This document shows positions 1 through 64,000 of a DNA stretch of 64,000 nt, in pieces; position 1 is the stretch's first letter, and each line of letters begins with the position of its first letter. The notes below the pieces were generated by a model. That model saw nothing but the letters and a program-made list of their open reading frames with translations. It searched no databases and had not been told where the DNA came from. The position numbers were made by a program, and so were the translations under genes. Source of the stretch: Vulcanimicrobiota bacterium (GTDB lineage: Bacteria > Vulcanimicrobiota > Vulcanimicrobiia > Vulcanimicrobiales > Vulcanimicrobiaceae); assembly GCA_027306785.1 (NCBI GenBank), contig DAHUZB010000006.1:1-64000 (forward strand), given 5' to 3'.

Positions 1-2
1 AT

Positions 3-41
3 GCCTATGAGCTCGACCGCAAAATGGCGGTGACGGCATAA
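3..41 (+). CDS. C-terminal tail of an upstream gene (partial)
   Basis: The third frame is open from the window edge and stops with TAA two bases before the ATG of the FadJ-like gene. Only about 12 residues are visible (ending MAVTA), so the product cannot be named. The tight spacing suggests it is cotranscribed with the beta-oxidation genes that follow; fatty-acid oxidation operons often place an acyl-CoA dehydrogenase here, but nothing visible proves that. Confidence 0.3.
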   Translation, partial: AYELDRKMAVTA

Positions 42-43
42 CC

Positions 44-2218
44 ATGTCGTTCATCCGCACGGAAGATAGAGACGGCGTCCGGGTTATCACGCTCGATAAC
101 CCGCCCGTCAACTCCCTCTCGTTCGCACTCTCGGGCGAGCTCGTGCCCATCGTCGAAGCGGCCGACAAGGACGAGAGCGTCAAAGCGGTCGTCTTCATCG
201 GCGCGAACGGCATCTTCTCGGCCGGCGCCGACGTCAACGACTTTTCGACCGAGCCGACGCCCGAGACGCGCACGATTCGCGACGTGATCGCGGCGGTGGA
301 GCGCAGCAACAAGATCTTCGTCGCCGCGATTCAAAAGAACGCGCTCGGCGGCGGTCTGGAACTCTCGCTCGCGTGCGACTACCGCGTCGCGACGGCCGAC
401 ACCAAGGTGGGGCTCCCCGAGATCAAACTCGGGCTGCTGCCCGGTGCGGGCGGCACGCAGCGCCTGCCGCGTCTGATCGGCGCGCAAGACGCGCTCGACA
501 TGATGCTCAAGGGCAAGAACATGAAAGCCGCGGATGCGAAGGCGAAGGGCATCCTCGACGAGGTCGTCGAGTCGCCCGATGCGCTGCTCGACGCCGCGCT
601 CAAGCTCGCCCTTCGACAGGCTCAGGGTGACACCCAAAAGGCTCAGGGTGACACCCAAAAGGCTCAGGGTGACACCGGTAGCGGAAAACGTCGCATCTCC
701 AAGCGTAAGGTGGAGCTGGGTAAGGGCATCACGGCGCAGGCCGCGCCCTTCATCGTCTCGCAGGCGCACAAGATGGTGCCGGCCGAAGACGCGGGCGGTC
801 TCGCCGCGCACAAGCTGATCGATGCGGTCGAGGCCGCGTTCGAATTGCCCTTCGAGTTCGGCATCGCGCGCGAAGCGCGGCTCTTCGAAGAGCTCGCGCG
901 TTCCGCGCCGTCGTTCGCGCTGCGCCACGTCTTCTTCGCCGAGCGCGAGCTCGCGAAGATCCCGTCCTTCGAAAAGCTCAGGATGACAGACACTCCCGAG
1001 ATCAAAAAGGCGGGCGTCATCGGCGCGGGTACGATGGGCACCGGCATCGCGATTACCTTCGCGCAAGCGGGTATTCCGGTGCACGTGATCGACTCGAATG
1101 CCGACGCGGTTGAGAAAGCGCGTCAGACCGTCTTCGGCATGTTCATGTATCAGGTTCAAAAGGGCCGCATGACGCAGGAAGAGGCCTGGAAGCTCGGTCA
1201 GTCGATCCAGTTTACCGACGACTACAACGAGCTCGCCGATGCCGACGTCGTGATCGAGGCCGTCTTCGAGAGCATGGACGTGAAGAAGCAGGTCTTCGCC
1301 AAGCTCGACGGGATCGTCAAGCCCGACGGCATCCTCGCTTCGAACACCTCGACCCTCGATATCGATGAGATGGCGTCGGTAACCAAGCGCGCCGACAAGT
1401 TCGTCGGCCTGCACTTCTTCGTGCCCGCCAACATCATGCCGCTGCTCGAGATCGTGCGCGGCAAGGAGACCTCGCCGCAGACGCTGGCGATCGCGTTCAA
1501 ACTCGGCAAGGCGCTGCGCAAGACCGCGGTGCTCTCCACGAACGCCTTCGGCTTCATCGGCAATCGCATGGTCTTCGACTACGCGAAGGCCGCGGGTGCG
1601 CTCGCGGAAGAGGGCATCTCGCCGATGCGTATCGACGGCGTCGCCAAGAAGTTCGGCTTCCCGATGGGACCGTTCGCGATGGGCGATCTCTCGGGCATCG
1701 ACGTCGCGTGGCATATCGCAAAGGCGCGCCCCGACGTGGCGAAGGGCCGCACCGACGTGATCGATCGCCTGGTCGAGATGAAGCGCCTCGGGCAGAAGAC
1801 GATGGCGGGATACTTCACGTACGACAAGAGCGTCGGCAAGGGACGCGAGCCGATCGCCGATCCGGAGATCGAAGCGCTCTTCGCCGAAGAGGCCAAGAAA
1901 CACGGCATCGCGCCGCGTGAGGTCTCCGACGAAGAGATCCTGCAGCGCTTGGTTTTCGCGCTCATCAACCGCGGTGCGTACCTGCTCGAAGAGGGCGTTG
2001 CGCTGCGTCCCGGCGACATCGACATCGTCTACATCTTCGGATACGGCTTCCCGCCGCACCACGGCGGACCGATGTGGTACGCGGATGAAGTCGGCGTGAA
2101 GCACGTCTACGACAAGGTGGTGGAGTTCGGGTGGGAACCCGCGCCGCTGCTCAAAGCCATCGCCGAGAAGAACGGCACGTTTGCAGCACTGAAACAGGGA
2201 GAACTCGTCAATGCGTGA
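44..2218 (+). CDS. fadJ: Bifunctional enoyl-CoA hydratase / 3-hydroxyacyl-CoA dehydrogenase (FadJ/FadB-like)
   Basis: Two-step beta-oxidation enzyme that hydrates trans-2-enoyl-CoA and oxidises 3-hydroxyacyl-CoA with NAD, in the cytoplasm. Residues 1-190 are a crotonase domain with the oxyanion-hole segment [16 protein letters not shown] and the catalytic-Glu segment [19 protein letters not shown]. From about residue 323 a Rossmann domain starts with [13 protein letters not shown], followed by the 3HCDH C-terminal domains with the family motif GFGFPMGPF-like ([14 protein letters not shown]) and [11 protein letters not shown] near the end. At 724 aa it is close to E. coli FadJ (714). Two repeat-derived insertions sit in the interdomain linkers (residues ~190-211 and ~307-317), where they should be tolerated. 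The gene overlaps the thiolase start by 8 bases, so the two subunits of a trifunctional complex are translationally coupled. FadJ versus FadB cannot be decided. Confidence 0.93.
611..676 (+). repeat. In-frame 21-bp tandem repeat inside fadJ
   Basis: A motif beginning CTTCGACAGGCTCAGGGTGA is followed by three copies of a 21-bp unit (618-638, 639-659, 660-676 partial; core AGGCTCAGGGTGACACC). 21 bp equals seven codons, so each copy adds a QAQGDTQ-type heptapeptide without shifting frame. It lies just after the crotonase domain, in a linker. It resembles the dispersed TTCGACAAGCTCAGGATGA-type repeats known from many high-GC bacterial genomes; that recognition is from memory. Confidence 0.85.
962..993 (+). 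repeat. Second dispersed-repeat insertion inside fadJ
   Basis: The segment containing CCTTCGAAAAGCTCAGGATG is a variant of the repeat at 611 and encodes [10 protein letters not shown]. It sits exactly between the helical linker and the Rossmann fold of FadJ, 30-40 bases before the GxGxxG codons. Same repeat family, single copy, in frame. Confidence 0.8.
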
Positions 2219-3398
2219 GGCGGTGATCGTCTCGGCGGCGCGGACGCCGATCGGTAAGGCGTTCCGCGGCGCATTCAATCAGACGCCGAGCGCGACGCTC
2301 GCGGGCTTCGTCGCTCGCGAAGCGATGGATCGCGCGAAGGTCGATCCGGCCGAAATCGAAGAGATCGTGATCGGGGCGGGGCTCCCCGAGGGCGCGACCG
2401 GCAACAACATCGGCCGCACGGCGGCGCTGCGCGCCGGATGCCCGGTGAGCGTTGCGGGCTCGACGGTGAGCCGTTTCTGCGCCTCGGGTCTCGATGCGAT
2501 CGTCGCGGGCGCCAAGCGCGTCATCGTCGACGGCGCGGAGATCGTGGTCGCAGGCGGCGTCGAGTCGATCTCGATGGTGCAGAACGAACTGAACATGACG
2601 CACTACACCGAGGAGTGGCTGCTGCGCCACACGCCCGACGTGTACATGCCGATGCTCTACACCGCCGACAACGTGGCCAAGAAGTACAAGGTCTCGCGCG
2701 AGGCGCAGGACGAGTACGCGTTGCAGAGTCAGCAGCGCACGGCCGCGGCTCAAGAAGCGGGCCGTTTCGATCGCGAGATCGTCGCGATGCCGTCGTGGAT
2801 GTATCTTCAGGATAAAGAGACCGGCGTCGTCACCGAAAAGCACGTGACGCTGCGTAGAGACGAGGGCAATCGCCCCGAGACGACGCTCGAAGGGCTCTCG
2901 CAACTCAAGGGCGCCGTGCCCGGGATCAAAGAGACCTCGATCACGGCCGGCAACTCCTCGCAGCTCTCCGACGGCGCGGCGGCGGTGGTGCTGATGGATG
3001 CGAAGCTCGCCGAGCAGCGCGGACTCGAGCCGCTCGGCTACTATCGCGGCTTCGCGGTCGCGGGCTGCGAGCCGGGCGAGATGGGCATCGGTCCGGTCTT
3101 CGCGGTGCCGAAACTGCTCAAGGCGCACGGGTTGAAGATCGACGATATCGGTTTGTGGGAATTGAACGAGGCGTTCGCCGTGCAGACGGTCTACTGCCGC
3201 GACACGCTCGGCATTCCGAACGATCGTTACAACGTCGACGGCGGCGCGATCTCGATCGGACACCCGTACGGTATGAGCGGCGCGCGCATGACGATGCACG
3301 CGCTCATCGAAGGCAAACGCCGCGGCGTCAAATACGTCGTCGTCACGATGTGCGTCGGCGGCGGTATGGGCGCGGCGGGTCTCTTCGAAGTCGCGTAG
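2211..3398 (+). CDS. fadA: Acetyl-CoA C-acyltransferase (thiolase)
   Basis: Final beta-oxidation step: thiolytic cleavage of 3-ketoacyl-CoA to acetyl-CoA and a shortened acyl-CoA. The 395-aa length is typical. The nucleophilic cysteine is Cys90 in [14 protein letters not shown]; the NEAFA motif, the catalytic His in [16 protein letters not shown] and the second catalytic Cys in [10 protein letters not shown] near the C-terminus are all present. The ATG overlaps the 3' end of fadJ by 8 bases, so both belong to one operon, closed by the terminator at 3422. It could equally be read as a biosynthetic acetoacetyl-CoA thiolase by sequence alone; the fadJ partner favours degradation. Confidence 0.93.
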
Positions 3399-3421
3399 GT
3401 CCGGCACGCGCGTGCGATGTG

Positions 3422-3459
3422 CGAAGCCCCGAGGAGCGACTCCTCGGGGCTTCGTTTTT
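3422..3459 (+). terminator. Rho-independent terminator of the fadJ-fadA operon
   Basis: A perfect 14-bp GC-rich stem (CGAAGCCCCGAGGA paired with TCCTCGGGGCTTCG) with a 5-base loop GCGAC is followed directly by TTTTT. It starts 24 bases after the thiolase stop. Confidence 0.93.
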
Positions 3460-3478
3460 CTATCGTGATGCGTAGCCG

Positions 3479-3751
3479 TTATTTCGGCGCGTAGGCGGTG
3501 CACCAGCCGTGCGGGCTGATCGGACCGGCGACGACCTTGCAGACACCCGCCGCCGTCTTCGTTTTGCCCGGAACGAAGAGCGCGCATCCGGAGCACTGCT
3601 GCTTGCCGTTCGGGTGATCCTGATACTTGAACTGCGCCTTCGTGCCTTTGGCCTCGGCCGTTCCGGTCGCGCCGACCGCGAATGCCGCTGCGAGCGCGGG
3701 AAGGACGATCAGGCCGCCCAGCGCTTCTTTGCGAGAAATGGGACGATTCAC
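3479..3751 (-). CDS. High-potential iron-sulfur protein (HiPIP)
   Basis: Small (90 aa) periplasmic one-electron carrier with a [4Fe-4S] cluster. Four cysteines are laid out as in HiPIPs: C-x2-C in QQCSGCALF, a third in GVCKVV and a fourth in HGWCTAYAP. Residues 1-34 form an export signal with a basic start, a hydrophobic Ala-rich core and an AEA cleavage-like site; the SRKEAL stretch is reminiscent of a Tat signal but lacks a clear twin Arg. The start is GTG at 3751, fixed by AAAGGAGG eight bases upstream. It stands alone, divergent from a membrane-protein gene, with no respiratory partner visible nearby. Confidence 0.88.
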   Translation of the reverse strand: MNRPISRKEALGGLIVLPALAAAFAVGATGTAEAKGTKAQFKYQDHPNGKQQCSGCALFVPGKTKTAAGVCKVVAGPISPHGWCTAYAPK

Positions 3752-3870
3752 GTGAAGAGCCTCCTTTACCGACTGTTCGGGGGATTGGCGAACCGTGTCG
3801 CGTGTGCCTGTTGGTCGACCGACGCCCGAGCATCGAGGGCTTCATTCGCGGCGTCGGGAAGCAGCGTCCG

Positions 3871-5442
3871 ATGAACCGTCGACGAGCGCTCTCGATCGCC
3901 GCGATCCTGTTTGCCTGTGCGATCCTCGTGACGGGGATGAAGCTGCTCGAAGTGCAGTGGTTTGAGGGCGATACCGCGCTTTTCTTCCAGACCGCCGAGC
4001 ATATCGCGCACGGCGAGGGCGCGACGAGCAGCATCTTCACGTCGATTCAATCGGCGCAGCACTCGCCGTTTTTTCGTGACTCGCTCGCCCAGCTGCGGGC
4101 CGATCCGCTCGTTTCGCCGCCCTTCAGCGACGATCGCGTGCTGACGCTGCACGCCTACTTCATCCTTTTCCCGCTCGGATGGCTCACGGTGCTCCTTCCC
4201 GTCGGCGTCGTGCTCCTGGGCGCGTTCGCGCTCGTCTTCATGGGGCTACTCTACTGCGCGATCGCGATGGTCTCGGCGCGCGGCGTGCCGCTCGTCGGGG
4301 CGGTGCTCTTCGCGGCGATCGTCGCAACGCATCCCGCCTTCAGCGACAGTCTGCTCTACGGCCAATTCTATCCGGATCGCTTCTTCATGCTGGGCGGGAT
4401 GCTGCTGCTACTCGCGGCGACACGCGAGCGGACGAACCGTGCGGCGCTCGTGGCGGCCGCGCTCTTGTGCGCGTCGATCGACGAGCGCGGCGCGCTGGTG
4501 GGCGGCGTGATCCTCGTGCTGTGCACGCTGCTCGTCCCGGCTGCATCGAACGATCGCCGGCTCAAGTACGCGCTCGGCGCGGCGCTGATCCTCGTCGCCC
4601 TCGCCGAGTCGCACTTCTTTCTGGTTCACGGCGATAACGGCGGCTATTTCGGTGCGAATCCGGCGAAGTTCGTCGCCATTCTGTTAAATCCGATCCTGAT
4701 GCGACTCTCGCTCGTCTTTCTCATGGTCAGCATCCCGCTGCTCGCGTTCGCGTTCTTCGAATGGCGTTCCGCGCTCGTCGCCGTCGCGACGATGCTGCCG
4801 AATCTCCTCGGCACGATCGGCGGCGCCGAGAAGGTCGGTTTTTCGACCCACTATCATTCCTATTATTTCCCGGTGTTGGTATGGGCGGCGGCGCTCGGAT
4901 TCGCTCGTCTCTATCGCATCGCGACGGCGCGCAATCGCGCGCGCGTCATGCTTGCCGCAACGGCGGCGATCCTGTTGATCGCCTGCTCGTTCGATCCGTA
5001 CGCGGGCATTCCGAGGCTCTCGCTCGCGCGCATCGGTCAGAGCTTCATACCCGCCCTGATCACCAACGCCCAAAACGACTACAGTGCGGCGGGCATCGCG
5101 CATAGTCGTCTGGAGAACGCGTTACGCGCGGCGGTGCCGCGTGGAGCACTGGTGAGCGCGCCGGAATCCGCGATGACCGCCCTGTATAGCGGCCGTCGAA
5201 TCGTGTTCTTTCCCCTCGATATCGAGACCGCCGAGTACGTGATACGCCCGGTAACGGTCTTGCCCGACGGAACCTACGAGTACAGCGGCCTCGTGAGCCG
5301 TCTTCAGGGAACGACGCTCGCACGCGCAAATGCGATGCTCACGCGGCGGATGCGGCGTGCCGGTTTCGACGTGGATCACCCGCTCGTGATCTCGGGACTC
5401 GCGCTCGCCGTCATACACCGACGAGCCGGTCGGCCGCGCTAA
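3871..5442 (+). CDS. DUF2079-like polytopic membrane protein
   Basis: Predicted integral membrane protein of about 523 aa with roughly ten hydrophobic segments. The segment after the first helix (EGDTALFFQTAEHIAHG) and the later SPPFSDD and HFFLVHGDNGG-like loops match the layout of the DUF2079/GT-C-type family, whose members resemble lipid-linked-sugar glycosyltransferases. I start it at ATG 3871 because the in-frame upstream extension overlaps the divergent HiPIP leader and is not hydrophobic. The C-terminal third (from about residue 390) is soluble and probably extracytoplasmic. Function unknown; the substrate cannot be inferred from context. Confidence 0.7.
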   Translation: MNRRRALSIAAILFACAILVTGMKLLEVQWFEGDTALFFQTAEHIAHGEGATSSIFTSIQSAQHSPFFRDSLAQLRADPLVSPPFSDDRVLTLHAYFILFPLGWLTVLLPVGVVLLGAFALVFMGLLYCAIAMVSARGVPLVGAVLFAAIVATHPAFSDSLLYGQFYPDRFFMLGGMLLLLAATRERTNRAALVAAALLCASIDERGALVGGVILVLCTLLVPAASNDRRLKYALGAALILVALAESHFFLVHGDNGGYFGANPAKFVAILLNPILMRLSLVFLMVSIPLLAFAFFEWRSALVAVATMLPNLLGTIGGAEKVGFSTHYHSYYFPVLVWAAALGFARLYRIATARNRARVMLAATAAILLIACSFDPYAGIPRLSLARIGQSFIPALITNAQNDYSAAGIAHSRLENALRAAVPRGALVSAPESAMTALYSGRRIVFFPLDIETAEYVIRPVTVLPDGTYEYSGLVSRLQGTTLARANAMLTRRMRRAGFDVDHPLVISGLALAVIHRRAGRPR

Positions 5443-5475
5443 CGGCGCGCCGCCTTCGGAGCGTCGTCGGGGCGA

Positions 5476-6081
5476 TTACGGGTGGCCGAACGCCCCGATG
5501 TGGACGGTGGTCGGGATGAGGAGCATCCCATCGCGCGTTTCGGATGCGTGCGGCGCGAGATGCGGCGCGGCTAGGTCGCGATAGCCGTCGGGCGTGCGCG
5601 CGAAGCGACCGCGATCCGCGCGCGCGATCCTTCGCGCCATCGCCGATTGCGTCGGCGTATAGGTGGGATCGAGCGTCACCACGCGCCCGCCCGGAGCGAG
5701 CCCGCTTGCGATCGTGGCGAAGAGATCGCGAGCCGTCGCGTCGTCGCAATGATGGATCACGCCGAGCAATAGCACCAGGTCGTAGGGCGCGAGCGCGCGC
5801 GCGTGTTCCGGCGCGAACATCCCCTGCTCGAAGCGCCCCTTGCTGCCGAAGCGCCGGCGCGCCCAGGCGATGTAGTCGGCACTGGGATCGAAGCCGATGT
5901 ACTCGACGTTCGGCAAGTAGCGCAGCGCGAGGCCCGGCCCGCAGCCGACGTCGATCACGCGCGAACCCGCGGAGACCGCTCCGTAGGTCGTGACGCAGTA
6001 ACGGCGCGGATTCTCGGCACCGAGCAGCCACTGCACCGCGTTGTAGAGGACCGGATGCTCGAGAAGGGCAAGGGCTGACAC
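5476..6081 (-). CDS. Class I SAM-dependent methyltransferase
   Basis: 201-aa Rossmann-fold methyltransferase. Motif I is VIDVGCGPG at residues ~43-51, followed by an acidic turn in IGFDPSADYI, motif IV LVLLLGVIHHCDD and a post-motif segment GLAPGGRVVTLDPTY. It belongs to the broad Methyltransf_25/11 group; the substrate is not identifiable. It converges on the DUF2079-like gene (33-base gap) and diverges from the first VPS10-type gene, so it is probably a single-gene unit. Confidence 0.82.
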   Translation of the reverse strand: MSALALLEHPVLYNAVQWLLGAENPRRYCVTTYGAVSAGSRVIDVGCGPGLALRYLPNVEYIGFDPSADYIAWARRRFGSKGRFEQGMFAPEHARALAPYDLVLLLGVIHHCDDATARDLFATIASGLAPGGRVVTLDPTYTPTQSAMARRIARADRGRFARTPDGYRDLAAPHLAPHASETRDGMLLIPTTVHIGAFGHP

Positions 6082-6152
6082 GCACGCTTGCTTCGGCTCG
6101 CCTCGGGCCGCCTCCCGGCGGTCGGTGCAGCGCTCGAAAGGAACCCGCCGCT

Positions 6153-9100
6153 ATGAATCTCCGCCGTTTCGCGCCCGTTGCGTGCGCGTTGCTCGCCGCA
6201 TGCTCCACGGGCGCGCCGCAGCGCAGCGCCACCGTTACCGTCACCGCGGGACCGGTGGTCGATGCGCGGGCGACCGTTGCGCCGCGGGATTTCGGCGCGC
6301 TCGCCTGGCGCATCGTCGGCCCCGCGGTGATGGGCGGCCGGCTCGATGCGGTGGCGGGCGTTCCGGGCGATCCTGCGACGATCTACCTGGGGCATAGTTC
6401 GAGCGGGCTCTACGAATCGACCGATGGCGGAGCCGAATTCAGCTCGATCTTCGATGCGGGGCGTTCGTCGTCGATCGGCGCGCTCGCACTCGCGCCGTCG
6501 AATCCGAAGATCATCTACGTCGGGACCGGCGAAGGCTTTCCGCGCAACACCGCGGCGCTCGGCGACGGCGTCTTTCGTTCCGACGACGGCGGGAAGACGT
6601 GGCGCGCGCTCGGGTTGCGCGGCACGCAGCACATCGCGCGCATCGCGATCGATCCGCGCGATCCGAACGTGGCGCTCGTGGCCGCGATGGGTCCCGAATT
6701 TACGCCGGGCGGCGAGCGCGGTATCTACCGCACGAGCGACGGCGGCAAGCATTGGCGGCGCGTGCTCGCGGGCAATCCGACCACCGGCGGCAGCGACGTG
6801 GCCTTCGATCCGCGCGATCCGTCGATCGCGTTCGCGGGAACGTTCGATTACGTGCGGCGCCCGTGGACGTTTCGCGGCGGCGGCACCGGCAGCGGACTCT
6901 TTCGTTCGACCGACGGCGGTCGTACCTGGACGCGATTGACCGATCCGGCGCGGCACGACGGTCTGCCCGGCGGCATCATCAACCGCGTCGGGCTCGCGAT
7001 CTGCGCGCATCATCCGAACGTCGTCTACGCAATCGTGCCGACCAAGCACGGCATGCTCTATCGCTCCGACGACGGCGGCCTGCGCTGGCGACTGGTCAAC
7101 GCTGATCAGGATCTGGTCTTCCGGCCGTTCTACTTCTCGCAAGTGCGGGTGGACCCGAACGATCCGAACGTCGTGTGGATCGTCTCGGGCGGACTGCGCC
7201 GTTCGACCGACGGCGGCGTGCATTTCAAAGGCGTCGATGCGGGCGGGGACAATCACGACCTCTGGATCGATCCGACCGACGGGCGTCACGTGCTGCTCGG
7301 CAGCGACATGGGCTTCGATCGTTCCGTCGACGGCGGCACGACGTGGACGTACCTGAACAACACGCCGTTCTCGCAAGTCTATCGCGTCGGCTACGATCGC
7401 GAGGTGCCGTATCACGTGATGGGCGGCATGCAGGACCACGAGGTCTGGTGGGGACCGAACGAACTCTGGAACGACACGGGCGTCTCGGACGGATCGTGGC
7501 GCAACATCTCGGATTGGGGCGACGGGCAGTATGCCAAGCCCGATCCGCGCGATCCGAACATCATCTACGAAGACACGCACTTCGGCGATCTCACGCGACG
7601 CGATCTGCGCACCGGTGAAGCGCGCTACATCTCGCCGCAGCCGCTGATCGCCTTCGGAACCGGCGCGGGAACGTTCCCGTACCGGTTCAATTGGAGTGCG
7701 CCGCTTGCGATCTCGCGTCGCGATCCGAACACGATCTACTTCGGCGGAAACGTGCTCTTCCGCTCGCGCGATCAAGGGCAGACGTGGCAGGCGATCAGCC
7801 CCGATCTCTCGCAGCCGTGCAAACCCGCATGGCTCGCGCCGAGCGGCGGTCCGATCACGCACGACAACACGAACGCCGAAACCTACTGCACGATCTACGC
7901 GATCGCGCAGGGACGCGCCGCGGGCTCGCTCTGGGTCGGCACGGACGACGGGCATCTCGCGCATTCGAGCGACGACGGCGCGACCTGGCACGATCTCACC
8001 GCGAAGGTGTCGGGATTGCCGCCGCAATCGTGGGTGGATTCGATCGAAACCTCGCGCGTGCACGACGGCACCGTGTACGTCACGTTCGATCGCCACCGCA
8101 TGGGTGATACGCATCCCTACGTGTACGTCACGCGCGACGACGGCGCGACCTGGCGGCCTATCGATCGCGGCTTACCGCTTTGGGCCTACGTCGTGCGCGA
8201 GGACCCGCGAGCGCCGAACCTGCTCTTCGCCGGGACCGAAGACGGTATCTACGCGTCGTTCGATGCGGGCGCGCACTGGCACGATCTGCTGCTCGGCACG
8301 CACCATGTGCCCGTCTACGATCTGCAGATCCAGCCCGATGCGAACGACCTGATCGCCGGAACGCACGGGCGCGGATTCGCTATTCTCGACGATATCACGC
8401 CGCTCGAGGGTCTTGCGCGCGCGGTGCGCAGCCGCGTCGCGCTCTTCGCGCCGCGCGACGCATGGCGTCACGCGCAACGCCCCTACTACGACATCGGCAA
8501 GGATGCGTTCGTGGCCGAGAACAAGCCGTACGGCGCGACGATCTCGTATTATCTCGCGCCCACGCCGAAGCCCGCGCACGGAGCGCACCCGAAGGAGAAG
8601 ATCGAGCTCGAAATTCTGCACGGCGCGACCGTGATTCGCCGGCTGCACGCAACCGATAAAGCGGGGATCAATCGCGTCACGTGGGACCTTACGACCGATC
8701 CGCCGGGCGGCACCGCGGCGAAGCAGGATCCGCGTCCGTATTACGTCTTCTATTCGCTCCGCGTCACCGGGCCTCAGGTGCTGCCGGGAACCTATACGGT
8801 GCGCCTCGTCGCGCGCGGCGCGACGCTCGAGGCTCCGGTGCGCGTGCGTCTCGACCCGCGTTCGAAGGCGACGACCGAGCAGTTGCAAGCGCAGTACGAC
8901 GCGCTCGCGCGTCTGGCGCGCGATCAGGAGCGCGGCGAGCGGTGGCTCGCGGAGGCGCTCGCGCAGCACAAACGCGTCGGCACGCGCAATCCCAAGCTCG
9001 GCGCGCAGCTGACCGATCTTGCGAACGCGCTGCGCAACGGAAACGGGAGCGAGAACGCGGGCTACCAACAACCGGCGCAGGTGATCGACCAGATCGCCTA

Positions 9101-9269
9101 CCTGCGCCATATCATGGCGACATCGCTCACCGGACCGACGCAGCCGCAGGCCGACGAGATGGCGCGCTACGAGCGCGAACTCGACGCGCTCGCACCGCGC
9201 GCGCGGGCGCTCTTTGCACGGGCCGCGGCGATCAAGCCCACAGCATCGCCGCGCCCCGCACGCCGCTAG
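6153..9269 (+). CDS. VPS10/sortilin-type beta-propeller lipoprotein (paralogue 1)
   Basis: 1038-aa exported protein. The signal peptide ends in a lipobox LLAAC with Cys17 as the likely lipidated residue. The body is made of many Asp-box/BNR-like repeats of the type S-x-D-G-G-x-x-W (for example SDDGGKTW, STDGGRTW, SDDGATW), spaced as in sortilin/Vps10 and GH33/GH74-like propellers. Such proteins are often auto-annotated as glycosyl hydrolases, but no catalytic residues can be assigned here. The last ~200 residues (from about 830) leave the propeller and hold a beta-sandwich-like segment and a helical tail. It is the most divergent of three paralogues in the window (others at 27152 and 33694). 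Its last 38 bases overlap the convergent ROK gene. Confidence 0.8.
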   Translation: MNLRRFAPVACALLAACSTGAPQRSATVTVTAGPVVDARATVAPRDFGALAWRIVGPAVMGGRLDAVAGVPGDPATIYLGHSSSGLYESTDGGAEFSSIFDAGRSSSIGALALAPSNPKIIYVGTGEGFPRNTAALGDGVFRSDDGGKTWRALGLRGTQHIARIAIDPRDPNVALVAAMGPEFTPGGERGIYRTSDGGKHWRRVLAGNPTTGGSDVAFDPRDPSIAFAGTFDYVRRPWTFRGGGTGSGLFRSTDGGRTWTRLTDPARHDGLPGGIINRVGLAICAHHPNVVYAIVPTKHGMLYRSDDGGLRWRLVNADQDLVFRPFYFSQVRVDPNDPNVVWIVSGGLRRSTDGGVHFKGVDAGGDNHDLWIDPTDGRHVLLGSDMGFDRSVDGGTTWTYLNNTPFSQVYRVGYDREVPYHVMGGMQDHEVWWGPNELWNDTGVSDGSWRNISDWGDGQYAKPDPRDPNIIYEDTHFGDLTRRDLRTGEARYISPQPLIAFGTGAGTFPYRFNWSAPLAISRRDPNTIYFGGNVLFRSRDQGQTWQAISPDLSQPCKPAWLAPSGGPITHDNTNAETYCTIYAIAQGRAAGSLWVGTDDGHLAHSSDDGATWHDLTAKVSGLPPQSWVDSIETSRVHDGTVYVTFDRHRMGDTHPYVYVTRDDGATWRPIDRGLPLWAYVVREDPRAPNLLFAGTEDGIYASFDAGAHWHDLLLGTHHVPVYDLQIQPDANDLIAGTHGRGFAILDDITPLEGLARAVRSRVALFAPRDAWRHAQRPYYDIGKDAFVAENKPYGATISYYLAPTPKPAHGAHPKEKIELEILHGATVIRRLHATDKAGINRVTWDLTTDPPGGTAAKQDPRPYYVFYSLRVTGPQVLPGTYTVRLVARGATLEAPVRVRLDPRSKATTEQLQAQYDALARLARDQERGERWLAEALAQHKRVGTRNPKLGAQLTDLANALRNGNGSENAGYQQPAQVIDQIAYLRHIMATSLTGPTQPQADEMARYERELDALAPRARALFARAAAIKPTASPRPARR

Positions 9270-10050
9270 AGTCGCCGAATGCGGCGCGCACGATCGGCGT
9301 CTCGAAGGTGTCGCTGAACGCATAGCGCGCGACGAGCGCGGGCAGATCGTCGTAGAGCTGCGCGACGTTCGAGACGCCGCCGCCGAGCACGATCGCATCG
9401 GGATCGAGCACGTTGACGAGCATCGCGAGCGCCCGCGCGAGCCGATCCTCGTAGCGCGCGAGGTGCGGCTCGCGTGCGAAGGCGGGGCCGGCGAGAAAGG
9501 TCTCGATGCAGCCGTCCTTGCCGCAGTAGCAGCGCGGACCGGGCAGTTCGTCGGGCGTGCGCCACGGGAGCGGTGCGTGGCCCCACTCACCCGCGATCGC
9601 GTTCGGTCCGGTGTGCACGCGACCGTCGATCGCGAGACCGCCGCCGACGCCGGTGCCGAGGATCACGCCGAAGACGACGCGAGCGCCTGCGGCGGCACCG
9701 CCGCATGCTTCGGAGAGCGCGAAACAGTTCGCGTCATTGGCGGTGCGAATCTCGCGTCCGAGCCGCGCGGCCAGGCCGCGCGCGAAGGGACGGCCGATCA
9801 GCCAGGTGCTGTTCGCATTCTTGATGCGTCCGTCGCGCAGCGAGGCGGCTCCGGGGGTGCCGACCCCCACGCTCGCGTGCGTACCCAGTTCGCGTTCGGC
9901 GTCGCGGATCAGCGTCGCGATCGCGTCGATCGTTGCATCGTAGTCGCCGACGGGGGTGGGAACGCGGCGACGGATCAGTGTCGCGCCGCGTTCATCGAAC
10001 GCGGCGATCTCGATCTTCGTCCCGCCGAGGTCGATACCGATGCGGAGCAT
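9232..10050 (-). CDS. ROK-family sugar kinase (fructokinase/glucokinase-like)
   Basis: 272-aa ATP-dependent hexose kinase of the ROK family. The phosphate-binding motif DLGGTK is at residues ~7-12; the catalytic/zinc region reads GEWGHAPL followed by the zinc knuckle CYCGKDGCIE, and a second phosphate loop GTGVGGG precedes it. Length and motif order fit E. coli Mak-like fructokinases and glucokinases; the exact sugar is unknown. The start is fixed by the N-terminal motif, so the 76-base overlap with the 3' end of the preceding membrane-protein gene appears real. It is the last gene of the minus-strand glycan cluster, suggesting it phosphorylates a sugar for that pathway. Confidence 0.88.
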   Translation of the reverse strand: MLRIGIDLGGTKIEIAAFDERGATLIRRRVPTPVGDYDATIDAIATLIRDAERELGTHASVGVGTPGAASLRDGRIKNANSTWLIGRPFARGLAARLGREIRTANDANCFALSEACGGAAAGARVVFGVILGTGVGGGLAIDGRVHTGPNAIAGEWGHAPLPWRTPDELPGPRCYCGKDGCIETFLAGPAFAREPHLARYEDRLARALAMLVNVLDPDAIVLGGGVSNVAQLYDDLPALVARYAFSDTFETPIVRAAFGDSSGVRGAAMLWA

Positions 10051-11093
10051 GCCTCCATATACTCGACGACGTGCAGCGTCCCCGGCTTGCGCGCGAGCGC
10101 TTCGCAGAGGATCGCGAGCCCGCAGCCCAGGGCGGGCAGCATCGGCAGGACGACGACGCGCAGTACGTCGCCCGGCAGCGGATTGAGGACTAGGGTCGGT
10201 AACGCGCAGAGCAGCGCACCCGACGCGATCGCCGCATCGCTGCGCGCACGCGCCGCGACGAGCGCGTAGAGCGCGATCGGTCCCGCGAGCGAGGCGACGA
10301 ACCAGTCGACCGTCCCGAGCGTCGAGCGTGCGAGCTGGAGCAGGTAGTCGGGCGGTAGCGGCACGTTTGCTCCGGTGAGGCGCATCACGGCGATGACCAG
10401 GACGCAGAGCGCCGCGGAGATCGCCGCGAGCGGCAGGGCTCGACGCGGATGTCCCACCGCCGCAAGCACGATCGCGACCGTGAGGAGCATGTAGGGGATC
10501 GGGCGCGTGAACGAGAGCACGAGTGCGGCGGCGGTGAAGAAGAGCAGGTCACCGCGGCGACCGCCCGCGGCGAAGCGCATCATCGCGAGCAGGGTGACGA
10601 TCCAGAGCGCGTCGCCGAGCATATCGGTGAGGTTGCTGCGCCCGATCAGACGACTCTCCGGATAGAGCATGAGCAGCAGGGCGATGCCGCCCGCAATCTC
10701 CGCGCGTGCGAAGCGCAACAGCAGTGCGTAGAGGGCGACGGCGGCGGCGACGTACGCCGCGGCACTGATCGCGAAGAGCGCTCCGAAACCGAGCATGGGC
10801 CACAGCAGCGAGGCGAGCCACGGATAGACCGCGCGCACCGCGAAGAGTGCCCACCATTTCGGGGTCGGCGTATCGAGCCACGGATGGTTGCGCGGTTCGG
10901 CGAAGGCGGCGCTCTCGGCGTAGACCGCGCGCGTCGCGGCGTGGGCTTGCGCGTACGGAACGCCCGCATCGAGCTGCGTGCGGATCGCATACGCAAAGCC
11001 GTCGAAGGCCCACTGCGGATCGAACCGCAGTTGCAGCCCGATGACCGCCGCGCACACCAACGCGACGGCGGCACCCACCAGCCTCACGCGCAT
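9975..11093 (-). CDS. Polytopic membrane protein of the glycan cluster
   Basis: About 372 aa with 9-10 hydrophobic helices. After the first helix comes a lumenal-type loop with a YAIRTQLDAG stretch and RNHPWLDTPTPKWWAL, a layout seen in GT-C-type polyprenyl-linked sugar transferases, though no catalytic DxD or ED pair is certain. The start ATG at 11093 follows the deacetylase with a 10-base overlap; longer upstream readings in this frame run through the deacetylase and were discarded. Its tail overlaps the ROK start by 76 bases. It probably acts in assembly or export of the glycan made by this cluster; that is inferred from context only. Confidence 0.65.
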   Translation of the reverse strand: MRVRLVGAAVALVCAAVIGLQLRFDPQWAFDGFAYAIRTQLDAGVPYAQAHAATRAVYAESAAFAEPRNHPWLDTPTPKWWALFAVRAVYPWLASLLWPMLGFGALFAISAAAYVAAAVALYALLLRFARAEIAGGIALLLMLYPESRLIGRSNLTDMLGDALWIVTLLAMMRFAAGGRRGDLLFFTAAALVLSFTRPIPYMLLTVAIVLAAVGHPRRALPLAAISAALCVLVIAVMRLTGANVPLPPDYLLQLARSTLGTVDWFVASLAGPIALYALVAARARSDAAIASGALLCALPTLVLNPLPGDVLRVVVLPMLPALGCGLAILCEALARKPGTLHVVEYMEACSASVSTSAGRRSRSPRSMNAARH

Positions 11094-12001
11094 GCGTGCT
11101 CCTCCATCGTGATGATCGTGAAGCGATCGGCGAGCATGCGCACGTAGCGTTCGGTGATCGCGAGCTTCTCCGATGCGTGCAGATCCATACCGGGAAAGAA
11201 ACGCAGCGACGGTACGTCTTCGCCGCCGAGGAAATCGAGCGGATGGAGCAGCAGCGACGGACGCGTGCGCGTAAGCGCGCAGAGGCGAAGCGCGGTCGCG
11301 AAATAGCGTTCGGCCACCTGCGGCGAGATACGATCGAGATAGTGCAGGTAGCTGAAGTGGATCGGCACGCGCGCGCCGGGCATCGTCGTTACCGGAATCT
11401 CGACGAGCGAACCGTAGCGCGTCGTGATTCGGTGCGATCCGTTCCGCTGCAGCACGTCGCGCCAGGAGCCGAAGAGGTCGCGCCGCAGCGCGCGCTCCTC
11501 GGGCGAGAGACGCGCGCTGCGAAAGTAGTACCAGCGCGCGAGCGGGCCGATGAACGTCGGCAGACGCGACGCGTCGTAGTGGTAGCCGAGGCGAACAAGC
11601 GTATCGAGCAACGCGGGCGAGGTGGCGAAGCCGGGACCGCGAAAGCCGCGCGGCTCGATCCCCGTCGCCGCCGCGATCGCGTCGTGCGCGCGCGCGAGTT
11701 CGTCGTAGACGAGCGCCTCTTCGGCGTGCGCGACCCACGGCTCGTGATGAAACGAGTGATTGCCGAGCGTGTGTCCCGCCGCGGCGAGCGCGGCGATACT
11801 CTCGTGATTCTCGGGGCGCGCCGCGTCGGCACCGACCACGAAAACCGTGATGCGCGTCTCGAGCGCACGCAGCATCGCGAGCACGCGCGGAACCACGATA
11901 TCCAGATACGATGGGTAGCTCTCCCACTCCGGATCGCCGTGGATCTTGAGATAGGACCACTGGTTGTCGAGATCGAGCGAGAGGCTAGCCTGCGGCTTCA
12001 T
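11084..12001 (-). CDS. Polysaccharide deacetylase-like protein (NodB/CE4-like)
   Basis: 305-aa NodB-homology protein. It opens with LSLDLDNQW, the position of the TFDD/D-D motif, continues with the metal-binding motif GNHSFHH (H-x3-H type HSFHH) and has RGFRGPGF, matching the RxPxG/Y motif 3, followed by a DASR segment. No signal peptide is seen, so it likely acts in the cytoplasm, as do the PIG-L/NodB-type enzymes of glycan pathways. It overlaps the FAD-oxidoreductase gene by 17 bases and the membrane protein by 10, within one operon. Likely N-deacetylation of a sugar intermediate; substrate unknown. Confidence 0.8.
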   Translation of the reverse strand: MKPQASLSLDLDNQWSYLKIHGDPEWESYPSYLDIVVPRVLAMLRALETRITVFVVGADAARPENHESIAALAAAGHTLGNHSFHHEPWVAHAEEALVYDELARAHDAIAAATGIEPRGFRGPGFATSPALLDTLVRLGYHYDASRLPTFIGPLARWYYFRSARLSPEERALRRDLFGSWRDVLQRNGSHRITTRYGSLVEIPVTTMPGARVPIHFSYLHYLDRISPQVAERYFATALRLCALTRTRPSLLLHPLDFLGGEDVPSLRFFPGMDLHASEKLAITERYVRMLADRFTIITMEEHACA

Positions 12002-13316
12002 GCACCGCCGCATCCGAAAAGTGCACGTCCGCGACGATGTGCTCCGCCGCGCGTCGCGCGAGCTCGAGCGTTTCGTTGACGTTGAGCGTGCCGTCGACGA
12101 TCTGTGCCGAGGTCGCGATGTAAAGCCCGCGCTGGGTGGTCCCGAAGCCCGGTAGCCGCCCCGCATAGCCGATCGTCGGCAGCGCGAAGACGTGCGGTAC
12201 GCGCGACACGCGGAACGCGCGCACGTGCGAGGGCGCATACGCGGGAAAGAGACGCGCGAGCGCCCGCGACGCCGCGATGCGCAGTTCGGCATCCCCCGCG
12301 AGATAGTAGGAATCGTTGACGTCGGCGTAGCGCGGCAGATAGATCAGATGGCGTCCGCCGAAGGCGCGCGGATCCACGAGTGCCGTCATCTCGATCGCGC
12401 CGGTGAAGGGGATCGTCTCGTCGGCGAGATTGGTGACGTAGGCGTCACCCAACGGGCGATCCAGCAGCACCGAGGCGCAGACGATCCCTTGGTAGCGGAT
12501 CGCGCGCAGACGGTCGCGCTCTTCCTGCGAGAGCGCCTGCGCGATGCGCGCCGCGATCCCGGCGGGCGTGGTGAGCACGACGCGATCGAAGCGCTGGATC
12601 TGCTCGCCCGCGAGCAGCCCGAGTTCGCCGTCGCACGCGGCGACGGTCTGCACCGCGGTGCCGAGTTCGATGCGGACGCCGCAGCGTTCGAGGAGCGCGT
12701 GCAGGTGCTCGATCACGGTGCGGTATCCGCCTTCGACGTAGCCGAAGCGCTGCGGCGCACCGGTTCCGTACATACGGCGAATCGTCGCCCAGATGAACGA
12801 GGCGGCGACCGTGTCGTAGGCGTCACCGAGCTTGGCGCGCAGCAGCGGGCGCCAGATACGCTCGAAGACGCGATCGCCGCCCCGTGCTCGCAGCCACGGT
12901 TCGACGCCGATCGCGGTGAGCGCGCGTCCGTCGCGTTCGCGGCGCGCGTGCGCGACCGTGGCGGCGAGACGGAGCTTTTCGGCGAGCGAGAGCGCGGGAA
13001 AGCGCAGGTAGTCGAGCGCCGTCGAAAACGGATGGACGGCTCCGTCGATGTAAAACGCGCTACGCAGCGCCTTCCAATGCACGCGGTCGCCGAGCCCGAG
13101 TTCGTCGATCAGCGCGCGCAGCTCTCGGTCGCCCGAGAGCATGACGTGATAGTGCCGATCCCAGGTGACCGCGCCGAGTTTCCACGGCGCCGCGAGTCCG
13201 CCGAGTTCGGCCGCATGTTCGAAGATCGTGACGGCGAAGCCCCGGCGGGCGAGCCGCAGGGCGAGCGACATGCCGAGCATGCCGCCGCCGACGATCGCGA
13301 TGCGGCGCGCGTTCAC
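11985..13316 (-). CDS. NAD(P)/FAD-dependent amine-oxidase-like oxidoreductase
   Basis: 443-aa flavoprotein. A Rossmann FAD-binding motif IVGGGMLGMSLALRLA lies at residues ~7-22, followed by the acidic residue of the ribose site in TIFEHAAELGG and the second FAD motif near the C-terminus (GLYIATSAQIVDGTLN). It belongs to the protoporphyrinogen-oxidase/UDP-galactopyranose-mutase-like superfamily, and members in glycosyltransferase clusters are common but uncharacterised. It is sandwiched by overlapping glycan genes, so a role on a sugar nucleotide or lipid-linked sugar is more plausible than heme or carotenoid synthesis. Confidence 0.8.
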   Translation of the reverse strand: MNARRIAIVGGGMLGMSLALRLARRGFAVTIFEHAAELGGLAAPWKLGAVTWDRHYHVMLSGDRELRALIDELGLGDRVHWKALRSAFYIDGAVHPFSTALDYLRFPALSLAEKLRLAATVAHARRERDGRALTAIGVEPWLRARGGDRVFERIWRPLLRAKLGDAYDTVAASFIWATIRRMYGTGAPQRFGYVEGGYRTVIEHLHALLERCGVRIELGTAVQTVAACDGELGLLAGEQIQRFDRVVLTTPAGIAARIAQALSQEERDRLRAIRYQGIVCASVLLDRPLGDAYVTNLADETIPFTGAIEMTALVDPRAFGGRHLIYLPRYADVNDSYYLAGDAELRIAASRALARLFPAYAPSHVRAFRVSRVPHVFALPTIGYAGRLPGFGTTQRGLYIATSAQIVDGTLNVNETLELARRAAEHIVADVHFSDAAVHEAAG

Positions 13317-13918
13317 GATGCCTCGGCGATCGTGCCGCCGCTCTTGATGTAGCTGCGCGAGCAGCCGCGGCAGCGTAGCCAGTCGTCGAGCGGATGCCCG
13401 CAGCGGCAGACGTAGCCGATCGTGCGCGCCGGGCTGCCCACGACCAGGTGAAAATCGGGCACGCTCTTGGTGACGACGGCACCCATGCCGATCATGGCGA
13501 AGCGGCCGATCGTGAGATCGTTGCCGATGGTGCAGTTCGCGCCGATCGTGGCGCCTTCGCGCACGAGCGTGGGGCGCGTCTCCTCGTCGGGATCGCTGTC
13601 GCGCAGCGCGCGCAGATCGGGCGTCGTCGCGCGCGGGAAACGGTCGTTGGTGAAGACGGTGCCGGCGCTCACCATCACGCCGTCCTCGATCGTGACCGCG
13701 GTACAGACGTAGACCATCGCGTTGAGCTTGCAGCGATTGCCGATGCGCACCCCGTAGGCGATGTACGTCTTTTCGCCGATGATGCAGTCGCGTCCGATCG
13801 CGGTGTCGTGACGAATGTGGACGTTGTCCCAGACGCTCGTGCCGTCGCCGATCTGTACGCCCGCTTCGACGATCGCGCTCGGGTGGATGCGGATGCGCGG
13901 AACCGCGGTTACGCCCAT
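13313..13918 (-). CDS. Left-handed beta-helix N-acetyltransferase with zinc ribbon (WbpD/WlbB-like)
   Basis: 201-aa hexapeptide acyltransferase. Repeats of the [LIV]-G-x4 type run from IHPSAIVEAGVQIGDG to IGMGAVVTKSV; VGSPARTIG marks the end of the helix. The tail contains a four-cysteine zinc-ribbon-like motif (CRCGHPLDDWLRCRGC). This architecture matches acetyltransferases that act on the 3-amino group of UDP-GlcNAc3NA-type sugars. The start ATG at 13918 is chosen because it overlaps the oxidoreductase stop by 10 bases; the longer in-frame extension is antisense-like. Acts after the Gfo/Idh/MocA oxidase and the DegT aminotransferase encoded next door. Confidence 0.85.
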   Translation of the reverse strand: MGVTAVPRIRIHPSAIVEAGVQIGDGTSVWDNVHIRHDTAIGRDCIIGEKTYIAYGVRIGNRCKLNAMVYVCTAVTIEDGVMVSAGTVFTNDRFPRATTPDLRALRDSDPDEETRPTLVREGATIGANCTIGNDLTIGRFAMIGMGAVVTKSVPDFHLVVGSPARTIGYVCRCGHPLDDWLRCRGCSRSYIKSGGTIAEAS

Positions 13919-14886
13919 AGCGCGACCGCCGTATGGAGCGAACGATAGGCCGCGTCGACCGCGATCACGCTCGCGAGGGCGTCGTCGTTGGAGACCTCCG
14001 GCAGCGCCTCGCCCGCGATCGCCGCGGCGAAGTTTTCGAGCAGGCGCGTGAACGCGTCGAGCTTGGAATACCCGTTGCCGAAGGCGCGCCACGTGCCGTC
14101 GCCCGCGCGGCGGATGCGCGACTCGCGCCAACCGATCTCGATCGTCGCGTTGCTGCCGTGGATGCGTAGGTAGCAATCGGAGCGCTTGTCGATCGACCAG
14201 GAGAGATCGCTCGATGCGACCGCGCCGTTCTCGCATTGCGCGAAGAGCAGCGCCGTATCTTCCACCGGCAGCCGCTGAAAACAGTGGTACTCGGTCGCGC
14301 GCACATCGTGCAGCGGGCCGCAGAGGTAGCGGAAGATGTCGACCGCATGGGTGCCGTTATCGATGATCACGCCGCCACCGGAGAGGGCGGGATTGCTGTT
14401 CCAGCGGCCGCTCATCTCGGTTGCGGAGGTGAAGCTGTTCTCGACCATCAGGACGCGTCCGATCTCGCCGCTCTCGATCGCGGTACGCGCGAGTCGGAGA
14501 TCGTCGACGAAGCGGAATTTGGAGGCCATCGTGAGGATCGCGCCCGCGTTCGAAGCCGTCCGAATCATCGATTCGGCGGCCTCGACGTTGGGAGCGAGCG
14601 GCTTCTCGCAGAGCACGTGGACGCGTTCGTTCAGAAAATACTCGGCGATCGCTTGATGGCTCGCGGGCGGCGTGGCGACGATCACGCCGTCGAGATCCTC
14701 CTCCAAACGCATCGCTTGGATCGAATCGTAGGCGCGTGCGCCGGTCGGGGGGGCGAGCGCGGTCGCGCGACGGATATCTTCGTCGCAGATCGCAGTGATG
14801 CCGAGGCGTTCGCTCCGCTGTGCCGCTTGCACGTGCGTCACGCCGATCGCACCCGCGCCGACCAGTCCCAGCCGCACGCGCGTCAT
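13909..14886 (-). CDS. Gfo/Idh/MocA-family NAD(P) oxidoreductase (WbpB-like)
   Basis: 325-aa enzyme with an N-terminal Rossmann fold (LGLVGAGAIGVTHV) and the family signature CEKPLAPN (EKP motif), then an alpha/beta C-terminal domain with the GGGVIIDNGTHAVDI helix carrying the conserved D..H residues. In glycan clusters these enzymes oxidise C3 of UDP-hexosamine(uronate) to a 3-keto sugar. Its partners, a DegT aminotransferase (4-base overlap) and an acetyltransferase (10-base overlap), are those expected for that step. The start ATG 14886 follows directly from the overlap. Confidence 0.88.
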   Translation of the reverse strand: MTRVRLGLVGAGAIGVTHVQAAQRSERLGITAICDEDIRRATALAPPTGARAYDSIQAMRLEEDLDGVIVATPPASHQAIAEYFLNERVHVLCEKPLAPNVEAAESMIRTASNAGAILTMASKFRFVDDLRLARTAIESGEIGRVLMVENSFTSATEMSGRWNSNPALSGGGVIIDNGTHAVDIFRYLCGPLHDVRATEYHCFQRLPVEDTALLFAQCENGAVASSDLSWSIDKRSDCYLRIHGSNATIEIGWRESRIRRAGDGTWRAFGNGYSKLDAFTRLLENFAAAIAGEALPEVSNDDALASVIAVDAAYRSLHTAVALWA

Positions 14887-16115
14887 GCGCGCGCGCTCCG
14901 CAGGTCGGCCGCCGCCGAGCGAACCGCGTCGGCGACATAGGAGACGTGTTCGAGTTCGTAGCGTTCGTTGATCGGGAGCACGAGTACGTGCGCCAAGCCC
15001 TCGGCGGTACCGGGAAAGCGTTCCAGCCGGTAATCGAGCGTCTCGGGGCGCGCGAGCGTGAGCGGGAAGGCGCTCGTGCCGAAGGTCCGACGTTTTTGGA
15101 AGACCTCGCACATGAAGGCGGGCTTGGCGATATAGCGCGGCACCGCGGCCACGTTGGCGTCTTTGAGCAGACGCGCGAGCGCGGGCGGTCCCTCGGGGTA
15201 GATCGCCGGGTCGAGACGCAGCGCGTACTTCCAATACGAATGCTCGGCGCCGTCGTAGACGTACGGCACCTCGAGGCCCGGCACGTCGGCGAGCGCGTTC
15301 GTGAGCGCGGCGGCTCGTTCGCGGCGAATCTCGACGTGTCGATCGAGTTTACCGAGCTGCGCGAGCGCGACCGCGCCCTGCAGTTCGGAGATGCGATAGT
15401 TCAGCGCGAGGAAATAATGGTCGGGGTGTGGATCGCCGTAGCCCCAGCCCTTGTTGATGTAGAGATACATACGCCGCGCGAGCGCCGGATCGTCGGTGAC
15501 GACGATGCCGCCCTCGCCGCAGGTGATGTGTTTGCCCTGCTGGAGACTGAAGCAGCCGATCGTGCCGAGCGTGCCGACGTGTCGCCCGCGATAGCGCGCG
15601 CCGAAAGCCTGCGCCGCATCTTCGATGACGGGAAGGTGACGCGCGCGTGCGAGTTCGAGAATGGCCTCCATCTCGCACGGATTGCCGAAGAGATGCGTCA
15701 CGATGATGGCGCGCGTACGCGCGGAGAGTGCCGCCTCAATGGTGGCCGCGGTGACGTTGCACGTGCGGGGATCGACGTCGGCGAAGACGGGGATCGCCGC
15801 TTGGTACAGGATGGGTGCGAGCGCACCCATGTCGGTGATCGAGGTGGTGATCACCTCGTCGCCCGGCTCCAAGTCGAGGGCGGCGAGCGCGGTGTGCACC
15901 GCCGCGCTGCCGGAGGCGCACGCGTAGGCGTGCGACGCACCGATATGTTCGGCGAATTCGCGTTCGAAGTTTTTGACGAAGGCGCCCTTCGTGCTCGTGA
16001 GCGTTCCCGATGCGAGCACCGCGTCGAGCGCGGTCATCTCCTCGATGCCGAAGTCGCGACCGGAGGCATCTTGGTCGTTCGGGAGGGTGAGGGTCGTGGT
16101 CTCAACGCTGGACAT
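14883..16115 (-). CDS. DegT/DnrJ/EryC1/StrS PLP-dependent sugar aminotransferase
   Basis: 410-aa aspartate-aminotransferase-fold enzyme that transfers an amino group to a keto sugar nucleotide. The PLP-binding lysine is Lys195 in SLQQGKHITCGEGG; the DAAQAFGARY segment carries the conserved Asp that contacts the pyridine ring, and an acidic-tight turn ASGSAAVHTAL binds the cofactor phosphate. Compared with the 3-ketosugar transaminase WbpE it is of similar build but longer at the N-terminus. Overlaps: 4 bases with the oxidoreductase, 14 with the GT2 gene. Confidence 0.9.
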   Translation of the reverse strand: MSSVETTTLTLPNDQDASGRDFGIEEMTALDAVLASGTLTSTKGAFVKNFEREFAEHIGASHAYACASGSAAVHTALAALDLEPGDEVITTSITDMGALAPILYQAAIPVFADVDPRTCNVTAATIEAALSARTRAIIVTHLFGNPCEMEAILELARARHLPVIEDAAQAFGARYRGRHVGTLGTIGCFSLQQGKHITCGEGGIVVTDDPALARRMYLYINKGWGYGDPHPDHYFLALNYRISELQGAVALAQLGKLDRHVEIRRERAAALTNALADVPGLEVPYVYDGAEHSYWKYALRLDPAIYPEGPPALARLLKDANVAAVPRYIAKPAFMCEVFQKRRTFGTSAFPLTLARPETLDYRLERFPGTAEGLAHVLVLPINERYELEHVSYVADAVRSAAADLRSARA

Positions 16116-17013
16116 GCGTTCTCCTTACGAAATCGCCGATTTGAAACGAAAAGAGTCCGAGGCTCGCGTACTGGACGACGATCGTCGCGAGCGTGGCGAA
16201 GGCGAGCTGCGCGGGACTCGCGCGCAGGACCAGCGCCCCGGCGACGACCGCGGGCAGCAGGCCGGGCACGAGTCCGGGAATCGCGGCGAGCAGCATCGGG
16301 CGGGCCCGCACGCCCGCGGCGAGCACCTGCCAGGTGTGCGCCGCCGCGCGCCGAAGCGCGAGTCGGCGTCCGCGCGTCGGCGGCTGCTCCGACCAGTCGA
16401 GGCAGGCGGGCAGCTCGACGATGCGCGCGCCGCGGCGATCCGCGGCGAGCAGTACGCCGAAGGTACACTCCGCAAAGTCGCCGGACGCGAGCAGTCGCCG
16501 CGCGAGCGCGCCGTCATAGGCGCGCACGAGGCAGGTGAGCGTTCGAATGCGCCCGTTGACGGCGAGCGAGAGATATCGATTCGCCCATCTGCTCAGTTGC
16601 AGTCGAAGGAATGGAACGCGCTTACAGCTCCCGCCGCGCATATACGGAGAGGCAACCGCGATTGCGGCCCCGTGCTCGACTGCGTCGGCGAGCGCGCCGA
16701 TCGTGTGCGGATCGTAGGTGAGATCGGCATCGATAACGGCGATGACGTCTCCCGTCGCGGCGGCGATTCCCGTGCGCACCGCCGCGTCGAGCCCGAGATT
16801 GCGCTCGTGCTCCTCGATCCGAACGCGCGACAGCTTGGCGGCGCACGCAGCGAGCATGCTTCCCGTCGCATCGGTGCTGCCGTCGTTGACGACGATCACT
16901 TCGTACGCGGAACCGAACCGCTCGCTCAAGTAGGCATCGAGTCGGTGCAGATCCGCTTCCAGGTGATCGGCTTCATTGAAGGCGGGCACGATCAAGCTGG
17001 TAAGGCGCTCCAT
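16102..17013 (-). CDS. Family 2 glycosyltransferase with C-terminal membrane segments
   Basis: About 303 aa. The GT-A nucleotide-sugar site starts with SLIVPAFNEADHLE, includes VVNDGSTDAT and the DxD-type metal motif AVIDADLTYDP. The last ~70 residues contain two hydrophobic helices, as in dolichyl/undecaprenyl-phosphate sugar synthases (DPM1/GtrB-like), so it may load a sugar onto a lipid carrier. Start at Met 17013 is preferred to the in-frame codon at 17040 because the fold begins there. It is the first gene of the eight-gene minus-strand cluster. Confidence 0.85.
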   Translation of the reverse strand: MERLTSLIVPAFNEADHLEADLHRLDAYLSERFGSAYEVIVVNDGSTDATGSMLAACAAKLSRVRIEEHERNLGLDAAVRTGIAAATGDVIAVIDADLTYDPHTIGALADAVEHGAAIAVASPYMRGGSCKRVPFLRLQLSRWANRYLSLAVNGRIRTLTCLVRAYDGALARRLLASGDFAECTFGVLLAADRRGARIVELPACLDWSEQPPTRGRRLALRRAAAHTWQVLAAGVRARPMLLAAIPGLVPGLLPAVVAGALVLRASPAQLAFATLATIVVQYASLGLFSFQIGDFVRRTHVQR

Positions 17014-17144
17014 GCGCAGAGCGTAGCGAACGCGGGGCATTTCGCGCGTCCGGTACGAGGGGAAGCCGCGCTAGGCGAAGGTCCCGGCGCTCGGCGCGGC
17101 AATACGTCCTTTCGCCCCTCCCCGGGCGTCCCACGGGAGTCGCA

Positions 17145-17429
17145 ATGCGTTTCATGAGCAAGCCGCTCGTGCCGGAGGGCGCGAGCTTCGAGAGCGACGA
17201 TCGCGGCCGGTTCGAACCGGCGGTGCCGCCGGCGTTTCGCTTGGGCGACGAGCGCCTCGGCGTGCTGCGCGTTCTGCGTTCCTGGCGCTCGGAGCGCACC
17301 GATCGCGGCGACTCCTATCTCAAACGACATTGGTTCGAGATAGAACTAGACGACGGTCGAATCGCCGTCGTCTATTTCGATCGGGGTGCCAGGCGCGGCG
17401 CGCCGCGCTGGTGGTGCTACACGCTTTAG
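17145..17429 (+). CDS. Small DUF6504-like protein
   Basis: 94 aa, soluble, basic. The C-terminal half ([19 protein letters not shown] followed by RWWCYTL) resembles DUF6504-type proteins, which end in a similar aromatic WxLY/WWLYTL-like motif. No function is known. The ATG at 17145 has GGGAG five bases upstream. Its 3' end overlaps the convergent ettA stop by 4 bases. Confidence 0.6.
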
Positions 17430-19093
17430 CTCAGCGTAAGCGGACGATAGCGGATGCGCTTCGGGCGCGCGGCCTCTTCGCCGAGGCGTTTGATCTTGTC
17501 GGCTTCGTACTCTTGGTAGTTGCCTTCGAAGAAGTGCACGCGGCTGTCGCCTTCGAAGGCGAGGATGTGCGTGGCGATGCGATCGAGGAACCAGCGGTCG
17601 TGGGAGATCACGAGCACGGTGCCCGCGAATTCCACGAGCGCGTCTTCGAGCGCGCGCAGCGTTTCGACATCGAGATCGTTCGAGGGCTCGTCGAGGAGCA
17701 GCACGTTCGCGCCGGTGAGCAGGGTCTTTGCGAGATGCAAGCGCCCGCGTTCGCCGCCGGAGAGCGTACCGACGATCTTTTGCTGATCGCCGCCCTTGAA
17801 ATTGAAGCGGCCGAGATAGGCGCGCGAGGGCATCTCGAATTTGCCGACGTTGATGAGATCGAGCCCGCCGCTGACGTCTTCCCACACGCTCTTCGTGTCG
17901 TCGAGCGAGTCGCGACTTTGATCGACGAGCGCGAGCTTGACGCTCGGACCGATCGTGATCTCGCCTGCGTCGGGCTGCTCCTTGCCCGAGATCATGCGGA
18001 AGAGCGTCGATTTACCCGCTCCGTTCGGTCCGATGATGCCGACGATCGCTCCGGGCGGAATCGCGAAGTTTACGTCGTCCATCAGCAAACGATCGCCGTA
18101 GGCTTTGCGCACGTGCGAGAACTCGATCACCTTGTCGCCCAAACGCTCGGCGACCGGGATGAAGATCTCTTGCGTCTCGTTGCGGCGCTGGTACTCGTAG
18201 CTGCTCATCTCGTCGAAGCGCGCGAGACGGCTCTTGCTCTTGGATTGACGGCCCTTCGTGCCCTGACGCACCCATTCGAGTTCGCGCTTGAGCGCCTTCT
18301 GACGCGCGCTCTCGGCGGCTTCTTCCTGCGCGAGGCGCTCCTGCTTTTGGTCGAGCCACGAACTGTAGTTGCCCTTCCACGGAATGCCGCGACCGCGATC
18401 GAGTTCGAGAATCCACTCGGCCGCGTTATCGAGGAAGTAGCGATCGTGCGTGACCGCGACGACGGTGCCGGGAAAGCGCTGCAGAAACTGCTCCAGCCAC
18501 TCCACGCTCTCGGCGTCGAGATGGTTGGTGGGTTCGTCGAGCAGCAGCATGTCGGGCTTGGAGAGCAGCAGTCGGCAGAGCGCGACGCGGCGCTTCTCGC
18601 CACCCGAGAGCGGACCGATCTTCGCTTCCCACGGCGGCAGGCGTAGCGCGTCGGCCGCGATCTCGAGTTGCTGATCGAGATCGTCGCCCGCGGCGGCGAT
18701 GATCGCTTCGAGACGCGACTGCTCTTCGGCGAGTTTATCGAAATCGGCGTCGGGGTTCGCGTATTCCGCGTAGAGCGCGTCGAGACGCTGACGCGCTTCG
18801 AGCAGTTCGCCGAGTCCCTCCTCGACGGTTTCGCGCACGGTCTTGTCGGGATCGAGCTTGGGCTCTTGTTCCAGGTAACCGATCGTGAGATTCGGCGCGG
18901 GCGCGGCGTCGCCGTCAAACTCGGTATCGACCCCCGCCATGATCCGCAGCAGCGACGACTTGCCGGCGCCGTTGAGTCCGAGGATGCCGATCTTTGCTCC
19001 GGGGAAGAAGCTCAGCGAGATGTCTTTGAGAATCTGACGCTTCGGCGGCACGAGCTTGCCGACGCGATACATGGAGTAAACGTACTGCGACAC
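17426..19093 (-). CDS. ettA: Energy-dependent translational throttle protein EttA (ABC-F)
   Basis: Ribosome-associated ABC-F ATPase that gates entry into the elongation cycle according to ADP/ATP level. Two ABC domains are seen: Walker [10 protein letters not shown] and GPNGAGKST, signature LSGGEKRR and LSGGERGR, and Walker [12 protein letters not shown] and [11 protein letters not shown]. The start is set at GTG 19093, giving 555 aa, the same length as E. coli EttA, with the same opening ([18 protein letters not shown] versus AQFVYTMHRVGKVVPPKR in E. coli). In-frame reading upstream of this point is not coding. Diverges from an HD-domain gene. Confidence 0.95.
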
Positions 19094-19132
19094 GGGGTGG
19101 GCGATTCGCCGGGCGGCGCGGAAGATTCCCCT

Positions 19133-19828
19133 ATGAAACGCTTGCTCGCCGCGATCTTTACGCTGCTCGTCTCGCTCCCCGCGATCGCTTTCGCCGCCCC
19201 GCCGCCCACGACGGTGACTGGGATTCCGCTCGATGCGCCGTGGAAGGTGACCGTGTATCACCTGGTCCGTTCCTCGTTCAAGCACCCGGCCTGGGGCTGG
19301 CAGCACGCCGAGCGCGACTACGATCTCGCGCTGCGCCTGGCCAACGATGACGGGCTGAAGGTCGATACCGACGTGCTCTTCGCCGCCGCGATGCTGCACG
19401 ATATGGCGGCGTTCCCGCCCTACACGGTGACGACGAAAGAAGAGCACGGCGCGGTCGCGGCGCGCGAGAGCGAACCGATTTTGCGCAAAGCGGGCTTCCC
19501 GATGGCGAAGTTTCCCGCCGTGCAGGCGGCGATGCGCGGCCACATGTTCTACAGCAATCCCGGCAGCGAAGCCGAAGCGATCGTCCTGCACGACGCCGAC
19601 TCGCTCGACTTTCTCGGCGACATCGGCGCGGTGCGCATCATCGCGCTCACCGGCGCATCGGCCGCGAGCGCGGCGCCCGCGATCGCCGAGTTGGAATCGT
19701 TCGTGAAGCAGATTCCGCCGCGCCTCATCACCAAGGCCGCCAAACGCATCGGCGCACGACGCGCGAAGGAACTGCAAGCCTTCATCGATCGCTACGAAAG
19801 CGAATCGTACGGCGGGAAATTGCCGTAG
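19133..19828 (+). CDS. Exported HD-domain phosphohydrolase-like protein
   Basis: 231 aa with a signal peptide ([21 protein letters not shown], cleavage after AFA likely). The HD superfamily pattern is visible: a first His in [15 protein letters not shown], the HD pair in [12 protein letters not shown], and a later His/Asp pair in MRGHMFYS and [13 protein letters not shown] domains hydrolyse phosphate esters or nucleotides; an exported one is less common and its substrate is unknown. ATG 19133 is preceded by GGAAG; the gene lies 39 bases from the divergent ettA start. Confidence 0.75.
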
Positions 19829-19847
19829 CGGGGCGGCGTGTTGGGTC

Positions 19848-20107
19848 TGTCGAGCGGGCGGCTTCGTGCGGTGCGGGGACGCCCGCTTTTTCGCATCGTG
19901 CGAAAAAGCTGCTCGCTGACATCGGCCTCTCGCCCCTCCAGGGCTCCGGCCGATGCTCAGACGCCCCGCGCCCGCACGAATCCACCCGCTCGACAAACCG
20001 AACGATCGTGACATTTTGTATGCGGTGGGGTTCGGTTTATCGAGCGGGCGGATTCGTGCGGTGCGGGGACGCGCCTGCACGAATCCCCTCGTTCGACACA
20101 CCGAGCG
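19848..20107. repeat. Cluster of alternating inverted copies of a ~33-bp repeat
   Basis: The 364-base gap between the HD gene and the VIT gene has no convincing gene. It holds direct copies at 19850-19882 and 20040-20072 (core TCGAGCGGGCGG then TTCGTGCGGTGCGGGGACGC, one mismatch) and inverted copies at about 19965-20000 and 20076-20105 (GCACGAATCC...CTCGA.AAACCGA). The second and third copies can pair over about 30 bases. The arrangement is REP/BIME-like. Confidence 0.75.
19885..19909 (+). terminator. Possible terminator hairpin after the HD gene
   Basis: Perfect 11-bp stem GCTTTTTCGCA / TGCGAAAAAGC with loop TCG, 57 bases past the HD-gene stop, within the repeat cluster. There is no T-run after the stem in either direction, so it may act in RNA folding rather than as a classic terminator. 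Confidence 0.4.
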
Positions 20108-20192
20108 ATGCGAGCGCTTGCGGTAGCTCCGTTACGTTGATGCGCGGCGTTTCATCATGCCGCACGTCAGAGAGAATGCGTTCGCGCTTGTA

Positions 20193-21008
20193 TCAGCCGC
20201 CGAGGGCGACCGGGGCGTGGCCGAAGAGCGGTGGGATGAAGTGACCGGCGAGGTATGAGAGGGCGAAGACGCCGCAGCCGAAGGCGACGATCTCCAGGCC
20301 CTTGACGACGGGATTGCGATCGGTGTTCAACGCGGCGAAGTAGCCGACGGCAAAGAGTCCGACGACCGCGAAGACGAGGGCGAGGAGCGAGGATCCCGTC
20401 ATCGAGAGCGGCAGCAGGAAGGCGAGAATCGGCACGAACGCGCCGAGCGCGAACGACGCACCCATCGCGAGCGGCCCGCGCACGCCCGCGTCGTCGGCTT
20501 CGCGCGGATCGATGCCGAACTCGTCGCGTATCATCTCGTAGAGATAGATGTCGGGATGCCGGGTGAGACGCGTGACGATCATCTGCGCTTCGTCGGCACT
20601 GAAGCCTTTGAGTTTGTAGTAGGCGACCTGTTCGGCGAACTCGGCCTGCGGATCGGCCGCCATCTCCTCGCGCTCCATGCGAATCGCGGCGCGCACCACC
20701 TCGCGTTCCGATTTTCCGCCGAGATACTCGCCCACGCCCATCGAGAGCGCGCCCGCCAAGAGGCCGAGAAAGCCGCTGATGAAGACCGCGGAGCGTTCGC
20801 CTTCGGCCACGCCGACGCCGGTCACGAGGCCGAGCGTGGTGAGGATACCGTCTTGCATGCCGAAGACGATCTCGCGCACGCTGCGCTGCTTTGCGAGTCG
20901 GCGACGCTGCGGCGTGTCGGGAATGCGCGGCTGCACGCGTTGCCAACCGGGAACGTCGACGACGACCTCGGTGACGGGCGGCGTGAGCGGATCGTCGGAC
21001 ATCTGCAT
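20193..21008 (-). CDS. VIT1/CCC1-family divalent metal transporter
   Basis: Membrane protein moving Fe2+/Mn2+, related to plant VIT1 and yeast CCC1. The first helix region reads VREIVFGMQDGILTTLGLVTGV, the family signature, and the second has GFLGLLAGALSMGVGEYLGGKSE. A long cytoplasmic metal-binding insertion follows (residues ~105-175) rich in Glu and Met (IRMEREEM...EFAEQVAYYKLKG), then three more helices. I take the start at ATG 21008 (271 aa); a longer in-frame reading would overlap the divergent pxpB gene. No metal-responsive operator was recognised. Confidence 0.85.
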   Translation of the reverse strand: MQMSDDPLTPPVTEVVVDVPGWQRVQPRIPDTPQRRRLAKQRSVREIVFGMQDGILTTLGLVTGVGVAEGERSAVFISGFLGLLAGALSMGVGEYLGGKSEREVVRAAIRMEREEMAADPQAEFAEQVAYYKLKGFSADEAQMIVTRLTRHPDIYLYEMIRDEFGIDPREADDAGVRGPLAMGASFALGAFVPILAFLLPLSMTGSSLLALVFAVVGLFAVGYFAALNTDRNPVVKGLEIVAFGCGVFALSYLAGHFIPPLFGHAPVALGG

Positions 21009-21041
21009 GATGGAGACGGGTTTTCCGGAAGTAGCGCCGAG

Positions 21042-21704
21042 ATGGCCTTCCATACGATGGATTTCGGCGCGCCTACGTGCGCGCGCATCAGCGAACGCGC
21101 GCTCGCGATCGCGTTCGAGGCGGAGCCGTCGCCCGCGCTGCAGGAGCGCATTCGTTCGCTCGCGCGCCGCGCGCTCGAGCACGACGCGGTTGCCGAGGCG
21201 GTGGCGGGGTTGGGCAATCTAACGCTCTTTCTGCGCTCGCCGGACGACGCGGAGGCGCTGCTCGCGCGCCTGCCCGCGTGGGCGAGCGAGGCGGCCGCGG
21301 CCGAGGCGAGCGCGCCGCGCACGATCGAGATTCCGGTGCGCTACGGCGGCGCGGACGGACCCGATCTGCCCGCGGTCGCGCAGCGCTGCGGCCTTGCCGA
21401 AGATGAGGTCGTGCGGTTGCACGCGGCAGGCGAGTACCTCGTCTTTTTCCTCGGTTTTCAACCGGGCTTCGCCTATCTCGGCGGGCTCGACGCGCGCCTC
21501 GCGACGCCGCGCCTCGCCACGCCGCGCACCGAGGTGCCCGCCGGGTCGGTCGGCATCGGCGGCGCGCAGACCGGTGTCTATCCGCGTCGCGCCCCCGGGG
21601 GGTGGAATCTGATCGGTCGCACCGAGCTCGCGCTGTTCGATCCCTTCGGCTCGCCGCCGAGCCTGCTCCAAGCGGGCGATCGCGTGCGGTTCGTGCCCGT
21701 ATGA
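21042..21704 (+). CDS. pxpB: 5-oxoprolinase subunit PxpB
   Basis: Subunit of the ATP-dependent PxpABC 5-oxoprolinase, which opens 5-oxo-L-proline to glutamate. Family hallmarks (CT_C_D/KipI): PVRYGGADGPDLPAVAQRCGL, the LGFQPGFAYLGGLD motif, RLATPRTEVPAGSVGIGGAQTGVYPR and WNLIGRT. Start ATG 21042 (220 aa), or ATG 21057 in the same frame; no clear SD separates them. First gene of a tightly packed operon: its stop overlaps the pxpC start (ATGA). Confidence 0.9.
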   Translation: MAFHTMDFGAPTCARISERALAIAFEAEPSPALQERIRSLARRALEHDAVAEAVAGLGNLTLFLRSPDDAEALLARLPAWASEAAAAEASAPRTIEIPVRYGGADGPDLPAVAQRCGLAEDEVVRLHAAGEYLVFFLGFQPGFAYLGGLDARLATPRLATPRTEVPAGSVGIGGAQTGVYPRRAPGGWNLIGRTELALFDPFGSPPSLLQAGDRVRFVPV

Positions 21705-22672
21705 GCGAACGGCGCGTGACGATCCTCGCTCCGGGACTCTTCGCGAGCGTTCAGGACGGCGGGCGTTTCGGCGCGCGTGCGAGCGGCGTCGGCGTCGCGG
21801 GCGCGCTCGATCCGCTCGCGCTCGTCACGGCGAACCGTATGGCGGGCAACGATCCCGACGCGGCGGCCATCGAATGCACGCTCGGCGGCGCGCGCATCCG
21901 CATCGAAGCGCCGATGCGCGTCGCGCTCGCGGGTGCCGAATGCGATGCGCGGATCGACGGCGTACGGCTCCCCGCGTGGAGTTGCGCATTCGCCGAGGCG
22001 GGCAGCGTGCTCGCGCTCGGTGCGGCGCGCGAGGGCACGCGCACGATCGTCGCGTTCGGCGGCGGCATCGACGTGCCGCGCGTGCTCGGGTCGCGCAGTA
22101 CCGATCTCGCTGCCGGGTTCGGCGGATTCGCGGGGCGCGCGCTGCGGGCGGGCGACGAATTGCCGATCGGACCGTCCGCCGCATCCGCGCGGGCGGCGTT
22201 TCGTCTGCAGCCGCCGGAGTGGAGCGTGCATCTATCGAGCAGCGAGACGGGCGCGGTGCGCGTGCGCGCGCTCGTCGGTCCCGAGAGCGCGCGCGTCGCC
22301 GATGCGCGGTCGTTTTGGGAGCGCGAGTGGGAGATCGCGCCGCAGAGCAACCGCATGGGGTATCGCCTGGCGGGCGCGCCGCTCGCGGCGCCGCGCGACG
22401 GCGCGATGCGCTCGCACGCCGTCGAACCCGGCGTGGTGCAGCTTCCGCCGAACGGTGTGCCGATCGTCTTGCTCGCCGATGCGCAGACGACCGGCGGCTA
22501 TCCGCGCATCGCGATCGTGATCGAAGCGGATCGACGGCGCGCCGCGCAGGCGCGCATCGGGGGGCGCCTACGCTTCGTCCGCACCGACTTTGATGAAGCA
22601 AAGGCCGCGCGACACGACGTCGAAGCCTATCTGCGGGCGACCGCCGCGGCGATCGCCGCGCAACTGCAATGA
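21701..22672 (+). CDS. pxpC: 5-oxoprolinase subunit PxpC
   Basis: 323-aa biotin-dependent-carboxyltransferase-like (CT_A_B/KipA) subunit of 5-oxoprolinase. It starts with the typical [25 protein letters not shown] and contains [15 protein letters not shown], the [12 protein letters not shown] strand and [15 protein letters not shown]. The next motif near the C-terminus, [13 protein letters not shown], is also standard. The ATG overlaps the pxpB stop, and its stop overlaps pxpA (ATGATGA), so the three subunits are translationally coupled in the order B-C-A. Confidence 0.92.
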
Positions 22673-23391
22673 TGACTGATGAATCGATCGATCTGAATGC
22701 CGACGTCGGCGAGGGCTGCGGCGACGATGCCGCCCTCTTCGCGCTCGTAACATCGGCGAACGTCGCGTGCGGCGTGCACGCGGGTGATGCGGCGACGATG
22801 CGTGCCACGTTGCGGGCCGCGCGCGAACGCGGCGTCGTCGTCGGCGCGCATCCGTCGTATCCCGATCGCGCCGGGTTCGGGCGCACCGCGATGGAGCGCA
22901 CACCCGAGCAGATCTACGGCGACGTGCGTGCCCAGATTGCGGCGCTCGCGCTCGTCGCGGAAGAAGAAGGCGTGCGGTTGCGCCACGTGAAGGCGCACGG
23001 TGCGCTCTACAACGTTGCGGCGCGCGATCGGGCGGTCGCCGATGCGATCTCGCGCGCGGTGCGCGACCACGACGCCGGTCTCGCGATCGTCGGCCTCGCC
23101 GCGGGCGAACAGATTGCGAGCGCGCGCGCGCACGGTCTGCGTGCGATTCGCGAGGTATTCGCGGATCGCGCCTATCGCGCGGACGGCACGCTCGTCCCGC
23201 GCAGCGAGCCCGGTGCCTTGATCGACGACGCCGAGCGCGCCGTCGCACAGGCGCTCGCCTTCGTGCGCGAACGGAGCGGGGAGACGATCTGCCTGCACGG
23301 CGACGGCCCGCACGCGCTCGCCTTCGCTCGGCGCATTCGCGACGCGCTCGCCGAAGCGGGCGTGCACGTCGGCGCGGTCGAGCTGCCATGA
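22669..23391 (+). CDS. pxpA: 5-oxoprolinase subunit PxpA (LamB/YcsF family)
   Basis: 240-aa subunit with the family start [17 protein letters not shown], then [29 protein letters not shown] and VKAHGALYN, which carry the conserved Asp and His residues of the LamB/YcsF fold, and the C-terminal [14 protein letters not shown]. With PxpB and PxpC it hydrolyses 5-oxoproline at the cost of ATP. It overlaps pxpC and the DUF969 gene by 4 bases each. Confidence 0.93.
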
Positions 23392-24074
23392 TCCACGGCG
23401 TTTCGCTGCTGCCGCTGCTCGGCATCGCCGTCATCGTCGTCGGGTTTCTGCTGCGCTTGAATCCGATGCTGGTCGTGCTCGCGGGCGCGCTCGTCACCGG
23501 CCTCGCCGCGCATCTCGACGCGAACGCGCTGCTCGCCACGATCGGCACCGGCTTCGTGCAGACGCGTAATCTCTCGCTCGTGCTGGTGCTGCCGCTCGCG
23601 GTCGTCGCGCTGCTCGAACGGCACGGCTTGCGCGAACGAGCGCAGATGTGGATCGCCGGGTTTCCGGGCGCCACGATGGATCGCGTGCTGATCGCCTACT
23701 TGGGCTTTCGCGAACTGACGGCGGCGATCGGACTCTCGAGCATCGCGGGTCAGGCGCAGATGGTGCGCCCGCTGCTCGCGCCGCTCGCCGAGGGTGCGGC
23801 GGCGACCGAGGGGATCGCGCTCGACGACGCCGCGCTCGCGCGTCTGCGTGCGCACTGTGCCGCGGCCGATAACGTGGGACTCTTCTTCGGTGAGGATATC
23901 TTCGTCGCGTTCGGCGCGGTCGCGCTGATGCACGAGATCGTGAAATCGCTCGGCTACGACGTGGCGCCGATGCGCATCGCGCTCTGGGCGCTGCCGACCG
24001 CGCTCTGCGCCTTTGCCATCCATGCGCTGCGGATCGTGCTCTTCGCGCGGCGTCTGCGGAGGACGCGCGCGTGA
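23388..24074 (+). CDS. DUF969 membrane protein
   Basis: 228-aa membrane protein with 5-6 hydrophobic helices. It fits DUF969, which is regularly paired with DUF979 and encoded beside pyroglutamyl peptidase genes. Notable segments: [21 protein letters not shown] and [26 protein letters not shown], reminiscent of one half of a split gluconate/GntP-like or DctM-like transporter. Together with DUF979 it could move 5-oxoproline or a pGlu-peptide; that role is inferred from operon context alone. Confidence 0.82.
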
Positions 24075-24979
24075 TCGAGGCGCTCTACGCGCTCGTCGGG
24101 CTCGTGCTCGCGATCGTCGCCGCGCACACGTTCGCCGATACCGCGCATCCGCGCCGTTGGACGAGCGGCGCGTTTTGGCTCCTTTTCGCGCTTACGTTCC
24201 TGCTCGGCGGCCGCGTACCGCCGCAGGCGATCGGGGTCGCGGTGATCGCGATGGCGTTGCTCGCCGGGTTCGGCGGGGTGCGTGGCGGCGCACACGCGAG
24301 CGGTGACGCCGAGGCGCGGCGCGCGAGCGCGGTGCGCTTGGGTAACCGTATCTTTCTTCCCGCGCTCGCGATCTCGGTCGTGACGCTCGTCTATGCGCTG
24401 CTCGTACCGGGCGGCGCGTTCGTCGGGCTCGGAATCGGCTGCATCGTCGCGTGGCTCGCCGCACTGCTCGTCACGCGCGACACGCCGCTGCAATCGATGC
24501 GCGAAGCGAGGCGCCTGATCGACGCGCTCGGATGGGCCGCGGTGCTACCGCAGATGCTCGCGATGCTCGGCCTCGTCTTCACCGCGGCGGGCGTGGGGAA
24601 GGCGGTCGCCGCGGTCGCGACCGCGTATGTAGACGTCAACTCGCTCGTCGTCGGCGTGCTCGTCTTTGCGCTCGGCATGGCGCTCTTCACGATCGTGATG
24701 GGCAACGCATTCGCCGCCTTTCCGATCATGGTCGGCGGTATCGGCGTACCGGTGCTGGTCGGCGTGCATCATGCCGATCCGGCGGTCGTCGCGGCAATCG
24801 GTATGTTCAGCGGCTACTGCGGTACCCTCGTAACCCCGATGGCCGCGAACTTCAATCTGGTGCCCGTCGCGTTGCTCGAACTCGAGGATCGCTACGCGGT
24901 CATCAAGGCGCAGGCGATGACGGCGCTGCCGCTGCTCGTCTGCAATATCATCCTGCTGCTGGTGTTGGTGCATCGATGA
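24071..24979 (+). CDS. DUF979 membrane protein
   Basis: 302-aa membrane protein with 8-9 helices. It fits DUF979: an early [16 protein letters not shown] helix, [18 protein letters not shown], and [21 protein letters not shown] near the end followed by [24 protein letters not shown], a pattern like the second half of an ion-coupled carboxylate transporter. Overlaps DUF969 and pcp by 4 bases. The pair probably forms one two-subunit permease. Confidence 0.82.
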
Positions 24980-25557
24980 CGATTCTGCTAACCGGCTTCG
25001 AGCCGTTCGGCGGCGAGGAGCGCAATGCGTCGTGGGAGGCGGTACGTCTGCTCGACGGCGTTGAGGTCGGCGGCGCGCGCGTGGCGGCGCGGCAGTTGCC
25101 GTGCGTGTTCGATACGTCGCGGGCCGCGCTCGACGCCGCGATCGACGCGTACGATCCGCTGCTCGCGATCGCGGTCGGTCAAGCGAGCAATCGCACCGAA
25201 ATCTGCGTGGAGCGCGTCGCGATCAATCTCGACGACGCGCGCATTCCCGATAACGCGGGCGCGCAGCCGATCGATCGCGCGATCGACGAAGCGGGGCCCG
25301 CGGCGTATCTTACTCGGCTTCCCGCGAAGGCGATGGTTGCCGCGATGCTCGAGGCGGGCGTTCCGGCGAAGCTCTCGGAGACGGCCGGAACCTACGTGTG
25401 CAATCACGTCTTCTACGGATTGCTACATCGTATCGCGATGCGCACGCCCGCGCTGCGCGGCGGGTTCATTCACGTGCCGTCGCTTGCGACGATGGAGGCC
25501 GAGCGGATCGCGGCGGGTCTGCGCGCGGCGCTCGCGGCCGCGCTCGAAACGGGTTAG
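24976..25557 (+). CDS. pcp: Pyroglutamyl-peptidase I
   Basis: 193-aa cysteine peptidase (C15) that removes N-terminal pyroglutamate from peptides, releasing 5-oxoproline for PxpABC. It starts with the hallmark [11 protein letters not shown]. The catalytic triad is Glu79 (in [10 protein letters not shown]), Cys142 (in [11 protein letters not shown]) and His166 (in GGFIHVPSL). The ATG overlaps the DUF979 stop. Its stop overlaps the convergent CarboxypepD-like gene by 4 bases. Confidence 0.94.
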
Positions 25558-25883
25558 CCGGGGCCGTCGCCGCCCGGCGCGCACGAATAGTCGAGCGTCG
25601 TGCTGCACACGACCACGTTGCGCGTGGTTTTGCTCGCGCTCACCTTCACGTGCACGCGCTGCGGCGGCACGTCGTCGGAGGAGAGCGTCATCGTGTAGGT
25701 GCCCGGGCGAAGGGCGCGCACCACGTACGCGCCGTTGCTCGTGGTGGTCGCGCGCGCGTGTGTCGGGCCCGAGAGCGCGATGTGCACGCCGCCGATCGGC
25801 TGACCGGTGGTGCGATCGGTTACGTGGCCGACGAGGACGGCCGCCGCAAACGCGGCGACCGTGGAGAGATGACGTAGCCGCAT
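25554..25883 (-). CDS. Secreted carboxypeptidase-regulatory-like (CarboxypepD_reg) domain protein
   Basis: 109 aa. A short hydrophobic N-terminus ([15 protein letters not shown]) precedes a single transthyretin-like beta-sandwich with the usual pattern [19 protein letters not shown], then [23 protein letters not shown]. Two Cys near the C-terminus ([12 protein letters not shown]) could form a disulfide. Probably exported; such single domains are usually structural. It sits 4 bases after the S1-domain gene, possibly cotranscribed. Confidence 0.65.
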
Positions 25884-25887
25884 CGGC

Positions 25888-26961
25888 TTACGAACGCTTC
25901 AGCTCGATGCCGAGCGGGGCGAACGCGGATGACGACGAGGACGTCGCGGCGGTGTGCATCGTGCTCAGGCGAATGCGGCGATTGCGATAGTCGACGTTAC
26001 GCACCGAGACTTCGACCTTTTCGCCGATCTCGTACTCGTCGGGATTGGCTTCGCGATCGGAGATGCTGCCGACGACGCCGGGCGCGATCTCGACTTCGAG
26101 ACGCGGCGCCTTGGCGACGACGGTGCCTTCGACGACGTTGCCCTGGCGCAGGAGCTCGGCGTGGTCGCGCCACGGATCGGCTAGCGCGGCTTTGCGCGAG
26201 GCGGAGATCTTTTTGCCGCCCTGATCGATGCGCATGATCTTCACCGGGAACTCGTCACCGACGTTCACCACATCGGTCGGTTTCTCGACGCGTTCGAAGG
26301 CGAGTTCGCCGATCGGCACGAGCGCATCGACGCCGCCGAGATCGACGAACGCGCCGAAATCGGCGATCCGCACGACCTTCGCGCCGCGTTCTTCGCCGAC
26401 GTGCAGCGATTGCAGCAGCGCCGCGCGCGCACCGCGACGCTCTTCTTCGAGCGCGCGGCGGTGCGAAACGACGAGGCGCTTGCGCTTCTCGTCGACTTCG
26501 ATGACCTTGAGCGGCACGGTCTCGTTCAGCAGGGTCGCGAACGAGGTGCCCTTGGGTACGCGGGTCTGCGAGGCGGGAAGAAACGCCCGGTAGCCCTCGA
26601 CCTCGGCGAGCAGGCCGCCCTTGATCTCCGATTTGATGCGGCCGTGCACCGTCTCGCCGCTCTCCTTGGCGCCGGAGACGCGTGCCCAGGTCTCGGCGGC
26701 GCGTTTGCGGCCCTCCTCGGCGGCCTTCCGCGCCGCGAGTTGCTCGGGCGTCGGCGGGGCGGCGGGCTTGGGAGCCTCCGCAACAGGGGCGGATTCCGCA
26801 GCTGGCGCGGGCTCGGCGACGGGCGATGGCTCGGCGACGATCGCGGGCTCGGCGACGACGGGTGCGTCGGCGGGCAACTCGGCGACGACCGGGGCCGATG
26901 CGACGGGGGATTCGAGCGCGGCAGTCGGCTCGACGGCGGGGTGCAGCTCTTCGGTGTTCAT
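25888..26961 (-). CDS. S1 RNA-binding-domain protein (RpsA-like)
   Basis: 357-aa protein with a low-complexity Ala/Pro/Val/Glu-rich N-terminus (residues ~8-80, repeats of PVAEPA) and three S1 (OB-fold) domains: ~105-175 (GETVHGRIKSEIKGGLL), ~195-265 (VVRIADFGAFVDLGGVDALV) and ~278-345 (GNVVEGTVVAK). It is a short ribosomal-protein-S1-type protein; whether it is the genome's true bS1 or a second copy cannot be told here. The ATG at 26961 lies 13 bases downstream of a T-run that follows a hairpin, so expression is probably controlled by attenuation in the leader. Confidence 0.85.
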   Translation of the reverse strand: MNTEELHPAVEPTAALESPVASAPVVAELPADAPVVAEPAIVAEPSPVAEPAPAAESAPVAEAPKPAAPPTPEQLAARKAAEEGRKRAAETWARVSGAKESGETVHGRIKSEIKGGLLAEVEGYRAFLPASQTRVPKGTSFATLLNETVPLKVIEVDEKRKRLVVSHRRALEEERRGARAALLQSLHVGEERGAKVVRIADFGAFVDLGGVDALVPIGELAFERVEKPTDVVNVGDEFPVKIMRIDQGGKKISASRKAALADPWRDHAELLRQGNVVEGTVVAKAPRLEVEIAPGVVGSISDREANPDEYEIGEKVEVSVRNVDYRNRRIRLSTMHTAATSSSSSAFAPLGIELKRS

Positions 26962-27150
26962 GGTGCGCTCTCGCAAAAAAGGAAACCTCGCACGCACGAG
27001 ATTTCCCGAAGGAATGGTGACTCCGTGGGGTACCACGCGCACGCGCCTCCCTCCTGGGCCGAACGGCCCTTCCGAGCCCGGATGCCGCGTGCGCGACACC
27101 GAGGCAAGGGGCACCCTGCAGTCAAAGGCTCCCTTGTGGAGGTTTTCTAG
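26962..27150 (-). promoter_or_regulatory. Attenuator leader with T-box-like antiterminator upstream of the S1-domain gene
   Basis: On the minus strand a 10-bp hairpin (GGAAATCTCG / CGAGGTTTCC, 26981-27006, loop TGCGTG) is followed by TTTTTT (26975-26980), ending 13 bases before the start codon. Upstream lies a TGGTACC heptamer (27029-27035). Its flanks TGCGCG (27036-27041) and CACG (27024-27027) can pair with the adjacent CGTG and CGTGCG that form the terminator loop and parts of its stem. This reproduces the bulged antiterminator geometry of T-box RNAs. A Stem I/specifier was not identified, and the downstream gene is not a usual T-box target. Confidence 0.5.
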
Positions 27151-27151
27151 C

Positions 27152-30100
27152 GTGCAACATCCGTTTTTTCGGTCTTTCTCGCGCGTGCTCTCCTGCGCCG
27201 CCATCGGCGCTGCGGCACTGCTTCCGGCGGCGGCGAGCAGCGCCGCGCCCGTAGCTCCGGCGCCCGCGACCGCGCTCGCCTGGCGCAATATCGGTCCCTG
27301 GATCGGCGGTCGCGTGGTCGCGGTTGCCGGCGTCCCGAGTCAACCCAACCGCTTCTACATGGGCGGTGTCGACGGAGGCATCTGGGAGAGCACCGACTAT
27401 GGGCTCTACTGGCACAACATTACCGACGGGAAGTTCCCCGTGCGCAGCAACAGCATCGGCGCGCTCGCGGTCGCGCCCTCGAATCCGAACGTGATCTACG
27501 CGGGTACCGGCGAGAGCGACATCCGCGGCGATATGATCACGGGCGAAGGCATGGTGAAGTCGACCGACGGCGGCAAGAGCTGGCAGTCGATCGGCCTGCG
27601 CGACACGCACACGATCACCGGCATCGCGGTCGATCCGCGCGATGCGAACGTCGTCTATGCGTCCTCGATGGGCCACGTCTTCGCCGATAACGACGAACGC
27701 GGCGTCTTCAAGTCCGTCGACGGCGGCAAAACGTGGAAGAAGGTGCTCTTCGTCGACGGCAAAACGGGCGCGGTTGCGATCTCGATGGATCCGCAGCACC
27801 CGAACACGCTCTACGCGGCGATGTGGCAAGCCTATCGCACGCCGTGGACGCTGCAGAGCGGCGGTCCGGGCAGTGCGATCTACAAAACGACCGACGGCGG
27901 CGCGCATTGGACGAACGTCTCGCGCAACCCGGGCTTTGCGGGCGGCGTGCTCGGCAAGATGGGCGTCTCGGTCGCCGCGAGCGATCCGCGCGTGGTCTAC
28001 GCGGTCGTGCAGGCGAAGCACGGCGGCGTCTTTCGTTCCGACGACGGCGGCGCGCATTGGAAGCTCGTCGACGACAAATGGAACGTGCGCCAGCGCGCGT
28101 TCTACTACATGAGCATCTACGCCGATCCGACGAATCCGAACACGGTCTACGTTCCCGAAGTCGACGGGCTGCTCGTCTCGCGCGACGGCGGACGCACCTT
28201 CGTTCCGCTGCACACGCCGCACGGAGACAATCACATCGTGTGGATCAACCCGCACGACCCGAAGATTCTGCTCGAAGGCAACGACGGCGGTGCGACGGTC
28301 TCGACCGACGGCGGCACGACGTGGAGCACCGAGTGGAATCAGCCCACCGGGCAGTTCTATCACGTCGCGATCGACGATCAATTCCCGTTCCACGTGTACG
28401 GCGCGCAGCAGGACGAAGGCTCGATGGAGGGGCCGAGCGCGTCGGATAGCGGCGTGATCACGATCGCCGATTGGAAGCGCGTGGCGTACGGTGAGAGCAC
28501 CTTCGTCGCGCCGCAACCGGGCAACCCGAACATCACCTACGGCGCCGGATATTTCAGTATCTTCCTCCGGCACGATGCGCGTATCGGAGAGTATCAGAGC
28601 GTCAGTCCGTGGCCGCTCTATCAGGAAGGCGCCTCGTCCGCCGAGCTCAAGTACCGGCTCGCGTGGACGCATCCGATTCTCTTCTCGCCCGCCGATCCGC
28701 GAGCGCTCTACGTCGGCGCGCAGATGGTGCTACGCAGCGACGATCACGGTCGCACGTGGAAGGAGCTGAGCCCCGATCTCACGCGAAACGATCCGAAGAC
28801 CGAGGCGCCGACCGGCGGTCCGATCGATCTCGATCAGACCGGCGCCGAGATCTATCCGTATATCGAAGCGCTCGGGCTCTCGCCGCTCGATGAGAAAATC
28901 ATCTGGACGGGGTCGTCGGACGGCCTCGTGCACGTGACGACCGACGGCGGCGCGACGTGGAAGGCGGTAACGCCGCCGAGTCTGCCGCAATGGGCGGAGA
29001 TCACCTCGATCGAGCCGTCGCACACCGAGAAAGGCACCGCCTATCTCACGGCGTCGCGCTACATGTGGGACGATTTCCGTCCGTTCATCTACAAGACGAC
29101 CGACTATGGCGCGCACTGGAGCGCCATGACGGCCGGCATCCCGCGCGGCGAGTACGTCTTCGCGATCAAACAGGATCCGTCGACGCCCAACCTGCTGCTC
29201 GTCGGCACGCGCGACGGCGTGTACGCGAGCTACGACGGCGGCGCGCACTTTCATTCGCTCTCGCTCAATCTGCCGAACGTGCAGGTGCGCGATCTCGCGT
29301 TCGATACCCGCGAGGGCGAAGTCGCGATCGCGACGCACGGGCGTGCGTTCTGGATCCTCGACGGATTGGGGCTGCTCGAGCAGCTCGCAAAACGCGACGG
29401 CGAAGCCGCGCCCGCGCCCGCGCTCTACGCGCCGCAGACGGCGTGGCTGAGTCATGCGTATCAGGGACCGGATTTTCCGATTCCGCTCTCGGGTCCGAAT
29501 CCGGCCTACGGTGCAACGGTCTACTTCGCGCTGCCGTCGTCGTATGACGGAAAGACGCCGGCCACGCTCACCTTCGCCGACGCCGCGGGCCATACGGTAC
29601 GCCGTTTCTCGCTGCATCTGCGCGCGCACGCGGCGAAGCCGACGCCCGTACAATTGGCGCAGATGACGCCCGCGCAACACAAGGCGATGGCGGAGGCGGC
29701 ACTCACGGCCGCCGCGCCGGGCATGAACCGCTTCCGGTGGGATCTGCGCTACGCGCCCGCCGCCGAGGTGCGCGGGTTCTGGGTGCCGATCGCCGCGGGC
29801 GGTCTAACCGACGAAGTCGACGGTCCGACGGTCGTGCCCGGCCGTTACACGGTGACGCTCGCATACGGCGGGCACACGACGTCGCAGTCGTTCGACGTGG
29901 CGCTCGATCCGCGCATCCACACGAGCGCCGAGGATCTCGACGCGCGCCTCGCGCTCGCGCAGAAGATCCACGGCACGCTCGATGCGCTCGATCGTACGAT
30001 CGACGCGGCGATGACCGTACGCGATCGCACGCACGACCGCAAGGCCGCGGCGGCGCTCGACGCGGAGATCGGCTCGCTCGTGCAGTTGAAGATCGCGTCG

Positions 30101-30280
30101 AGCGAAGGTCCGCTGATCCACGAGGCGGAGCTGCGCAGTCACCTCGCCTATTTGGCGGCGGAGGTGGATATGGCGTACGTGAAGCCCACGGCCGCGCAGT
30201 ATGCGGTCTACGCGCAGCTTGCGAACGAGGCCGACGCCGGCATCGCGAAGCTGCACGCACTCATGGCCGCGGCGAAGTGA
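27152..30280 (+). CDS. VPS10/sortilin-type beta-propeller protein (paralogue 2)
   Basis: 1042-aa exported propeller protein. The start is GTG at 27152, fixed by GGAGG nine bases upstream, giving a signal peptide with an Ala-rich core ending near ASSAAP. The mature part opens with LAWRNIGPWIGGRVVAVAGV, then carries many Asp-box repeats (STDGGKSW, SVDGGKTW, TTDGGAHW, SDDGGAHW, SRDGG). The last ~280 residues form a beta-sandwich-like domain (RFRWDLRYAPAAEVRG) and an alpha-helical tail. It is highly similar to the protein at 33694 over its length and less so to the one at 6153. Binding of peptides or glycans is the usual guess for this fold; no catalytic site is evident. Confidence 0.82.
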   Translation: MQHPFFRSFSRVLSCAAIGAAALLPAAASSAAPVAPAPATALAWRNIGPWIGGRVVAVAGVPSQPNRFYMGGVDGGIWESTDYGLYWHNITDGKFPVRSNSIGALAVAPSNPNVIYAGTGESDIRGDMITGEGMVKSTDGGKSWQSIGLRDTHTITGIAVDPRDANVVYASSMGHVFADNDERGVFKSVDGGKTWKKVLFVDGKTGAVAISMDPQHPNTLYAAMWQAYRTPWTLQSGGPGSAIYKTTDGGAHWTNVSRNPGFAGGVLGKMGVSVAASDPRVVYAVVQAKHGGVFRSDDGGAHWKLVDDKWNVRQRAFYYMSIYADPTNPNTVYVPEVDGLLVSRDGGRTFVPLHTPHGDNHIVWINPHDPKILLEGNDGGATVSTDGGTTWSTEWNQPTGQFYHVAIDDQFPFHVYGAQQDEGSMEGPSASDSGVITIADWKRVAYGESTFVAPQPGNPNITYGAGYFSIFLRHDARIGEYQSVSPWPLYQEGASSAELKYRLAWTHPILFSPADPRALYVGAQMVLRSDDHGRTWKELSPDLTRNDPKTEAPTGGPIDLDQTGAEIYPYIEALGLSPLDEKIIWTGSSDGLVHVTTDGGATWKAVTPPSLPQWAEITSIEPSHTEKGTAYLTASRYMWDDFRPFIYKTTDYGAHWSAMTAGIPRGEYVFAIKQDPSTPNLLLVGTRDGVYASYDGGAHFHSLSLNLPNVQVRDLAFDTREGEVAIATHGRAFWILDGLGLLEQLAKRDGEAAPAPALYAPQTAWLSHAYQGPDFPIPLSGPNPAYGATVYFALPSSYDGKTPATLTFADAAGHTVRRFSLHLRAHAAKPTPVQLAQMTPAQHKAMAEAALTAAAPGMNRFRWDLRYAPAAEVRGFWVPIAAGGLTDEVDGPTVVPGRYTVTLAYGGHTTSQSFDVALDPRIHTSAEDLDARLALAQKIHGTLDALDRTIDAAMTVRDRTHDRKAAAALDAEIGSLVQLKIASSEGPLIHEAELRSHLAYLAAEVDMAYVKPTAAQYAVYAQLANEADAGIAKLHALMAAAK

Positions 30281-30290
30281 CGCGGCGGGA

Positions 30291-30323
30291 GTTCGGGGCG
30301 ATCAGTGGATGATCGCCCCGAAC
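30291..30323. terminator. Perfect 14-bp hairpin between convergent genes
   Basis: GTTCGGGGCGATCA pairs with TGATCGCCCCGAAC across a 5-base loop. It overlaps the last codons of the minus-strand gene and begins 11 bases after the VPS10 stop. Neither side has a T-run, so it may serve as a weak bidirectional terminator or 3'-end stabiliser. Confidence 0.6.
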
Positions 30324-31123
30324 CCCAAGTAATGCGGTTTGCTGTCGCCGGATTGGTTGAAGGTGCTCCCCAGTTCCAGGTTCACGAGCAGCCGTTTGGA
30401 GACCGCGTGAGCGAAGGCGATCGTCGCGCCCGATTGCGCGCTCGCGCCGAGAAACGCGGCGGATTGTAGCGAGAGCTCGGCCGTGACGAAATTCCGTCCG
30501 CGCAGCGCGCGCGTGGCGCTCAGAGCCAGGAGCGGCGACGTACGATGCCCGGGTTCATCGGTGCTCGCGTAGTTCAAGAGACCCGCCGATGCCGTGTACT
30601 GCATGGCGCCGGCGCCGCTCCAATCGACCGAGAGATGCACGTCGGAGAGCGGCACCAACTCCGTATTGGCAAACGCGCTCAGCGGCGGATGCGACTCGGC
30701 GGAGAGTGCGACCGCGGCGTTGCCGGCATCGAAGAGGCGATACTTCATGCCGAATCCGCCGCGCGTCATCGTGTAGATGCCGGCGCCCGCGAGTCCCGAT
30801 TGCGCGATCTCGGAGGGTGCGTCGTAGAAGGCTTCCAGGCGGTCGAGCAGGCCGTATCGCACGCGCACTTCGGGGTAGGCTGCAAGTGCGGTGCCGCCGA
30901 TCTTCGATGCGTTTTGATAGTACGTCGTTTCGACGATCACGCGATGGCGCGGCGTGGTGCACGGGGTGAGGCGCGCGTGCGTGCGGCTCGAGGCGAGGGT
31001 CGCACGCGCGCACGGGGAGGCATCACCGACGCCGCGCGCGAGCGCGCCGACGGGAAGCCCGATGATGACGGCGGCGGCGGCAAGCGCCGAAAGCCGGCGC
31101 ACGAAGATGGCGGCGGAAATCAT
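30302..31123 (-). CDS. Exported beta-barrel-like hypothetical protein
   Basis: 273 aa with a signal peptide (LSALAAAAVIIGLPVGALA). The mature chain alternates hydrophobic and polar residues in short strands (for example VRVRYGLLDRLEAFYDAP, GFGMKYRLFDAGNAAVALSAES, KRLLVNLELGS) and ends in a hydrophobic FGAIIH, as outer-membrane barrels do. It resembles the MetA/phenol-degradation (transporter/DUF3187-like) group of small barrels in layout only. Two Cys pairs near the N-terminus (SPCARA, TPCTTP). No function assigned. Confidence 0.6.
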   Translation of the reverse strand: MISAAIFVRRLSALAAAAVIIGLPVGALARGVGDASPCARATLASSRTHARLTPCTTPRHRVIVETTYYQNASKIGGTALAAYPEVRVRYGLLDRLEAFYDAPSEIAQSGLAGAGIYTMTRGGFGMKYRLFDAGNAAVALSAESHPPLSAFANTELVPLSDVHLSVDWSGAGAMQYTASAGLLNYASTDEPGHRTSPLLALSATRALRGRNFVTAELSLQSAAFLGASAQSGATIAFAHAVSKRLLVNLELGSTFNQSGDSKPHYLGFGAIIH

Positions 31124-31216
31124 GCCGCCCGTCGTATCACGTTCGTGAAGGAGGCGTCAACGACAGAGCTCGGGCACGAGTGATGCTGATGAAAACGGCA
31201 TCGGTTTTCGCGCGCC

Positions 31217-31798
31217 TCATCGCTGCTCCAGGAGGAGCGTTTCGGTACGCCCTTGATTGCGTGTCGCGCGAATGCGCACGCTCGGCAGGGTGAAGCGCAC
31301 GGCGAGTCCCATACGTCGCGCCGCGCTCGTATTCGGGCGCGAACGGTGCCATGCGTCTTGATCGAAGAGCACGCATTCGCCCGGTGCGAGTTCGACGGGA
31401 ACCGTCGCGTGGTCGCTGCCGCGAAACTCCAGGCAGCCGCTTTCGCGCGTGGCGGCATCGATCGCGATCCAGGCGCTCAGAGCGCGCATCGGATCGAGCA
31501 GACCGCCCCAGTGATCGCGGTCGCGATGCCAGTCGAGTGCGCCGTCTCCGGCATCTTTGCGGTAGAAATTGGTTCGCCACAGCACGACCGCCGGGCCGAG
31601 CCGGGCGTGAATGCGCGCGAGCAAGAGCGGATGCCGACAGAGATCGAGCACCACGGGCGCGTCGAGATGGCGCGCTTGATACGGCGCGTGCGGCGCACGG
31701 CCCGGTTCGGCGAAGAGCCGATCGAACGCCCGCCGATAGTCGTCCATGACGCACTCCTCGACCACGCGAAACGGCGCCGAGAACGAAGCGGCATCCAT
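31217..31798 (-). CDS. Phytanoyl-CoA dioxygenase (PhyH)-family protein
   Basis: About 193 aa, an Fe(II)/2-oxoglutarate dioxygenase fold. The metal triad is visible as HRD in LDWHRDRDHWGG and the distal His in FDQDAWHRSRPN, with an Arg downstream (AVRFTLP) placed to bind 2-oxoglutarate. Between them GCLEFRGSDHATVPVEL is the typical PhyH strand. At 193 aa it is shorter than usual (250-300). Start ATG 31798 is chosen; ATG 31747 in frame is possible. Divergent from the alcohol dehydrogenase operon. Substrate unknown. Confidence 0.75.
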   Translation of the reverse strand: MDAASFSAPFRVVEECVMDDYRRAFDRLFAEPGRAPHAPYQARHLDAPVVLDLCRHPLLLARIHARLGPAVVLWRTNFYRKDAGDGALDWHRDRDHWGGLLDPMRALSAWIAIDAATRESGCLEFRGSDHATVPVELAPGECVLFDQDAWHRSRPNTSAARRMGLAVRFTLPSVRIRATRNQGRTETLLLEQR

Positions 31799-31861
31799 AC
31801 GGCTGCGTTCCGCGGGCGCAAACGCGAAACCCGCCGTGGCGGCGCGCGGTTGGGACCCGAT

Positions 31862-32884
31862 ATGGAAACGACGACAATGAAGGCGGTGCGCGTGCCGAGC
31901 GCCGATGCCGCACGCTTGGAGCTTGCGACCCTCGATATTCCGGCGGTTCGACCGGGCACGGTACGCGTGCGCGTCGGCGCGTGCGGCATCTGCCACAGCG
32001 ACGCGTTCACCGTGCACAATGCGTGGCCCGGCATCGACTTCCCGCGCGTCCCCGGTCACGAGATCGCTGGCACCATCGATGCGGTCGGCGAGGGCGTGAG
32101 CGGCTGGAAGGTGGGCGATCGCGTGGGCGTCGGCTGGCACGGCGGCCACTGCGGTGTCTGCGATCGTTGCCGTCGCGGCGATTTTCTCACCTGCCGGGCG
32201 CTGCAGGTTCCGGGCATGGCCTACGACGGCGGATACGCCGAGTACGTCGTCGTCCCGGCGGTCGCGCTCGCGCGCGTGCCCGACGCGCTGACCGACGCCG
32301 AAGCGGCACCGCTGATGTGCGCGGGCGTCACCACCTACAATGCCTTGCGCCACAGCCCGGCGCATCCCGGCGACGTGGTCGCGATTCTGGGTGTCGGCGG
32401 TCTCGGCCATCTGGGCGTGCAGTTTGCCGCGAAGATGGGCTTCGAGACGGTCGCGATCGCCCGCGGCGCCGAGAAGGCCGCGTTTGCGAAAGAGCTCGGC
32501 GCGCATCACTATCTCGATAGCCGCACGCACGACGTCGCTGCCGAATTGCAGAAGCTCGGCGGTGCGAAGGTGGTACTCGCGACCGTGACCGCGGCCGATG
32601 CGATGCTGCCCGTGCTCGGCGGCCTCGGCTTCGACGGCCAACTCCTTATCGTCGGCGCATCGATGGAGCCGCTCGCGGTGCCGACCGCGCCGATGATCGG
32701 CGGACGCCATTCGATCAAGGCATGGCCTTCGGGCACGAACGTCGACTCCGAGGAGACGATGCGTTTCGCGGTGCTGCACGGCGTGCGCGCGATGATCGAG
32801 ACGATGCCGCTCGAGCGCGCGAGCGAGGCGTACGACCGCATGATGAGCGGTGCCGCGCGCTTTCGCATGGTCCTCACGCGTTGA
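31862..32884 (+). CDS. Zinc-dependent alcohol dehydrogenase (MDR family)
   Basis: 340-aa medium-chain dehydrogenase oxidising alcohols to aldehydes with NAD. Catalytic-zinc residues: Cys in GACGICHSD and the HE pair in PGHEIAG. The structural zinc site has four Cys in CGVCDRCRRGDFLTC. The cofactor domain has the Rossmann motif AILGVGGLGHLGVQFA. The ATG at 31862 is used because the upstream frame is antisense to the PhyH gene. Followed after 2 bases by an SDR gene; the two probably act in one oxidation/reduction pathway. Confidence 0.9.
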   Translation: METTTMKAVRVPSADAARLELATLDIPAVRPGTVRVRVGACGICHSDAFTVHNAWPGIDFPRVPGHEIAGTIDAVGEGVSGWKVGDRVGVGWHGGHCGVCDRCRRGDFLTCRALQVPGMAYDGGYAEYVVVPAVALARVPDALTDAEAAPLMCAGVTTYNALRHSPAHPGDVVAILGVGGLGHLGVQFAAKMGFETVAIARGAEKAAFAKELGAHHYLDSRTHDVAAELQKLGGAKVVLATVTAADAMLPVLGGLGFDGQLLIVGASMEPLAVPTAPMIGGRHSIKAWPSGTNVDSEETMRFAVLHGVRAMIETMPLERASEAYDRMMSGAARFRMVLTR

Positions 32885-32886
32885 GG

Positions 32887-33654
32887 ATGAAGCCCCATCT
32901 CATGTACGATTTGAGCAAACGCGTCGTCCTCGTCACCGGCGGCACGCGCGGGATCGGCGAGGCCATCGTGCGCGAACTGCACGCGGGCGGTGCGACGGTC
33001 GCCTTCACCTATGCATCCTCGTCGGCGCGTGCCGATGCGATCGTCGCCGACCTCGGCGATCGCATTGCGGCGATACGCTGCGATCTCGCCGACCACGCCT
33101 CACTTCCGGCGGTCGTCGCAGCGTGCATCGAGCGATTCGGCCGCATCGACGTGCTCGTGAATAATGCCGCGATCTTCGAAGAGAATCCGTTCTTCGGCAC
33201 CACCTACGACGCGTGGCGCGCGGGATGGGAGCGTACCTTCGCCGTCAACCTCTTCGGCACGGCCGATCTCACCTGGCTCGTGCTCCAGCACATGCGCGAG
33301 CGCGGCGGTGGCACCGTGCTCAACATCACCTCGCGCGCCGGACATCGCGGCGAGCTGACCTTCGCGGATTACGGCGCGAGTAAAGCCGCGCTCGCAAACC
33401 TGACCAAGTCGATGACGCGATCGTGCGCCGCCGACGGCATCGTCTCGATTGCGATCGCACCGGGCTTCATCGAGACCGAGATGGCGGCCGAAGAACTGGC
33501 ACGGCGCCGCAGTGAGATCGAAGGTGAGATCCCGGGCCGACGCGTCGGCACGCCCGAAGAAGTTGCACGTATCGTCGCCTTTTTCGCAAGCGGCGGCGGC
33601 GACTATGCCAACGGGACGACCGTCGACGTCAACGGCGGCAGTTACGTGCGCTAA
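32887..33654 (+). CDS. Short-chain dehydrogenase/reductase (3-oxoacyl-ACP reductase-like)
   Basis: 255-aa classical SDR. The cofactor motif is LVTGGTRGIGEAI (TGxxxGIG), NNAAIFE follows, the catalytic Ser is in NITSRAGHR, and the active-site Tyr/Lys pair is in YGASKAALANL. The C-terminal PGFIETEMAAE and GTTVDVNGGSYV match FabG-like enzymes. The start ATG (32887) lies just after the ADH stop, so the two are cotranscribed. The substrate is unknown. Confidence 0.88.
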   Translation: MKPHLMYDLSKRVVLVTGGTRGIGEAIVRELHAGGATVAFTYASSSARADAIVADLGDRIAAIRCDLADHASLPAVVAACIERFGRIDVLVNNAAIFEENPFFGTTYDAWRAGWERTFAVNLFGTADLTWLVLQHMRERGGGTVLNITSRAGHRGELTFADYGASKAALANLTKSMTRSCAADGIVSIAIAPGFIETEMAAEELARRRSEIEGEIPGRRVGTPEEVARIVAFFASGGGDYANGTTVDVNGGSYVR

Positions 33655-33693
33655 AGCAAAGGATTTTCCGAGCGTGCGGCGCTAGTGGGCGAC

Positions 33694-36600
33694 ATGAAGC
33701 GCTCACTCGCCGTCACCCTCGCTCTCTGCTTTCTTGCAACGCCGCTCGGCGTTCGCGCGGCCGCACCGCCTGCGGCGTCCTCGACGCACCAGCAGCTCTC
33801 GAAGCTGCGTTGGCGCGATATCGGGCCGTACAACGGCGGCCGCGTGGTCGCGGTCGCGGGCGTCCCGACCCGCCCGAACGAATTCTACATGGGCGGCGTG
33901 CAGGGCGGCGTGTGGCGCACCGACGACGCCGGCATGACGTGGGAAAACATCTCCGACGGCAAACTGCCGCAAACGGCTTCGAGCATCGGCGCGATCGCCG
34001 TCGCGCCTTCGAATCCGCGCGTCATCTACGTCGGGACGGGCGAGAGCGATATTCGCGGCGATATGGCGACCGGCGTCGGCATCTTCAAAAGTACCGACGG
34101 CGGCACGACATGGTCGTACGCCGGGTTGCGCGATACGCACACCACCATGGCGCTTGCGATCGATCCGCGCAATCCGAACGTCGTCTACGCGGGCTCGATG
34201 GGACATGTCTTCGCGCCGAACGCCGAGCGCGGTGTCTTCAAGACGACCGACGGCGGCAAGACGTGGAAGAAGATTCTCTACGTCAATTCTTCGACCGGCG
34301 CGAACAGCGTGGTGATGGATCCGAGCAACCCCAACGTCCTGTACGTCACGATGTGGCAGGCGCAGCGCACGCCGTGGAACCTCACGAGCGGCGGCCCGGG
34401 CAGCGGCGTCTACAAGACGACCGACGGCGGGGCGCACTGGACCAAGATCTCCGCGCATCCCGGCTTCGCCGCGGGCATGCTCGGCAAGATGGGCGTGGCG
34501 CTCGCACCGAGCGACCCGCGCATCGTCTACGCGATCGTGCAGGCGCGACACGGCGGCGTCTTTCGTTCGGAGAACGGCGGTGCCACGTGGACGCGCGTGA
34601 ACGGCGAGATGAAGCTGCGCCAGCGCGCGTTTTACTACATGGCGCTCACCGTCGATCCGAAGAACGCGAACGTGCTCTATGCGCCCGAGGTGGACAGCGT
34701 CTGGAAATCGACCGACGGCGGAAAGGTGTGGAAGCCGCTGACGCAGCCGGGCGATCATCACATACTCTGGATCAACCCGCGCGATACGCGCTATATGGTC
34801 GAGGGTGACGACGGCGGCGCGACGGTCTCGGTGAACGGCGGAAAGACGTGGAGTGACGAGAGCGTGGAGCCGCTCGCGCAGTTCTACCACATCACGCTCG
34901 ACGATCGCTTTCCCTATCACGTTTACGGCGCGCAACAGGACCAAGGCGCGTACGAGGGACCGAGCGCGTCGAGCCGCGGTCTCACGCAGGGCGCGTGGCA
35001 TTCGGTCGCACTCGGCGAGAGCACGTTCGTCGCGGTCGATCCGCGCGATCCGCACACGACCTTCGGCAGCGGCTACTACAGCTCGCTCGTGCGGCTGGAC
35101 GATCGCACCGGCGAAGAGAAGAACGTGAGCCCGTGGCCGCTCTACATGAGCGGAAGCGCGCCGCGCGATCTCAAGTATCGCTTCGGCTGGACGCATCCGA
35201 TCCTGTTCTCGCCCGCGCAGCCGAACGTGCTCTTCGAAACGGCGCAGGTCGTCTTCAAGAGCACCGATTTCGGGCAGACGTGGTCGGTGATCAGTCCCGA
35301 TCTCACGCGCAACGACGTGAAGACCGAGGGCTACAGCGGCGGCCCGGTCGATCACGACATGTCGGGCGCCGAAGTCTTTCCCGACATCGCGTCGTTCGCG
35401 GTCTCTCCGCTTTCGGGCGACGTGATGTGGGCGGGATCGGCCGACGGCCTCGTTCACGTCACGACCGACGGCGGCGGCACCTGGAAGCTCGTGACGCCTC
35501 CGGCGCTACCGCAGTGGGCGCAGATCAGCAGCATCGAACCGTCGCACACCGAGAAGGGAACGGCGTTTCTCACCGCCTCGCGCTACATGTGGGACGATTT
35601 CCATCCCTACGTCTACGAGACGACCGACTACGGCGCGCATTGGACCGCGATCACGACGGGTCTGCCGAGCGATCAGTACGTCTTCGCGGTACGTCAGGAT
35701 CCGCGCGATCCGCGCGTGCTCGTCGCCGGAACGCGTAGCACGGTCTACGTGAGCCTCGACGGCGGAGCGCGCTGGCAGCCGCTCACGCTCAACCTGCCGG
35801 GCGTGCAGGTGCGCGATCTCGCCTTCAGCGCGCGTCAGGGCGAGATCGCCATCGCGACGCACGGCCGCGGCTTCTGGATTCTCGACAACCTCTCACTGCT
35901 CGAGCAACTCGCCGCGCACGGAGCGCGGATGCTCTACGCGCCGGAGACGGTGTGGCTCTCGCACGCCTACGGCGGATACACGCCGGCGAACGGCGGGGAG
36001 AACCCGGCCTACGGCGCGACGGTGTTCTTCGACATCCCGCACGGCTACAACGGCAAGACGCCCGTAACGCTCGCGTTCGAAGACGCGGCCGGGAAGACCG
36101 TGCGCGGCTTCACGTTGCACCTGAAGGATGCGCATGCGAAGAAGATCGCGGATGACGTCGTGCAAGGCTGGAGCGAGGAGCGCCAGATGGCCTATGCGCT
36201 GCATGCGCAGACCGCGATCGAGCCCGGGATGAATGCGTTCCAGTGGGATCTGCGCTACGCTCCGGCGACCGAGGTGCGCGGATTGCACATCGAAACGACC
36301 GACGATTTCAGCGATGAACTGCGCGGTCCGACGATCGTGCCGGGAAGCTACACGGCCGTGCTTTCGTATGGAAAGACGGTTCGTAAAGTGCCATTTACCG
36401 TGAAGCTCGACCCGCGCTTGCACCCGGCGCCGGGCGCGCTCGATGCGCGGCTAGCGCTCGCGACGACGCTCTCGCAGACGCTCGATCGCCTGAACCGCAC
36501 GATCAACGCCGCACTCGCCGCACGCGCGCATCTCCCGCACGCGAAGCGCGCGCAGATCGATGCGACGGTTGCAAGCATCGTGCAATTCCACATCCATTCG

Positions 36601-36771
36601 AGCGAAGGCGACCTGATGCGCGAGGTAAAGCTGCGCGATTACCTCACGTTCGTGATGAACGAACTCGATCTCGCCTATCAGGCGCCGACGCCCGCCGAGC
36701 AGACGATCGCATCGGAGCTGATCGCGAAGGCGAACGCGGCGATCGCCGCGCTCGACGCGTCGATGCGATAG
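33694..36771 (+). CDS. VPS10/sortilin-type beta-propeller protein (paralogue 3)
   Basis: 1025-aa exported propeller protein, start at ATG 33694 (a GTG nine bases upstream in the same frame is less likely). Signal peptide MKRSLAVTLALCFLATPLGVRA. The mature part opens with LRWRDIGPYNGGRVVAVAGV and carries Asp-box repeats such as STDGGTTW, TTDGGKTW, TTDGGAHW and SENGGATW. Order and spacing of repeats match paralogue 2, including the late IATHGRGFWILDNL strand and C-terminal FQWDLRYAPATEVRG. It is transcribed in the same direction 39 bases after the SDR gene. Function unknown; likely a periplasmic or surface binding protein. Confidence 0.82.
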   Translation: MKRSLAVTLALCFLATPLGVRAAAPPAASSTHQQLSKLRWRDIGPYNGGRVVAVAGVPTRPNEFYMGGVQGGVWRTDDAGMTWENISDGKLPQTASSIGAIAVAPSNPRVIYVGTGESDIRGDMATGVGIFKSTDGGTTWSYAGLRDTHTTMALAIDPRNPNVVYAGSMGHVFAPNAERGVFKTTDGGKTWKKILYVNSSTGANSVVMDPSNPNVLYVTMWQAQRTPWNLTSGGPGSGVYKTTDGGAHWTKISAHPGFAAGMLGKMGVALAPSDPRIVYAIVQARHGGVFRSENGGATWTRVNGEMKLRQRAFYYMALTVDPKNANVLYAPEVDSVWKSTDGGKVWKPLTQPGDHHILWINPRDTRYMVEGDDGGATVSVNGGKTWSDESVEPLAQFYHITLDDRFPYHVYGAQQDQGAYEGPSASSRGLTQGAWHSVALGESTFVAVDPRDPHTTFGSGYYSSLVRLDDRTGEEKNVSPWPLYMSGSAPRDLKYRFGWTHPILFSPAQPNVLFETAQVVFKSTDFGQTWSVISPDLTRNDVKTEGYSGGPVDHDMSGAEVFPDIASFAVSPLSGDVMWAGSADGLVHVTTDGGGTWKLVTPPALPQWAQISSIEPSHTEKGTAFLTASRYMWDDFHPYVYETTDYGAHWTAITTGLPSDQYVFAVRQDPRDPRVLVAGTRSTVYVSLDGGARWQPLTLNLPGVQVRDLAFSARQGEIAIATHGRGFWILDNLSLLEQLAAHGARMLYAPETVWLSHAYGGYTPANGGENPAYGATVFFDIPHGYNGKTPVTLAFEDAAGKTVRGFTLHLKDAHAKKIADDVVQGWSEERQMAYALHAQTAIEPGMNAFQWDLRYAPATEVRGLHIETTDDFSDELRGPTIVPGSYTAVLSYGKTVRKVPFTVKLDPRLHPAPGALDARLALATTLSQTLDRLNRTINAALAARAHLPHAKRAQIDATVASIVQFHIHSSEGDLMREVKLRDYLTFVMNELDLAYQAPTPAEQTIASELIAKANAAIAALDASMR

Positions 36772-36843
36772 CGGTGGATACCGGGAGAAAATGCCCATGC
36801 CCGCGTGAGAGGCGAGGCGCGTCCGAGAGCTAATCACTCGCTC

Positions 36844-38520
36844 GTGAACCGCGGGTTGAGGCTTATTCTGATGCTCCTCGTACTCGTCGTTCCCGCGACG
36901 TCGAGCGCCCTCGCGCGCCCCGCGCACCCGGTCTCGAATCGTTCGCTCTTCGCGGATGCGCAAGGCTTCTACGATGCCGCGGGCACCGCGACGATCGCGA
37001 CGGTCCGGGGAGCCGATCGCGGCCGTTTCGTACCGGCCGCGACGCTGCCGCAGTTTCCGGAGAGCAGCGTTCCGCGCGTGTATTGGTTTCGGGTTCGCGT
37101 CGATCGCGGCGACTCGACGCGTGCGTGGGCGCTGCGCTTCAGCTACAAGGTCACGCGCGTCGATCTCTTCGTGCCGTCGTCTCGCGGGTTGACGCACGTC
37201 GCGGCGGGATTCGATCTCGGCCCTCGCGACCGCGGGTTCGCCTCGGGGTACCTGATGCTGCCCGAGAACGCCCTCCACGAGACGTTTTATGCGCGCGTGG
37301 CGAGCGTGATCGATCCGCGTTCGGTCCAGTTCGTACCGGCCGCGAGTGCGGCCACCTTCGCGCTGCAGCGGCGCGGCGTGTTCGGATTCTTCGTCGGGTT
37401 CTTCCTCGCGATCGGCGCGTTCAATCTTTTGATGTTCTTCAGCCTGCGCGATCGCTCGCTCGTGAACTACGCGGGCGTGATGCTGCTCGACGCGTGTCGC
37501 TCGGCCGTCGGGTTCGGCGTCTTTTGGGTGCTGCTGCCGCCGCTGACGTTCTTGACGCGCGAACTGATCTACGACACCGTATCGCTCGCGTCGGCGGTGG
37601 CACTCGCCGCTTTTTCCATCGACTTTCTGCGGCTCACCGAGCGGGATCGACGCGCGGTCGGGATCGTTCTCGTGGGCGTCGCGATCCAGCTCTCGGTCTA
37701 TCTGACGGATTTTTTTCCGAATGTGACCGTCGCATTCGATTGGACGCTGGTGGTGACGCTCGCCTATTTCGGCGTGCTGATCTACGCCGGTCGGCGCGCC
37801 TATCGGCTCGGTATGCGCGTCGCGCGCATCTACGTCGCGGGTATCGTCTGCACCGCGCTCGGCTATGCGATCAACATGAGCTCCTACGCGCTGCCGCGAC
37901 AGGATCTCTGGGTCTACGCGCTCGACGCGGGCGCCTGTCTGCAGGCGCTGCTGCTCGCGCTCGCGGTAGCCGAAGGCGTGCAGGAGTCGCGCTCGGAGCA
38001 TCAACGGCTGCTCGCCGAGTCGGAGCAGCTGGAGCGGCTCGCGCATCTCGACGGGCTGACGAGCGTCTTGAACCGCCGCGCGTTCGATCATGCGCTGCGC
38101 GACGCGGCCGCAGCGGATACGCCGCTCGGCATCCTGATGCTCGACATCGATCACTTCAAGGCGTTCAACGACAGTCTGGGGCACCACGCGGGCGACGAAG
38201 CGCTGCGTCTCGTGGCGCAGGCCTGTGCGGGCTGCGTGCGCGACGGTGACGTCTTCGCGCGCTACGGCGGCGAGGAGTTCTGCGCCGTGGTCCCCGGCGC
38301 CGACGGCCGGGAGTTGGAACGCATCGCGGAGCGGATGCGGACGGCGGTCACGGCTCTCGACCTGCACGGATTCGACGGTCGTGTGCTGACGATCAGCGTG
38401 GGCGGCGCGTGCGGAACTCCGAGCGGCAGCGAGGCGGCGGTGAGCCTCGTGCGCGAGGCCGACGCGGCGCTCTACGCGGCTAAAGCGGGCGGCAGAGACC
38501 GCGTGCATCTCCTCACCTAG
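36844..38520 (+). CDS. 7TMR-DISM diguanylate cyclase
   Basis: Membrane-bound producer of c-di-GMP. After a signal peptide (RLILMLLVLVVPATSSALA) comes an extracytoplasmic 7TMR-DISMED2-like sensory domain (residues ~30-185), seven membrane helices (~195-385), and a GGDEF domain (~405-555) with DIDHFKAFNDSLGHHAGDEALR and the active loop RYGGEEF. The catalytic loop is GGEEF, a fully active variant. No RxxD inhibitory site is evident just before it. I start at GTG 36844; GTG 36805 would add 13 polar residues. No SD decides. The sensed ligand is unknown. Confidence 0.88.
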   Translation: MNRGLRLILMLLVLVVPATSSALARPAHPVSNRSLFADAQGFYDAAGTATIATVRGADRGRFVPAATLPQFPESSVPRVYWFRVRVDRGDSTRAWALRFSYKVTRVDLFVPSSRGLTHVAAGFDLGPRDRGFASGYLMLPENALHETFYARVASVIDPRSVQFVPAASAATFALQRRGVFGFFVGFFLAIGAFNLLMFFSLRDRSLVNYAGVMLLDACRSAVGFGVFWVLLPPLTFLTRELIYDTVSLASAVALAAFSIDFLRLTERDRRAVGIVLVGVAIQLSVYLTDFFPNVTVAFDWTLVVTLAYFGVLIYAGRRAYRLGMRVARIYVAGIVCTALGYAINMSSYALPRQDLWVYALDAGACLQALLLALAVAEGVQESRSEHQRLLAESEQLERLAHLDGLTSVLNRRAFDHALRDAAAADTPLGILMLDIDHFKAFNDSLGHHAGDEALRLVAQACAGCVRDGDVFARYGGEEFCAVVPGADGRELERIAERMRTAVTALDLHGFDGRVLTISVGGACGTPSGSEAAVSLVREADAALYAAKAGGRDRVHLLT

Positions 38521-38552
38521 ATGCGGTTTGCAGCTAGGCAGGCTGGGCGGAT

Positions 38553-38592
38553 TCCCGCATAGTCAGCGGGAGTAGCCTTCTCCGAGGCTGCT
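38553..38592 (+). promoter_or_regulatory. Two adjacent hairpins in the leader of the EXORDIUM-like gene
   Basis: TCCCGC / GCGGGA (38553-38571, loop ATAGTCA) is followed at once by AGTAGCCT / AGGCTGCT (38571-38592, loop TCTCCG, one G-T pair). They lie between the cyclase stop and the SD of the next gene, 17 bases upstream of GGAGG. They could be an mRNA leader structure or a weak terminator; there is no T-run. It does not match the GEMM c-di-GMP riboswitch consensus I know. Confidence 0.35.
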
Positions 38593-38624
38593 TTGCTGCA
38601 CTAGAGTTGGAGGAATTCTCACCT

Positions 38625-40136
38625 TTGAAAGCTCTCGCGAAATCACCGCGCCTGCTGCTCGCGCTTGCGGCGGCGGCGTCGATCATCGCGGGTTGCGGAG
38701 GCGGCTCGCATAACGCGGTCGTCCCCGGCACCCCGAACAACACGGCCCAAAAGCCGGTCGCACAGGGTCATCGCATCCTGTTCTACAGCAAAGAGTACAT
38801 CAAATCGCATCCGCAGCTCGGTCATCCGGGCCCGCACTCGATCGCGCACGGCCGCGCGATGGCGTCGAACAATCTGAATTACGGCGGCGGTCCGATCCAG
38901 AAGGTTCCGAAAATCTACTTGATTTTCTGGGGCTGGAGCGGCGCCAACGACACGACGCACGATCCCGACGGCATGGCGACGTATCTCGTGAATTACGTCA
39001 CCGCCCTCGGCGGAAGCAATCTCGCGAACGTTGCGACCCAGTACACCGGTACCGGTCAGGGCAACATCACGAATCCGAGCAATCAGCTCGGCGGCGTGTG
39101 GTATGACTCGAGCTCGCTGCCGCCCTCGAACTATGCGGATTCCGATATCCAGGCGGAAGCGGCTAAAGCGGTCGCTCACTTCGGCTACAGCGCGGACGCG
39201 AACTACTTCGTCGTGACGCCGACCGGCTACACGACGAGCGGCTTCGGCTCGCAGTGGTGCGCGTACCACAACTCGTACAGCTCGGGCAGCGGCCCGGTCG
39301 CGTACACGGACTTCCCGTACGTGCCGGATGCGGGCTCGGGCTGCGGCCAGGGCAACGTAAACTCGCCCGGCACGCTCGACGGTGCGAGCATCGTCGGCGG
39401 CCACGAGATCACCGAGACGATCACCGATCCGGGTGCCGGCAACGGCTGGACCGATTCGTCGGGCGCGGAGATCGGCGATAAGTGCGCCTGGACGAACGAC
39501 CAGAACGTGACGATGGGCAACGGCGCGGTCTTCGCGAACCAGCCCGAGTGGAGCAACGCGATCAGTGGCTGCGCCTTCAGCTACGGCTCGGTGACGACGC
39601 CGTCGCCGGGTCCGACCGCGACGCCGGTTCCGACCCCGGTGCCGACCGCCACGCCGACCGTCGGCCCGACGCCGACCCCGACGCCGGTCGCCGGCTGCTC
39701 GGGTCAGAAGTTCATCAACCCGGGCTTCGAGAGCGGCCAGACCGGCTGGTCGACGACCTCGGGTGTGATCAACACCGACGGCGCGTACTCGCACACCGGC
39801 AACGGCTATGCGTGGCTCGACGGCTACGGCACGACCCACACCGACACGCTGAGCCAGTCCGTCACGATTCCGTCGGGCTGCAAAGCGACGCTGACCTACT
39901 GGCTCTCGATCGAGACCCAGGAGACGGGATCGACGGCGTACGACACGCTGAAACTCTCGGTCAACGGTACCGTGAAGCAGACGTTCTCGAACGTCAACGC
40001 GGGCGCGTACCAGCAGCACTCGCTCGACCTCTCGGCCTACGCCGGCCAGACCGTGAAGATCCTGTGGACGGGCACCGAGGATGCAAGCCTCGAGACCTCG
40101 TTCTTCATCGACGACACGGCGGTCACGCTGCAGTAG
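38625..40136 (+). CDS. EXORDIUM-like lipoprotein with HExxE motif, Thr/Pro linker and C-terminal sandwich domain
   Basis: 503 aa. The start is TTG at 38625: GGAGG lies 11 bases upstream and this codon gives a clean lipoprotein signal with lipobox SIIAGC. Residues ~75-330 resemble phosphate-induced protein 1/EXORDIUM-type domains (YGGGPIQKVPKIYLIFWGW) and contain HEITETITDP, an HExxE motif that may bind metal as in some peptidases. A Thr/Pro-rich linker (PTATPVPTPVPTATP) follows, then a CBM/choice-of-anchor-like beta-sandwich starting NPGFESGQTGW. Likely surface-exposed. Whether it is a peptidase or only a binding protein is open. A terminator follows. Confidence 0.65.
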   Translation: MKALAKSPRLLLALAAAASIIAGCGGGSHNAVVPGTPNNTAQKPVAQGHRILFYSKEYIKSHPQLGHPGPHSIAHGRAMASNNLNYGGGPIQKVPKIYLIFWGWSGANDTTHDPDGMATYLVNYVTALGGSNLANVATQYTGTGQGNITNPSNQLGGVWYDSSSLPPSNYADSDIQAEAAKAVAHFGYSADANYFVVTPTGYTTSGFGSQWCAYHNSYSSGSGPVAYTDFPYVPDAGSGCGQGNVNSPGTLDGASIVGGHEITETITDPGAGNGWTDSSGAEIGDKCAWTNDQNVTMGNGAVFANQPEWSNAISGCAFSYGSVTTPSPGPTATPVPTPVPTATPTVGPTPTPTPVAGCSGQKFINPGFESGQTGWSTTSGVINTDGAYSHTGNGYAWLDGYGTTHTDTLSQSVTIPSGCKATLTYWLSIETQETGSTAYDTLKLSVNGTVKQTFSNVNAGAYQQHSLDLSAYAGQTVKILWTGTEDASLETSFFIDDTAVTLQ

Positions 40137-40160
40137 TTCTCACGAACCTGCGGCCATGAG

Positions 40161-40197
40161 ACGGGGCCCGTCGCGCAAGCGGCGGGCTCCGTTCTTC
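40161..40197 (+). terminator. Intrinsic terminator after the EXORDIUM-like gene
   Basis: GC-rich stem ACGGGGCCCGTCGC / GCGGCGGGCTCCGT with loop GCAA (one or two internal mismatches) followed by TTCTT, 24 bases past the stop. Confidence 0.65.
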
Positions 40198-40216
40198 GTA
40201 CGGCGAAAGCCTCACC

Positions 40217-41787
40217 ATGAAGACGCCGCTCACCCCGCTCGAATTCATGCGCCGCGCGCGCCGCCTCTACGGCGATCGCGAGGCGGTCGTCGACGAAGGC
40301 ACGCGCATGACCTACGCGCAGTTCTTCGATCGCTGCGATCGATGGTCGGCGGCCCTGCAGCGACTCGGGGTGCGCAAAGGCGATCGCGTCGCGTATATCG
40401 CGCCGAACACCCACGCGCAACTCGAATCATTCTATGCGGTGCCGCAGATCGGCGCGGTGCTCGTCCCGATCAACTATCGGCTCACCGCGCGCGACTTCGC
40501 GTACATCATCAACCATAGCGGCGCGACGGTCGTCTGCGCGCACGAGGAGTACCTCGATGCGGTCGATGAGATTCGCGGCGAGATTCCCGCGGTGCGCGCG
40601 TTCGTCGCCCTGGAGGGTACGCGCGCGAACTGGCTGACGTATGAGTTCGAGATCGCCGCCGCCCCGGCCGCGTTCGAACGTCCGCCGCTCTGCGAAGACG
40701 ATCTTCTGACGATCAATTACACGAGCGGCACGACCGCCAATCCCAAGGGCGTGATGATCACGCATCGCAATGCCTACTGCAACACGATCGGCACGATGAT
40801 CCACGTGCACATGACGCCGGACGACCGGTATCTTTGGACGCTGCCGATGTTCCACGCCAACGGCTGGACCTTCGTGTGGACCGTTACCGCGGCCGGCGGG
40901 ACCCACGTCTGTCTGCGCAAGGTCGATCCGGTGCGCATCTTCGAACTGATCGAGCGAAGCGCATCACGATGCTCTGCGCCGCGCCGACGGTGCTGATCGG
41001 CATCGCGAACGCGCCCGAAGCGCTGCGCCGCAACGCGCGTCGCGGCGTGCGCGTGCTCACGGCGGGCGCGCCGCCCGCGGCGGCGACGATCGAACGCGTC
41101 GAGCACGAACTCGGTTGGGAGATCACGCAGGTGTACGGCCTCACCGAGACCGCGCCGTTCGTCACCGTCTGCGAGCCGCTCGCGCGTCACGCCGAACTGC
41201 CGCTCGCCGAGCGCGCGCGCATCAAGGCGCGTCAAGGCGTCGAACTCGTTACGTCGGGCGAGCTGCTGGTGGTCGACGAGCGCGGCGCGGAGGTGCCGCA
41301 CGACGGTGCGACCGTCGGCGAGATCGTCGTGCGCGGCAACGTGGTGATGGAGGGATACTACAACGATCCCGAGGCGACGGAACGCGCGTTCATGGGCGGA
41401 TACTTCCACACCGGCGATGCGGCGGTCGTGCATCCCGACGGCTACGCGGAGATTCGCGATCGGATCAAAGACGTGATCATCAGCGGCGGCGAGAACATCT
41501 CGTCGGTGGAAGTGGAGGGTGTGCTGTTACGTCATGCGGCGATCGTCGAGGTTGCGGTGGTCGGCATGCCCGACGAAAAATGGGGCGAGGCGCCGCACGC
41601 GTTCGTGGTACGCGCGCAAGGCGCCGAACTGACCGAGGATGCGCTGCGCGCGTTTGCGCGCGAGAATCTGGCGCATTTCAAAGTGCCCAAGCGCGTGCAC
41701 TTCGTCGACGAACTTCCCAAGACGGCAACCGGAAAGATTCAAAAATACGTGCTGCGCGGACGACGGACCTCGATCGCCGCGCAGTGA
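40217..41787 (+). pseudogene. AMP-binding acyl-CoA synthetase split by a frameshift
   Basis: Two frames together make one ANL-superfamily enzyme that activates a fatty or aromatic acid to its acyl-CoA. The first part (40217 to about 40957) has the AMP-binding P-loop INYTSGTTANPKGVM and LPMFHANGW. The second part continues from RITMLCAAPTVL at about 40962 and carries VYGLTETAPF, the hinge YFHTGDAAVVHPDGY, DRIKDVIISGGENIS and the catalytic Lys in PKTATGKIQKY. One base is missing at 40957-40958 (reads GAGCGAAGCGC where GAGCGAAAGCGC would restore frame). Everything else is intact, which points to a very recent mutation or a sequencing error. Confidence 0.88.
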
Positions 41788-41790
41788 CGC

Positions 41791-42318
41791 TCAGCGAGCG
41801 CGGTTCGTGAAGAGGTCGCCGAAGAGCATCGAGGTCTCGTTCGTGAAGCGTGCGGCCGCGCCGGGGCCGTAGCGCGTATCGATGTCGGTGGTGACACTCT
41901 TCCAGAGCGGCGCGGTCAGGATGTGCGCGAAGAAGCGCTGCGCCGCGAAGGCGCCGCTCGCGTTACCGGCCGCCGCGAGCGCGTCGCCGAGTTGCGCCCC
42001 GCGCAAACCGCCGTCGGGGATCGAGACGTTCTCGCTACCCGCGCGGTGCCATGCGTCGGCCATCGCGTAATCGAAGATGTCGACGAAACGGCCGGCCGCC
42101 TGCGCGCCGCGCCGTGCGGTGATGCGGCTCAGCTCGTCCTGCACCGCATTGCTTCCGACGATCGCGCTCAGCGCCCGGATGCTGGAAAAACTCCCGGCTC
42201 CGCCGCCTTGGGCGATGAGCGCCCCGGCAAGGCCGTTCGTTACGATGGGGGCGGCGTTCGCAATGCCCGTCGCGAGCGCGACGGCGGCGATCCAGCCGAG
42301 GATTCCACGAGTCATCAT
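41791..42318 (-). CDS. Small exported hypothetical protein
   Basis: 175 aa with a signal peptide (MTRGILGWIAAVALATGIANA). The mature part is helical, with alternating Ala-rich stretches (AQGGGAGSFSSIRALSAIVGS; RFVDIFDYAMADAWHRAG). No conserved domain is recognised. It ends 25 bases before the secretin gene on the same strand, so the two may be cotranscribed. Start ATG 42318; Met2 is also possible. Confidence 0.55.
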   Translation of the reverse strand: MMTRGILGWIAAVALATGIANAAPIVTNGLAGALIAQGGGAGSFSSIRALSAIVGSNAVQDELSRITARRGAQAAGRFVDIFDYAMADAWHRAGSENVSIPDGGLRGAQLGDALAAAGNASGAFAAQRFFAHILTAPLWKSVTTDIDTRYGPGAAARFTNETSMLFGDLFTNRAR

Positions 42319-42343
42319 GGAGGCATCGTACCCAAACGCGGGC

Positions 42344-43858
42344 TCAGTTTCCCGGGGGCGGCGTCGCCGAGGCGCGATCGGTGAAGGTCTTGGAGAGTAC
42401 GTGCGGCGTGATGACCAAGTAGAGATTGGTCTTTTGGCTGGTCGAGGTGCGGCTGCGGAAGAAGGCGCCGAGGATCGGAATGTCGCCGAGTCCGGGGATT
42501 TTGCTGAACGACGAGATCTCCTGATCCTGCAAGAGTCCGCCGATGATCACCGACTGGCCGTCTTTGACGGTGGCGGCGGTGAGCTCTTGGCGGACCGCGA
42601 TGCGCGGGGCGGTCTGCACGTAGCTCAGGATGCTCGAGACTTCGGAGAAGATATCGGCGGTCACGGTGCCGCTCGCCGCGATGCGCGGCAGAATCTCCAG
42701 GCTCACGCCGACGTTGATGTATTGCAGCTGCTGCTGGAGGATCGTCGTTCCGCCCGAGGGCACGACGACGTTCGTGAAGATGGGAACCGCTTCGCCGGAG
42801 AGGATCGCCGCCATCCGGTTGTCGAGGGCGAGGATGCGCGGCTGCGCGAGGATCTTCGCCTGGCCCTTTTGCTGCAGTGCGAGCAGTTTCGCGGAGAGCG
42901 AGAGCGAGGTTGACGGTTTGCCGCTGCCGTTGACGGCACTCGCGCCGAGCGCGGTTCCGGCGTTAAACGTGGCCGAGGCGAGCTGTCCGCCCGGCGAGTA
43001 GTTGATCCCGAGATCCGATTCGCCGGTCTCGGTGAGTTCGACGATCTGCGTGTCCAGCAGCACGCTGCGCTGCGGTGTGTCGACGAGCTTGATAAGCCGC
43101 TCGTAGGGCGCGATTTCGGCGGGCGTGCCGCGCAGAATCACCGCGTTGAGGCGACGGTCGACGCTCATGCGGTTATCGATGTAGACGCCCTGCGGTTTAT
43201 CTTTGGGAACGAGAGCGTGCGTGGGAAGGGTGACGTAGCTCGGCGCGTTTGCGGTCGGCGGGCTGCCGTAGCTCGACGAACTGCTCGATGCGGGCGTCGG
43301 CGCGGCGAACGGCGATTGCGCGCTGAAGTCCTCCACCGAAGGAACGGTCACGCCGCTTCGCACGAGGCCCGCGACCTCGCTTACGTCCGCGTAGGAGAGC
43401 GGGATGATCGTCACCCCGTCGTTCGTCGCGGCCCGCACGCTCGTACCGTGCGCCTCGAGGTCGCTATGGAAGGCGGGAATGTGCACGATCAGGCGAGATC
43501 CGCGACTTTCGGCGCGCGGTGTCACGTCGTTCTTCAGCGAGAGATCGATCAGCAGCCCGACGCCCGCGAAGGGAGCGATCTTGGCCGAGAGGATCTCGCC
43601 CGCGGGTTCGAACATGCCGGGCAGATTGCGCCCGCGCTCGACGCCGATCATCACGATCTTCACGTCGTTGCGCTTGGCGTGGACGACCTGCCACGACGGT
43701 GCCGTCGCGTTGAAGTCGAGCACGAGCCGAACGCTGCCGTCGGAGGCGACGGTGGAATTGTAGGCGACGAGCTCGGGCTCGCGCGCTCGCGCCGCCGGGG
43801 GCGCCACGAAGACGGCGAATGCAAACGCGGCGAGAACGGCGATCAGAGTTCGGCGCAT
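42344..43858 (-). CDS. Secretin (PilQ/GspD-like outer-membrane channel)
   Basis: 504 aa with a signal peptide. The N-terminal ~130 residues (LVAYNSTVASDGSVRLVLDF...) look like an AMIN-type domain; a Ser/Pro linker follows (ASSSSSSYGSPP). A short N1/N3-like domain contains NAVILRGTPAEIAPYERLIKLVDTPQRSVLLDTQIVELT, and the secretin beta-domain holds VPIFTNVVVPSGG, VKDGQSVIIGGLLQDQ and the conserved VPGLGDIP-like motif IPGLGDIPILGAFFRSR, ending in LYLVITPHVL. This is the multimeric outer-membrane pore of type II secretion or type IV pili. No other pilus or secretion gene is in the window. Confidence 0.9.
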   Translation of the reverse strand: MRRTLIAVLAAFAFAVFVAPPAARAREPELVAYNSTVASDGSVRLVLDFNATAPSWQVVHAKRNDVKIVMIGVERGRNLPGMFEPAGEILSAKIAPFAGVGLLIDLSLKNDVTPRAESRGSRLIVHIPAFHSDLEAHGTSVRAATNDGVTIIPLSYADVSEVAGLVRSGVTVPSVEDFSAQSPFAAPTPASSSSSSYGSPPTANAPSYVTLPTHALVPKDKPQGVYIDNRMSVDRRLNAVILRGTPAEIAPYERLIKLVDTPQRSVLLDTQIVELTETGESDLGINYSPGGQLASATFNAGTALGASAVNGSGKPSTSLSLSAKLLALQQKGQAKILAQPRILALDNRMAAILSGEAVPIFTNVVVPSGGTTILQQQLQYINVGVSLEILPRIAASGTVTADIFSEVSSILSYVQTAPRIAVRQELTAATVKDGQSVIIGGLLQDQEISSFSKIPGLGDIPILGAFFRSRTSTSQKTNLYLVITPHVLSKTFTDRASATPPPGN

Positions 43859-43895
43859 CGCGTGACCTTAGCGGCCTGGAGAGCGCCCCCCTGTT

Positions 43896-46040
43896 TTAGC
43901 GAGGGCGCTCGGGATCGGCGATCAGCCGCGCGTAGTGCGCGCTCGCATCGGTCGGTTTGCGCTCGAGTGCGGGATCGTCGTCGAGATCGATGTGAAAGAG
44001 CCCGAAATCGCTGTTCTCGTCGAAGACCAGCCCCCATTCGCGGTTCGAGGTGATGCTCCAACAAAGATACGCGGCGACGGGAACGCCGCGCTCGGCCGCG
44101 CGCCGGACTTCGCGCACGTGGGCTTCCAGATAGGCGGCACGCGTGAAGCCGTCGGCCTCTTTCACGCAGCCGTTTTCGATCACGACGATCGGCTTGCCCG
44201 GGAACGCCTGCGCCTGCTCGCGCAGGATCATCTCGAGCGCGCTCGGCCACACCGGCGCGCTCGCGTATTTGAACTCGGCGGCGGCGCTCAGGCGATGGAG
44301 TTCGGGCGGCCAGAACGAGGGAACGCCCCAGTAGTAATCGAGCCCCACGTAGTCGAGGCTGCCGACGCAGTCGGACGGACAGAGAAAGGACGGCAGCTTT
44401 CCGGCCATGCCGAGGTTCCACCAATTCGTGCCGAGCAGCGTGCCGAAGATGGCGAGCGTTTTGCGCAGGGTGAAGAGCGCCTGCAGCCACGAGCGCGTGG
44501 CTTTGAAGCGTTTGTCGCCGTGGAGCGGCACGAACTCCACGCGATCCGCGTCGCCCAGAATGTGCCGTGCGAGACGACGCCCGATCTCCGGCTCGAGTCC
44601 GGTGTAGCGGTGCGACGGTGCGACGTTACGATCCGGCGACTCTTCGCAGAGCCCGGGAATGCCGGGATGAACGCCGACCCGCAGCACGCCGCGACGCACG
44701 ATACGGTCGAGCGAGCGATCCAGACGCGGAATTTCGTGCGTTTCGTGCGAGGCATCGCCGCGTCCGATGTGCGCGACCGTTTTGCGATTCGCGGCGTGCG
44801 GCAGATCGGGGCGCTCGCGTTTGAGTTCGCGCAGCACGCGGTCGACCGCATTGAGGAGCGTGCGGCTGCCGAAGGCCGTGGCGACCGCGAAATACTGCGT
44901 GGGAGCGGGCACGCGGGCGAGCGCGAGCGCGTCGTTCGCGAACGGCCGGAGCACGACGTCGTCATCGAAGACCGCGTCGATCTCGCCTGCGCGCAGGGCG
45001 GCGGCGGCGAGCTGCGGGCTCGGATAGTACAGCAGGCGCGCGGCGGGGAAGATCGAGACCGCTTGACGCGATGGCAACATGTCGGAGACGACACCGATGC
45101 GGCCGTTCCAGTGCGTGCGATCGACGGGCGGCGGCGCGGATGCGGGATGCAGCACGCAGAGGTGCGCGGCGAAGTACGGCTCGGAGAAGAGCGCGGTGGC
45201 CTCGCGCGCGGCGGTCATGGTGATCTGCGCGATCGAGACGTCCACCTGCCCGCCTTCGAGCAGCCACGACTGCGAGAGGTGCGCCGCCTGTTTACGCACC
45301 TGCTCCGGCGAGGTGAGGCGCGTGGCACGGCGGTCGACGAGGCGCTGCAGCCAACGCGGCAGTCCGAGGACGAGCGGATTGGCGCCGACGCGCGCGTTCG
45401 GCGTACGCGCGCGAATCGCATCGCGCGAACGCGCATGCGCGCGAAAGAGGTTGGGCATCAGCGTGAGGACGTCGTCCATCTGCCGATCGCTCGTCATGTA
45501 CGGCGGCTGACCGGGCGGCATCGCGTAGCTGCGCATCCAGAATCCGCGAATCCAGCCGTAGACGAGCTGATTGGGTTCGTTGAGCGTGACGTAGTAGTCG
45601 ATCAGATCGCCGAGCCGTTCCGCGACGACGGCCGCGTACTGCGCCATGCGTTGTGGAAAGCCCGCGTCGAGCAGCCCCGCGCCGTTGCCCGCCGCCTGCA
45701 CGTGCAGCGGCCAGGTGTTGTGCACGAGGGTGACCACGGTCTCCATTCCGGCGGCGCGCATCGATTGCAGCACGTCGCGATAGTGCGCGAAGGCCGCGTC
45801 ATCCCAGTGCCCGGGTTCGGGTTCAAGGCGCGCCCACGAGAGCGAGAGCCGAAAGATCGTGCAGCCGAGCGACCGCGCGAGCTCGACATCCTCGCGATAG
45901 CGATTCCAGAAATCGGTCGCGCGACCGCGCGGCACGAGCCCGCGCACGCGCTCCCACACGTCGCGAATGTCGTCGCTGCCGTCGTAGGCTTCGCATTGAT
46001 GGTCGGCGGTGGCCACGCCGAAACGGATCGTATCGGCCAT
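43896..46040 (-). CDS. GH1 beta-glucosidase interrupted by a circularly permuted family-3 solute-binding domain
   Basis: 714 aa, no signal peptide. Residues 1-~258 are the N-terminal half of a GH1 barrel (FGVATADHQCEAY; acid/base Glu155 in YVTLNEPNQ). Residues ~518-714 are the C-terminal half (LDYVGLDYYWG; nucleophile Glu622 in VVIENGC; CWSITSNREWGL). Between them is an SBP_bac_3 domain in the wrong order. First comes its middle and end (GGQVDVSIAQITMT with TxxR at Arg279, FSEPYF, AGEIDAVFDDD), then a ~30-residue linker, then its beginning (RGVLRVGVHPGIPGLC, LEPEIGRRLARHI, VEFVPLHGDKRF). Both junctions encode Ser-Trp-Leu and share a 10-bp direct repeat (45260-45269 and 44483-44492), 777 bp apart; removal leaves a 455-aa GH1. 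Start at ATG 46040. Confidence 0.85.
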   Translation of the reverse strand: MADTIRFGVATADHQCEAYDGSDDIRDVWERVRGLVPRGRATDFWNRYREDVELARSLGCTIFRLSLSWARLEPEPGHWDDAAFAHYRDVLQSMRAAGMETVVTLVHNTWPLHVQAAGNGAGLLDAGFPQRMAQYAAVVAERLGDLIDYYVTLNEPNQLVYGWIRGFWMRSYAMPPGQPPYMTSDRQMDDVLTLMPNLFRAHARSRDAIRARTPNARVGANPLVLGLPRWLQRLVDRRATRLTSPEQVRKQAAHLSQSWLLEGGQVDVSIAQITMTAAREATALFSEPYFAAHLCVLHPASAPPPVDRTHWNGRIGVVSDMLPSRQAVSIFPAARLLYYPSPQLAAAALRAGEIDAVFDDDVVLRPFANDALALARVPAPTQYFAVATAFGSRTLLNAVDRVLRELKRERPDLPHAANRKTVAHIGRGDASHETHEIPRLDRSLDRIVRRGVLRVGVHPGIPGLCEESPDRNVAPSHRYTGLEPEIGRRLARHILGDADRVEFVPLHGDKRFKATRSWLQALFTLRKTLAIFGTLLGTNWWNLGMAGKLPSFLCPSDCVGSLDYVGLDYYWGVPSFWPPELHRLSAAAEFKYASAPVWPSALEMILREQAQAFPGKPIVVIENGCVKEADGFTRAAYLEAHVREVRRAAERGVPVAAYLCWSITSNREWGLVFDENSDFGLFHIDLDDDPALERKPTDASAHYARLIADPERPR

Positions 46041-46099
46041 AGCTGCGATGTGCGGTGCGTGCAGGGAGCATCCCTTTGCGTGCACGAACGCGAACCGCT

Positions 46100-46834
46100 A
46101 TGAGATTTGCCGGAAAAACCTGTATCGTGACCGGCGGCGGCTCCGGGATCGGCCGCGCCACCGCGCTGCAGATGGCGCGCGAAGGCGGACGCGTGGTCGT
46201 CGCCGATCTTCAGCTCGCGGCGGCGCAGGCGACCGCGACGGAGATCGCGGCCGCGGGCGGCGCCGCCATCGCTTCGCAAGTGGACGTGGGAAATTCGGCG
46301 CAGGTGCAGGCGACGATCGCAAGCGCGGTCGCGCAGTACGGCGCGATCGACGCGATCGTCAACGACGCGGCGATGATGACGTTTCATCCGATCGTCGAGA
46401 TCGCCGAAGCCGATTTCTTTCACGTGATCGCGACCAACCTCGGCTCGGTCTTTCTCTTTACGAAATACGGCGTGCCGCACATGCGCCCGGGCGGAGCGAT
46501 CGTGAACGTAAGCTCCGTGCACGCGCACGCGACCACCGCGAACGTGGTGCCGTACGCGTCGTCCAAAGGCGCGATCGAAGCCTTTACGCGCGGTGCGGCG
46601 ATCGAGCTCGCGGCGAGCAAGATACGCATCAACGCCGTCGCGCCCGGCGCGGTGGATACGCCGATGCTCCGGAACAACCCGAACGTCAAGAGCGGCGTGG
46701 AGAAGGTGCAGGGCGCGATCGGCAAGCCCGAGGATCTCGCCGCCGCGATCTGCTTTCTCGCCTCCGACGATGCGGCGTTCGTGAACGGGACGACGCTCGT
46801 GGTCGACGGCGGGCGCCTGGACTCACTGCCCTAA
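46100..46834 (+). CDS. Short-chain dehydrogenase/reductase
   Basis: 244-aa classical SDR: TGGGSGIGRAT cofactor motif, NDAAMM (NNAG position), catalytic Ser in VSSVHAHAT, YASSKGAIEAF active-site Tyr/Lys, and PGAVDTPML plus GTTLVVDGG at the end. It diverges from the GH1 fusion gene (59-base gap) and converges on the NahK-like gene with a 12-base overlap. Substrate unknown; sugar or 3-oxoacyl reduction are both plausible. Confidence 0.85.
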   Translation: MRFAGKTCIVTGGGSGIGRATALQMAREGGRVVVADLQLAAAQATATEIAAAGGAAIASQVDVGNSAQVQATIASAVAQYGAIDAIVNDAAMMTFHPIVEIAEADFFHVIATNLGSVFLFTKYGVPHMRPGGAIVNVSSVHAHATTANVVPYASSKGAIEAFTRGAAIELAASKIRINAVAPGAVDTPMLRNNPNVKSGVEKVQGAIGKPEDLAAAICFLASDDAAFVNGTTLVVDGGRLDSLP

Positions 46835-47863
46835 GCGCGCGAGGTCCTCGAAGAGCGCGAGCTGTCCGCGCGCACGCACCGCGTTCTGTCCCGCGTACGC
46901 GATGCGATAGTAGACGTCGCCGAGCAGGTGATCGGTCGCGAAGCGTAGCGCCTGTTCGTAGGCGAGCGTGCGTGCCGCAGTCGGCAGATGCACGCGCTGC
47001 GCGCTCGTGAGCGAGGATGCGGCGCCGTCGACGAAGCCGTCGCGCAACACCTCGTATCGCTCGGGATCGACGCGAAACCGCGAGGGATCGGGATCGTCTT
47101 CGTGCGTCGCGCAGGCGGCGCTGCGCGCGAGATCGCCGAAATCCACGAGCGCGCTTGCGGGCATCACCGTGTCGAGATCGATCACGACCGCGCTCCCGTC
47201 GGTACGCACGAGGACGTTTGCGAGCTTCGCGTCGTTATGGGCGATGCGCGGCGGCACGACGCCCGCGGCGTGCGCCGCGACGAGGCCGTGTGCGGCCGCT
47301 CGCCGTGCGTGCAAGGCGTCGATGAGATCGGCGCACTCGGCGCGTCGCCCGTGCGGATCGCGTGCCGCGGCGGCGTCGAACGCGGCGAGGCGCGCGGGCG
47401 TATCGTGAAAGTGCGGGATAACCTCGGTGACGCGCGTCGGCGCGAGATCGGCAAGGGCGTGCGTGAAACGGCCGAAGGCGTGCGCGGCACGGTACAGCAG
47501 TTCGCGTGATGCGTGATGCGGCACGGGAAGGGCGTCATCGAGAAAGCGCGCGGCGCGCCATCGGGAGCCGTCGGGTGCCTGCCATGCCGCGTCGCCGTCG
47601 CGGGTCGGAATCGGTTCGGGGACGAGCCCGGGTGCGCGCTCGCGCAGATGTGCGGTAACGAGCGCGGTATTGCGGAGCAGGGCTTCGATGTCGGGAAAGA
47701 CGCGCTCGTTGATACGTTGGATCACGATGCGCCGCGTGTCACGTTCGGTGCGAAGGGTGACGACATACGTGCGGTTGATCAATCCGCCCTCGAGCGGCGC
47801 CGCGGCGACGACGCCGCCTTCGCACGCGAAGTGCGCGGCGATCGCGCGCGCATCGGCGGTCAT
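46823..47863 (-). CDS. N-acetylhexosamine 1-kinase-like phosphotransferase (NahK-like)
   Basis: 346-aa aminoglycoside-phosphotransferase-fold kinase. Details match bifidobacterial NahK: the N-terminal segment PLEGGLINRTYVV, IQRINERVFPDIEALLRNTALVTAHL, catalytic Asp in IAHNDAKLANVLV and the metal-binding VIDLDTVMPASALVDFGD. NahK phosphorylates GalNAc or GlcNAc at C1 so the sugar can enter UDP-sugar metabolism. The gene overlaps the glycosidase gene by 4 bases, consistent with release followed by phosphorylation of a hexosamine. Other APH-like functions cannot be excluded. Confidence 0.75.
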   Translation of the reverse strand: MTADARAIAAHFACEGGVVAAAPLEGGLINRTYVVTLRTERDTRRIVIQRINERVFPDIEALLRNTALVTAHLRERAPGLVPEPIPTRDGDAAWQAPDGSRWRAARFLDDALPVPHHASRELLYRAAHAFGRFTHALADLAPTRVTEVIPHFHDTPARLAAFDAAAARDPHGRRAECADLIDALHARRAAAHGLVAAHAAGVVPPRIAHNDAKLANVLVRTDGSAVVIDLDTVMPASALVDFGDLARSAACATHEDDPDPSRFRVDPERYEVLRDGFVDGAASSLTSAQRVHLPTAARTLAYEQALRFATDHLLGDVYYRIAYAGQNAVRARGQLALFEDLARLGQ

Positions 47864-49845
47864 GTGATCGCGTGCAGTTCGAGCGTGCGCACTTCGAAGG
47901 GGTCGAGGACGAAGAGATGCTCGCGTCCGGCGGTGAGGACGGTCTCGTCGCGCGGCGCGTCGCGCCAGGGCGAGCGCGCGCGATAGGTGCGCGCAGCCGC
48001 ATCGGGCAGTTCCAGCGCGTGCGCGATGTCGAGCGGAAGTTCGCGCGTGCGTCGTGACGGGTTGCGCAGCGTGAGGATGCTCGCGTGCGGTGACCAGGCC
48101 GCCCATCCGTAGGGATCGAGGCGGGCGGGGTTGCCGCCGACCCAGTGCGTATCGCGCAGCACGCCCGCGTGCGCGGCCGACCAACGCGCGGCTTCGGCGA
48201 GATCGTCCCAATCGCGTTCGGCGAGCAGCGACGGCGTGACGTAGAGCTCTTGCAGTTGCGTGCCGCTGCCGAAGTAGGAGCGGATCTCGCTGCGGAAATC
48301 GCCGTGCGGATCGGTCGCGAGATGCTCGGCGTGCTGCGCGTAGATGAGCCCGTGGAGCATCAGCGAGTTGAGCGGATAGAGCGGGCCGGTATTCACGATC
48401 CCCGCGTAGGTGTCGGCGTCACGATAGGTGATCCACTGCTGGCGATCGGAGCCTTCGCCCGTGAACGCATGATCTTCGCCGCCGCGCCAGATCGAATCGG
48501 CGTAGCGTAGCCAGAACGGCGACGGATAGGTTCCGGTCGTGAGATTGACGTAGATCGCGGGCTCCGCGGCGCGCATATCCGCGATCAACGCGATCGCGGC
48601 GGCGAAATCGTTGCTGAAACGGCTGCCGGGAACGACCGCGCCCGCGTCACCCGTGCCGTCGAGCTTGAATTGATTGACGCCTTGCGCGATGAAGTTCATG
48701 ACGACGTCGTGGAAGCGCGTGTAGTAACGCGGTCCGGAGAGCGCGAGCCCGTCGGCGTCGAGTTCGTAGCCTTCGCGCTTGGCCGCGGCGAGTCGCTCTC
48801 GACGCGGTGTACCGTAACCGCCCCAGGGCGAGAGCCACGCGCCGGGCCGCGCGCCGTAGCGCTCCGCGGCGGCGGCGAGCGGCGCGAAGCCGTGCGGAAA
48901 GCCCGCGTTGAAGGCCCAGAGATCGTTCGGATCGTCCCACCCGTCGTCGAAGAGAAACGAGGCGAGGGTGACGCCGCGTCGCGCGTGCAGTTCGTCGCCG
49001 AAGGCCGCGATACGCGAGAGGCAATCACGCTCGTCGTAGCGGGTGAAGTAGCCGATGTCGTACCAGGAGTTGTAGTGCAGAAAGGTGCGGTACGGGTGCG
49101 CGCGTTCGCGCTCGACGTAGGTGAGGAAATCGCGCCGCAGTTGCCCGGGGCGCGCGGCGCCGATCACCGCCGAGGTGACGAGCGGCACGCCGGGCTGCAC
49201 GTCGACGCGGCTCGGATACGATGCGTAGGCGCGATCGAAGAACGCCTGCGTCTGCGCGAACGGATGCTCGACGGCGAAATAGACGTCGTGCGCGACGATG
49301 GGCGAGCCGTCGCAGGTGCCGATCGGACGCGCATCGGGCATCGTGGGAAAATCGATCAGCCGCACGTCGCGCACGGCGAGCGGAGCGAGCTCGGCGTCGA
49401 TCGTGAGCTCGGTGCGTAGATAGGCGGCGCCGTCGCTCGCGATCGTGCGCCAGGTGAAGAGCGCGCCCGTCTGCGGGTGGCGCAGGCGCATGGTGACGAT
49501 CCCGGCGCCGATTCGCGCGCTGTAGCGCGCCGCGCGCGGCGTACCGCGAGTGCGGGCAAACGCGGGGCCGTCGAGGATCGTGCACGCGCGCGCCGCGATC
49601 GCCGAGCCGTCGGCGAGCGTGAGCGTGAAGAGCTCGCGCGCGGCGGGGAGCGCGCGGTGGTTCACGAGATCGGTGAGTCCGACCATGCGCAGCACGCCGC
49701 CGTCGGTACTGAAGCGGGCTTCGATACCCGCGCTGCGCAGCGAGAACGAGGTGCCGTGCGCGCGGTACTCGGCCGCGAGCGCGAGCGGTGCATCGAGCAG
49801 CGCGGCCGATGCGGCGACGCCGCCGAGAAATGCGCGGCGCTTCAT
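47860..49845 (-). CDS. Exported clan GH-D-like glycosidase (alpha-galactosidase / alpha-N-acetylgalactosaminidase-like)
   Basis: 661 aa. A Tat-type signal (KRRAFLGGVAASAALL) directs it outside the cytoplasm. After an N-terminal beta-sandwich (~30-255), a TIM barrel begins with LHYNSWYDIGYFTRYDE and SFLFDDGWDDPNDLW. The likely nucleophile is the Asp in NQFKLDGTGD, the K-x-D signature of clan GH-D (GH27/36). A C-terminal beta domain ends the protein. Exact family (GH36, GH129-like or unclassified) cannot be fixed by eye. It overlaps the NahK-like kinase and the ATP-grasp gene by 4 bases each. Confidence 0.7.
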   Translation of the reverse strand: MKRRAFLGGVAASAALLDAPLALAAEYRAHGTSFSLRSAGIEARFSTDGGVLRMVGLTDLVNHRALPAARELFTLTLADGSAIAARACTILDGPAFARTRGTPRAARYSARIGAGIVTMRLRHPQTGALFTWRTIASDGAAYLRTELTIDAELAPLAVRDVRLIDFPTMPDARPIGTCDGSPIVAHDVYFAVEHPFAQTQAFFDRAYASYPSRVDVQPGVPLVTSAVIGAARPGQLRRDFLTYVERERAHPYRTFLHYNSWYDIGYFTRYDERDCLSRIAAFGDELHARRGVTLASFLFDDGWDDPNDLWAFNAGFPHGFAPLAAAAERYGARPGAWLSPWGGYGTPRRERLAAAKREGYELDADGLALSGPRYYTRFHDVVMNFIAQGVNQFKLDGTGDAGAVVPGSRFSNDFAAAIALIADMRAAEPAIYVNLTTGTYPSPFWLRYADSIWRGGEDHAFTGEGSDRQQWITYRDADTYAGIVNTGPLYPLNSLMLHGLIYAQHAEHLATDPHGDFRSEIRSYFGSGTQLQELYVTPSLLAERDWDDLAEAARWSAAHAGVLRDTHWVGGNPARLDPYGWAAWSPHASILTLRNPSRRTRELPLDIAHALELPDAAARTYRARSPWRDAPRDETVLTAGREHLFVLDPFEVRTLELHAIT

Positions 49846-50921
49846 GCGGCGCGACCGCTTCGACGAGCGATCATCGCGCGCACGGCATCGTGAATGCGCA
49901 GCGCCGCGGAGCGGCGGCTTGCGAGCGAGTCGCCCGAATCGGGAACGTAGATCGTCATCGCGGCATTCGCTTCGAAGACGACGACCTCGCCGCTCGGCGC
50001 GAGCGAGAAATCGATGCCCGCGTAGTCGAGGTTGAGCGCGCGCGCGACCTCGGAGAGCGCCTGCATCGCGGCGGGACCGAGATAGCCCGCGATGTCGTCG
50101 CAGAAGCGGCGCTGTGCGGCCTGTTCTTCCTCGCCCATCTCTGCGCTGAAGTAGTGCACGTTCCAGTCGCGCGCAACGGCGAGATGGGCGGGATAGAGCG
50201 CGCCGTCCACGATCATCGCGCGATACTTCCAGAATCGTCCGGCATCGTCGCGGAGATCGATGAATTCGATCGCGTAGAGTTCCTCGCCCGGGATGCGCGC
50301 GAGCGCGGGCGCGAGATCGGCCGGCGCCGCGACGCGCGTGAAGTGTTCGCCGTTGTGGAATCCGGGCGCGCGCAGCAGCAGCGGAAAGGCCAGTCCGTGC
50401 GCGCGAAGTGTCGCCTCCGCGGATGCGCCTTGAAGCAGCGCGCGTGCCAGGCGCGCGATGCGCGGCGCGCGCACGCCCGGCAGATCGCGCAGGCGCGTGC
50501 CGTTGCCCAGGCGACCCGTGAGGCGCGCCGCGGCGGGCGCATTGAGCACGGGCTTGTTCGTGCGCGTGACGAGCGATTGCGCGCGGACGAGCGCGGCATC
50601 GCAGCTGTCGGGATCGGCGATTGCGTTGAAGACCAGGTCGTGGGCGGGGAGCGGCCGTTCGTCGCTCGCGAGCTCGACCCGCATCGTCGTCACTTCATAG
50701 CGATCCGGCGTGAAGATCTGATCGGTGTTCGTGTGGCCGCCGGGAACGTTCGAGCCGAGTTGTAGGATGCGGATCGGAATGCCGCTCCCGACGTAGGGCT
50801 GCACGATCGCCGCGCGCGCCGCATCGGCGGCGAGGATCGAGGTGCGGATGCGTTCGAGTTCGGCCTCGGCCGAGGCGAGCAGCGCGAGCTGCGCTCGTAG
50901 TTCCTCGGGAAGATCGTCCAT
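49842..50921 (-). CDS. ATP-grasp-fold protein
   Basis: 359 aa. The C-terminal half shows ATP-grasp features: a lysine-like core region LLLRAPGFHNGEHFTRV, ELYAIEFIDLRDDAGRFWKYRAMIV, and the metal-binding strand LDYAGIDFSLAPSGEVVVFEANAAMTIY, with the Asp and E-x-N residues in place. The N-terminal ~130 residues hold an alpha/beta domain (IRILQLGSNVPGGHTNTD). Such enzymes ligate a carboxylate to an amine or thiol with ATP. Related proteins appear near peptide- or lasso-like maturation systems, but no precursor peptide is visible here. Overlaps the glycosidase gene by 4 bases. Confidence 0.75.
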   Translation of the reverse strand: MDDLPEELRAQLALLASAEAELERIRTSILAADAARAAIVQPYVGSGIPIRILQLGSNVPGGHTNTDQIFTPDRYEVTTMRVELASDERPLPAHDLVFNAIADPDSCDAALVRAQSLVTRTNKPVLNAPAAARLTGRLGNGTRLRDLPGVRAPRIARLARALLQGASAEATLRAHGLAFPLLLRAPGFHNGEHFTRVAAPADLAPALARIPGEELYAIEFIDLRDDAGRFWKYRAMIVDGALYPAHLAVARDWNVHYFSAEMGEEEQAAQRRFCDDIAGYLGPAAMQALSEVARALNLDYAGIDFSLAPSGEVVVFEANAAMTIYVPDSGDSLASRRSAALRIHDAVRAMIARRSGRAA

Positions 50922-50951
50922 GGCGAGAGCTTCGACGCGCCGTGGCGCAGT

Positions 50952-51941
50952 CTATTCCGTCGGGCGGGTCGGGGCCCATTCGTAGGTCGCGAAGCCGTCC
51001 ACATCACGGCCGGTCGCCGCAAAGCCCTCGGGCTTGGCGAGGCGCGCGTAGACGGCGTCGCTGATCTGGAGCGCGTCGGCGCCCGCGTGCTTCTGCATGT
51101 GACCGGCGACGTCGATCACGTGATCGGCCACCTTTTCGAGCGCGCTGTCTTCGAAGATGACGACCTCGCCTTCGTTGAGTCCGCAGCGTACGGCGATCGG
51201 CGTGCGCAGCTGATTCTCGCTCGCGTTGAATGCGGCGAGGGCGACAAGCACCTGCTGCGCGGCGGCGACGGCAAGATCGCGATCGAGGAAGCAGGCCATC
51301 ACGCCGTCGGGCGTCCAGGTGTCTTTCCACACGCGGTACTGGGCAAAGATGCGCCGCACCATCTCTTCGTAGGCCTGGAACGTGGCCGCGATGGCGGTCT
51401 CGCGTTCGCCGCGCTTCATCTCGGTCGAGCCGACGACATCGATGGAGAGAAAGGTGCAGCTCTTGCGCGCCGTCGATTTCAGCGCGTCCTCGATCTCGCG
51501 ATAGCGCTTGAGGAGCAGCGTGCGGTCGCTCTCGGATTGCGCGCTCAGCGCATACCGGCTTGCGTTCGCTTGCGCGGTGTCGGCGCCGCGCGGTGCCGCG
51601 GGTTTCCACGAGCGCTGGAGCGCGGTATCGAGGCGATCGAGCGCGCCGTCGATCAGGGAGCGCGCGATTGCGACGCCGACGGCGAGCAGCAGCGGCGCCC
51701 AGTTTGCCGTCTGCCCGGATGGCCAGCGCCAGCCGAACCAATGCGAGACCGCGAGGATCGAGGGCGCGAGCAGGTGTGCGACGCGCACCACGAACGGATT
51801 CAACGCGAGGTTGTGCAGATGCACGAGTTCGAGCACGAAGAGCCCGACATAGGCCAGGGCGGCGAGGACGCCGACGACGCTGACGATCGTGCGCACAAAC
51901 GCAAGAAGGCCGAGCACGATACTACGAGCGGTTAGTGGCAC
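50952..51941 (-). CDS. Membrane-anchored class III nucleotidyl cyclase-like protein
   Basis: 329 aa. Two or three N-terminal hydrophobic helices (residues ~8-100) precede a cytoplasmic cyclase homology domain (~165-325). SIDVVGSTEMKRG carries the first metal Asp, TWTPDGVMACF the second, and GLNEGEVVIF the strand before the helix. Product (cAMP or cGMP) or loss of activity cannot be judged by eye. The start is GTG at 51941, with AAAGGAG eight bases upstream. 30-base gap to the ATP-grasp gene; possibly first gene of that operon. Confidence 0.8.
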   Translation of the reverse strand: MPLTARSIVLGLLAFVRTIVSVVGVLAALAYVGLFVLELVHLHNLALNPFVVRVAHLLAPSILAVSHWFGWRWPSGQTANWAPLLLAVGVAIARSLIDGALDRLDTALQRSWKPAAPRGADTAQANASRYALSAQSESDRTLLLKRYREIEDALKSTARKSCTFLSIDVVGSTEMKRGERETAIAATFQAYEEMVRRIFAQYRVWKDTWTPDGVMACFLDRDLAVAAAQQVLVALAAFNASENQLRTPIAVRCGLNEGEVVIFEDSALEKVADHVIDVAGHMQKHAGADALQISDAVYARLAKPEGFAATGRDVDGFATYEWAPTRPTE

Positions 51942-52017
51942 AACGAGGCTCCTTTAGCGCCGTTCGTGCGCCTCGCCGGAAAACGCTTCCTGCCCGAAAA
52001 ACAGGTAGTGCCGGGGA

Positions 52018-52158
52018 TTAATGCAGCGCGTGCAGCGCGGACGCCGAGACGAGAACGGGCGCATGCACCGGAAGCGAGGCAAGGCGATGCTGGACCCCTG
52101 CGAGGATAGCCACGACGATGGCACCGAGGATCGTCCAGCGATTGATCAGCTTGCGCAT
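52018..52158 (-). CDS. Possible small single-pass membrane protein
   Basis: 46 aa: basic start MRKLINRW, one hydrophobic helix ILGAIVVAILAGV and a short tail. There is no convincing SD, so the call rests on the membrane-protein pattern and on filling the gap between the cyclase and the propeller lipoprotein. It could be an unexpressed open frame. Confidence 0.35.
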   Translation of the reverse strand: MRKLINRWTILGAIVVAILAGVQHRLASLPVHAPVLVSASALHALH

Positions 52159-52241
52159 AGTCGGAATATCGGCAGGCGAGCGTACGCCCGAGGTGCGCGA
52201 GCGGACCTTCGCGGATTCTTTACATTTGCCATACGCTCGCT

Positions 52242-54410
52242 TTACAAATGCTCCGGATGGGGGCCGTGAAGCTGGTAGTGGGTCGTCGTGATCAGGGTCC
52301 GCGGGGTCTGGCGGAGACGCTGCGCGAGGGGCTTCGTCGCCTCGACGCCCATCTGGTAGGGGAGCTTCCAAGCGTAGACGTTGCCCGCGTTATCGATCGC
52401 GTAGACGCCGCTTGCGACCACGGCGGGTCCGCCGTAGAAATAGCCCATCACGTGAAGCGGATCGGCCTTCCAGATGATGTGGCAGCTATCGTCGAAGGCG
52501 ACGAACTCCGGCGCGGGGTTGGAAGCGCCGGTCGGCACGCCGTCGGTCGCGCCGTTATCGATGCCGACGAAGCCGACGCCCGAGCCGTACGCCGCGTAGG
52601 AGTAGATCGTCGAGTTGGTGGCCGAGAGCTTTGCGAACGGCGTCGACGCTCCGAGTTTGAAGCAGTCCAGGTCGCTTGTCGTGCACGCGTTCGCGCTGTC
52701 GCAGCGGTTGTACCCCGAGGATGCGGTGAGGATCGTCCCGTCGGTCGTGGGCGTGCCGATGCCGCCCCGTCCGCCGGGCTGCGAGTTGGTGTTGATCAGC
52801 GTCTGCGCGAGCGGCGTCGTCGGATTGCTCTCACCGTAGGCGTAGAAATAGCCGTTCTTGCTCGTGAAGTAAACGTTGCCGCCGTAGAGCATGACGCCGC
52901 CGCCGATATCTTCGTCATCGCTCACGTTGTCGAACGTGGAGATGAGATAGCCGGTGTCGATCTGCGGCACGCCGCCGATCTGCGGCGTGAGTTCCAAAAT
53001 TCCGTCTTCGTAGCCGTCGTCGTTGCGCGTGTTCCCCGATCCGAGCAGCAGATGCGTGCCGTCGTAGGAGATCGGCGACCACGAACTGCCGCCGTCGAAG
53101 CCCGCGTACGGGTTGCCGGGCGGAGCGAAGGTGAGGGTCGAGCCGATCTGCGCGCCGGTCGCCTCGTCGAAGACCGCGAGGCCGCCTTCAACGAATCCGC
53201 TCGATGCGTCGCCGCCGGCTACGCCTTGGTAGATCTGTCCGTTGAGGACGAACGGCTCGCCGCGCAGGTTACCGAGCGCGAGCGGGGTGCTCCGCCACAG
53301 CGGGGTGCCCGTCGTCGCATTGAGGGCGAGCAGGTAGCCGCCATGCGCGCGATCGCATGTCGCAAGCGTGGCTGCGGTGCAGTTGCCCGGATCGCCCCAG
53401 ATCGGCACGATGAGGGTGCTGCCGTCGAGCACGGGCGTGCCGAGCACGCCGTCGACGCCGAAGGGCACGTTCGGCGCCTGGTACGACCACGCGACGGTGC
53501 CGTTCATGCGGTCGAGCGCGGCGATGAAGCCGCAGGTGTCGGCGTAGTAGACGAAGCCGTTCGCCACGAGCGGACTCGCTTCGTCGACGACGACCGCGTT
53601 CGCGATGGCGGTGGTGTGACACCCGGGATCGGGCGCATCGCTCCAGGCGAGCTGAAGCGAGGGCGCGTTCTGCGCGGTGATCGCACCGAGCGCGCTCGAT
53701 CCGGTCGGCGGCTGCTCGTAGCCGGTGCGCTGCGGATCGTGCGCGTAGGTGATCCAATCGTCGGTGAAGACCGGCGTGGGAATCGCGTAGATGGCGAAGG
53801 TGTAGGTCGCGCCCGCCTGCACGTTCCAGGCGCCCACGTTCAGGTTGGCGGGCAACGTGAGCTGCACGCCGCTTCGGGTTGCGGGACCGAGCAGCGGTTC
53901 GGTCCACGCGGCGCCGCCCGGCGAGAGCGACGCGACGTAGAAGCTGAGGCCGCTCGTGCTCGTCGCGGTGCCGAGATTGACGATGATGCTCGGCGTCGTG
54001 GAAAAGTTCGCCGAGACCGAGGGCGTGAGCGTCACGTAGCCGAGCGGCTGCGGCGCCGGGCCGACGGCGGCCGTGAGGGTCGGCGCGTTCGGGGGGAGCG
54101 CCGTCCAGCCGTCGATCGTGACGGAGCCGGTTGCCGTCGTCGGCGGCAGTGCGATCGTGATGCCGGAGATTCCGTTTGCCGCGGCGGGCGCGAGGATGAG
54201 GCCCGTCGTCGCGCCGTTGCCGCCGCTCAATGCGAGCGTCGCCGTCGCGGCGGGCGTGGCAACGGCCGCCGGTGTGCCGGGTGCGGTGGGCGGAACGACG
54301 CCGCCGCCTCCGCTCGTGCTCCCGCTGGTACCACCGCCACCGCCGCCGCATGCGCCGAGCGCGGCGGTGCAGCAGAGAAAGACGGCGACTGAGAAGATCC
54401 GACGCATCAC
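52242..54410 (-). CDS. PQQ-like beta-propeller lipoprotein of the exopolysaccharide operon
   Basis: 722 aa, lipobox AALGAC after a hydrophobic signal, then a Gly/Ser-rich tether. Residues ~60-210 form a beta-rich domain; from ~215 (TYAHDPQRTGYEQPP) a PQQ-dehydrogenase-like propeller begins, with strands such as NGTVAWSYQAPN, LLALNATTGTPLWRS and NVYAWKLPYQM. The eight-blade layout resembles BamB-like and quinoprotein propellers, but PQQ-binding residues were not verified. It starts 13 bases after the YaiO-like gene and is probably last in the operon. Likely a periplasmic or surface scaffold. Confidence 0.72.
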   Translation of the reverse strand: MMRRIFSVAVFLCCTAALGACGGGGGGTSGSTSGGGGVVPPTAPGTPAAVATPAATATLALSGGNGATTGLILAPAAANGISGITIALPPTTATGSVTIDGWTALPPNAPTLTAAVGPAPQPLGYVTLTPSVSANFSTTPSIIVNLGTATSTSGLSFYVASLSPGGAAWTEPLLGPATRSGVQLTLPANLNVGAWNVQAGATYTFAIYAIPTPVFTDDWITYAHDPQRTGYEQPPTGSSALGAITAQNAPSLQLAWSDAPDPGCHTTAIANAVVVDEASPLVANGFVYYADTCGFIAALDRMNGTVAWSYQAPNVPFGVDGVLGTPVLDGSTLIVPIWGDPGNCTAATLATCDRAHGGYLLALNATTGTPLWRSTPLALGNLRGEPFVLNGQIYQGVAGGDASSGFVEGGLAVFDEATGAQIGSTLTFAPPGNPYAGFDGGSSWSPISYDGTHLLLGSGNTRNDDGYEDGILELTPQIGGVPQIDTGYLISTFDNVSDDEDIGGGVMLYGGNVYFTSKNGYFYAYGESNPTTPLAQTLINTNSQPGGRGGIGTPTTDGTILTASSGYNRCDSANACTTSDLDCFKLGASTPFAKLSATNSTIYSYAAYGSGVGFVGIDNGATDGVPTGASNPAPEFVAFDDSCHIIWKADPLHVMGYFYGGPAVVASGVYAIDNAGNVYAWKLPYQMGVEATKPLAQRLRQTPRTLITTTHYQLHGPHPEHL

Positions 54411-54422
54411 AACGACTCCCGG

Positions 54423-55325
54423 TTAACGCGGCAAACCGACGGCTCGACCGAAGAAGAGGCCGAGCGTGATCGCCGATTCATGATAGATGTTCGCGCCCGT
54501 GCTTTTCAACGCATGCGCGGCGATCGTGCCGCCGACGATGATACCGAAATCGGGGCGGAACCAGTGCTTCGCGGAGAGATCGAATTCGTTGACGCGCTGC
54601 AGGCTCGTGAACGAAGGCGGCAGCGTGCCGACGAATCCCACCAATAGACCCGGCTGCGTGCCGCCGAGATAGGTAGCCGTGATTTGGTTTTTGCCGAGCA
54701 CGTTGTATTCGGCGACCGCTTCGAGCGCGGTGCCGTTCGCGCTGTTTGCGCCCGAGACCGCGGTGCCGTTCGAGGTGAGGCCGGTGTAGCGGCCGTTCAC
54801 CACGGTTGGGAGGACGCGCACGGTGTAGACCATCGATCCCGTATAGAGCGTCGGTCCGAAGCTGAAGCCGTGCGTCACGCTGCCGTCGGGATTCGCGTAG
54901 AGCGATGCGCCGGTGCCGACGACGAGATTGCGGCGCCGTCCGAACTTCACGTCGCCTTCCAGATAGGCGAGGCGATTGGGCAGAATCTGTCCGCTCGACG
55001 TCATGACCTGGGCGTAGGTGAAGAACGAGTTCGACCAAGTGTGGTAGTCGTCGGCGTAGACGGCGGTCGAGTGCGTCGGCGCGGCATCGCCGAGGGTGTT
55101 GCGATCGCGGTCGGTGCGGTCGAGCAGCGTGATCGAGGGCACGTCCTTTGCGCCCGCCTGCCACTGATCTTCGAGCAGCGTGGTCTGCCACGGGCCGTAG
55201 AGATCGCCCGGGCTGGAAAACGTGTCGAGCGTGGTCGTCGCGGTGAGCTCTTGCGCGCGCGTGGCCGCGGTCGGTGCGGCGGCGATCAGCGTGAGTGCGA
55301 GCGCGATGCGGAAGGAGCGGATCAT
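54423..55325 (-). CDS. YaiO-family outer-membrane beta-barrel
   Basis: 300 aa with a signal peptide (ALALTLIAAAPTAATRA). The mature protein is a run of amphipathic strands (for example NSFFTYAQVMTS, AYLEGDVKFGRRRNLVVGTGA, TATYLGGTQPGLLVGFVG) with the YaiO-like DxY/SxSxF turns and a hydrophobic C-terminus. YaiO barrels are found next to glycosyltransferases. The ATG overlaps the beta-helix gene by 4 bases. It could be the export pore or a modification partner for the polymer made by the upstream GT2; that is inference. Confidence 0.72.
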   Translation of the reverse strand: MIRSFRIALALTLIAAAPTAATRAQELTATTTLDTFSSPGDLYGPWQTTLLEDQWQAGAKDVPSITLLDRTDRDRNTLGDAAPTHSTAVYADDYHTWSNSFFTYAQVMTSSGQILPNRLAYLEGDVKFGRRRNLVVGTGASLYANPDGSVTHGFSFGPTLYTGSMVYTVRVLPTVVNGRYTGLTSNGTAVSGANSANGTALEAVAEYNVLGKNQITATYLGGTQPGLLVGFVGTLPPSFTSLQRVNEFDLSAKHWFRPDFGIIVGGTIAAHALKSTGANIYHESAITLGLFFGRAVGLPR

Positions 55326-56374
55326 GGCGTGCGGGCGTCCTCGTGCGGGGTGACGGCGGCTGCGGTCGTGCCGCCGCGTTCGGCGATGAGCCAACCGAAG
55401 ATACAGGCCTCGGCGGCGATGGTGGCGTTGCGCGATGCGTGGATCGTCTTGGGTGCGTGGCGGTCGCCGACGAGTGCTCCGCCGTGGAGCACGACGTCGC
55501 CGTCGCCGAAGATGTGCCCGAGTACCGTCGCGTCGCGCTCGAGCGTGACGGTATCGCGCGCGACGATATTGCCGCACACGCAGGCACCTTCGCGGAGCGT
55601 CACGCTCCCGCCCGCTTTGATGCTGCCGCGAACGATCGCGCCCGCGCCCACCTCCACCTCGTCGGCGGCGATGACATCGCCCTCGAGATCGGCACCCGCA
55701 TCGACGACGAGCTTTTTGACCAGGCGGCGCGCGGTAGCGGTGCGGACGATCAGCGGCCCGAGTTCGAGCGCGCGCAGTTCGGCGCGGGCGCTCGAGACGA
55801 CGGCGATCGGCTTGCCGAAGAGGCGGTTGAAATGCACGCCCGGACCCACCTCGAGGCGCCCCGACGCGCTGACCGACTGGCCGAGTTCCGATGCGCCGCC
55901 GATCTCGCAATTGCCGCCGACATCGATCCAGCGTACGACGTGCGCGTGCGAGCCGATGCGCGCGTCGCGATCTCCGGCGAGCGTGCGCAGGCGCGCGTAG
56001 GCGCCCAGTTCGATTTCGCCGCGCGCGTAGACGTCGAGCATCTCGCTGTGATCGCCCACGCGGAACGCGCCGCGCGAGAGCACGATCTCCGAGAGTTGCT
56101 CGCGGTCGGGCGAGGCGAGACCGTCGGTGACGCGCGCGAACTCATCTTTGCGATTGAGGAACGGCACGCGCGCCTCGCCGACCGCGGCGTCGAGAATCGG
56201 TTCGACCTTCGCGCGCATCGATTTTCCGAGAAAGCGTGGATCGCGCGCGTACGACGCGTCGATTTTGAGCGGATCGTCGTCGGCCGCGACGCGCAATTCG
56301 AGCAGTCCGGGCAGCAACGGCAGCAGCACCATGACGGCATACGCAAGGTAGAGGCCCGCTTCGACCGGGCTCAC
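55322..56374 (-). CDS. Membrane-anchored bactofilin-like beta-helix protein
   Basis: 350 aa, GTG start. One hydrophobic helix (LYLAYAVMVLLPLLPGLLEL) anchors it; residues ~95-340 are short repeats of a beta-helix with two halves, the second resembling bactofilin/PolyA polymer-forming domains (GADLEGDVIAADEVEVGAGAIVRGSIKAGGSVTLREGACVCGNI is typical spacing). Bactofilins form cytoskeletal filaments; here the domain is probably at the membrane. It overlaps the GT2 gene by 4 bases and the YaiO gene by 4, so it is an obligate member of this operon. Confidence 0.75.
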   Translation of the reverse strand: MSPVEAGLYLAYAVMVLLPLLPGLLELRVAADDDPLKIDASYARDPRFLGKSMRAKVEPILDAAVGEARVPFLNRKDEFARVTDGLASPDREQLSEIVLSRGAFRVGDHSEMLDVYARGEIELGAYARLRTLAGDRDARIGSHAHVVRWIDVGGNCEIGGASELGQSVSASGRLEVGPGVHFNRLFGKPIAVVSSARAELRALELGPLIVRTATARRLVKKLVVDAGADLEGDVIAADEVEVGAGAIVRGSIKAGGSVTLREGACVCGNIVARDTVTLERDATVLGHIFGDGDVVLHGGALVGDRHAPKTIHASRNATIAAEACIFGWLIAERGGTTAAAVTPHEDARTP

Positions 56375-57633
56375 GTCGGCGGAGCGTTTCCGACGCGCGC
56401 CGTCTTATCCCATCGTCCGCGTCGGCTCTTGGCGATATCGCCGACCGCGTCGATGAATCCGGTCGTGATCGCCCACGAGTTGAACGGGAACATATAGAAC
56501 AGGTAGGGCAGCAAGAAAAGACGCGTGGTCGAGCCGTCGAGCACCTCGGCGGTGGCGACTTGGTAGACCGGCGCGAAGTTGCCGAACGCGTTGTAGAGCA
56601 CGACGCAGAACGCGAGCGTGACGCCGCCCGCATAGGGGAGCCGCCCGAGCAAGAACAGGACGAGCGCGGCGGCCCAGCCCGAGAGCAGAATCGGCGGCAC
56701 CGCGTAGCAGAGCATCAGCAGCCCGGCATCGATGCGCTGCGGGAGCGTGAGCACGGGCGCCGTGACGAGCCCCCAGAGGTGCGACCAGAGCACGCGATTG
56801 TGCCCGCGCGACCAACGGCGCAACTGTTTGAAGCGCGACTCCCACGTTTCGGGAACTTCTTCGTAACACTCGGCGCGATTGTCGTAGACGATCTTCCAAC
56901 CATGCTGAAAGATCTTGGCGGTCAGCTCGGTATCCTCGGCGAGCGCGTGTTGATCGAAGCCGCCGAGTTCGGCCAGCATGCGACGTCGAAAGCCCCCGAC
57001 CGTGCCGCCGTACTGCGGCAGCAGATTGAAATTGTAGCGGGCTTGCTGATCGACTTGGTAACCGCCCGCGCGCTCCATCGAGAGCAAGCGCGTGAGCATG
57101 CTGCGATTGGTGTTGCGCGGTACGACGCGTCCCATGACCGCGCCGATCTCGGGATCGACGAACGCGTTGATGAGCGTGCGCACGAGACCGCGCCCCGGCG
57201 TGTAATCGGCGTCGAAGACCAGCACGAACTCGGATTCGACGCTCTCGAGCGCCACGTTGAGGGCGTTGGCTTTCCCGCGTTCGGGACCGTGCATCGTGAG
57301 CACCTTGACGTGCGGGTGACGTTCCGCGTAGGCGAGCAGTATCTCGTTCGTGGCATCCGTCGACTGATCGTCGATCGCGATGACATCGAGGCAGTCTTTG
57401 GGATACTCCGAGGCGAGCAGCGCATCGAGGCACGCCTGCGCGACCAGCGCTTCGTTGTGCATGGGTACGAGCACGGTGACCGACGGCGGATGCTCTTCGT
57501 AGGCATCGGAGAACGACATACGTTGCTTGCCGTACACGCGCGAAAACGTGAAGATCCAATGCCGCACGGTGTAGATCGACATCAACAGCACGACGAGCGT
57601 GAGCCACGCGTTGAGCGCTACAACCATTCCCAC
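56371..57633 (-). CDS. Processive family 2 glycosyltransferase (polysaccharide synthase)
   Basis: 420 aa. A membrane helix (residues ~5-27) precedes the GT-A domain with VTVLVPMHNEALVA, AIDDQSTDAT, DxD in LVFDADYTP, the acceptor motif ALAEDTELT and QLRRWSRGHN, the Q-x-x-R-W signature of processive synthases (PgaC/BcsA/HasA type). Four more helices follow. It should polymerise an NDP-sugar and pass the chain through the membrane. The sugar is unknown. Overlaps the membrane protein by 16 and the beta-helix gene by 4 bases. Confidence 0.88.
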   Translation of the reverse strand: MGMVVALNAWLTLVVLLMSIYTVRHWIFTFSRVYGKQRMSFSDAYEEHPPSVTVLVPMHNEALVAQACLDALLASEYPKDCLDVIAIDDQSTDATNEILLAYAERHPHVKVLTMHGPERGKANALNVALESVESEFVLVFDADYTPGRGLVRTLINAFVDPEIGAVMGRVVPRNTNRSMLTRLLSMERAGGYQVDQQARYNFNLLPQYGGTVGGFRRRMLAELGGFDQHALAEDTELTAKIFQHGWKIVYDNRAECYEEVPETWESRFKQLRRWSRGHNRVLWSHLWGLVTAPVLTLPQRIDAGLLMLCYAVPPILLSGWAAALVLFLLGRLPYAGGVTLAFCVVLYNAFGNFAPVYQVATAEVLDGSTTRLFLLPYLFYMFPFNSWAITTGFIDAVGDIAKSRRGRWDKTARVGNAPPT

Positions 57634-58400
57634 ACGCTTTCGGTGCGCGCGATCCGGCGGCTGAGCGAGACCACGCAGAGCGAATAGGCCGTGATGAAGT
57701 AGACGACGTCGATGAGCGGGCCGAAGAAGAGGTAGAGCACCGCTTCGATGACGACGCCCGCGTGCGTGAGCAGCAGCGCGAAGACCGCGAGGCGCAGGAT
57801 CGACATCACGAAGTCGATCGCGATCAGCATCGTGAACATCGCGGTGCGTTCCAGGGTGCTGAAGGGCAAGAGCGCCGAGACGACGACCGCGAAGATGGGA
57901 GCGCAGAGGATCATGATGACGCTCGTGCGCTCGAGCAACAGCATGTAGGTGGGCCCGTCATAGGCGACGCGCCCTTGGAGAAAGGCCCAGAGCGCGGTCG
58001 CAATGAGGACGATGATGTTGCCGATGATCCAGAGCGGCAGCGGCGCGTTCTTCTGCTTGTAGAGCGCGGCGACGACGAGCGCGGCGGCGCCGAGTCCCGC
58101 GACGTCGAGCGCGCTCACGACCGAGAGCGAGGGAAGCGTGGGAACCGGCACCGTGGACGCGATGCGCAGAAAGTTGTCGGAGACGGACTGCGTGACCGGG
58201 GTGTTCTGCGCGAGCACGTGCGTTATCCAGGCGGTCGCGCGCGGCCATAGCAGCAGCAGCACGGCGTAGGCGAGCAGCATGCCGAGCGGCAACGAGACGG
58301 CGTTCGCGGGCCAGGTGACGCGGGAAACGCGCAGCGTTCTGTACGAGCGATGCGGACGAATCGTTACCCGCGCCGGCCGCGGGCCTTCGGGTGTGGGCAA
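57618..58400 (-). CDS. Hypothetical polytopic membrane protein, first gene of the polysaccharide operon
   Basis: 260 aa with six or more helices (LPLGMLLAYAVLLLLWP; LGAAALVVAALY; IIGNIIVLIATALWAFLQ; LSVVSALDVAG). The TTG start at 58400 has GGGAG just upstream. No domain is recognised. The 16-base overlap with the GT2 gene suggests a dedicated subunit of the same machine. Confidence 0.65.
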   Translation of the reverse strand: MPTPEGPRPARVTIRPHRSYRTLRVSRVTWPANAVSLPLGMLLAYAVLLLLWPRATAWITHVLAQNTPVTQSVSDNFLRIASTVPVPTLPSLSVVSALDVAGLGAAALVVAALYKQKNAPLPLWIIGNIIVLIATALWAFLQGRVAYDGPTYMLLLERTSVIMILCAPIFAVVVSALLPFSTLERTAMFTMLIAIDFVMSILRLAVFALLLTHAGVVIEAVLYLFFGPLIDVVYFITAYSLCVVSLSRRIARTESVWEWL

Positions 58401-58515
58401 GCTCTCCCTTTCAGCGTGCGATGAGCGCTGAGGCAGCCTTCAGGCCGAGCAAATTGCCGCCCTGCCGAGGCGTGTGCGGCGGAGCTTGCGAGCGGCGTCG
58501 GGAATGCGTTTCCCC

Positions 58516-59079
58516 ATGACATCTCCGACGGCGGGTCGTAGGCCGCTCGAACTGCTGACCGCGCTTGCGTTTGCGAGCGCGGCGGTGCTGTGGGGCGTGG
58601 CCGTGTTCGAGACGACGGTCGGAAACGATGCGTTCGCGCCGTTGGTCTTGGGTGATCTCGGCGCGATCGCGTGTTTTGTCATGGGCGCGATCGTCGCGCG
58701 TTCGTGGATCGCGGTGGTTGCCGCCGTCCTGTCCGCGCCGTACTTCGTCTTCGACGCGGTCCTGCGCGCGCTCGGCGGCGCCCTGGCGACGGACGGTGCT
58801 CGGCCCGTCCCGGCCTACATCCTTCACCCGGGAAACGGCTCCGCCGTCTACCCCGCGCTCGCAAGTCTGCTGATCCTCGCGCTCGCGTTCGCGTTGCGGC
58901 GACGCGTCCCGATCGTGTGGCTCGCAGGCGCGGGCGTCGCGCTTGCCGTCATCGGCTTCGCGCTACTCGGCCGCGACGCCGCGATGCTCTTCGGCATCTG
59001 GTATGCGATCGCCGCAATCGGCTTCGCGCGTTCCGAAACGTCGGGAAACGTTGACCGCTTCACGCGCCTACGTGAGTGA
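58516..59079 (+). CDS. Small membrane protein
   Basis: 187 aa with about six hydrophobic helices (LLTALAFASAAVLWGVAVFE; GDLGAIACFVMGAIVA; IAVVAAVLSAPYFVFDAVL; YPALASLLILALAFAL). No family recognised. It converges on the TetR gene with a 12-base overlap. Confidence 0.6.
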   Translation: MTSPTAGRRPLELLTALAFASAAVLWGVAVFETTVGNDAFAPLVLGDLGAIACFVMGAIVARSWIAVVAAVLSAPYFVFDAVLRALGGALATDGARPVPAYILHPGNGSAVYPALASLLILALAFALRRRVPIVWLAGAGVALAVIGFALLGRDAAMLFGIWYAIAAIGFARSETSGNVDRFTRLRE

Positions 59080-59625
59080 TTTCAATTCTTCGAACGCGTT
59101 GCGGATGGAGCGTTCGAAGGGGCTCTCGTTCGGTTGCGAGATCCAGTTCTCGAACGCGATCTTGAAGGCGGCCACGCCCATCTCGGCGGCGAGTCTGGCG
59201 CTTGTGGCTTTGACCCCGCGCCGCTGCAGCGCCGCCGCTAACGCTGCCGCGAGCGCGCCGAGCTTCTGACGCTCGCGCTCCTGGAGCTCCGGATTCGCGT
59301 CGATGACCGCATACCGCCGGCGCGCGTGCGCGCGGCGATCGGCAAAAAACGTCGCCGTGTGTTCGAGCGCGACGGCGACCGCGTCGAGCGGGGTGAGCGC
59401 CGCGGGCGCGCGTTCGAGCCCTTCGACGATGGAACGTTCGAACTGCTCCGAGCCGAGGAATAACACCTCACGCTTGTCCGCAAAGTAACGAAAGAACGTG
59501 CGCTCGGTCAATCCGGCCCGTTGCGCGATTTCCGCGACGGTCGTTTGCTCGAAGCCACGTTCGCTATAGAGATCCAGCGCCGCCTCGATCAGGCGACCCT
59601 GCGCGTTCGGTACCCAGCGGCCCAT
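59068..59625 (-). CDS. TetR-family transcriptional regulator
   Basis: 185 aa. The N-terminal helix-turn-helix is AALDLYSERGFEQTTVAEIAQRAGLTERTFFRYFADKREVLF split over helices 1-4, a textbook TetR DNA-binding domain; the rest is the helical ligand/dimer domain. It diverges from an SDR gene, and the shared 91-base gap holds palindromes fit to be its operator, so it probably represses itself and the SDR. Confidence 0.88.
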   Translation of the reverse strand: MGRWVPNAQGRLIEAALDLYSERGFEQTTVAEIAQRAGLTERTFFRYFADKREVLFLGSEQFERSIVEGLERAPAALTPLDAVAVALEHTATFFADRRAHARRRYAVIDANPELQERERQKLGALAAALAAALQRRGVKATSARLAAEMGVAAFKIAFENWISQPNESPFERSIRNAFEELKSLT

Positions 59626-59659
59626 CCGGCGTAGTATAGCACCATCGGCATGACAGCGG

Positions 59660-59698
59660 TTGACATCAGTGGTACACTCACGTCAGTATCTGACATCA
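59660..59698. promoter_or_regulatory. Candidate TetR operator / divergent promoter
   Basis: Within the tetR-SDR gap lie TTGACA (59660-59665, a -35-like box toward the SDR), AGTG-GTA-CACT (59668-59678), GTCAG-TAT-CTGAC (59682-59694), and TGACATCA repeated at 59661-59668 and 59691-59698, 30 bp apart. This fits two TetR dimers on the same face. The -10 element is not clear. Confidence 0.65.
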
Positions 59699-59716
59699 CG
59701 GACTGGGGGCAGTTTC

Positions 59717-60607
59717 ATGCGGGTCTTTCTTACCGGGGCATCCGGCTTCATCGGCACGCCGCTCACGGCGGAGCTCATCGGCGCGGGCCACGAGGTGGTC
59801 GGCCTGGCGCGCTCCGACGCGTCGGCCGCGGCGCTCGCAGCGGCGGGCGCGGACGTGCATCGCGGGTCGTTGGAAGATCCGTCGAGCCTGCGCGGCGGCG
59901 CCGCTCGCGCGGACGCCGTGATCCATCTGGCGTTCATTCATGATTTTTCGCGCTTTCAAGAGAACTGCGAGATCGATCGTCGAGCGATCGAAGCCATGGG
60001 CGACGAGCTCGCGGGTTCGAACCGGCCGTTCCTCGTGACCGCGGGGACCGGAATGCTCGCGCCTGGTCGCGCCGCGACGGAATCCGACATGCATACGGGC
60101 AGTTCGCAATTTCCCCGCAATGCATCGGAAGAGGCGGCCGACGCCGTTGCCGCGCGCGGTGTACGCGTTTCGGTCGTGCGCTTGCCGCAGGTGCACAATC
60201 CGCTCCGACACGGGTTGATCTCGCTCCTGATCGCGCTCGCCAAAGAAAAGGGCGTCTCCGCCTACGTGGGTGCTGGCGCAAATCGTTGGCCCGCCGTTCA
60301 CGTGCTGAACGCAGCGCATCTCTATCGCCTCGCGCTCGAAAAGAACGCGGAACCCGGAACGCGCTATCATGCCGTTGGTGAAGAAGGCGTGCCGCTTCGC
60401 GAGATCGCGGAGGCCGTGGGCAGACGCGTCAACGTTCCGGTAACCTCGCTGCCGGTTGAAGAAGCGGCGGCGCATTTCGGTTGGCTTGCGCCGCTGATGT
60501 CCGCTGATCTGCCTGCATCGAGCGCGCAGACGCAAGAGCGTCTTTCCTGGCATCCCACGGGCCCCGGTCTCATCTCCGATCTCGATCGCATTCGCGAAGT
60601 GATGTAA
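59717..60607 (+). CDS. Atypical SDR / NAD-dependent epimerase-like oxidoreductase
   Basis: 296 aa. The Rossmann motif is VFLTGASGFIGTPLTAEL. It has the extended-SDR build but no clear YxxxK; the chain instead carries RVSVVRLPQVHNP and GANRWPAVHVLNAAHLYRLALE, characteristic of atypical extended SDRs that may act on flavonoid-like or nucleotide-sugar substrates. Its promoter overlaps the TetR operator region, so it is the likely regulated target. Confidence 0.78.
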   Translation: MRVFLTGASGFIGTPLTAELIGAGHEVVGLARSDASAAALAAAGADVHRGSLEDPSSLRGGAARADAVIHLAFIHDFSRFQENCEIDRRAIEAMGDELAGSNRPFLVTAGTGMLAPGRAATESDMHTGSSQFPRNASEEAADAVAARGVRVSVVRLPQVHNPLRHGLISLLIALAKEKGVSAYVGAGANRWPAVHVLNAAHLYRLALEKNAEPGTRYHAVGEEGVPLREIAEAVGRRVNVPVTSLPVEEAAAHFGWLAPLMSADLPASSAQTQERLSWHPTGPGLISDLDRIREVM

Positions 60608-60654
60608 ACGCGACCGATGCGAAGGCAGCGCATCGTCGAGCAGCAAAAATGAAG

Positions 60655-60679
60655 AAAGGCGCCTGTCACAGGCGCCTTT
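60655..60679. terminator. Bidirectional hairpin after the SDR gene
   Basis: AAAGGCGCCT / AGGCGCCTTT with loop GTCAC (the palindrome extends further). On the minus strand it is followed by CTTCATTTTT. Located 47 bases past the SDR stop. Confidence 0.65.
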
Positions 60680-60796
60680 GGAATTGATGTGGCGACGCTA
60701 AGCACTGCTCCAACCCGGGGAACGCTTGTCCGCTCTCGTACGTTCTTGAGTCAGGACAACACGCTACCAGAAACGATATTCAAGGAGGAACTCCTC

Positions 60797-61213
60797 ATGG
60801 TTCGAGCGCTGACACTCGGCATCGCGGCAGTCATCGTAACGGTCGCAACCGCCCCGCCCGTATCGGCTCAAGGCACACTGACCCACGACGGGTTCCCCAT
60901 CAAGCTCGCTGTCGTAAATTCATCGTCGGTTTGCCAACGGTTTGCTGCCCAAGCTTTCAAATACGACATGAGCGGCATGGGACGGGTTGGCGGGAATGAC
61001 GTCGCTGTCGGACCACACATACAATATGAGGTCCACCCCCATGAGAAAGCGATCTTCGAGCTTCACGGCCAGGCAGCCCGGGTGTGGGCTTCACCGCACG
61101 AGAGCTCGGATTGTACTTCGCGAAGCACAGGTTCGGTCTATACGGATCAAGTGGGGCAATCCTCACACCTGACGTTCGACGGCGCCAAATTCACCACGAC
61201 GCCACGTCCCTAA
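60797..61213 (+). CDS. Small exported protein of unknown function
   Basis: 138 aa. AAGGAGG eight bases before ATG 60797 fixes the start. A signal peptide (ALTLGIAAVIVTVATAPPVSA) is followed by a compact beta-rich chain (PIKLAVVNSSSVCQRFAAQAF; EVHPHEKAIFELHG; HLTFDGAKF) with two Cys, one early and one late. No family recognised. Base composition looks less G+C-rich than its neighbours, which may indicate recent acquisition. The 189-base gap before it holds the hairpin at 60655 and no other gene. Confidence 0.65.
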   Translation: MVRALTLGIAAVIVTVATAPPVSAQGTLTHDGFPIKLAVVNSSSVCQRFAAQAFKYDMSGMGRVGGNDVAVGPHIQYEVHPHEKAIFELHGQAARVWASPHESSDCTSRSTGSVYTDQVGQSSHLTFDGAKFTTTPRP

Positions 61214-61355
61214 ACGCTCGCGCGGACGGCAGTCCGATTGTCCCGTCACGCGAGCCTTTGCGCGCAGGCGGGGGTCTCGATTGAAGCCGTAAGCCAGTGA
61301 CCGGGACGCCGACGCTACCGCTGCATTCGGGAGGCTCGTCGGATAGGAAACGAAC

Positions 61356-61391
61356 GAGGCTCCGTGTTGCATTTCTGTTGCACGGAGCCTC
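61356..61391 (-). terminator. Hairpin downstream of the tRNA pair
   Basis: GAGGCTCCGTG / CACGGAGCCTC, a perfect 11-bp stem with a 14-base loop. On the minus strand it lies past the tRNA-Glu 3' end and is followed by GTTCGTTTCC; a smaller CCCTTA...TAAGGG hairpin (61407-61423) lies between. Together they likely end the tRNA transcript. The rest of 61214-61355 holds no gene. Confidence 0.6.
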
Positions 61392-61428
61392 GGGTGTCGC
61401 GGAAACCCTTATGAAATAAGGGCGAAAA

Positions 61429-61504
61429 TGGTAGCCCCAGCGGGATTCGAACCCGCGTTACCGCCGTGAGAGGGCGGCGTCCTAGGCCTCTAGACGATAG
61501 GGCC
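61429..61504 (-). tRNA. tRNA-Glu (CTC)
   Basis: Cloverleaf on the minus strand with acceptor GGCCCTA / TGGGGCT (a G-U closes each end), D-arm TCTAGAGGCCTAGGA, anticodon stem CCGCC/GGCGG around loop CTCTCAC (anticodon CTC), TpsiC arm GCGGGTTCGAATCCCGC, discriminator A and an encoded CCA end. Reads Glu codon GAG. Confidence 0.95.
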
Positions 61505-61505
61505 A

Positions 61506-61579
61506 TGGCTCCCGGTCATGGACTCGAACCACGAATACCTGGTTCAGAGCCAGGCGTGATACCATTTCACCAACCGGGA
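61506..61579 (-). tRNA. tRNA-Gln (CTG)
   Basis: Cloverleaf on the minus strand: acceptor TCCCGGT / ACCGGGA, anticodon stem CCTGG/CCAGG with loop CTCTGAA (anticodon CTG), TpsiC loop GGTTCGAGTCC, discriminator G as usual for Gln, and encoded CCA. It ends one base before tRNA-Glu, so they are one transcript. Confidence 0.94.
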
Positions 61580-61597
61580 ACGGCAGCGACGGTTATA

Positions 61598-62032
61598 CTA
61601 CACGACCGCATCGGGGTCTTGCAAGCGCTGTCGTCTTTTTGCGTTTCGTCCGCCATAGGTCTCAGTTTGGCTATGGCAGTTTGGGCAAAGCATTCGAAGG
61701 TTCTCGATGCGATGGTCGGTTCCGACGCCGTTGATGTGGTCAATGTGCATGCTCAACGGTCGCCCTAGCCAACTTGTAATACCGCAGAGCGAGCAGCGGT
61801 TCTCCAGCAGTCCATCCGCGAGAAGCCGCCGACGAACCGCGGAGCGAGATCGCGCCGTAATGAGCAGCTGGTTGATCGGCAGAGCGCGAGCTCGCGCGCG
61901 GAGGTCGCCTCTCCGTACGGCCTTTGTCCACGCTTGCGCTGCGAAGCCGAAGTGCTCCCTGCACTGCCGATATGTGTGACCTTCGTCATAGTAGCGTTGT
62001 ACGGCTGACCAGTCGTAGCGGCGGCGGCCCAT
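61598..62032 (-). CDS. HNH endonuclease-like protein
   Basis: 144 aa. The N-terminal ~60 residues (DWSAVQRYYDEGHTYRQCREHFG, then AWTKAVRRGDLRAR) look like a winged or helix-turn-helix DNA-binding unit. The C-terminal part is an HNH nuclease: CSLCG, the H-x-D-H core in MHIDHINGVGTDHRIENLRMLCPNC, giving two C-x2-C zinc ligand pairs and the catalytic His. Same architecture occurs as lone chromosomal genes in actinobacteria. It ends 18 bases upstream of tRNA-Gln on the same strand, so the tRNAs may be read through from it. No integrase or att site was seen. Confidence 0.8.
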   Translation of the reverse strand: MGRRRYDWSAVQRYYDEGHTYRQCREHFGFAAQAWTKAVRRGDLRARARALPINQLLITARSRSAVRRRLLADGLLENRCSLCGITSWLGRPLSMHIDHINGVGTDHRIENLRMLCPNCHSQTETYGGRNAKRRQRLQDPDAVV

Positions 62033-62140
62033 GGGTATGATTCTATCCGAACGTGCGTTCGTGGTGGTTACCGGGATGTTGCCGCTCGCCTGTGTCGAAG
62101 GTGCGCGCTTCCGGCATCGTGTGAGCGAAAGGAGCCCTGG

Positions 62141-63226
62141 TTGCAAGCGATCGTCCTGGTCGGCGGTGAAGGTACCCGCCTTCGCCCTCTGACGTACGGA
62201 ACTCCCAAGCCGATGGTCCCCATCATGGGCGTTCCGTTCCTCGCGCGCACGCTCGAACGGCTCTGCGAGGCCGGCATCCGCGACGTCATCCTGCCCGCAG
62301 GCTACATGCCGCAAGCAATCGTCGACTACTTTAAAGACGGCTCGCAGCTCGGGATGAAGATCACCTATGTGATCGAGGAGAGCCCGCTCGGGACGGCCGG
62401 TGCGCTCAAGAACGTCGAAGAGCACATCACCGGGCCGTTCTTCGTGCTCAACGGGGACATCCTCACGAGCCTCGACCTGCGTGCGATGCTCGCCGAGCAC
62501 GAGCGGCTCGGCGGCATCGGACTGCTTCATCTGATCCGCGTCGACGACCCGTCCGCGTTCGGCTGCGTGGTGCACGACGAGCAGCGCCGTATCAGCGCCT
62601 TCGTCGAGAAGCCGCCGCGCGAGACCGCACCGACCAACGAGATCAACGCGGGCACCTACCTCTTCGAGCGCGAGATCCTCGATATGATCCCGGCCGGGCG
62701 CCCGGTCTCGATCGAGCGCGAGACCTTTCCGGCGGTCATCGCGGCGGGCAAGGGGCTCTACGCCTACACCACCGACGATTACTGGATGGACCTGGGCAAG
62801 CCCGAGCAGTACCTCGCCGCCCATCGCGATATCCTCGCTCATCGGATGCCGATGCTCGCGCTCGAGCCCGGCGCGAGCGGCGCGGGCGCGGCGGCGCTGC
62901 GCGAGGTGCGGCGGCTCAACCTGCCGGTGCATGCCGACGCCGAGGTTCGGGTCGATCCCACCGCCGAGATCGGGCCGAACGTGGTGCTCGGGCACGGCTG
63001 CTCGATCGGCGCGCGCGCGGTGCTGCGCGATACCATCCTCTGGGACGATGTCACGGTCGAAGACGGGGCGATCCTGGAGGGCGCGATCGTCGCGAGCGGT
63101 GCCCGCATCGGCGCCGAGGCACGCGTCTTCGAGGGCAGCGTGATCGGCCACGATACCGCGATCGAGCCGAAGGCGGTGCTCGAAGCCGGCAGCCGCGTGG
63201 GGGCGACCGCGCCGATCACGCGCTAG
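62141..63226 (+). CDS. Sugar-1-phosphate nucleotidylyltransferase (mannose-1-P guanylyltransferase-like)
   Basis: 361 aa. TTG start at 62141, fixed by AAAGGAG six bases upstream. The nucleotidyltransferase domain opens with AIVLVGGEGTRLRPLTYGTPKPMVPI (G-G-x-G-T-R-L and PKP motifs), with LNGDILTSLD, the metal Asp, and the FVEKP segment. Residues ~260-360 are a left-handed beta-helix (HADAEVRVDPTAEIGPNVVLG). It makes GDP-mannose or a related NDP-sugar for glycan synthesis; a glycosyltransferase gene follows. Confidence 0.88.
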   Translation: MQAIVLVGGEGTRLRPLTYGTPKPMVPIMGVPFLARTLERLCEAGIRDVILPAGYMPQAIVDYFKDGSQLGMKITYVIEESPLGTAGALKNVEEHITGPFFVLNGDILTSLDLRAMLAEHERLGGIGLLHLIRVDDPSAFGCVVHDEQRRISAFVEKPPRETAPTNEINAGTYLFEREILDMIPAGRPVSIERETFPAVIAAGKGLYAYTTDDYWMDLGKPEQYLAAHRDILAHRMPMLALEPGASGAGAAALREVRRLNLPVHADAEVRVDPTAEIGPNVVLGHGCSIGARAVLRDTILWDDVTVEDGAILEGAIVASGARIGAEARVFEGSVIGHDTAIEPKAVLEAGSRVGATAPITR

Positions 63227-63342
63227 GTTTATCTCGCACTCCGGTTGGGGTACACTAGAGGTATGACAGGGAGGAGCTTCCTAGGTAACTTGGAGGCCCC
63301 GCTCGATCCCGTTCCCTCGTGTTTGCCGACGGAGAGACGTGC

Positions 63343-64000
63343 ATGCTGGTGCCCCGCGTGTTACTGCTTGGATCGTACCCGCCGCGCGAGTGCGGCATCG
63401 CGACCTTCACGCACGACGTCGTCACCTCGTTCGACCGCGCGTTCAACCTGCGTAGCGAAGTCGTCGCGATCGACGAGCCCGGCGGCGAGATGCGCCGCTA
63501 CCCGCCCGAGGTGGTGGGCCGTCTGAACGAACAGGACCGCTACGGCTACCGCGAGGCCGCTCGCTTCATCAATCGGCATCCCGCCGAAGTGCTCGCGATT
63601 CAGCACGAGTACGGTCTCTTCGGCGGCGAGCGCGGCGAGTGGCTGATCGACTTGCTCGATGCCGTGGAGAAGCCGGTCGTGCTCACGCTGCACACCGTGC
63701 TCCCCGAGCCCGACGAGACGATGCTGCGCGTCACGCGCGACCTGTGCGAGCGCGCTGCGGCGGTCGTCTCGCTCTCGGGCACCGGGCGCGATCTGCTCGA
63801 GCGCATCTACGGCATCGATCCGCAGAAGCTGCGCGTCATCCATCACGGCGTCCCCGACGTCGCCTTCCAGTCGACCGATGCGGCAAAGGCATCGTTCGGC
63901 ATCGGGCAGCGCATGGTGATCTCCACCTTCGGGCTGATCAACCGCGGCAAGGGGCTCGAATACGCGATCGAGGCGATGCGCGAGGTCGTTACCCGACATC
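63343..64000 (+). CDS. Glycosyltransferase, GT4/GT-B type (partial, cut by window end)
   Basis: Open from ATG 63343 to the end of the window (219 residues seen). GGAGAG seven bases upstream supports the start. The first half of a GT-B enzyme: VLLLGSYPPRECGIATFTHDV, LAIQHEYGLFGGE, VLTLHTVLPEPDETM, and VIHHGVPDVAFQS followed by the start of the second Rossmann domain (VISTFGLINRGKGLEYAIEAM). Related proteins are often mannosyltransferases of the family that uses GDP-mannose, in keeping with the preceding gene. The opposite-strand reading of this stretch is a shadow. Confidence 0.85.
   Translation, partial: MLVPRVLLLGSYPPRECGIATFTHDVVTSFDRAFNLRSEVVAIDEPGGEMRRYPPEVVGRLNEQDRYGYREAARFINRHPAEVLAIQHEYGLFGGERGEWLIDLLDAVEKPVVLTLHTVLPEPDETMLRVTRDLCERAAAVVSLSGTGRDLLERIYGIDPQKLRVIHHGVPDVAFQSTDAAKASFGIGQRMVISTFGLINRGKGLEYAIEAMREVVTRH

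Follow-up and report, generated by a model that had tools for sequence, protein, structure and literature searches.

A single gene encodes a GH1 enzyme whose barrel is interrupted, between beta-5 and beta-6, by a circularly permuted family-3 solute-binding protein (SBP_bac_3) domain. It lies in the window, by which we mean the whole 64,000-nucleotide stretch of DNA that was analysed. The fusion is old, is conserved across three phyla and is under purifying selection. From the sequences and predicted structures, we think it fairly probable that the product is an ancient, natural GH1 beta-glycosidase, likely cytoplasmic, with a built-in permuted amino-acid sensor. The features are listed in Table 1.

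Table 1. Positions of the parts of the fused gene, in window coordinates.
Feature	Coordinates	Strand	Remarks
Whole gene, GH1 with inserted permuted SBP_bac_3, 714 aa	43896..46040	-	starts MADTIRFGVATADHQ
GH1 N-terminal part, residues 1-252	45285..46040	-	beta-1 to beta-5
Acid/base E155 in TLNEPN	45576-45578	-	
SBP middle and end, residues 257-409, first in chain	44814..45272	-	last part of lobe 1, lobe 2, back to lobe 1
T274 (ligand amine) and R279 (carboxylate) positions	45204-45221	-	by alignment to LAO (PMC5740067)
SBP lobe 2, about residues 293-383	44892..45164	-	segment excised in eight relatives
D360, amine-binding Asp	44961-44963	-	by alignment
Linker between original SBP C- and N-termini, residues 410-440	44721..44813	-	low pLDDT, poorly conserved
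SBP beginning, residues 441-513, last in chain	44502..44720	-	first part of lobe 1
GH1 C-terminal part, residues 517-714	43899..44492	-	long helix, NWW..LGMAGKLP, beta-6 LDYVGLDYY
Nucleophile E622 in VIENG	44175-44177	-	
TCGTGGCTGC, junction 1 copy	45260..45269	-	not conserved in relatives
TCGTGGCTGC, junction 2 copy	44483..44492	-	not conserved in relatives

The gene is a single uninterrupted reading frame beginning with the ATG at 46040. Pfam finds Glyco_hydro_1 (PF00232) in two stretches of the 714-residue protein, with E 1.4e-39, and SBP_bac_3 (PF00497) over residues 261-409 with E 2.2e-08, the latter covering profile positions 54-119 only. The stretch that corresponds to the start of the SBP profile is found downstream of the remainder. 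The interrupting block of about 260 residues therefore runs middle and end, linker, beginning, which is the order of a circular permutant rather than the native N-to-C order of the family. When the window domain is re-ordered, the profile match begins at profile position 17, and the re-ordered protein matches 2yjp with E 1.6e-09. The SBP of a cyanobacterial homologue from Fischerella PCC 9431 (L052) scores 87 bits, split between two stretches. Once its block is put in native order, the alignment with the glutamate-binding 5eyf spans the whole length (E 1.5e-37), and so do those with GlnH of M. tuberculosis and PEB1a of C. jejuni. Aligned with free-standing SBPs of related genomes, the re-ordered domain shows small gaps only, except at the permutation point. 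There, between RxPLL (immediately upstream) and GxVD, about 18 additional residues connect the SBP of the fused proteins to GH1. Since the alignment is otherwise poor in gaps, the permutation is a true circular one. The frame, the Pfam matches and the re-ordering agree with the in-frame permuted insertion that a sequence-only reading of the window had proposed, and the profile search on re-ordered parts that it had called for came out in its favour. The genome of the window has one other SBP_bac_3 match only (C30:2775-3449), in normal order and covering profile positions 1-130.

An AlphaFold2 model of the whole chain, built on 35 homologues, has a pLDDT of 84.2 and a pTM of 0.85, and aligns with GH1 enzymes (VIA Z 36.8) over 382 residues. 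Residues 250-520 modelled alone give a pLDDT of 88.0 and a pTM of 0.85, with strands and helices in the order of a two-lobed SBP. The isolated block comes nearest to 5eyf with its bound glutamate, with a Z of 14.1 for the sequential part (152 residues, rmsd 1.9). For the same block, Foldseek ranks the tandem SBP pair of BvgS first (277 columns), as would be expected of a unit in which an SBP end precedes an SBP beginning. Both the predicted models and the fold searches give the two-lobed fold of periplasmic-binding-protein type II, and the block is predicted to fold as a complete SBP, the outcome on which the sequence-only reading had staked its proposal. The insert sits between beta-5 (217-221) and beta-6 (565-572); by barrel topology rather than by measured distance, this would put it in the beta-5 exit connection on the catalytic face.

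The enzyme belongs to a divergent GH1 subfamily, scoring 154.7 bits with TIGR03356 against a cut-off of 478.5. Residues Q15, H107, N154, E155, E622, W661, E668 and W669 do not vary across the rows compared, whether insert-bearing, insert-less or outgroup, and the two catalytic glutamates are thus intact, as had been claimed. By its profile, its predicted fold and its -1 subsite and catalytic residues, the protein is predicted to be a retaining GH1 glycosidase. Its N-terminus, MADTIRFG... (MADTIRFGVATADHQ), has no apparent signal peptide when read by eye, and from this start the protein is probably cytoplasmic.

Members of the gene family appear in about 50 of the 103 genomes of the window's order (Eremiobacterota; our own count). 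The fusion is also found in Chloroflexota (L063, L097, L099) and in named heterocystous cyanobacteria at about 43% identity, and is rare across cyanobacteria at large (2 of 291 sampled). One record titled Proteobacteria (L074) was found within the same phylum sample as the Chloroflexota rows. The caution that homologues might already sit in databases was well placed, as dozens were found. A search for plasmid-borne copies gave none covering 80% of the query. In a tree of the GH1 part, all insert-bearing proteins and the insert-less L081-L083 form one group, with the insert-less L102 and L103 outside; the support is 99, or 89 in the tree with L129 and L130 added. Placing all insert-bearing rows in one clade gives a p-AU of 0.506. 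The tree data are compatible with a single gain of the insert, and a secondary loss in L081-L083 is equally likely as a single insert-bearing clade. The five insert-less relatives (L081-L083, L102, L103) retain all the GH1 residues, and so the sensor would be dispensable for catalysis. For the SBP, dN/dS lies at 0.07-0.34, and for GH1 at 0.01-0.17. Taken per lobe it is below 0.5 in both, with 0.06-0.47 for lobe 2, which evolves faster than lobe 1 in Eremiobacterota, the window included. A frame change in or close to the SBP block disrupts the fused gene of Westiellopsis prolifica (L078) and that of L066. Two Eremiobacterota proteins (L133, L134) carry about 60-70 extra in-frame residues in the SBP N-part, after the GVxPG.xGLC motif, of low-complexity, repeat-like sequence (AQDDT/AQDET, ATMRATRRIGRAG). 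Palindromic elements were considered as the source of this extra sequence and rejected, as no suitable inverted repeats were found.

The putative ligand site is that of an amino-acid SBP. R279, T274 and D360 align with Arg77, Ser72 and Asp161 of LAO, and in LAO-type SBPs, Arg77 binds the carboxylate and Ser72 and Asp161 the amine (PMC5740067, PMC4192606). By alignment, then, the window protein has the carboxylate Arg and the amine-binding Ser/Thr and Asp. Among full-length proteins, R279 is kept in 30 of 30, position 274 is T or S in 27 of 30 and position 360 is D or E in 29 of 30; the ligand residues had been called intact, and conservation upholds this. The conserved set points to a free alpha-amino acid as the ligand. 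Cyanobacteria and Chloroflexota have a canonical Ser/Thr loop in lobe 2, but in Eremiobacterota this loop is degenerate (S-D-M-L in the window), so the window protein may have a different ligand or bind it more weakly.

Nature has also removed half of the clamp. In eight relatives (L070, L072, L073, L075, L076, L086, L129, L130), lobe 2 is excised and lobe 1 and GH1 are kept, the missing segment lying between the hinge motifs FSxPY and (Y/L)A(V/A). Loss of lobe 1 alone was not seen. We considered whether the lobe-2-less proteins are one clade. With six rows, before L129 and L130 were added, p was 0.064; with them included, the single clade is strongly rejected (AU p 1.2e-6). Since the eight are not monophyletic, lobe 2 was excised at least twice, and the tree suggests about four times. 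T274 has become A, E, P or G in all eight, and R279 is kept in seven of them. The amine-binding T274 thus persists only in proteins that have the clamp, and of all our findings this speaks most strongly for binding of some ligand by the clamp. One of the eight (L076) reads TLNAPNH for TLNEPNQ, the acid/base Glu apparently missing; that locus has masked bases.

The gene neighbourhood is not that of an importer. In the window the neighbours are a secretin, a short-chain dehydrogenase (SDR) and other non-transport genes, and no ABC-transporter genes lie beside the fusion in the neighbourhoods examined (window, cyanobacteria). The marks of an ABC-importer SBP, namely a signal peptide or lipobox and adjacent permease and ATPase genes, were not seen. 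The search for a shared neighbourhood that would indicate the substrate gave local patterns only, the SDR in Eremiobacterota and oxidoreductase/hydrolase clusters in cyanobacteria. The SDR (46055-46834, +) is divergent and adjoins the gene in L034 and L041 too; an SDR has this position in several Eremiobacterota. The cyanobacterial clusters (L052, L053, L056, L057, L071, L077, L080 / L054, L055, L058, L060, L061, L062, L064) are of two kinds, one with a GMC oxidoreductase, DUF6765, a 3beta-HSD-like epimerase and an alpha/beta hydrolase, the other with a RoxA-like cytochrome, a P450, an alpha/beta hydrolase and a metallo-beta-lactamase-fold protein. Their gene content hints at lipid or terpenoid glycosides. 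Elsewhere in the window (61429-61579, -), genes for tRNA-Glu (CTC) and tRNA-Gln (CTG) lie side by side.

Since both connections to the barrel are in lobe 1, that lobe would be fixed to the enzyme and lobe 2 would be the mobile jaw; barrel topology would bring this jaw up against the mouth of the active site. Lobe 2 would close on an L-alpha-amino acid bound in the cleft; in swinging relative to the barrel, it would reshape the aglycone side of the active site or alter how easily that side is reached. Lobe 2 would then serve as an amino-acid-operated lid or lever. We infer that an amino acid binds, and that it gates, with either an upward or a downward sign, the cleavage of a sugar substrate in the cytoplasm. 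The sequence-only reading had suggested that an amino acid gates the enzyme, and this is plausible, as both machineries appear intact. Since the Ser/Thr loop is degenerate, lobe 2 evolves faster and lobe 2 has been lost repeatedly, sensing may be fading in Eremiobacterota. We would give an even chance to the fuller account, in which a permuted Venus flytrap was set once, long ago, at the rim of a TIM barrel, making a cytoplasmic glycosidase switchable by amino-acid (nitrogen) status, and several lineages unlocked the enzyme by excising the moving lobe.

How the fusion arose was part of the sequence-only reading, which had a circular DNA carrying an SBP frame enter by a single crossover at a shared 10-bp site. 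The two copies of the 10-bp sequence are indeed present where it had placed them, 777 bp apart. A match of that length is expected 0.29 times in the window, and among random codon-aligned 36-mers the probability of at least 10 bp is about 0.005, which is mildly unusual. However, the fusion is common to three phyla, and the junction match in the nearest relatives is 8, 7 and 5 bp, the 8 and 7 being within the same genus. Further relatives have mostly 4-7 bp, and one (L010) has an unrelated 10-bp match. SWL at junction 1 is restricted to the nearest relatives, and the S at junction 2 is old. Because the repeat shrinks in relatives and SWL at junction 1 is a local novelty, the repeat is uninformative on the origin, and since relatives have the fusion without it, it arose after the fusion. 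The same order would also result, without any circle, if an SBP were duplicated in tandem and the two outer halves were then lost. The crossover is thus very improbable. In our account, a family-3 SBP, nearest to the glutamate/aspartate type, would have been inserted, probably once, into the GH1 barrel where the link from beta-5 to beta-6 carries an extension specific to the clade; the SBP termini would have been joined by the linker, and lobe 1 would have received new ones immediately ahead of the conserved GxVD. An assembly chimera or a pseudogene has a next to negligible chance. The window does come from a draft genome of 35 contigs, but two other genomes of its genus, independently assembled, encode the same architecture at 78-80% identity, passing the test for a chimera that had been set, and named cyanobacterial isolates have it too. 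With dN/dS well below 1 in addition, we reject this reading.

The same facts about lobe 2 can be read as decay. The SBP could be a structural relic that binds nothing now in this lineage, with lobe 1 completing the GH1 fold or an oligomer contact; the repeated loss and faster evolution of lobe 2, the degenerate Ser/Thr loop in Eremiobacterota and the failure to see lobe 1 lost by itself would all fit. We hold this to be rather doubtful, since full-length Eremiobacterota proteins retain R279 and D360, the lobe-2 dN/dS stays at 0.06-0.47, and T274 decays only in the absence of lobe 2. It is unlikely, too, that the SBP binds its ligand as a non-allosteric accessory, recruiting or channelling a substrate with an amino-acid-like group, such as a glycosylated amino acid or an opine-like conjugate. 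Among the nearest folds is SocA (5l9o), an SBP for sugar-amino-acid conjugates (29% identity, Z 14.0), and topology would put the insert on the same side of the barrel as the active site. Yet generic amino-acid SBPs score equally, tying within 1 Z, and the conserved T/R/D set indicates a free alpha-amino acid.

With GH1 beta-glucosidases such as T. maritima BglA (1od0) and BGL167 (4r27), the window protein shares the complete (beta/alpha)8 barrel, the NEP acid/base, the ENG nucleophile and Q15, H107, N154, W661, E668 and W669; it differs from them in the SBP between beta-5 and beta-6 and in its divergent subfamily. With family-3 SBPs (E. faecium 5eyf, C. jejuni PEB1a 2v25, M. tuberculosis GlnH 6h1u, LAO), it shares the two-lobed fold and the TxxR, Ser/Thr and Asp set, but its SBP is permuted, is inside an enzyme and has no visible signal peptide or adjacent ABC-transporter genes. 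The architecture is real and old, and SBP-controlled enzymes are already known as a kind; our search of the open-access literature turned up neither a natural GH1-SBP fusion nor an enzyme that naturally houses a permuted SBP. The regulatory domain of the lytic transglycosylase MltF is of the SBP type. Its allosteric activation was reported by Dominguez-Gil 2016, as cited in PMC10746161. MltF likewise joins, in nature, a regulatory domain to a glycan-cleaving catalytic domain, but it is an end-to-end periplasmic fusion of an unpermuted SBP with a lysozyme-like fold, whereas here a permuted SBP lies inside a probably cytoplasmic TIM barrel. Closer in layout are engineered switches, in which a permuted or split SBP is nested with an output protein and closure on the ligand alters the output. 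R-ncp-iGluSnFR1 joins the permuted glutamate SBP GltI to a non-permuted red fluorescent protein, and in xylanase-XBP chimeras the xylanase is inserted into a xylose-binding protein (PMC6335823). Those are man-made; the window fusion is natural, ancient and under selection, and its switching is what we infer. It looks like an evolved, long-conserved equivalent of the engineers' ligand-switched enzymes, one that may tie the use of glycosides to the amino-acid level, both in soil bacteria about which little is known and in cultured, testable cyanobacteria. The natural series of full clamp, lobe-2-less and insert-less proteins offers a way to measure the gain and loss of allosteric control.
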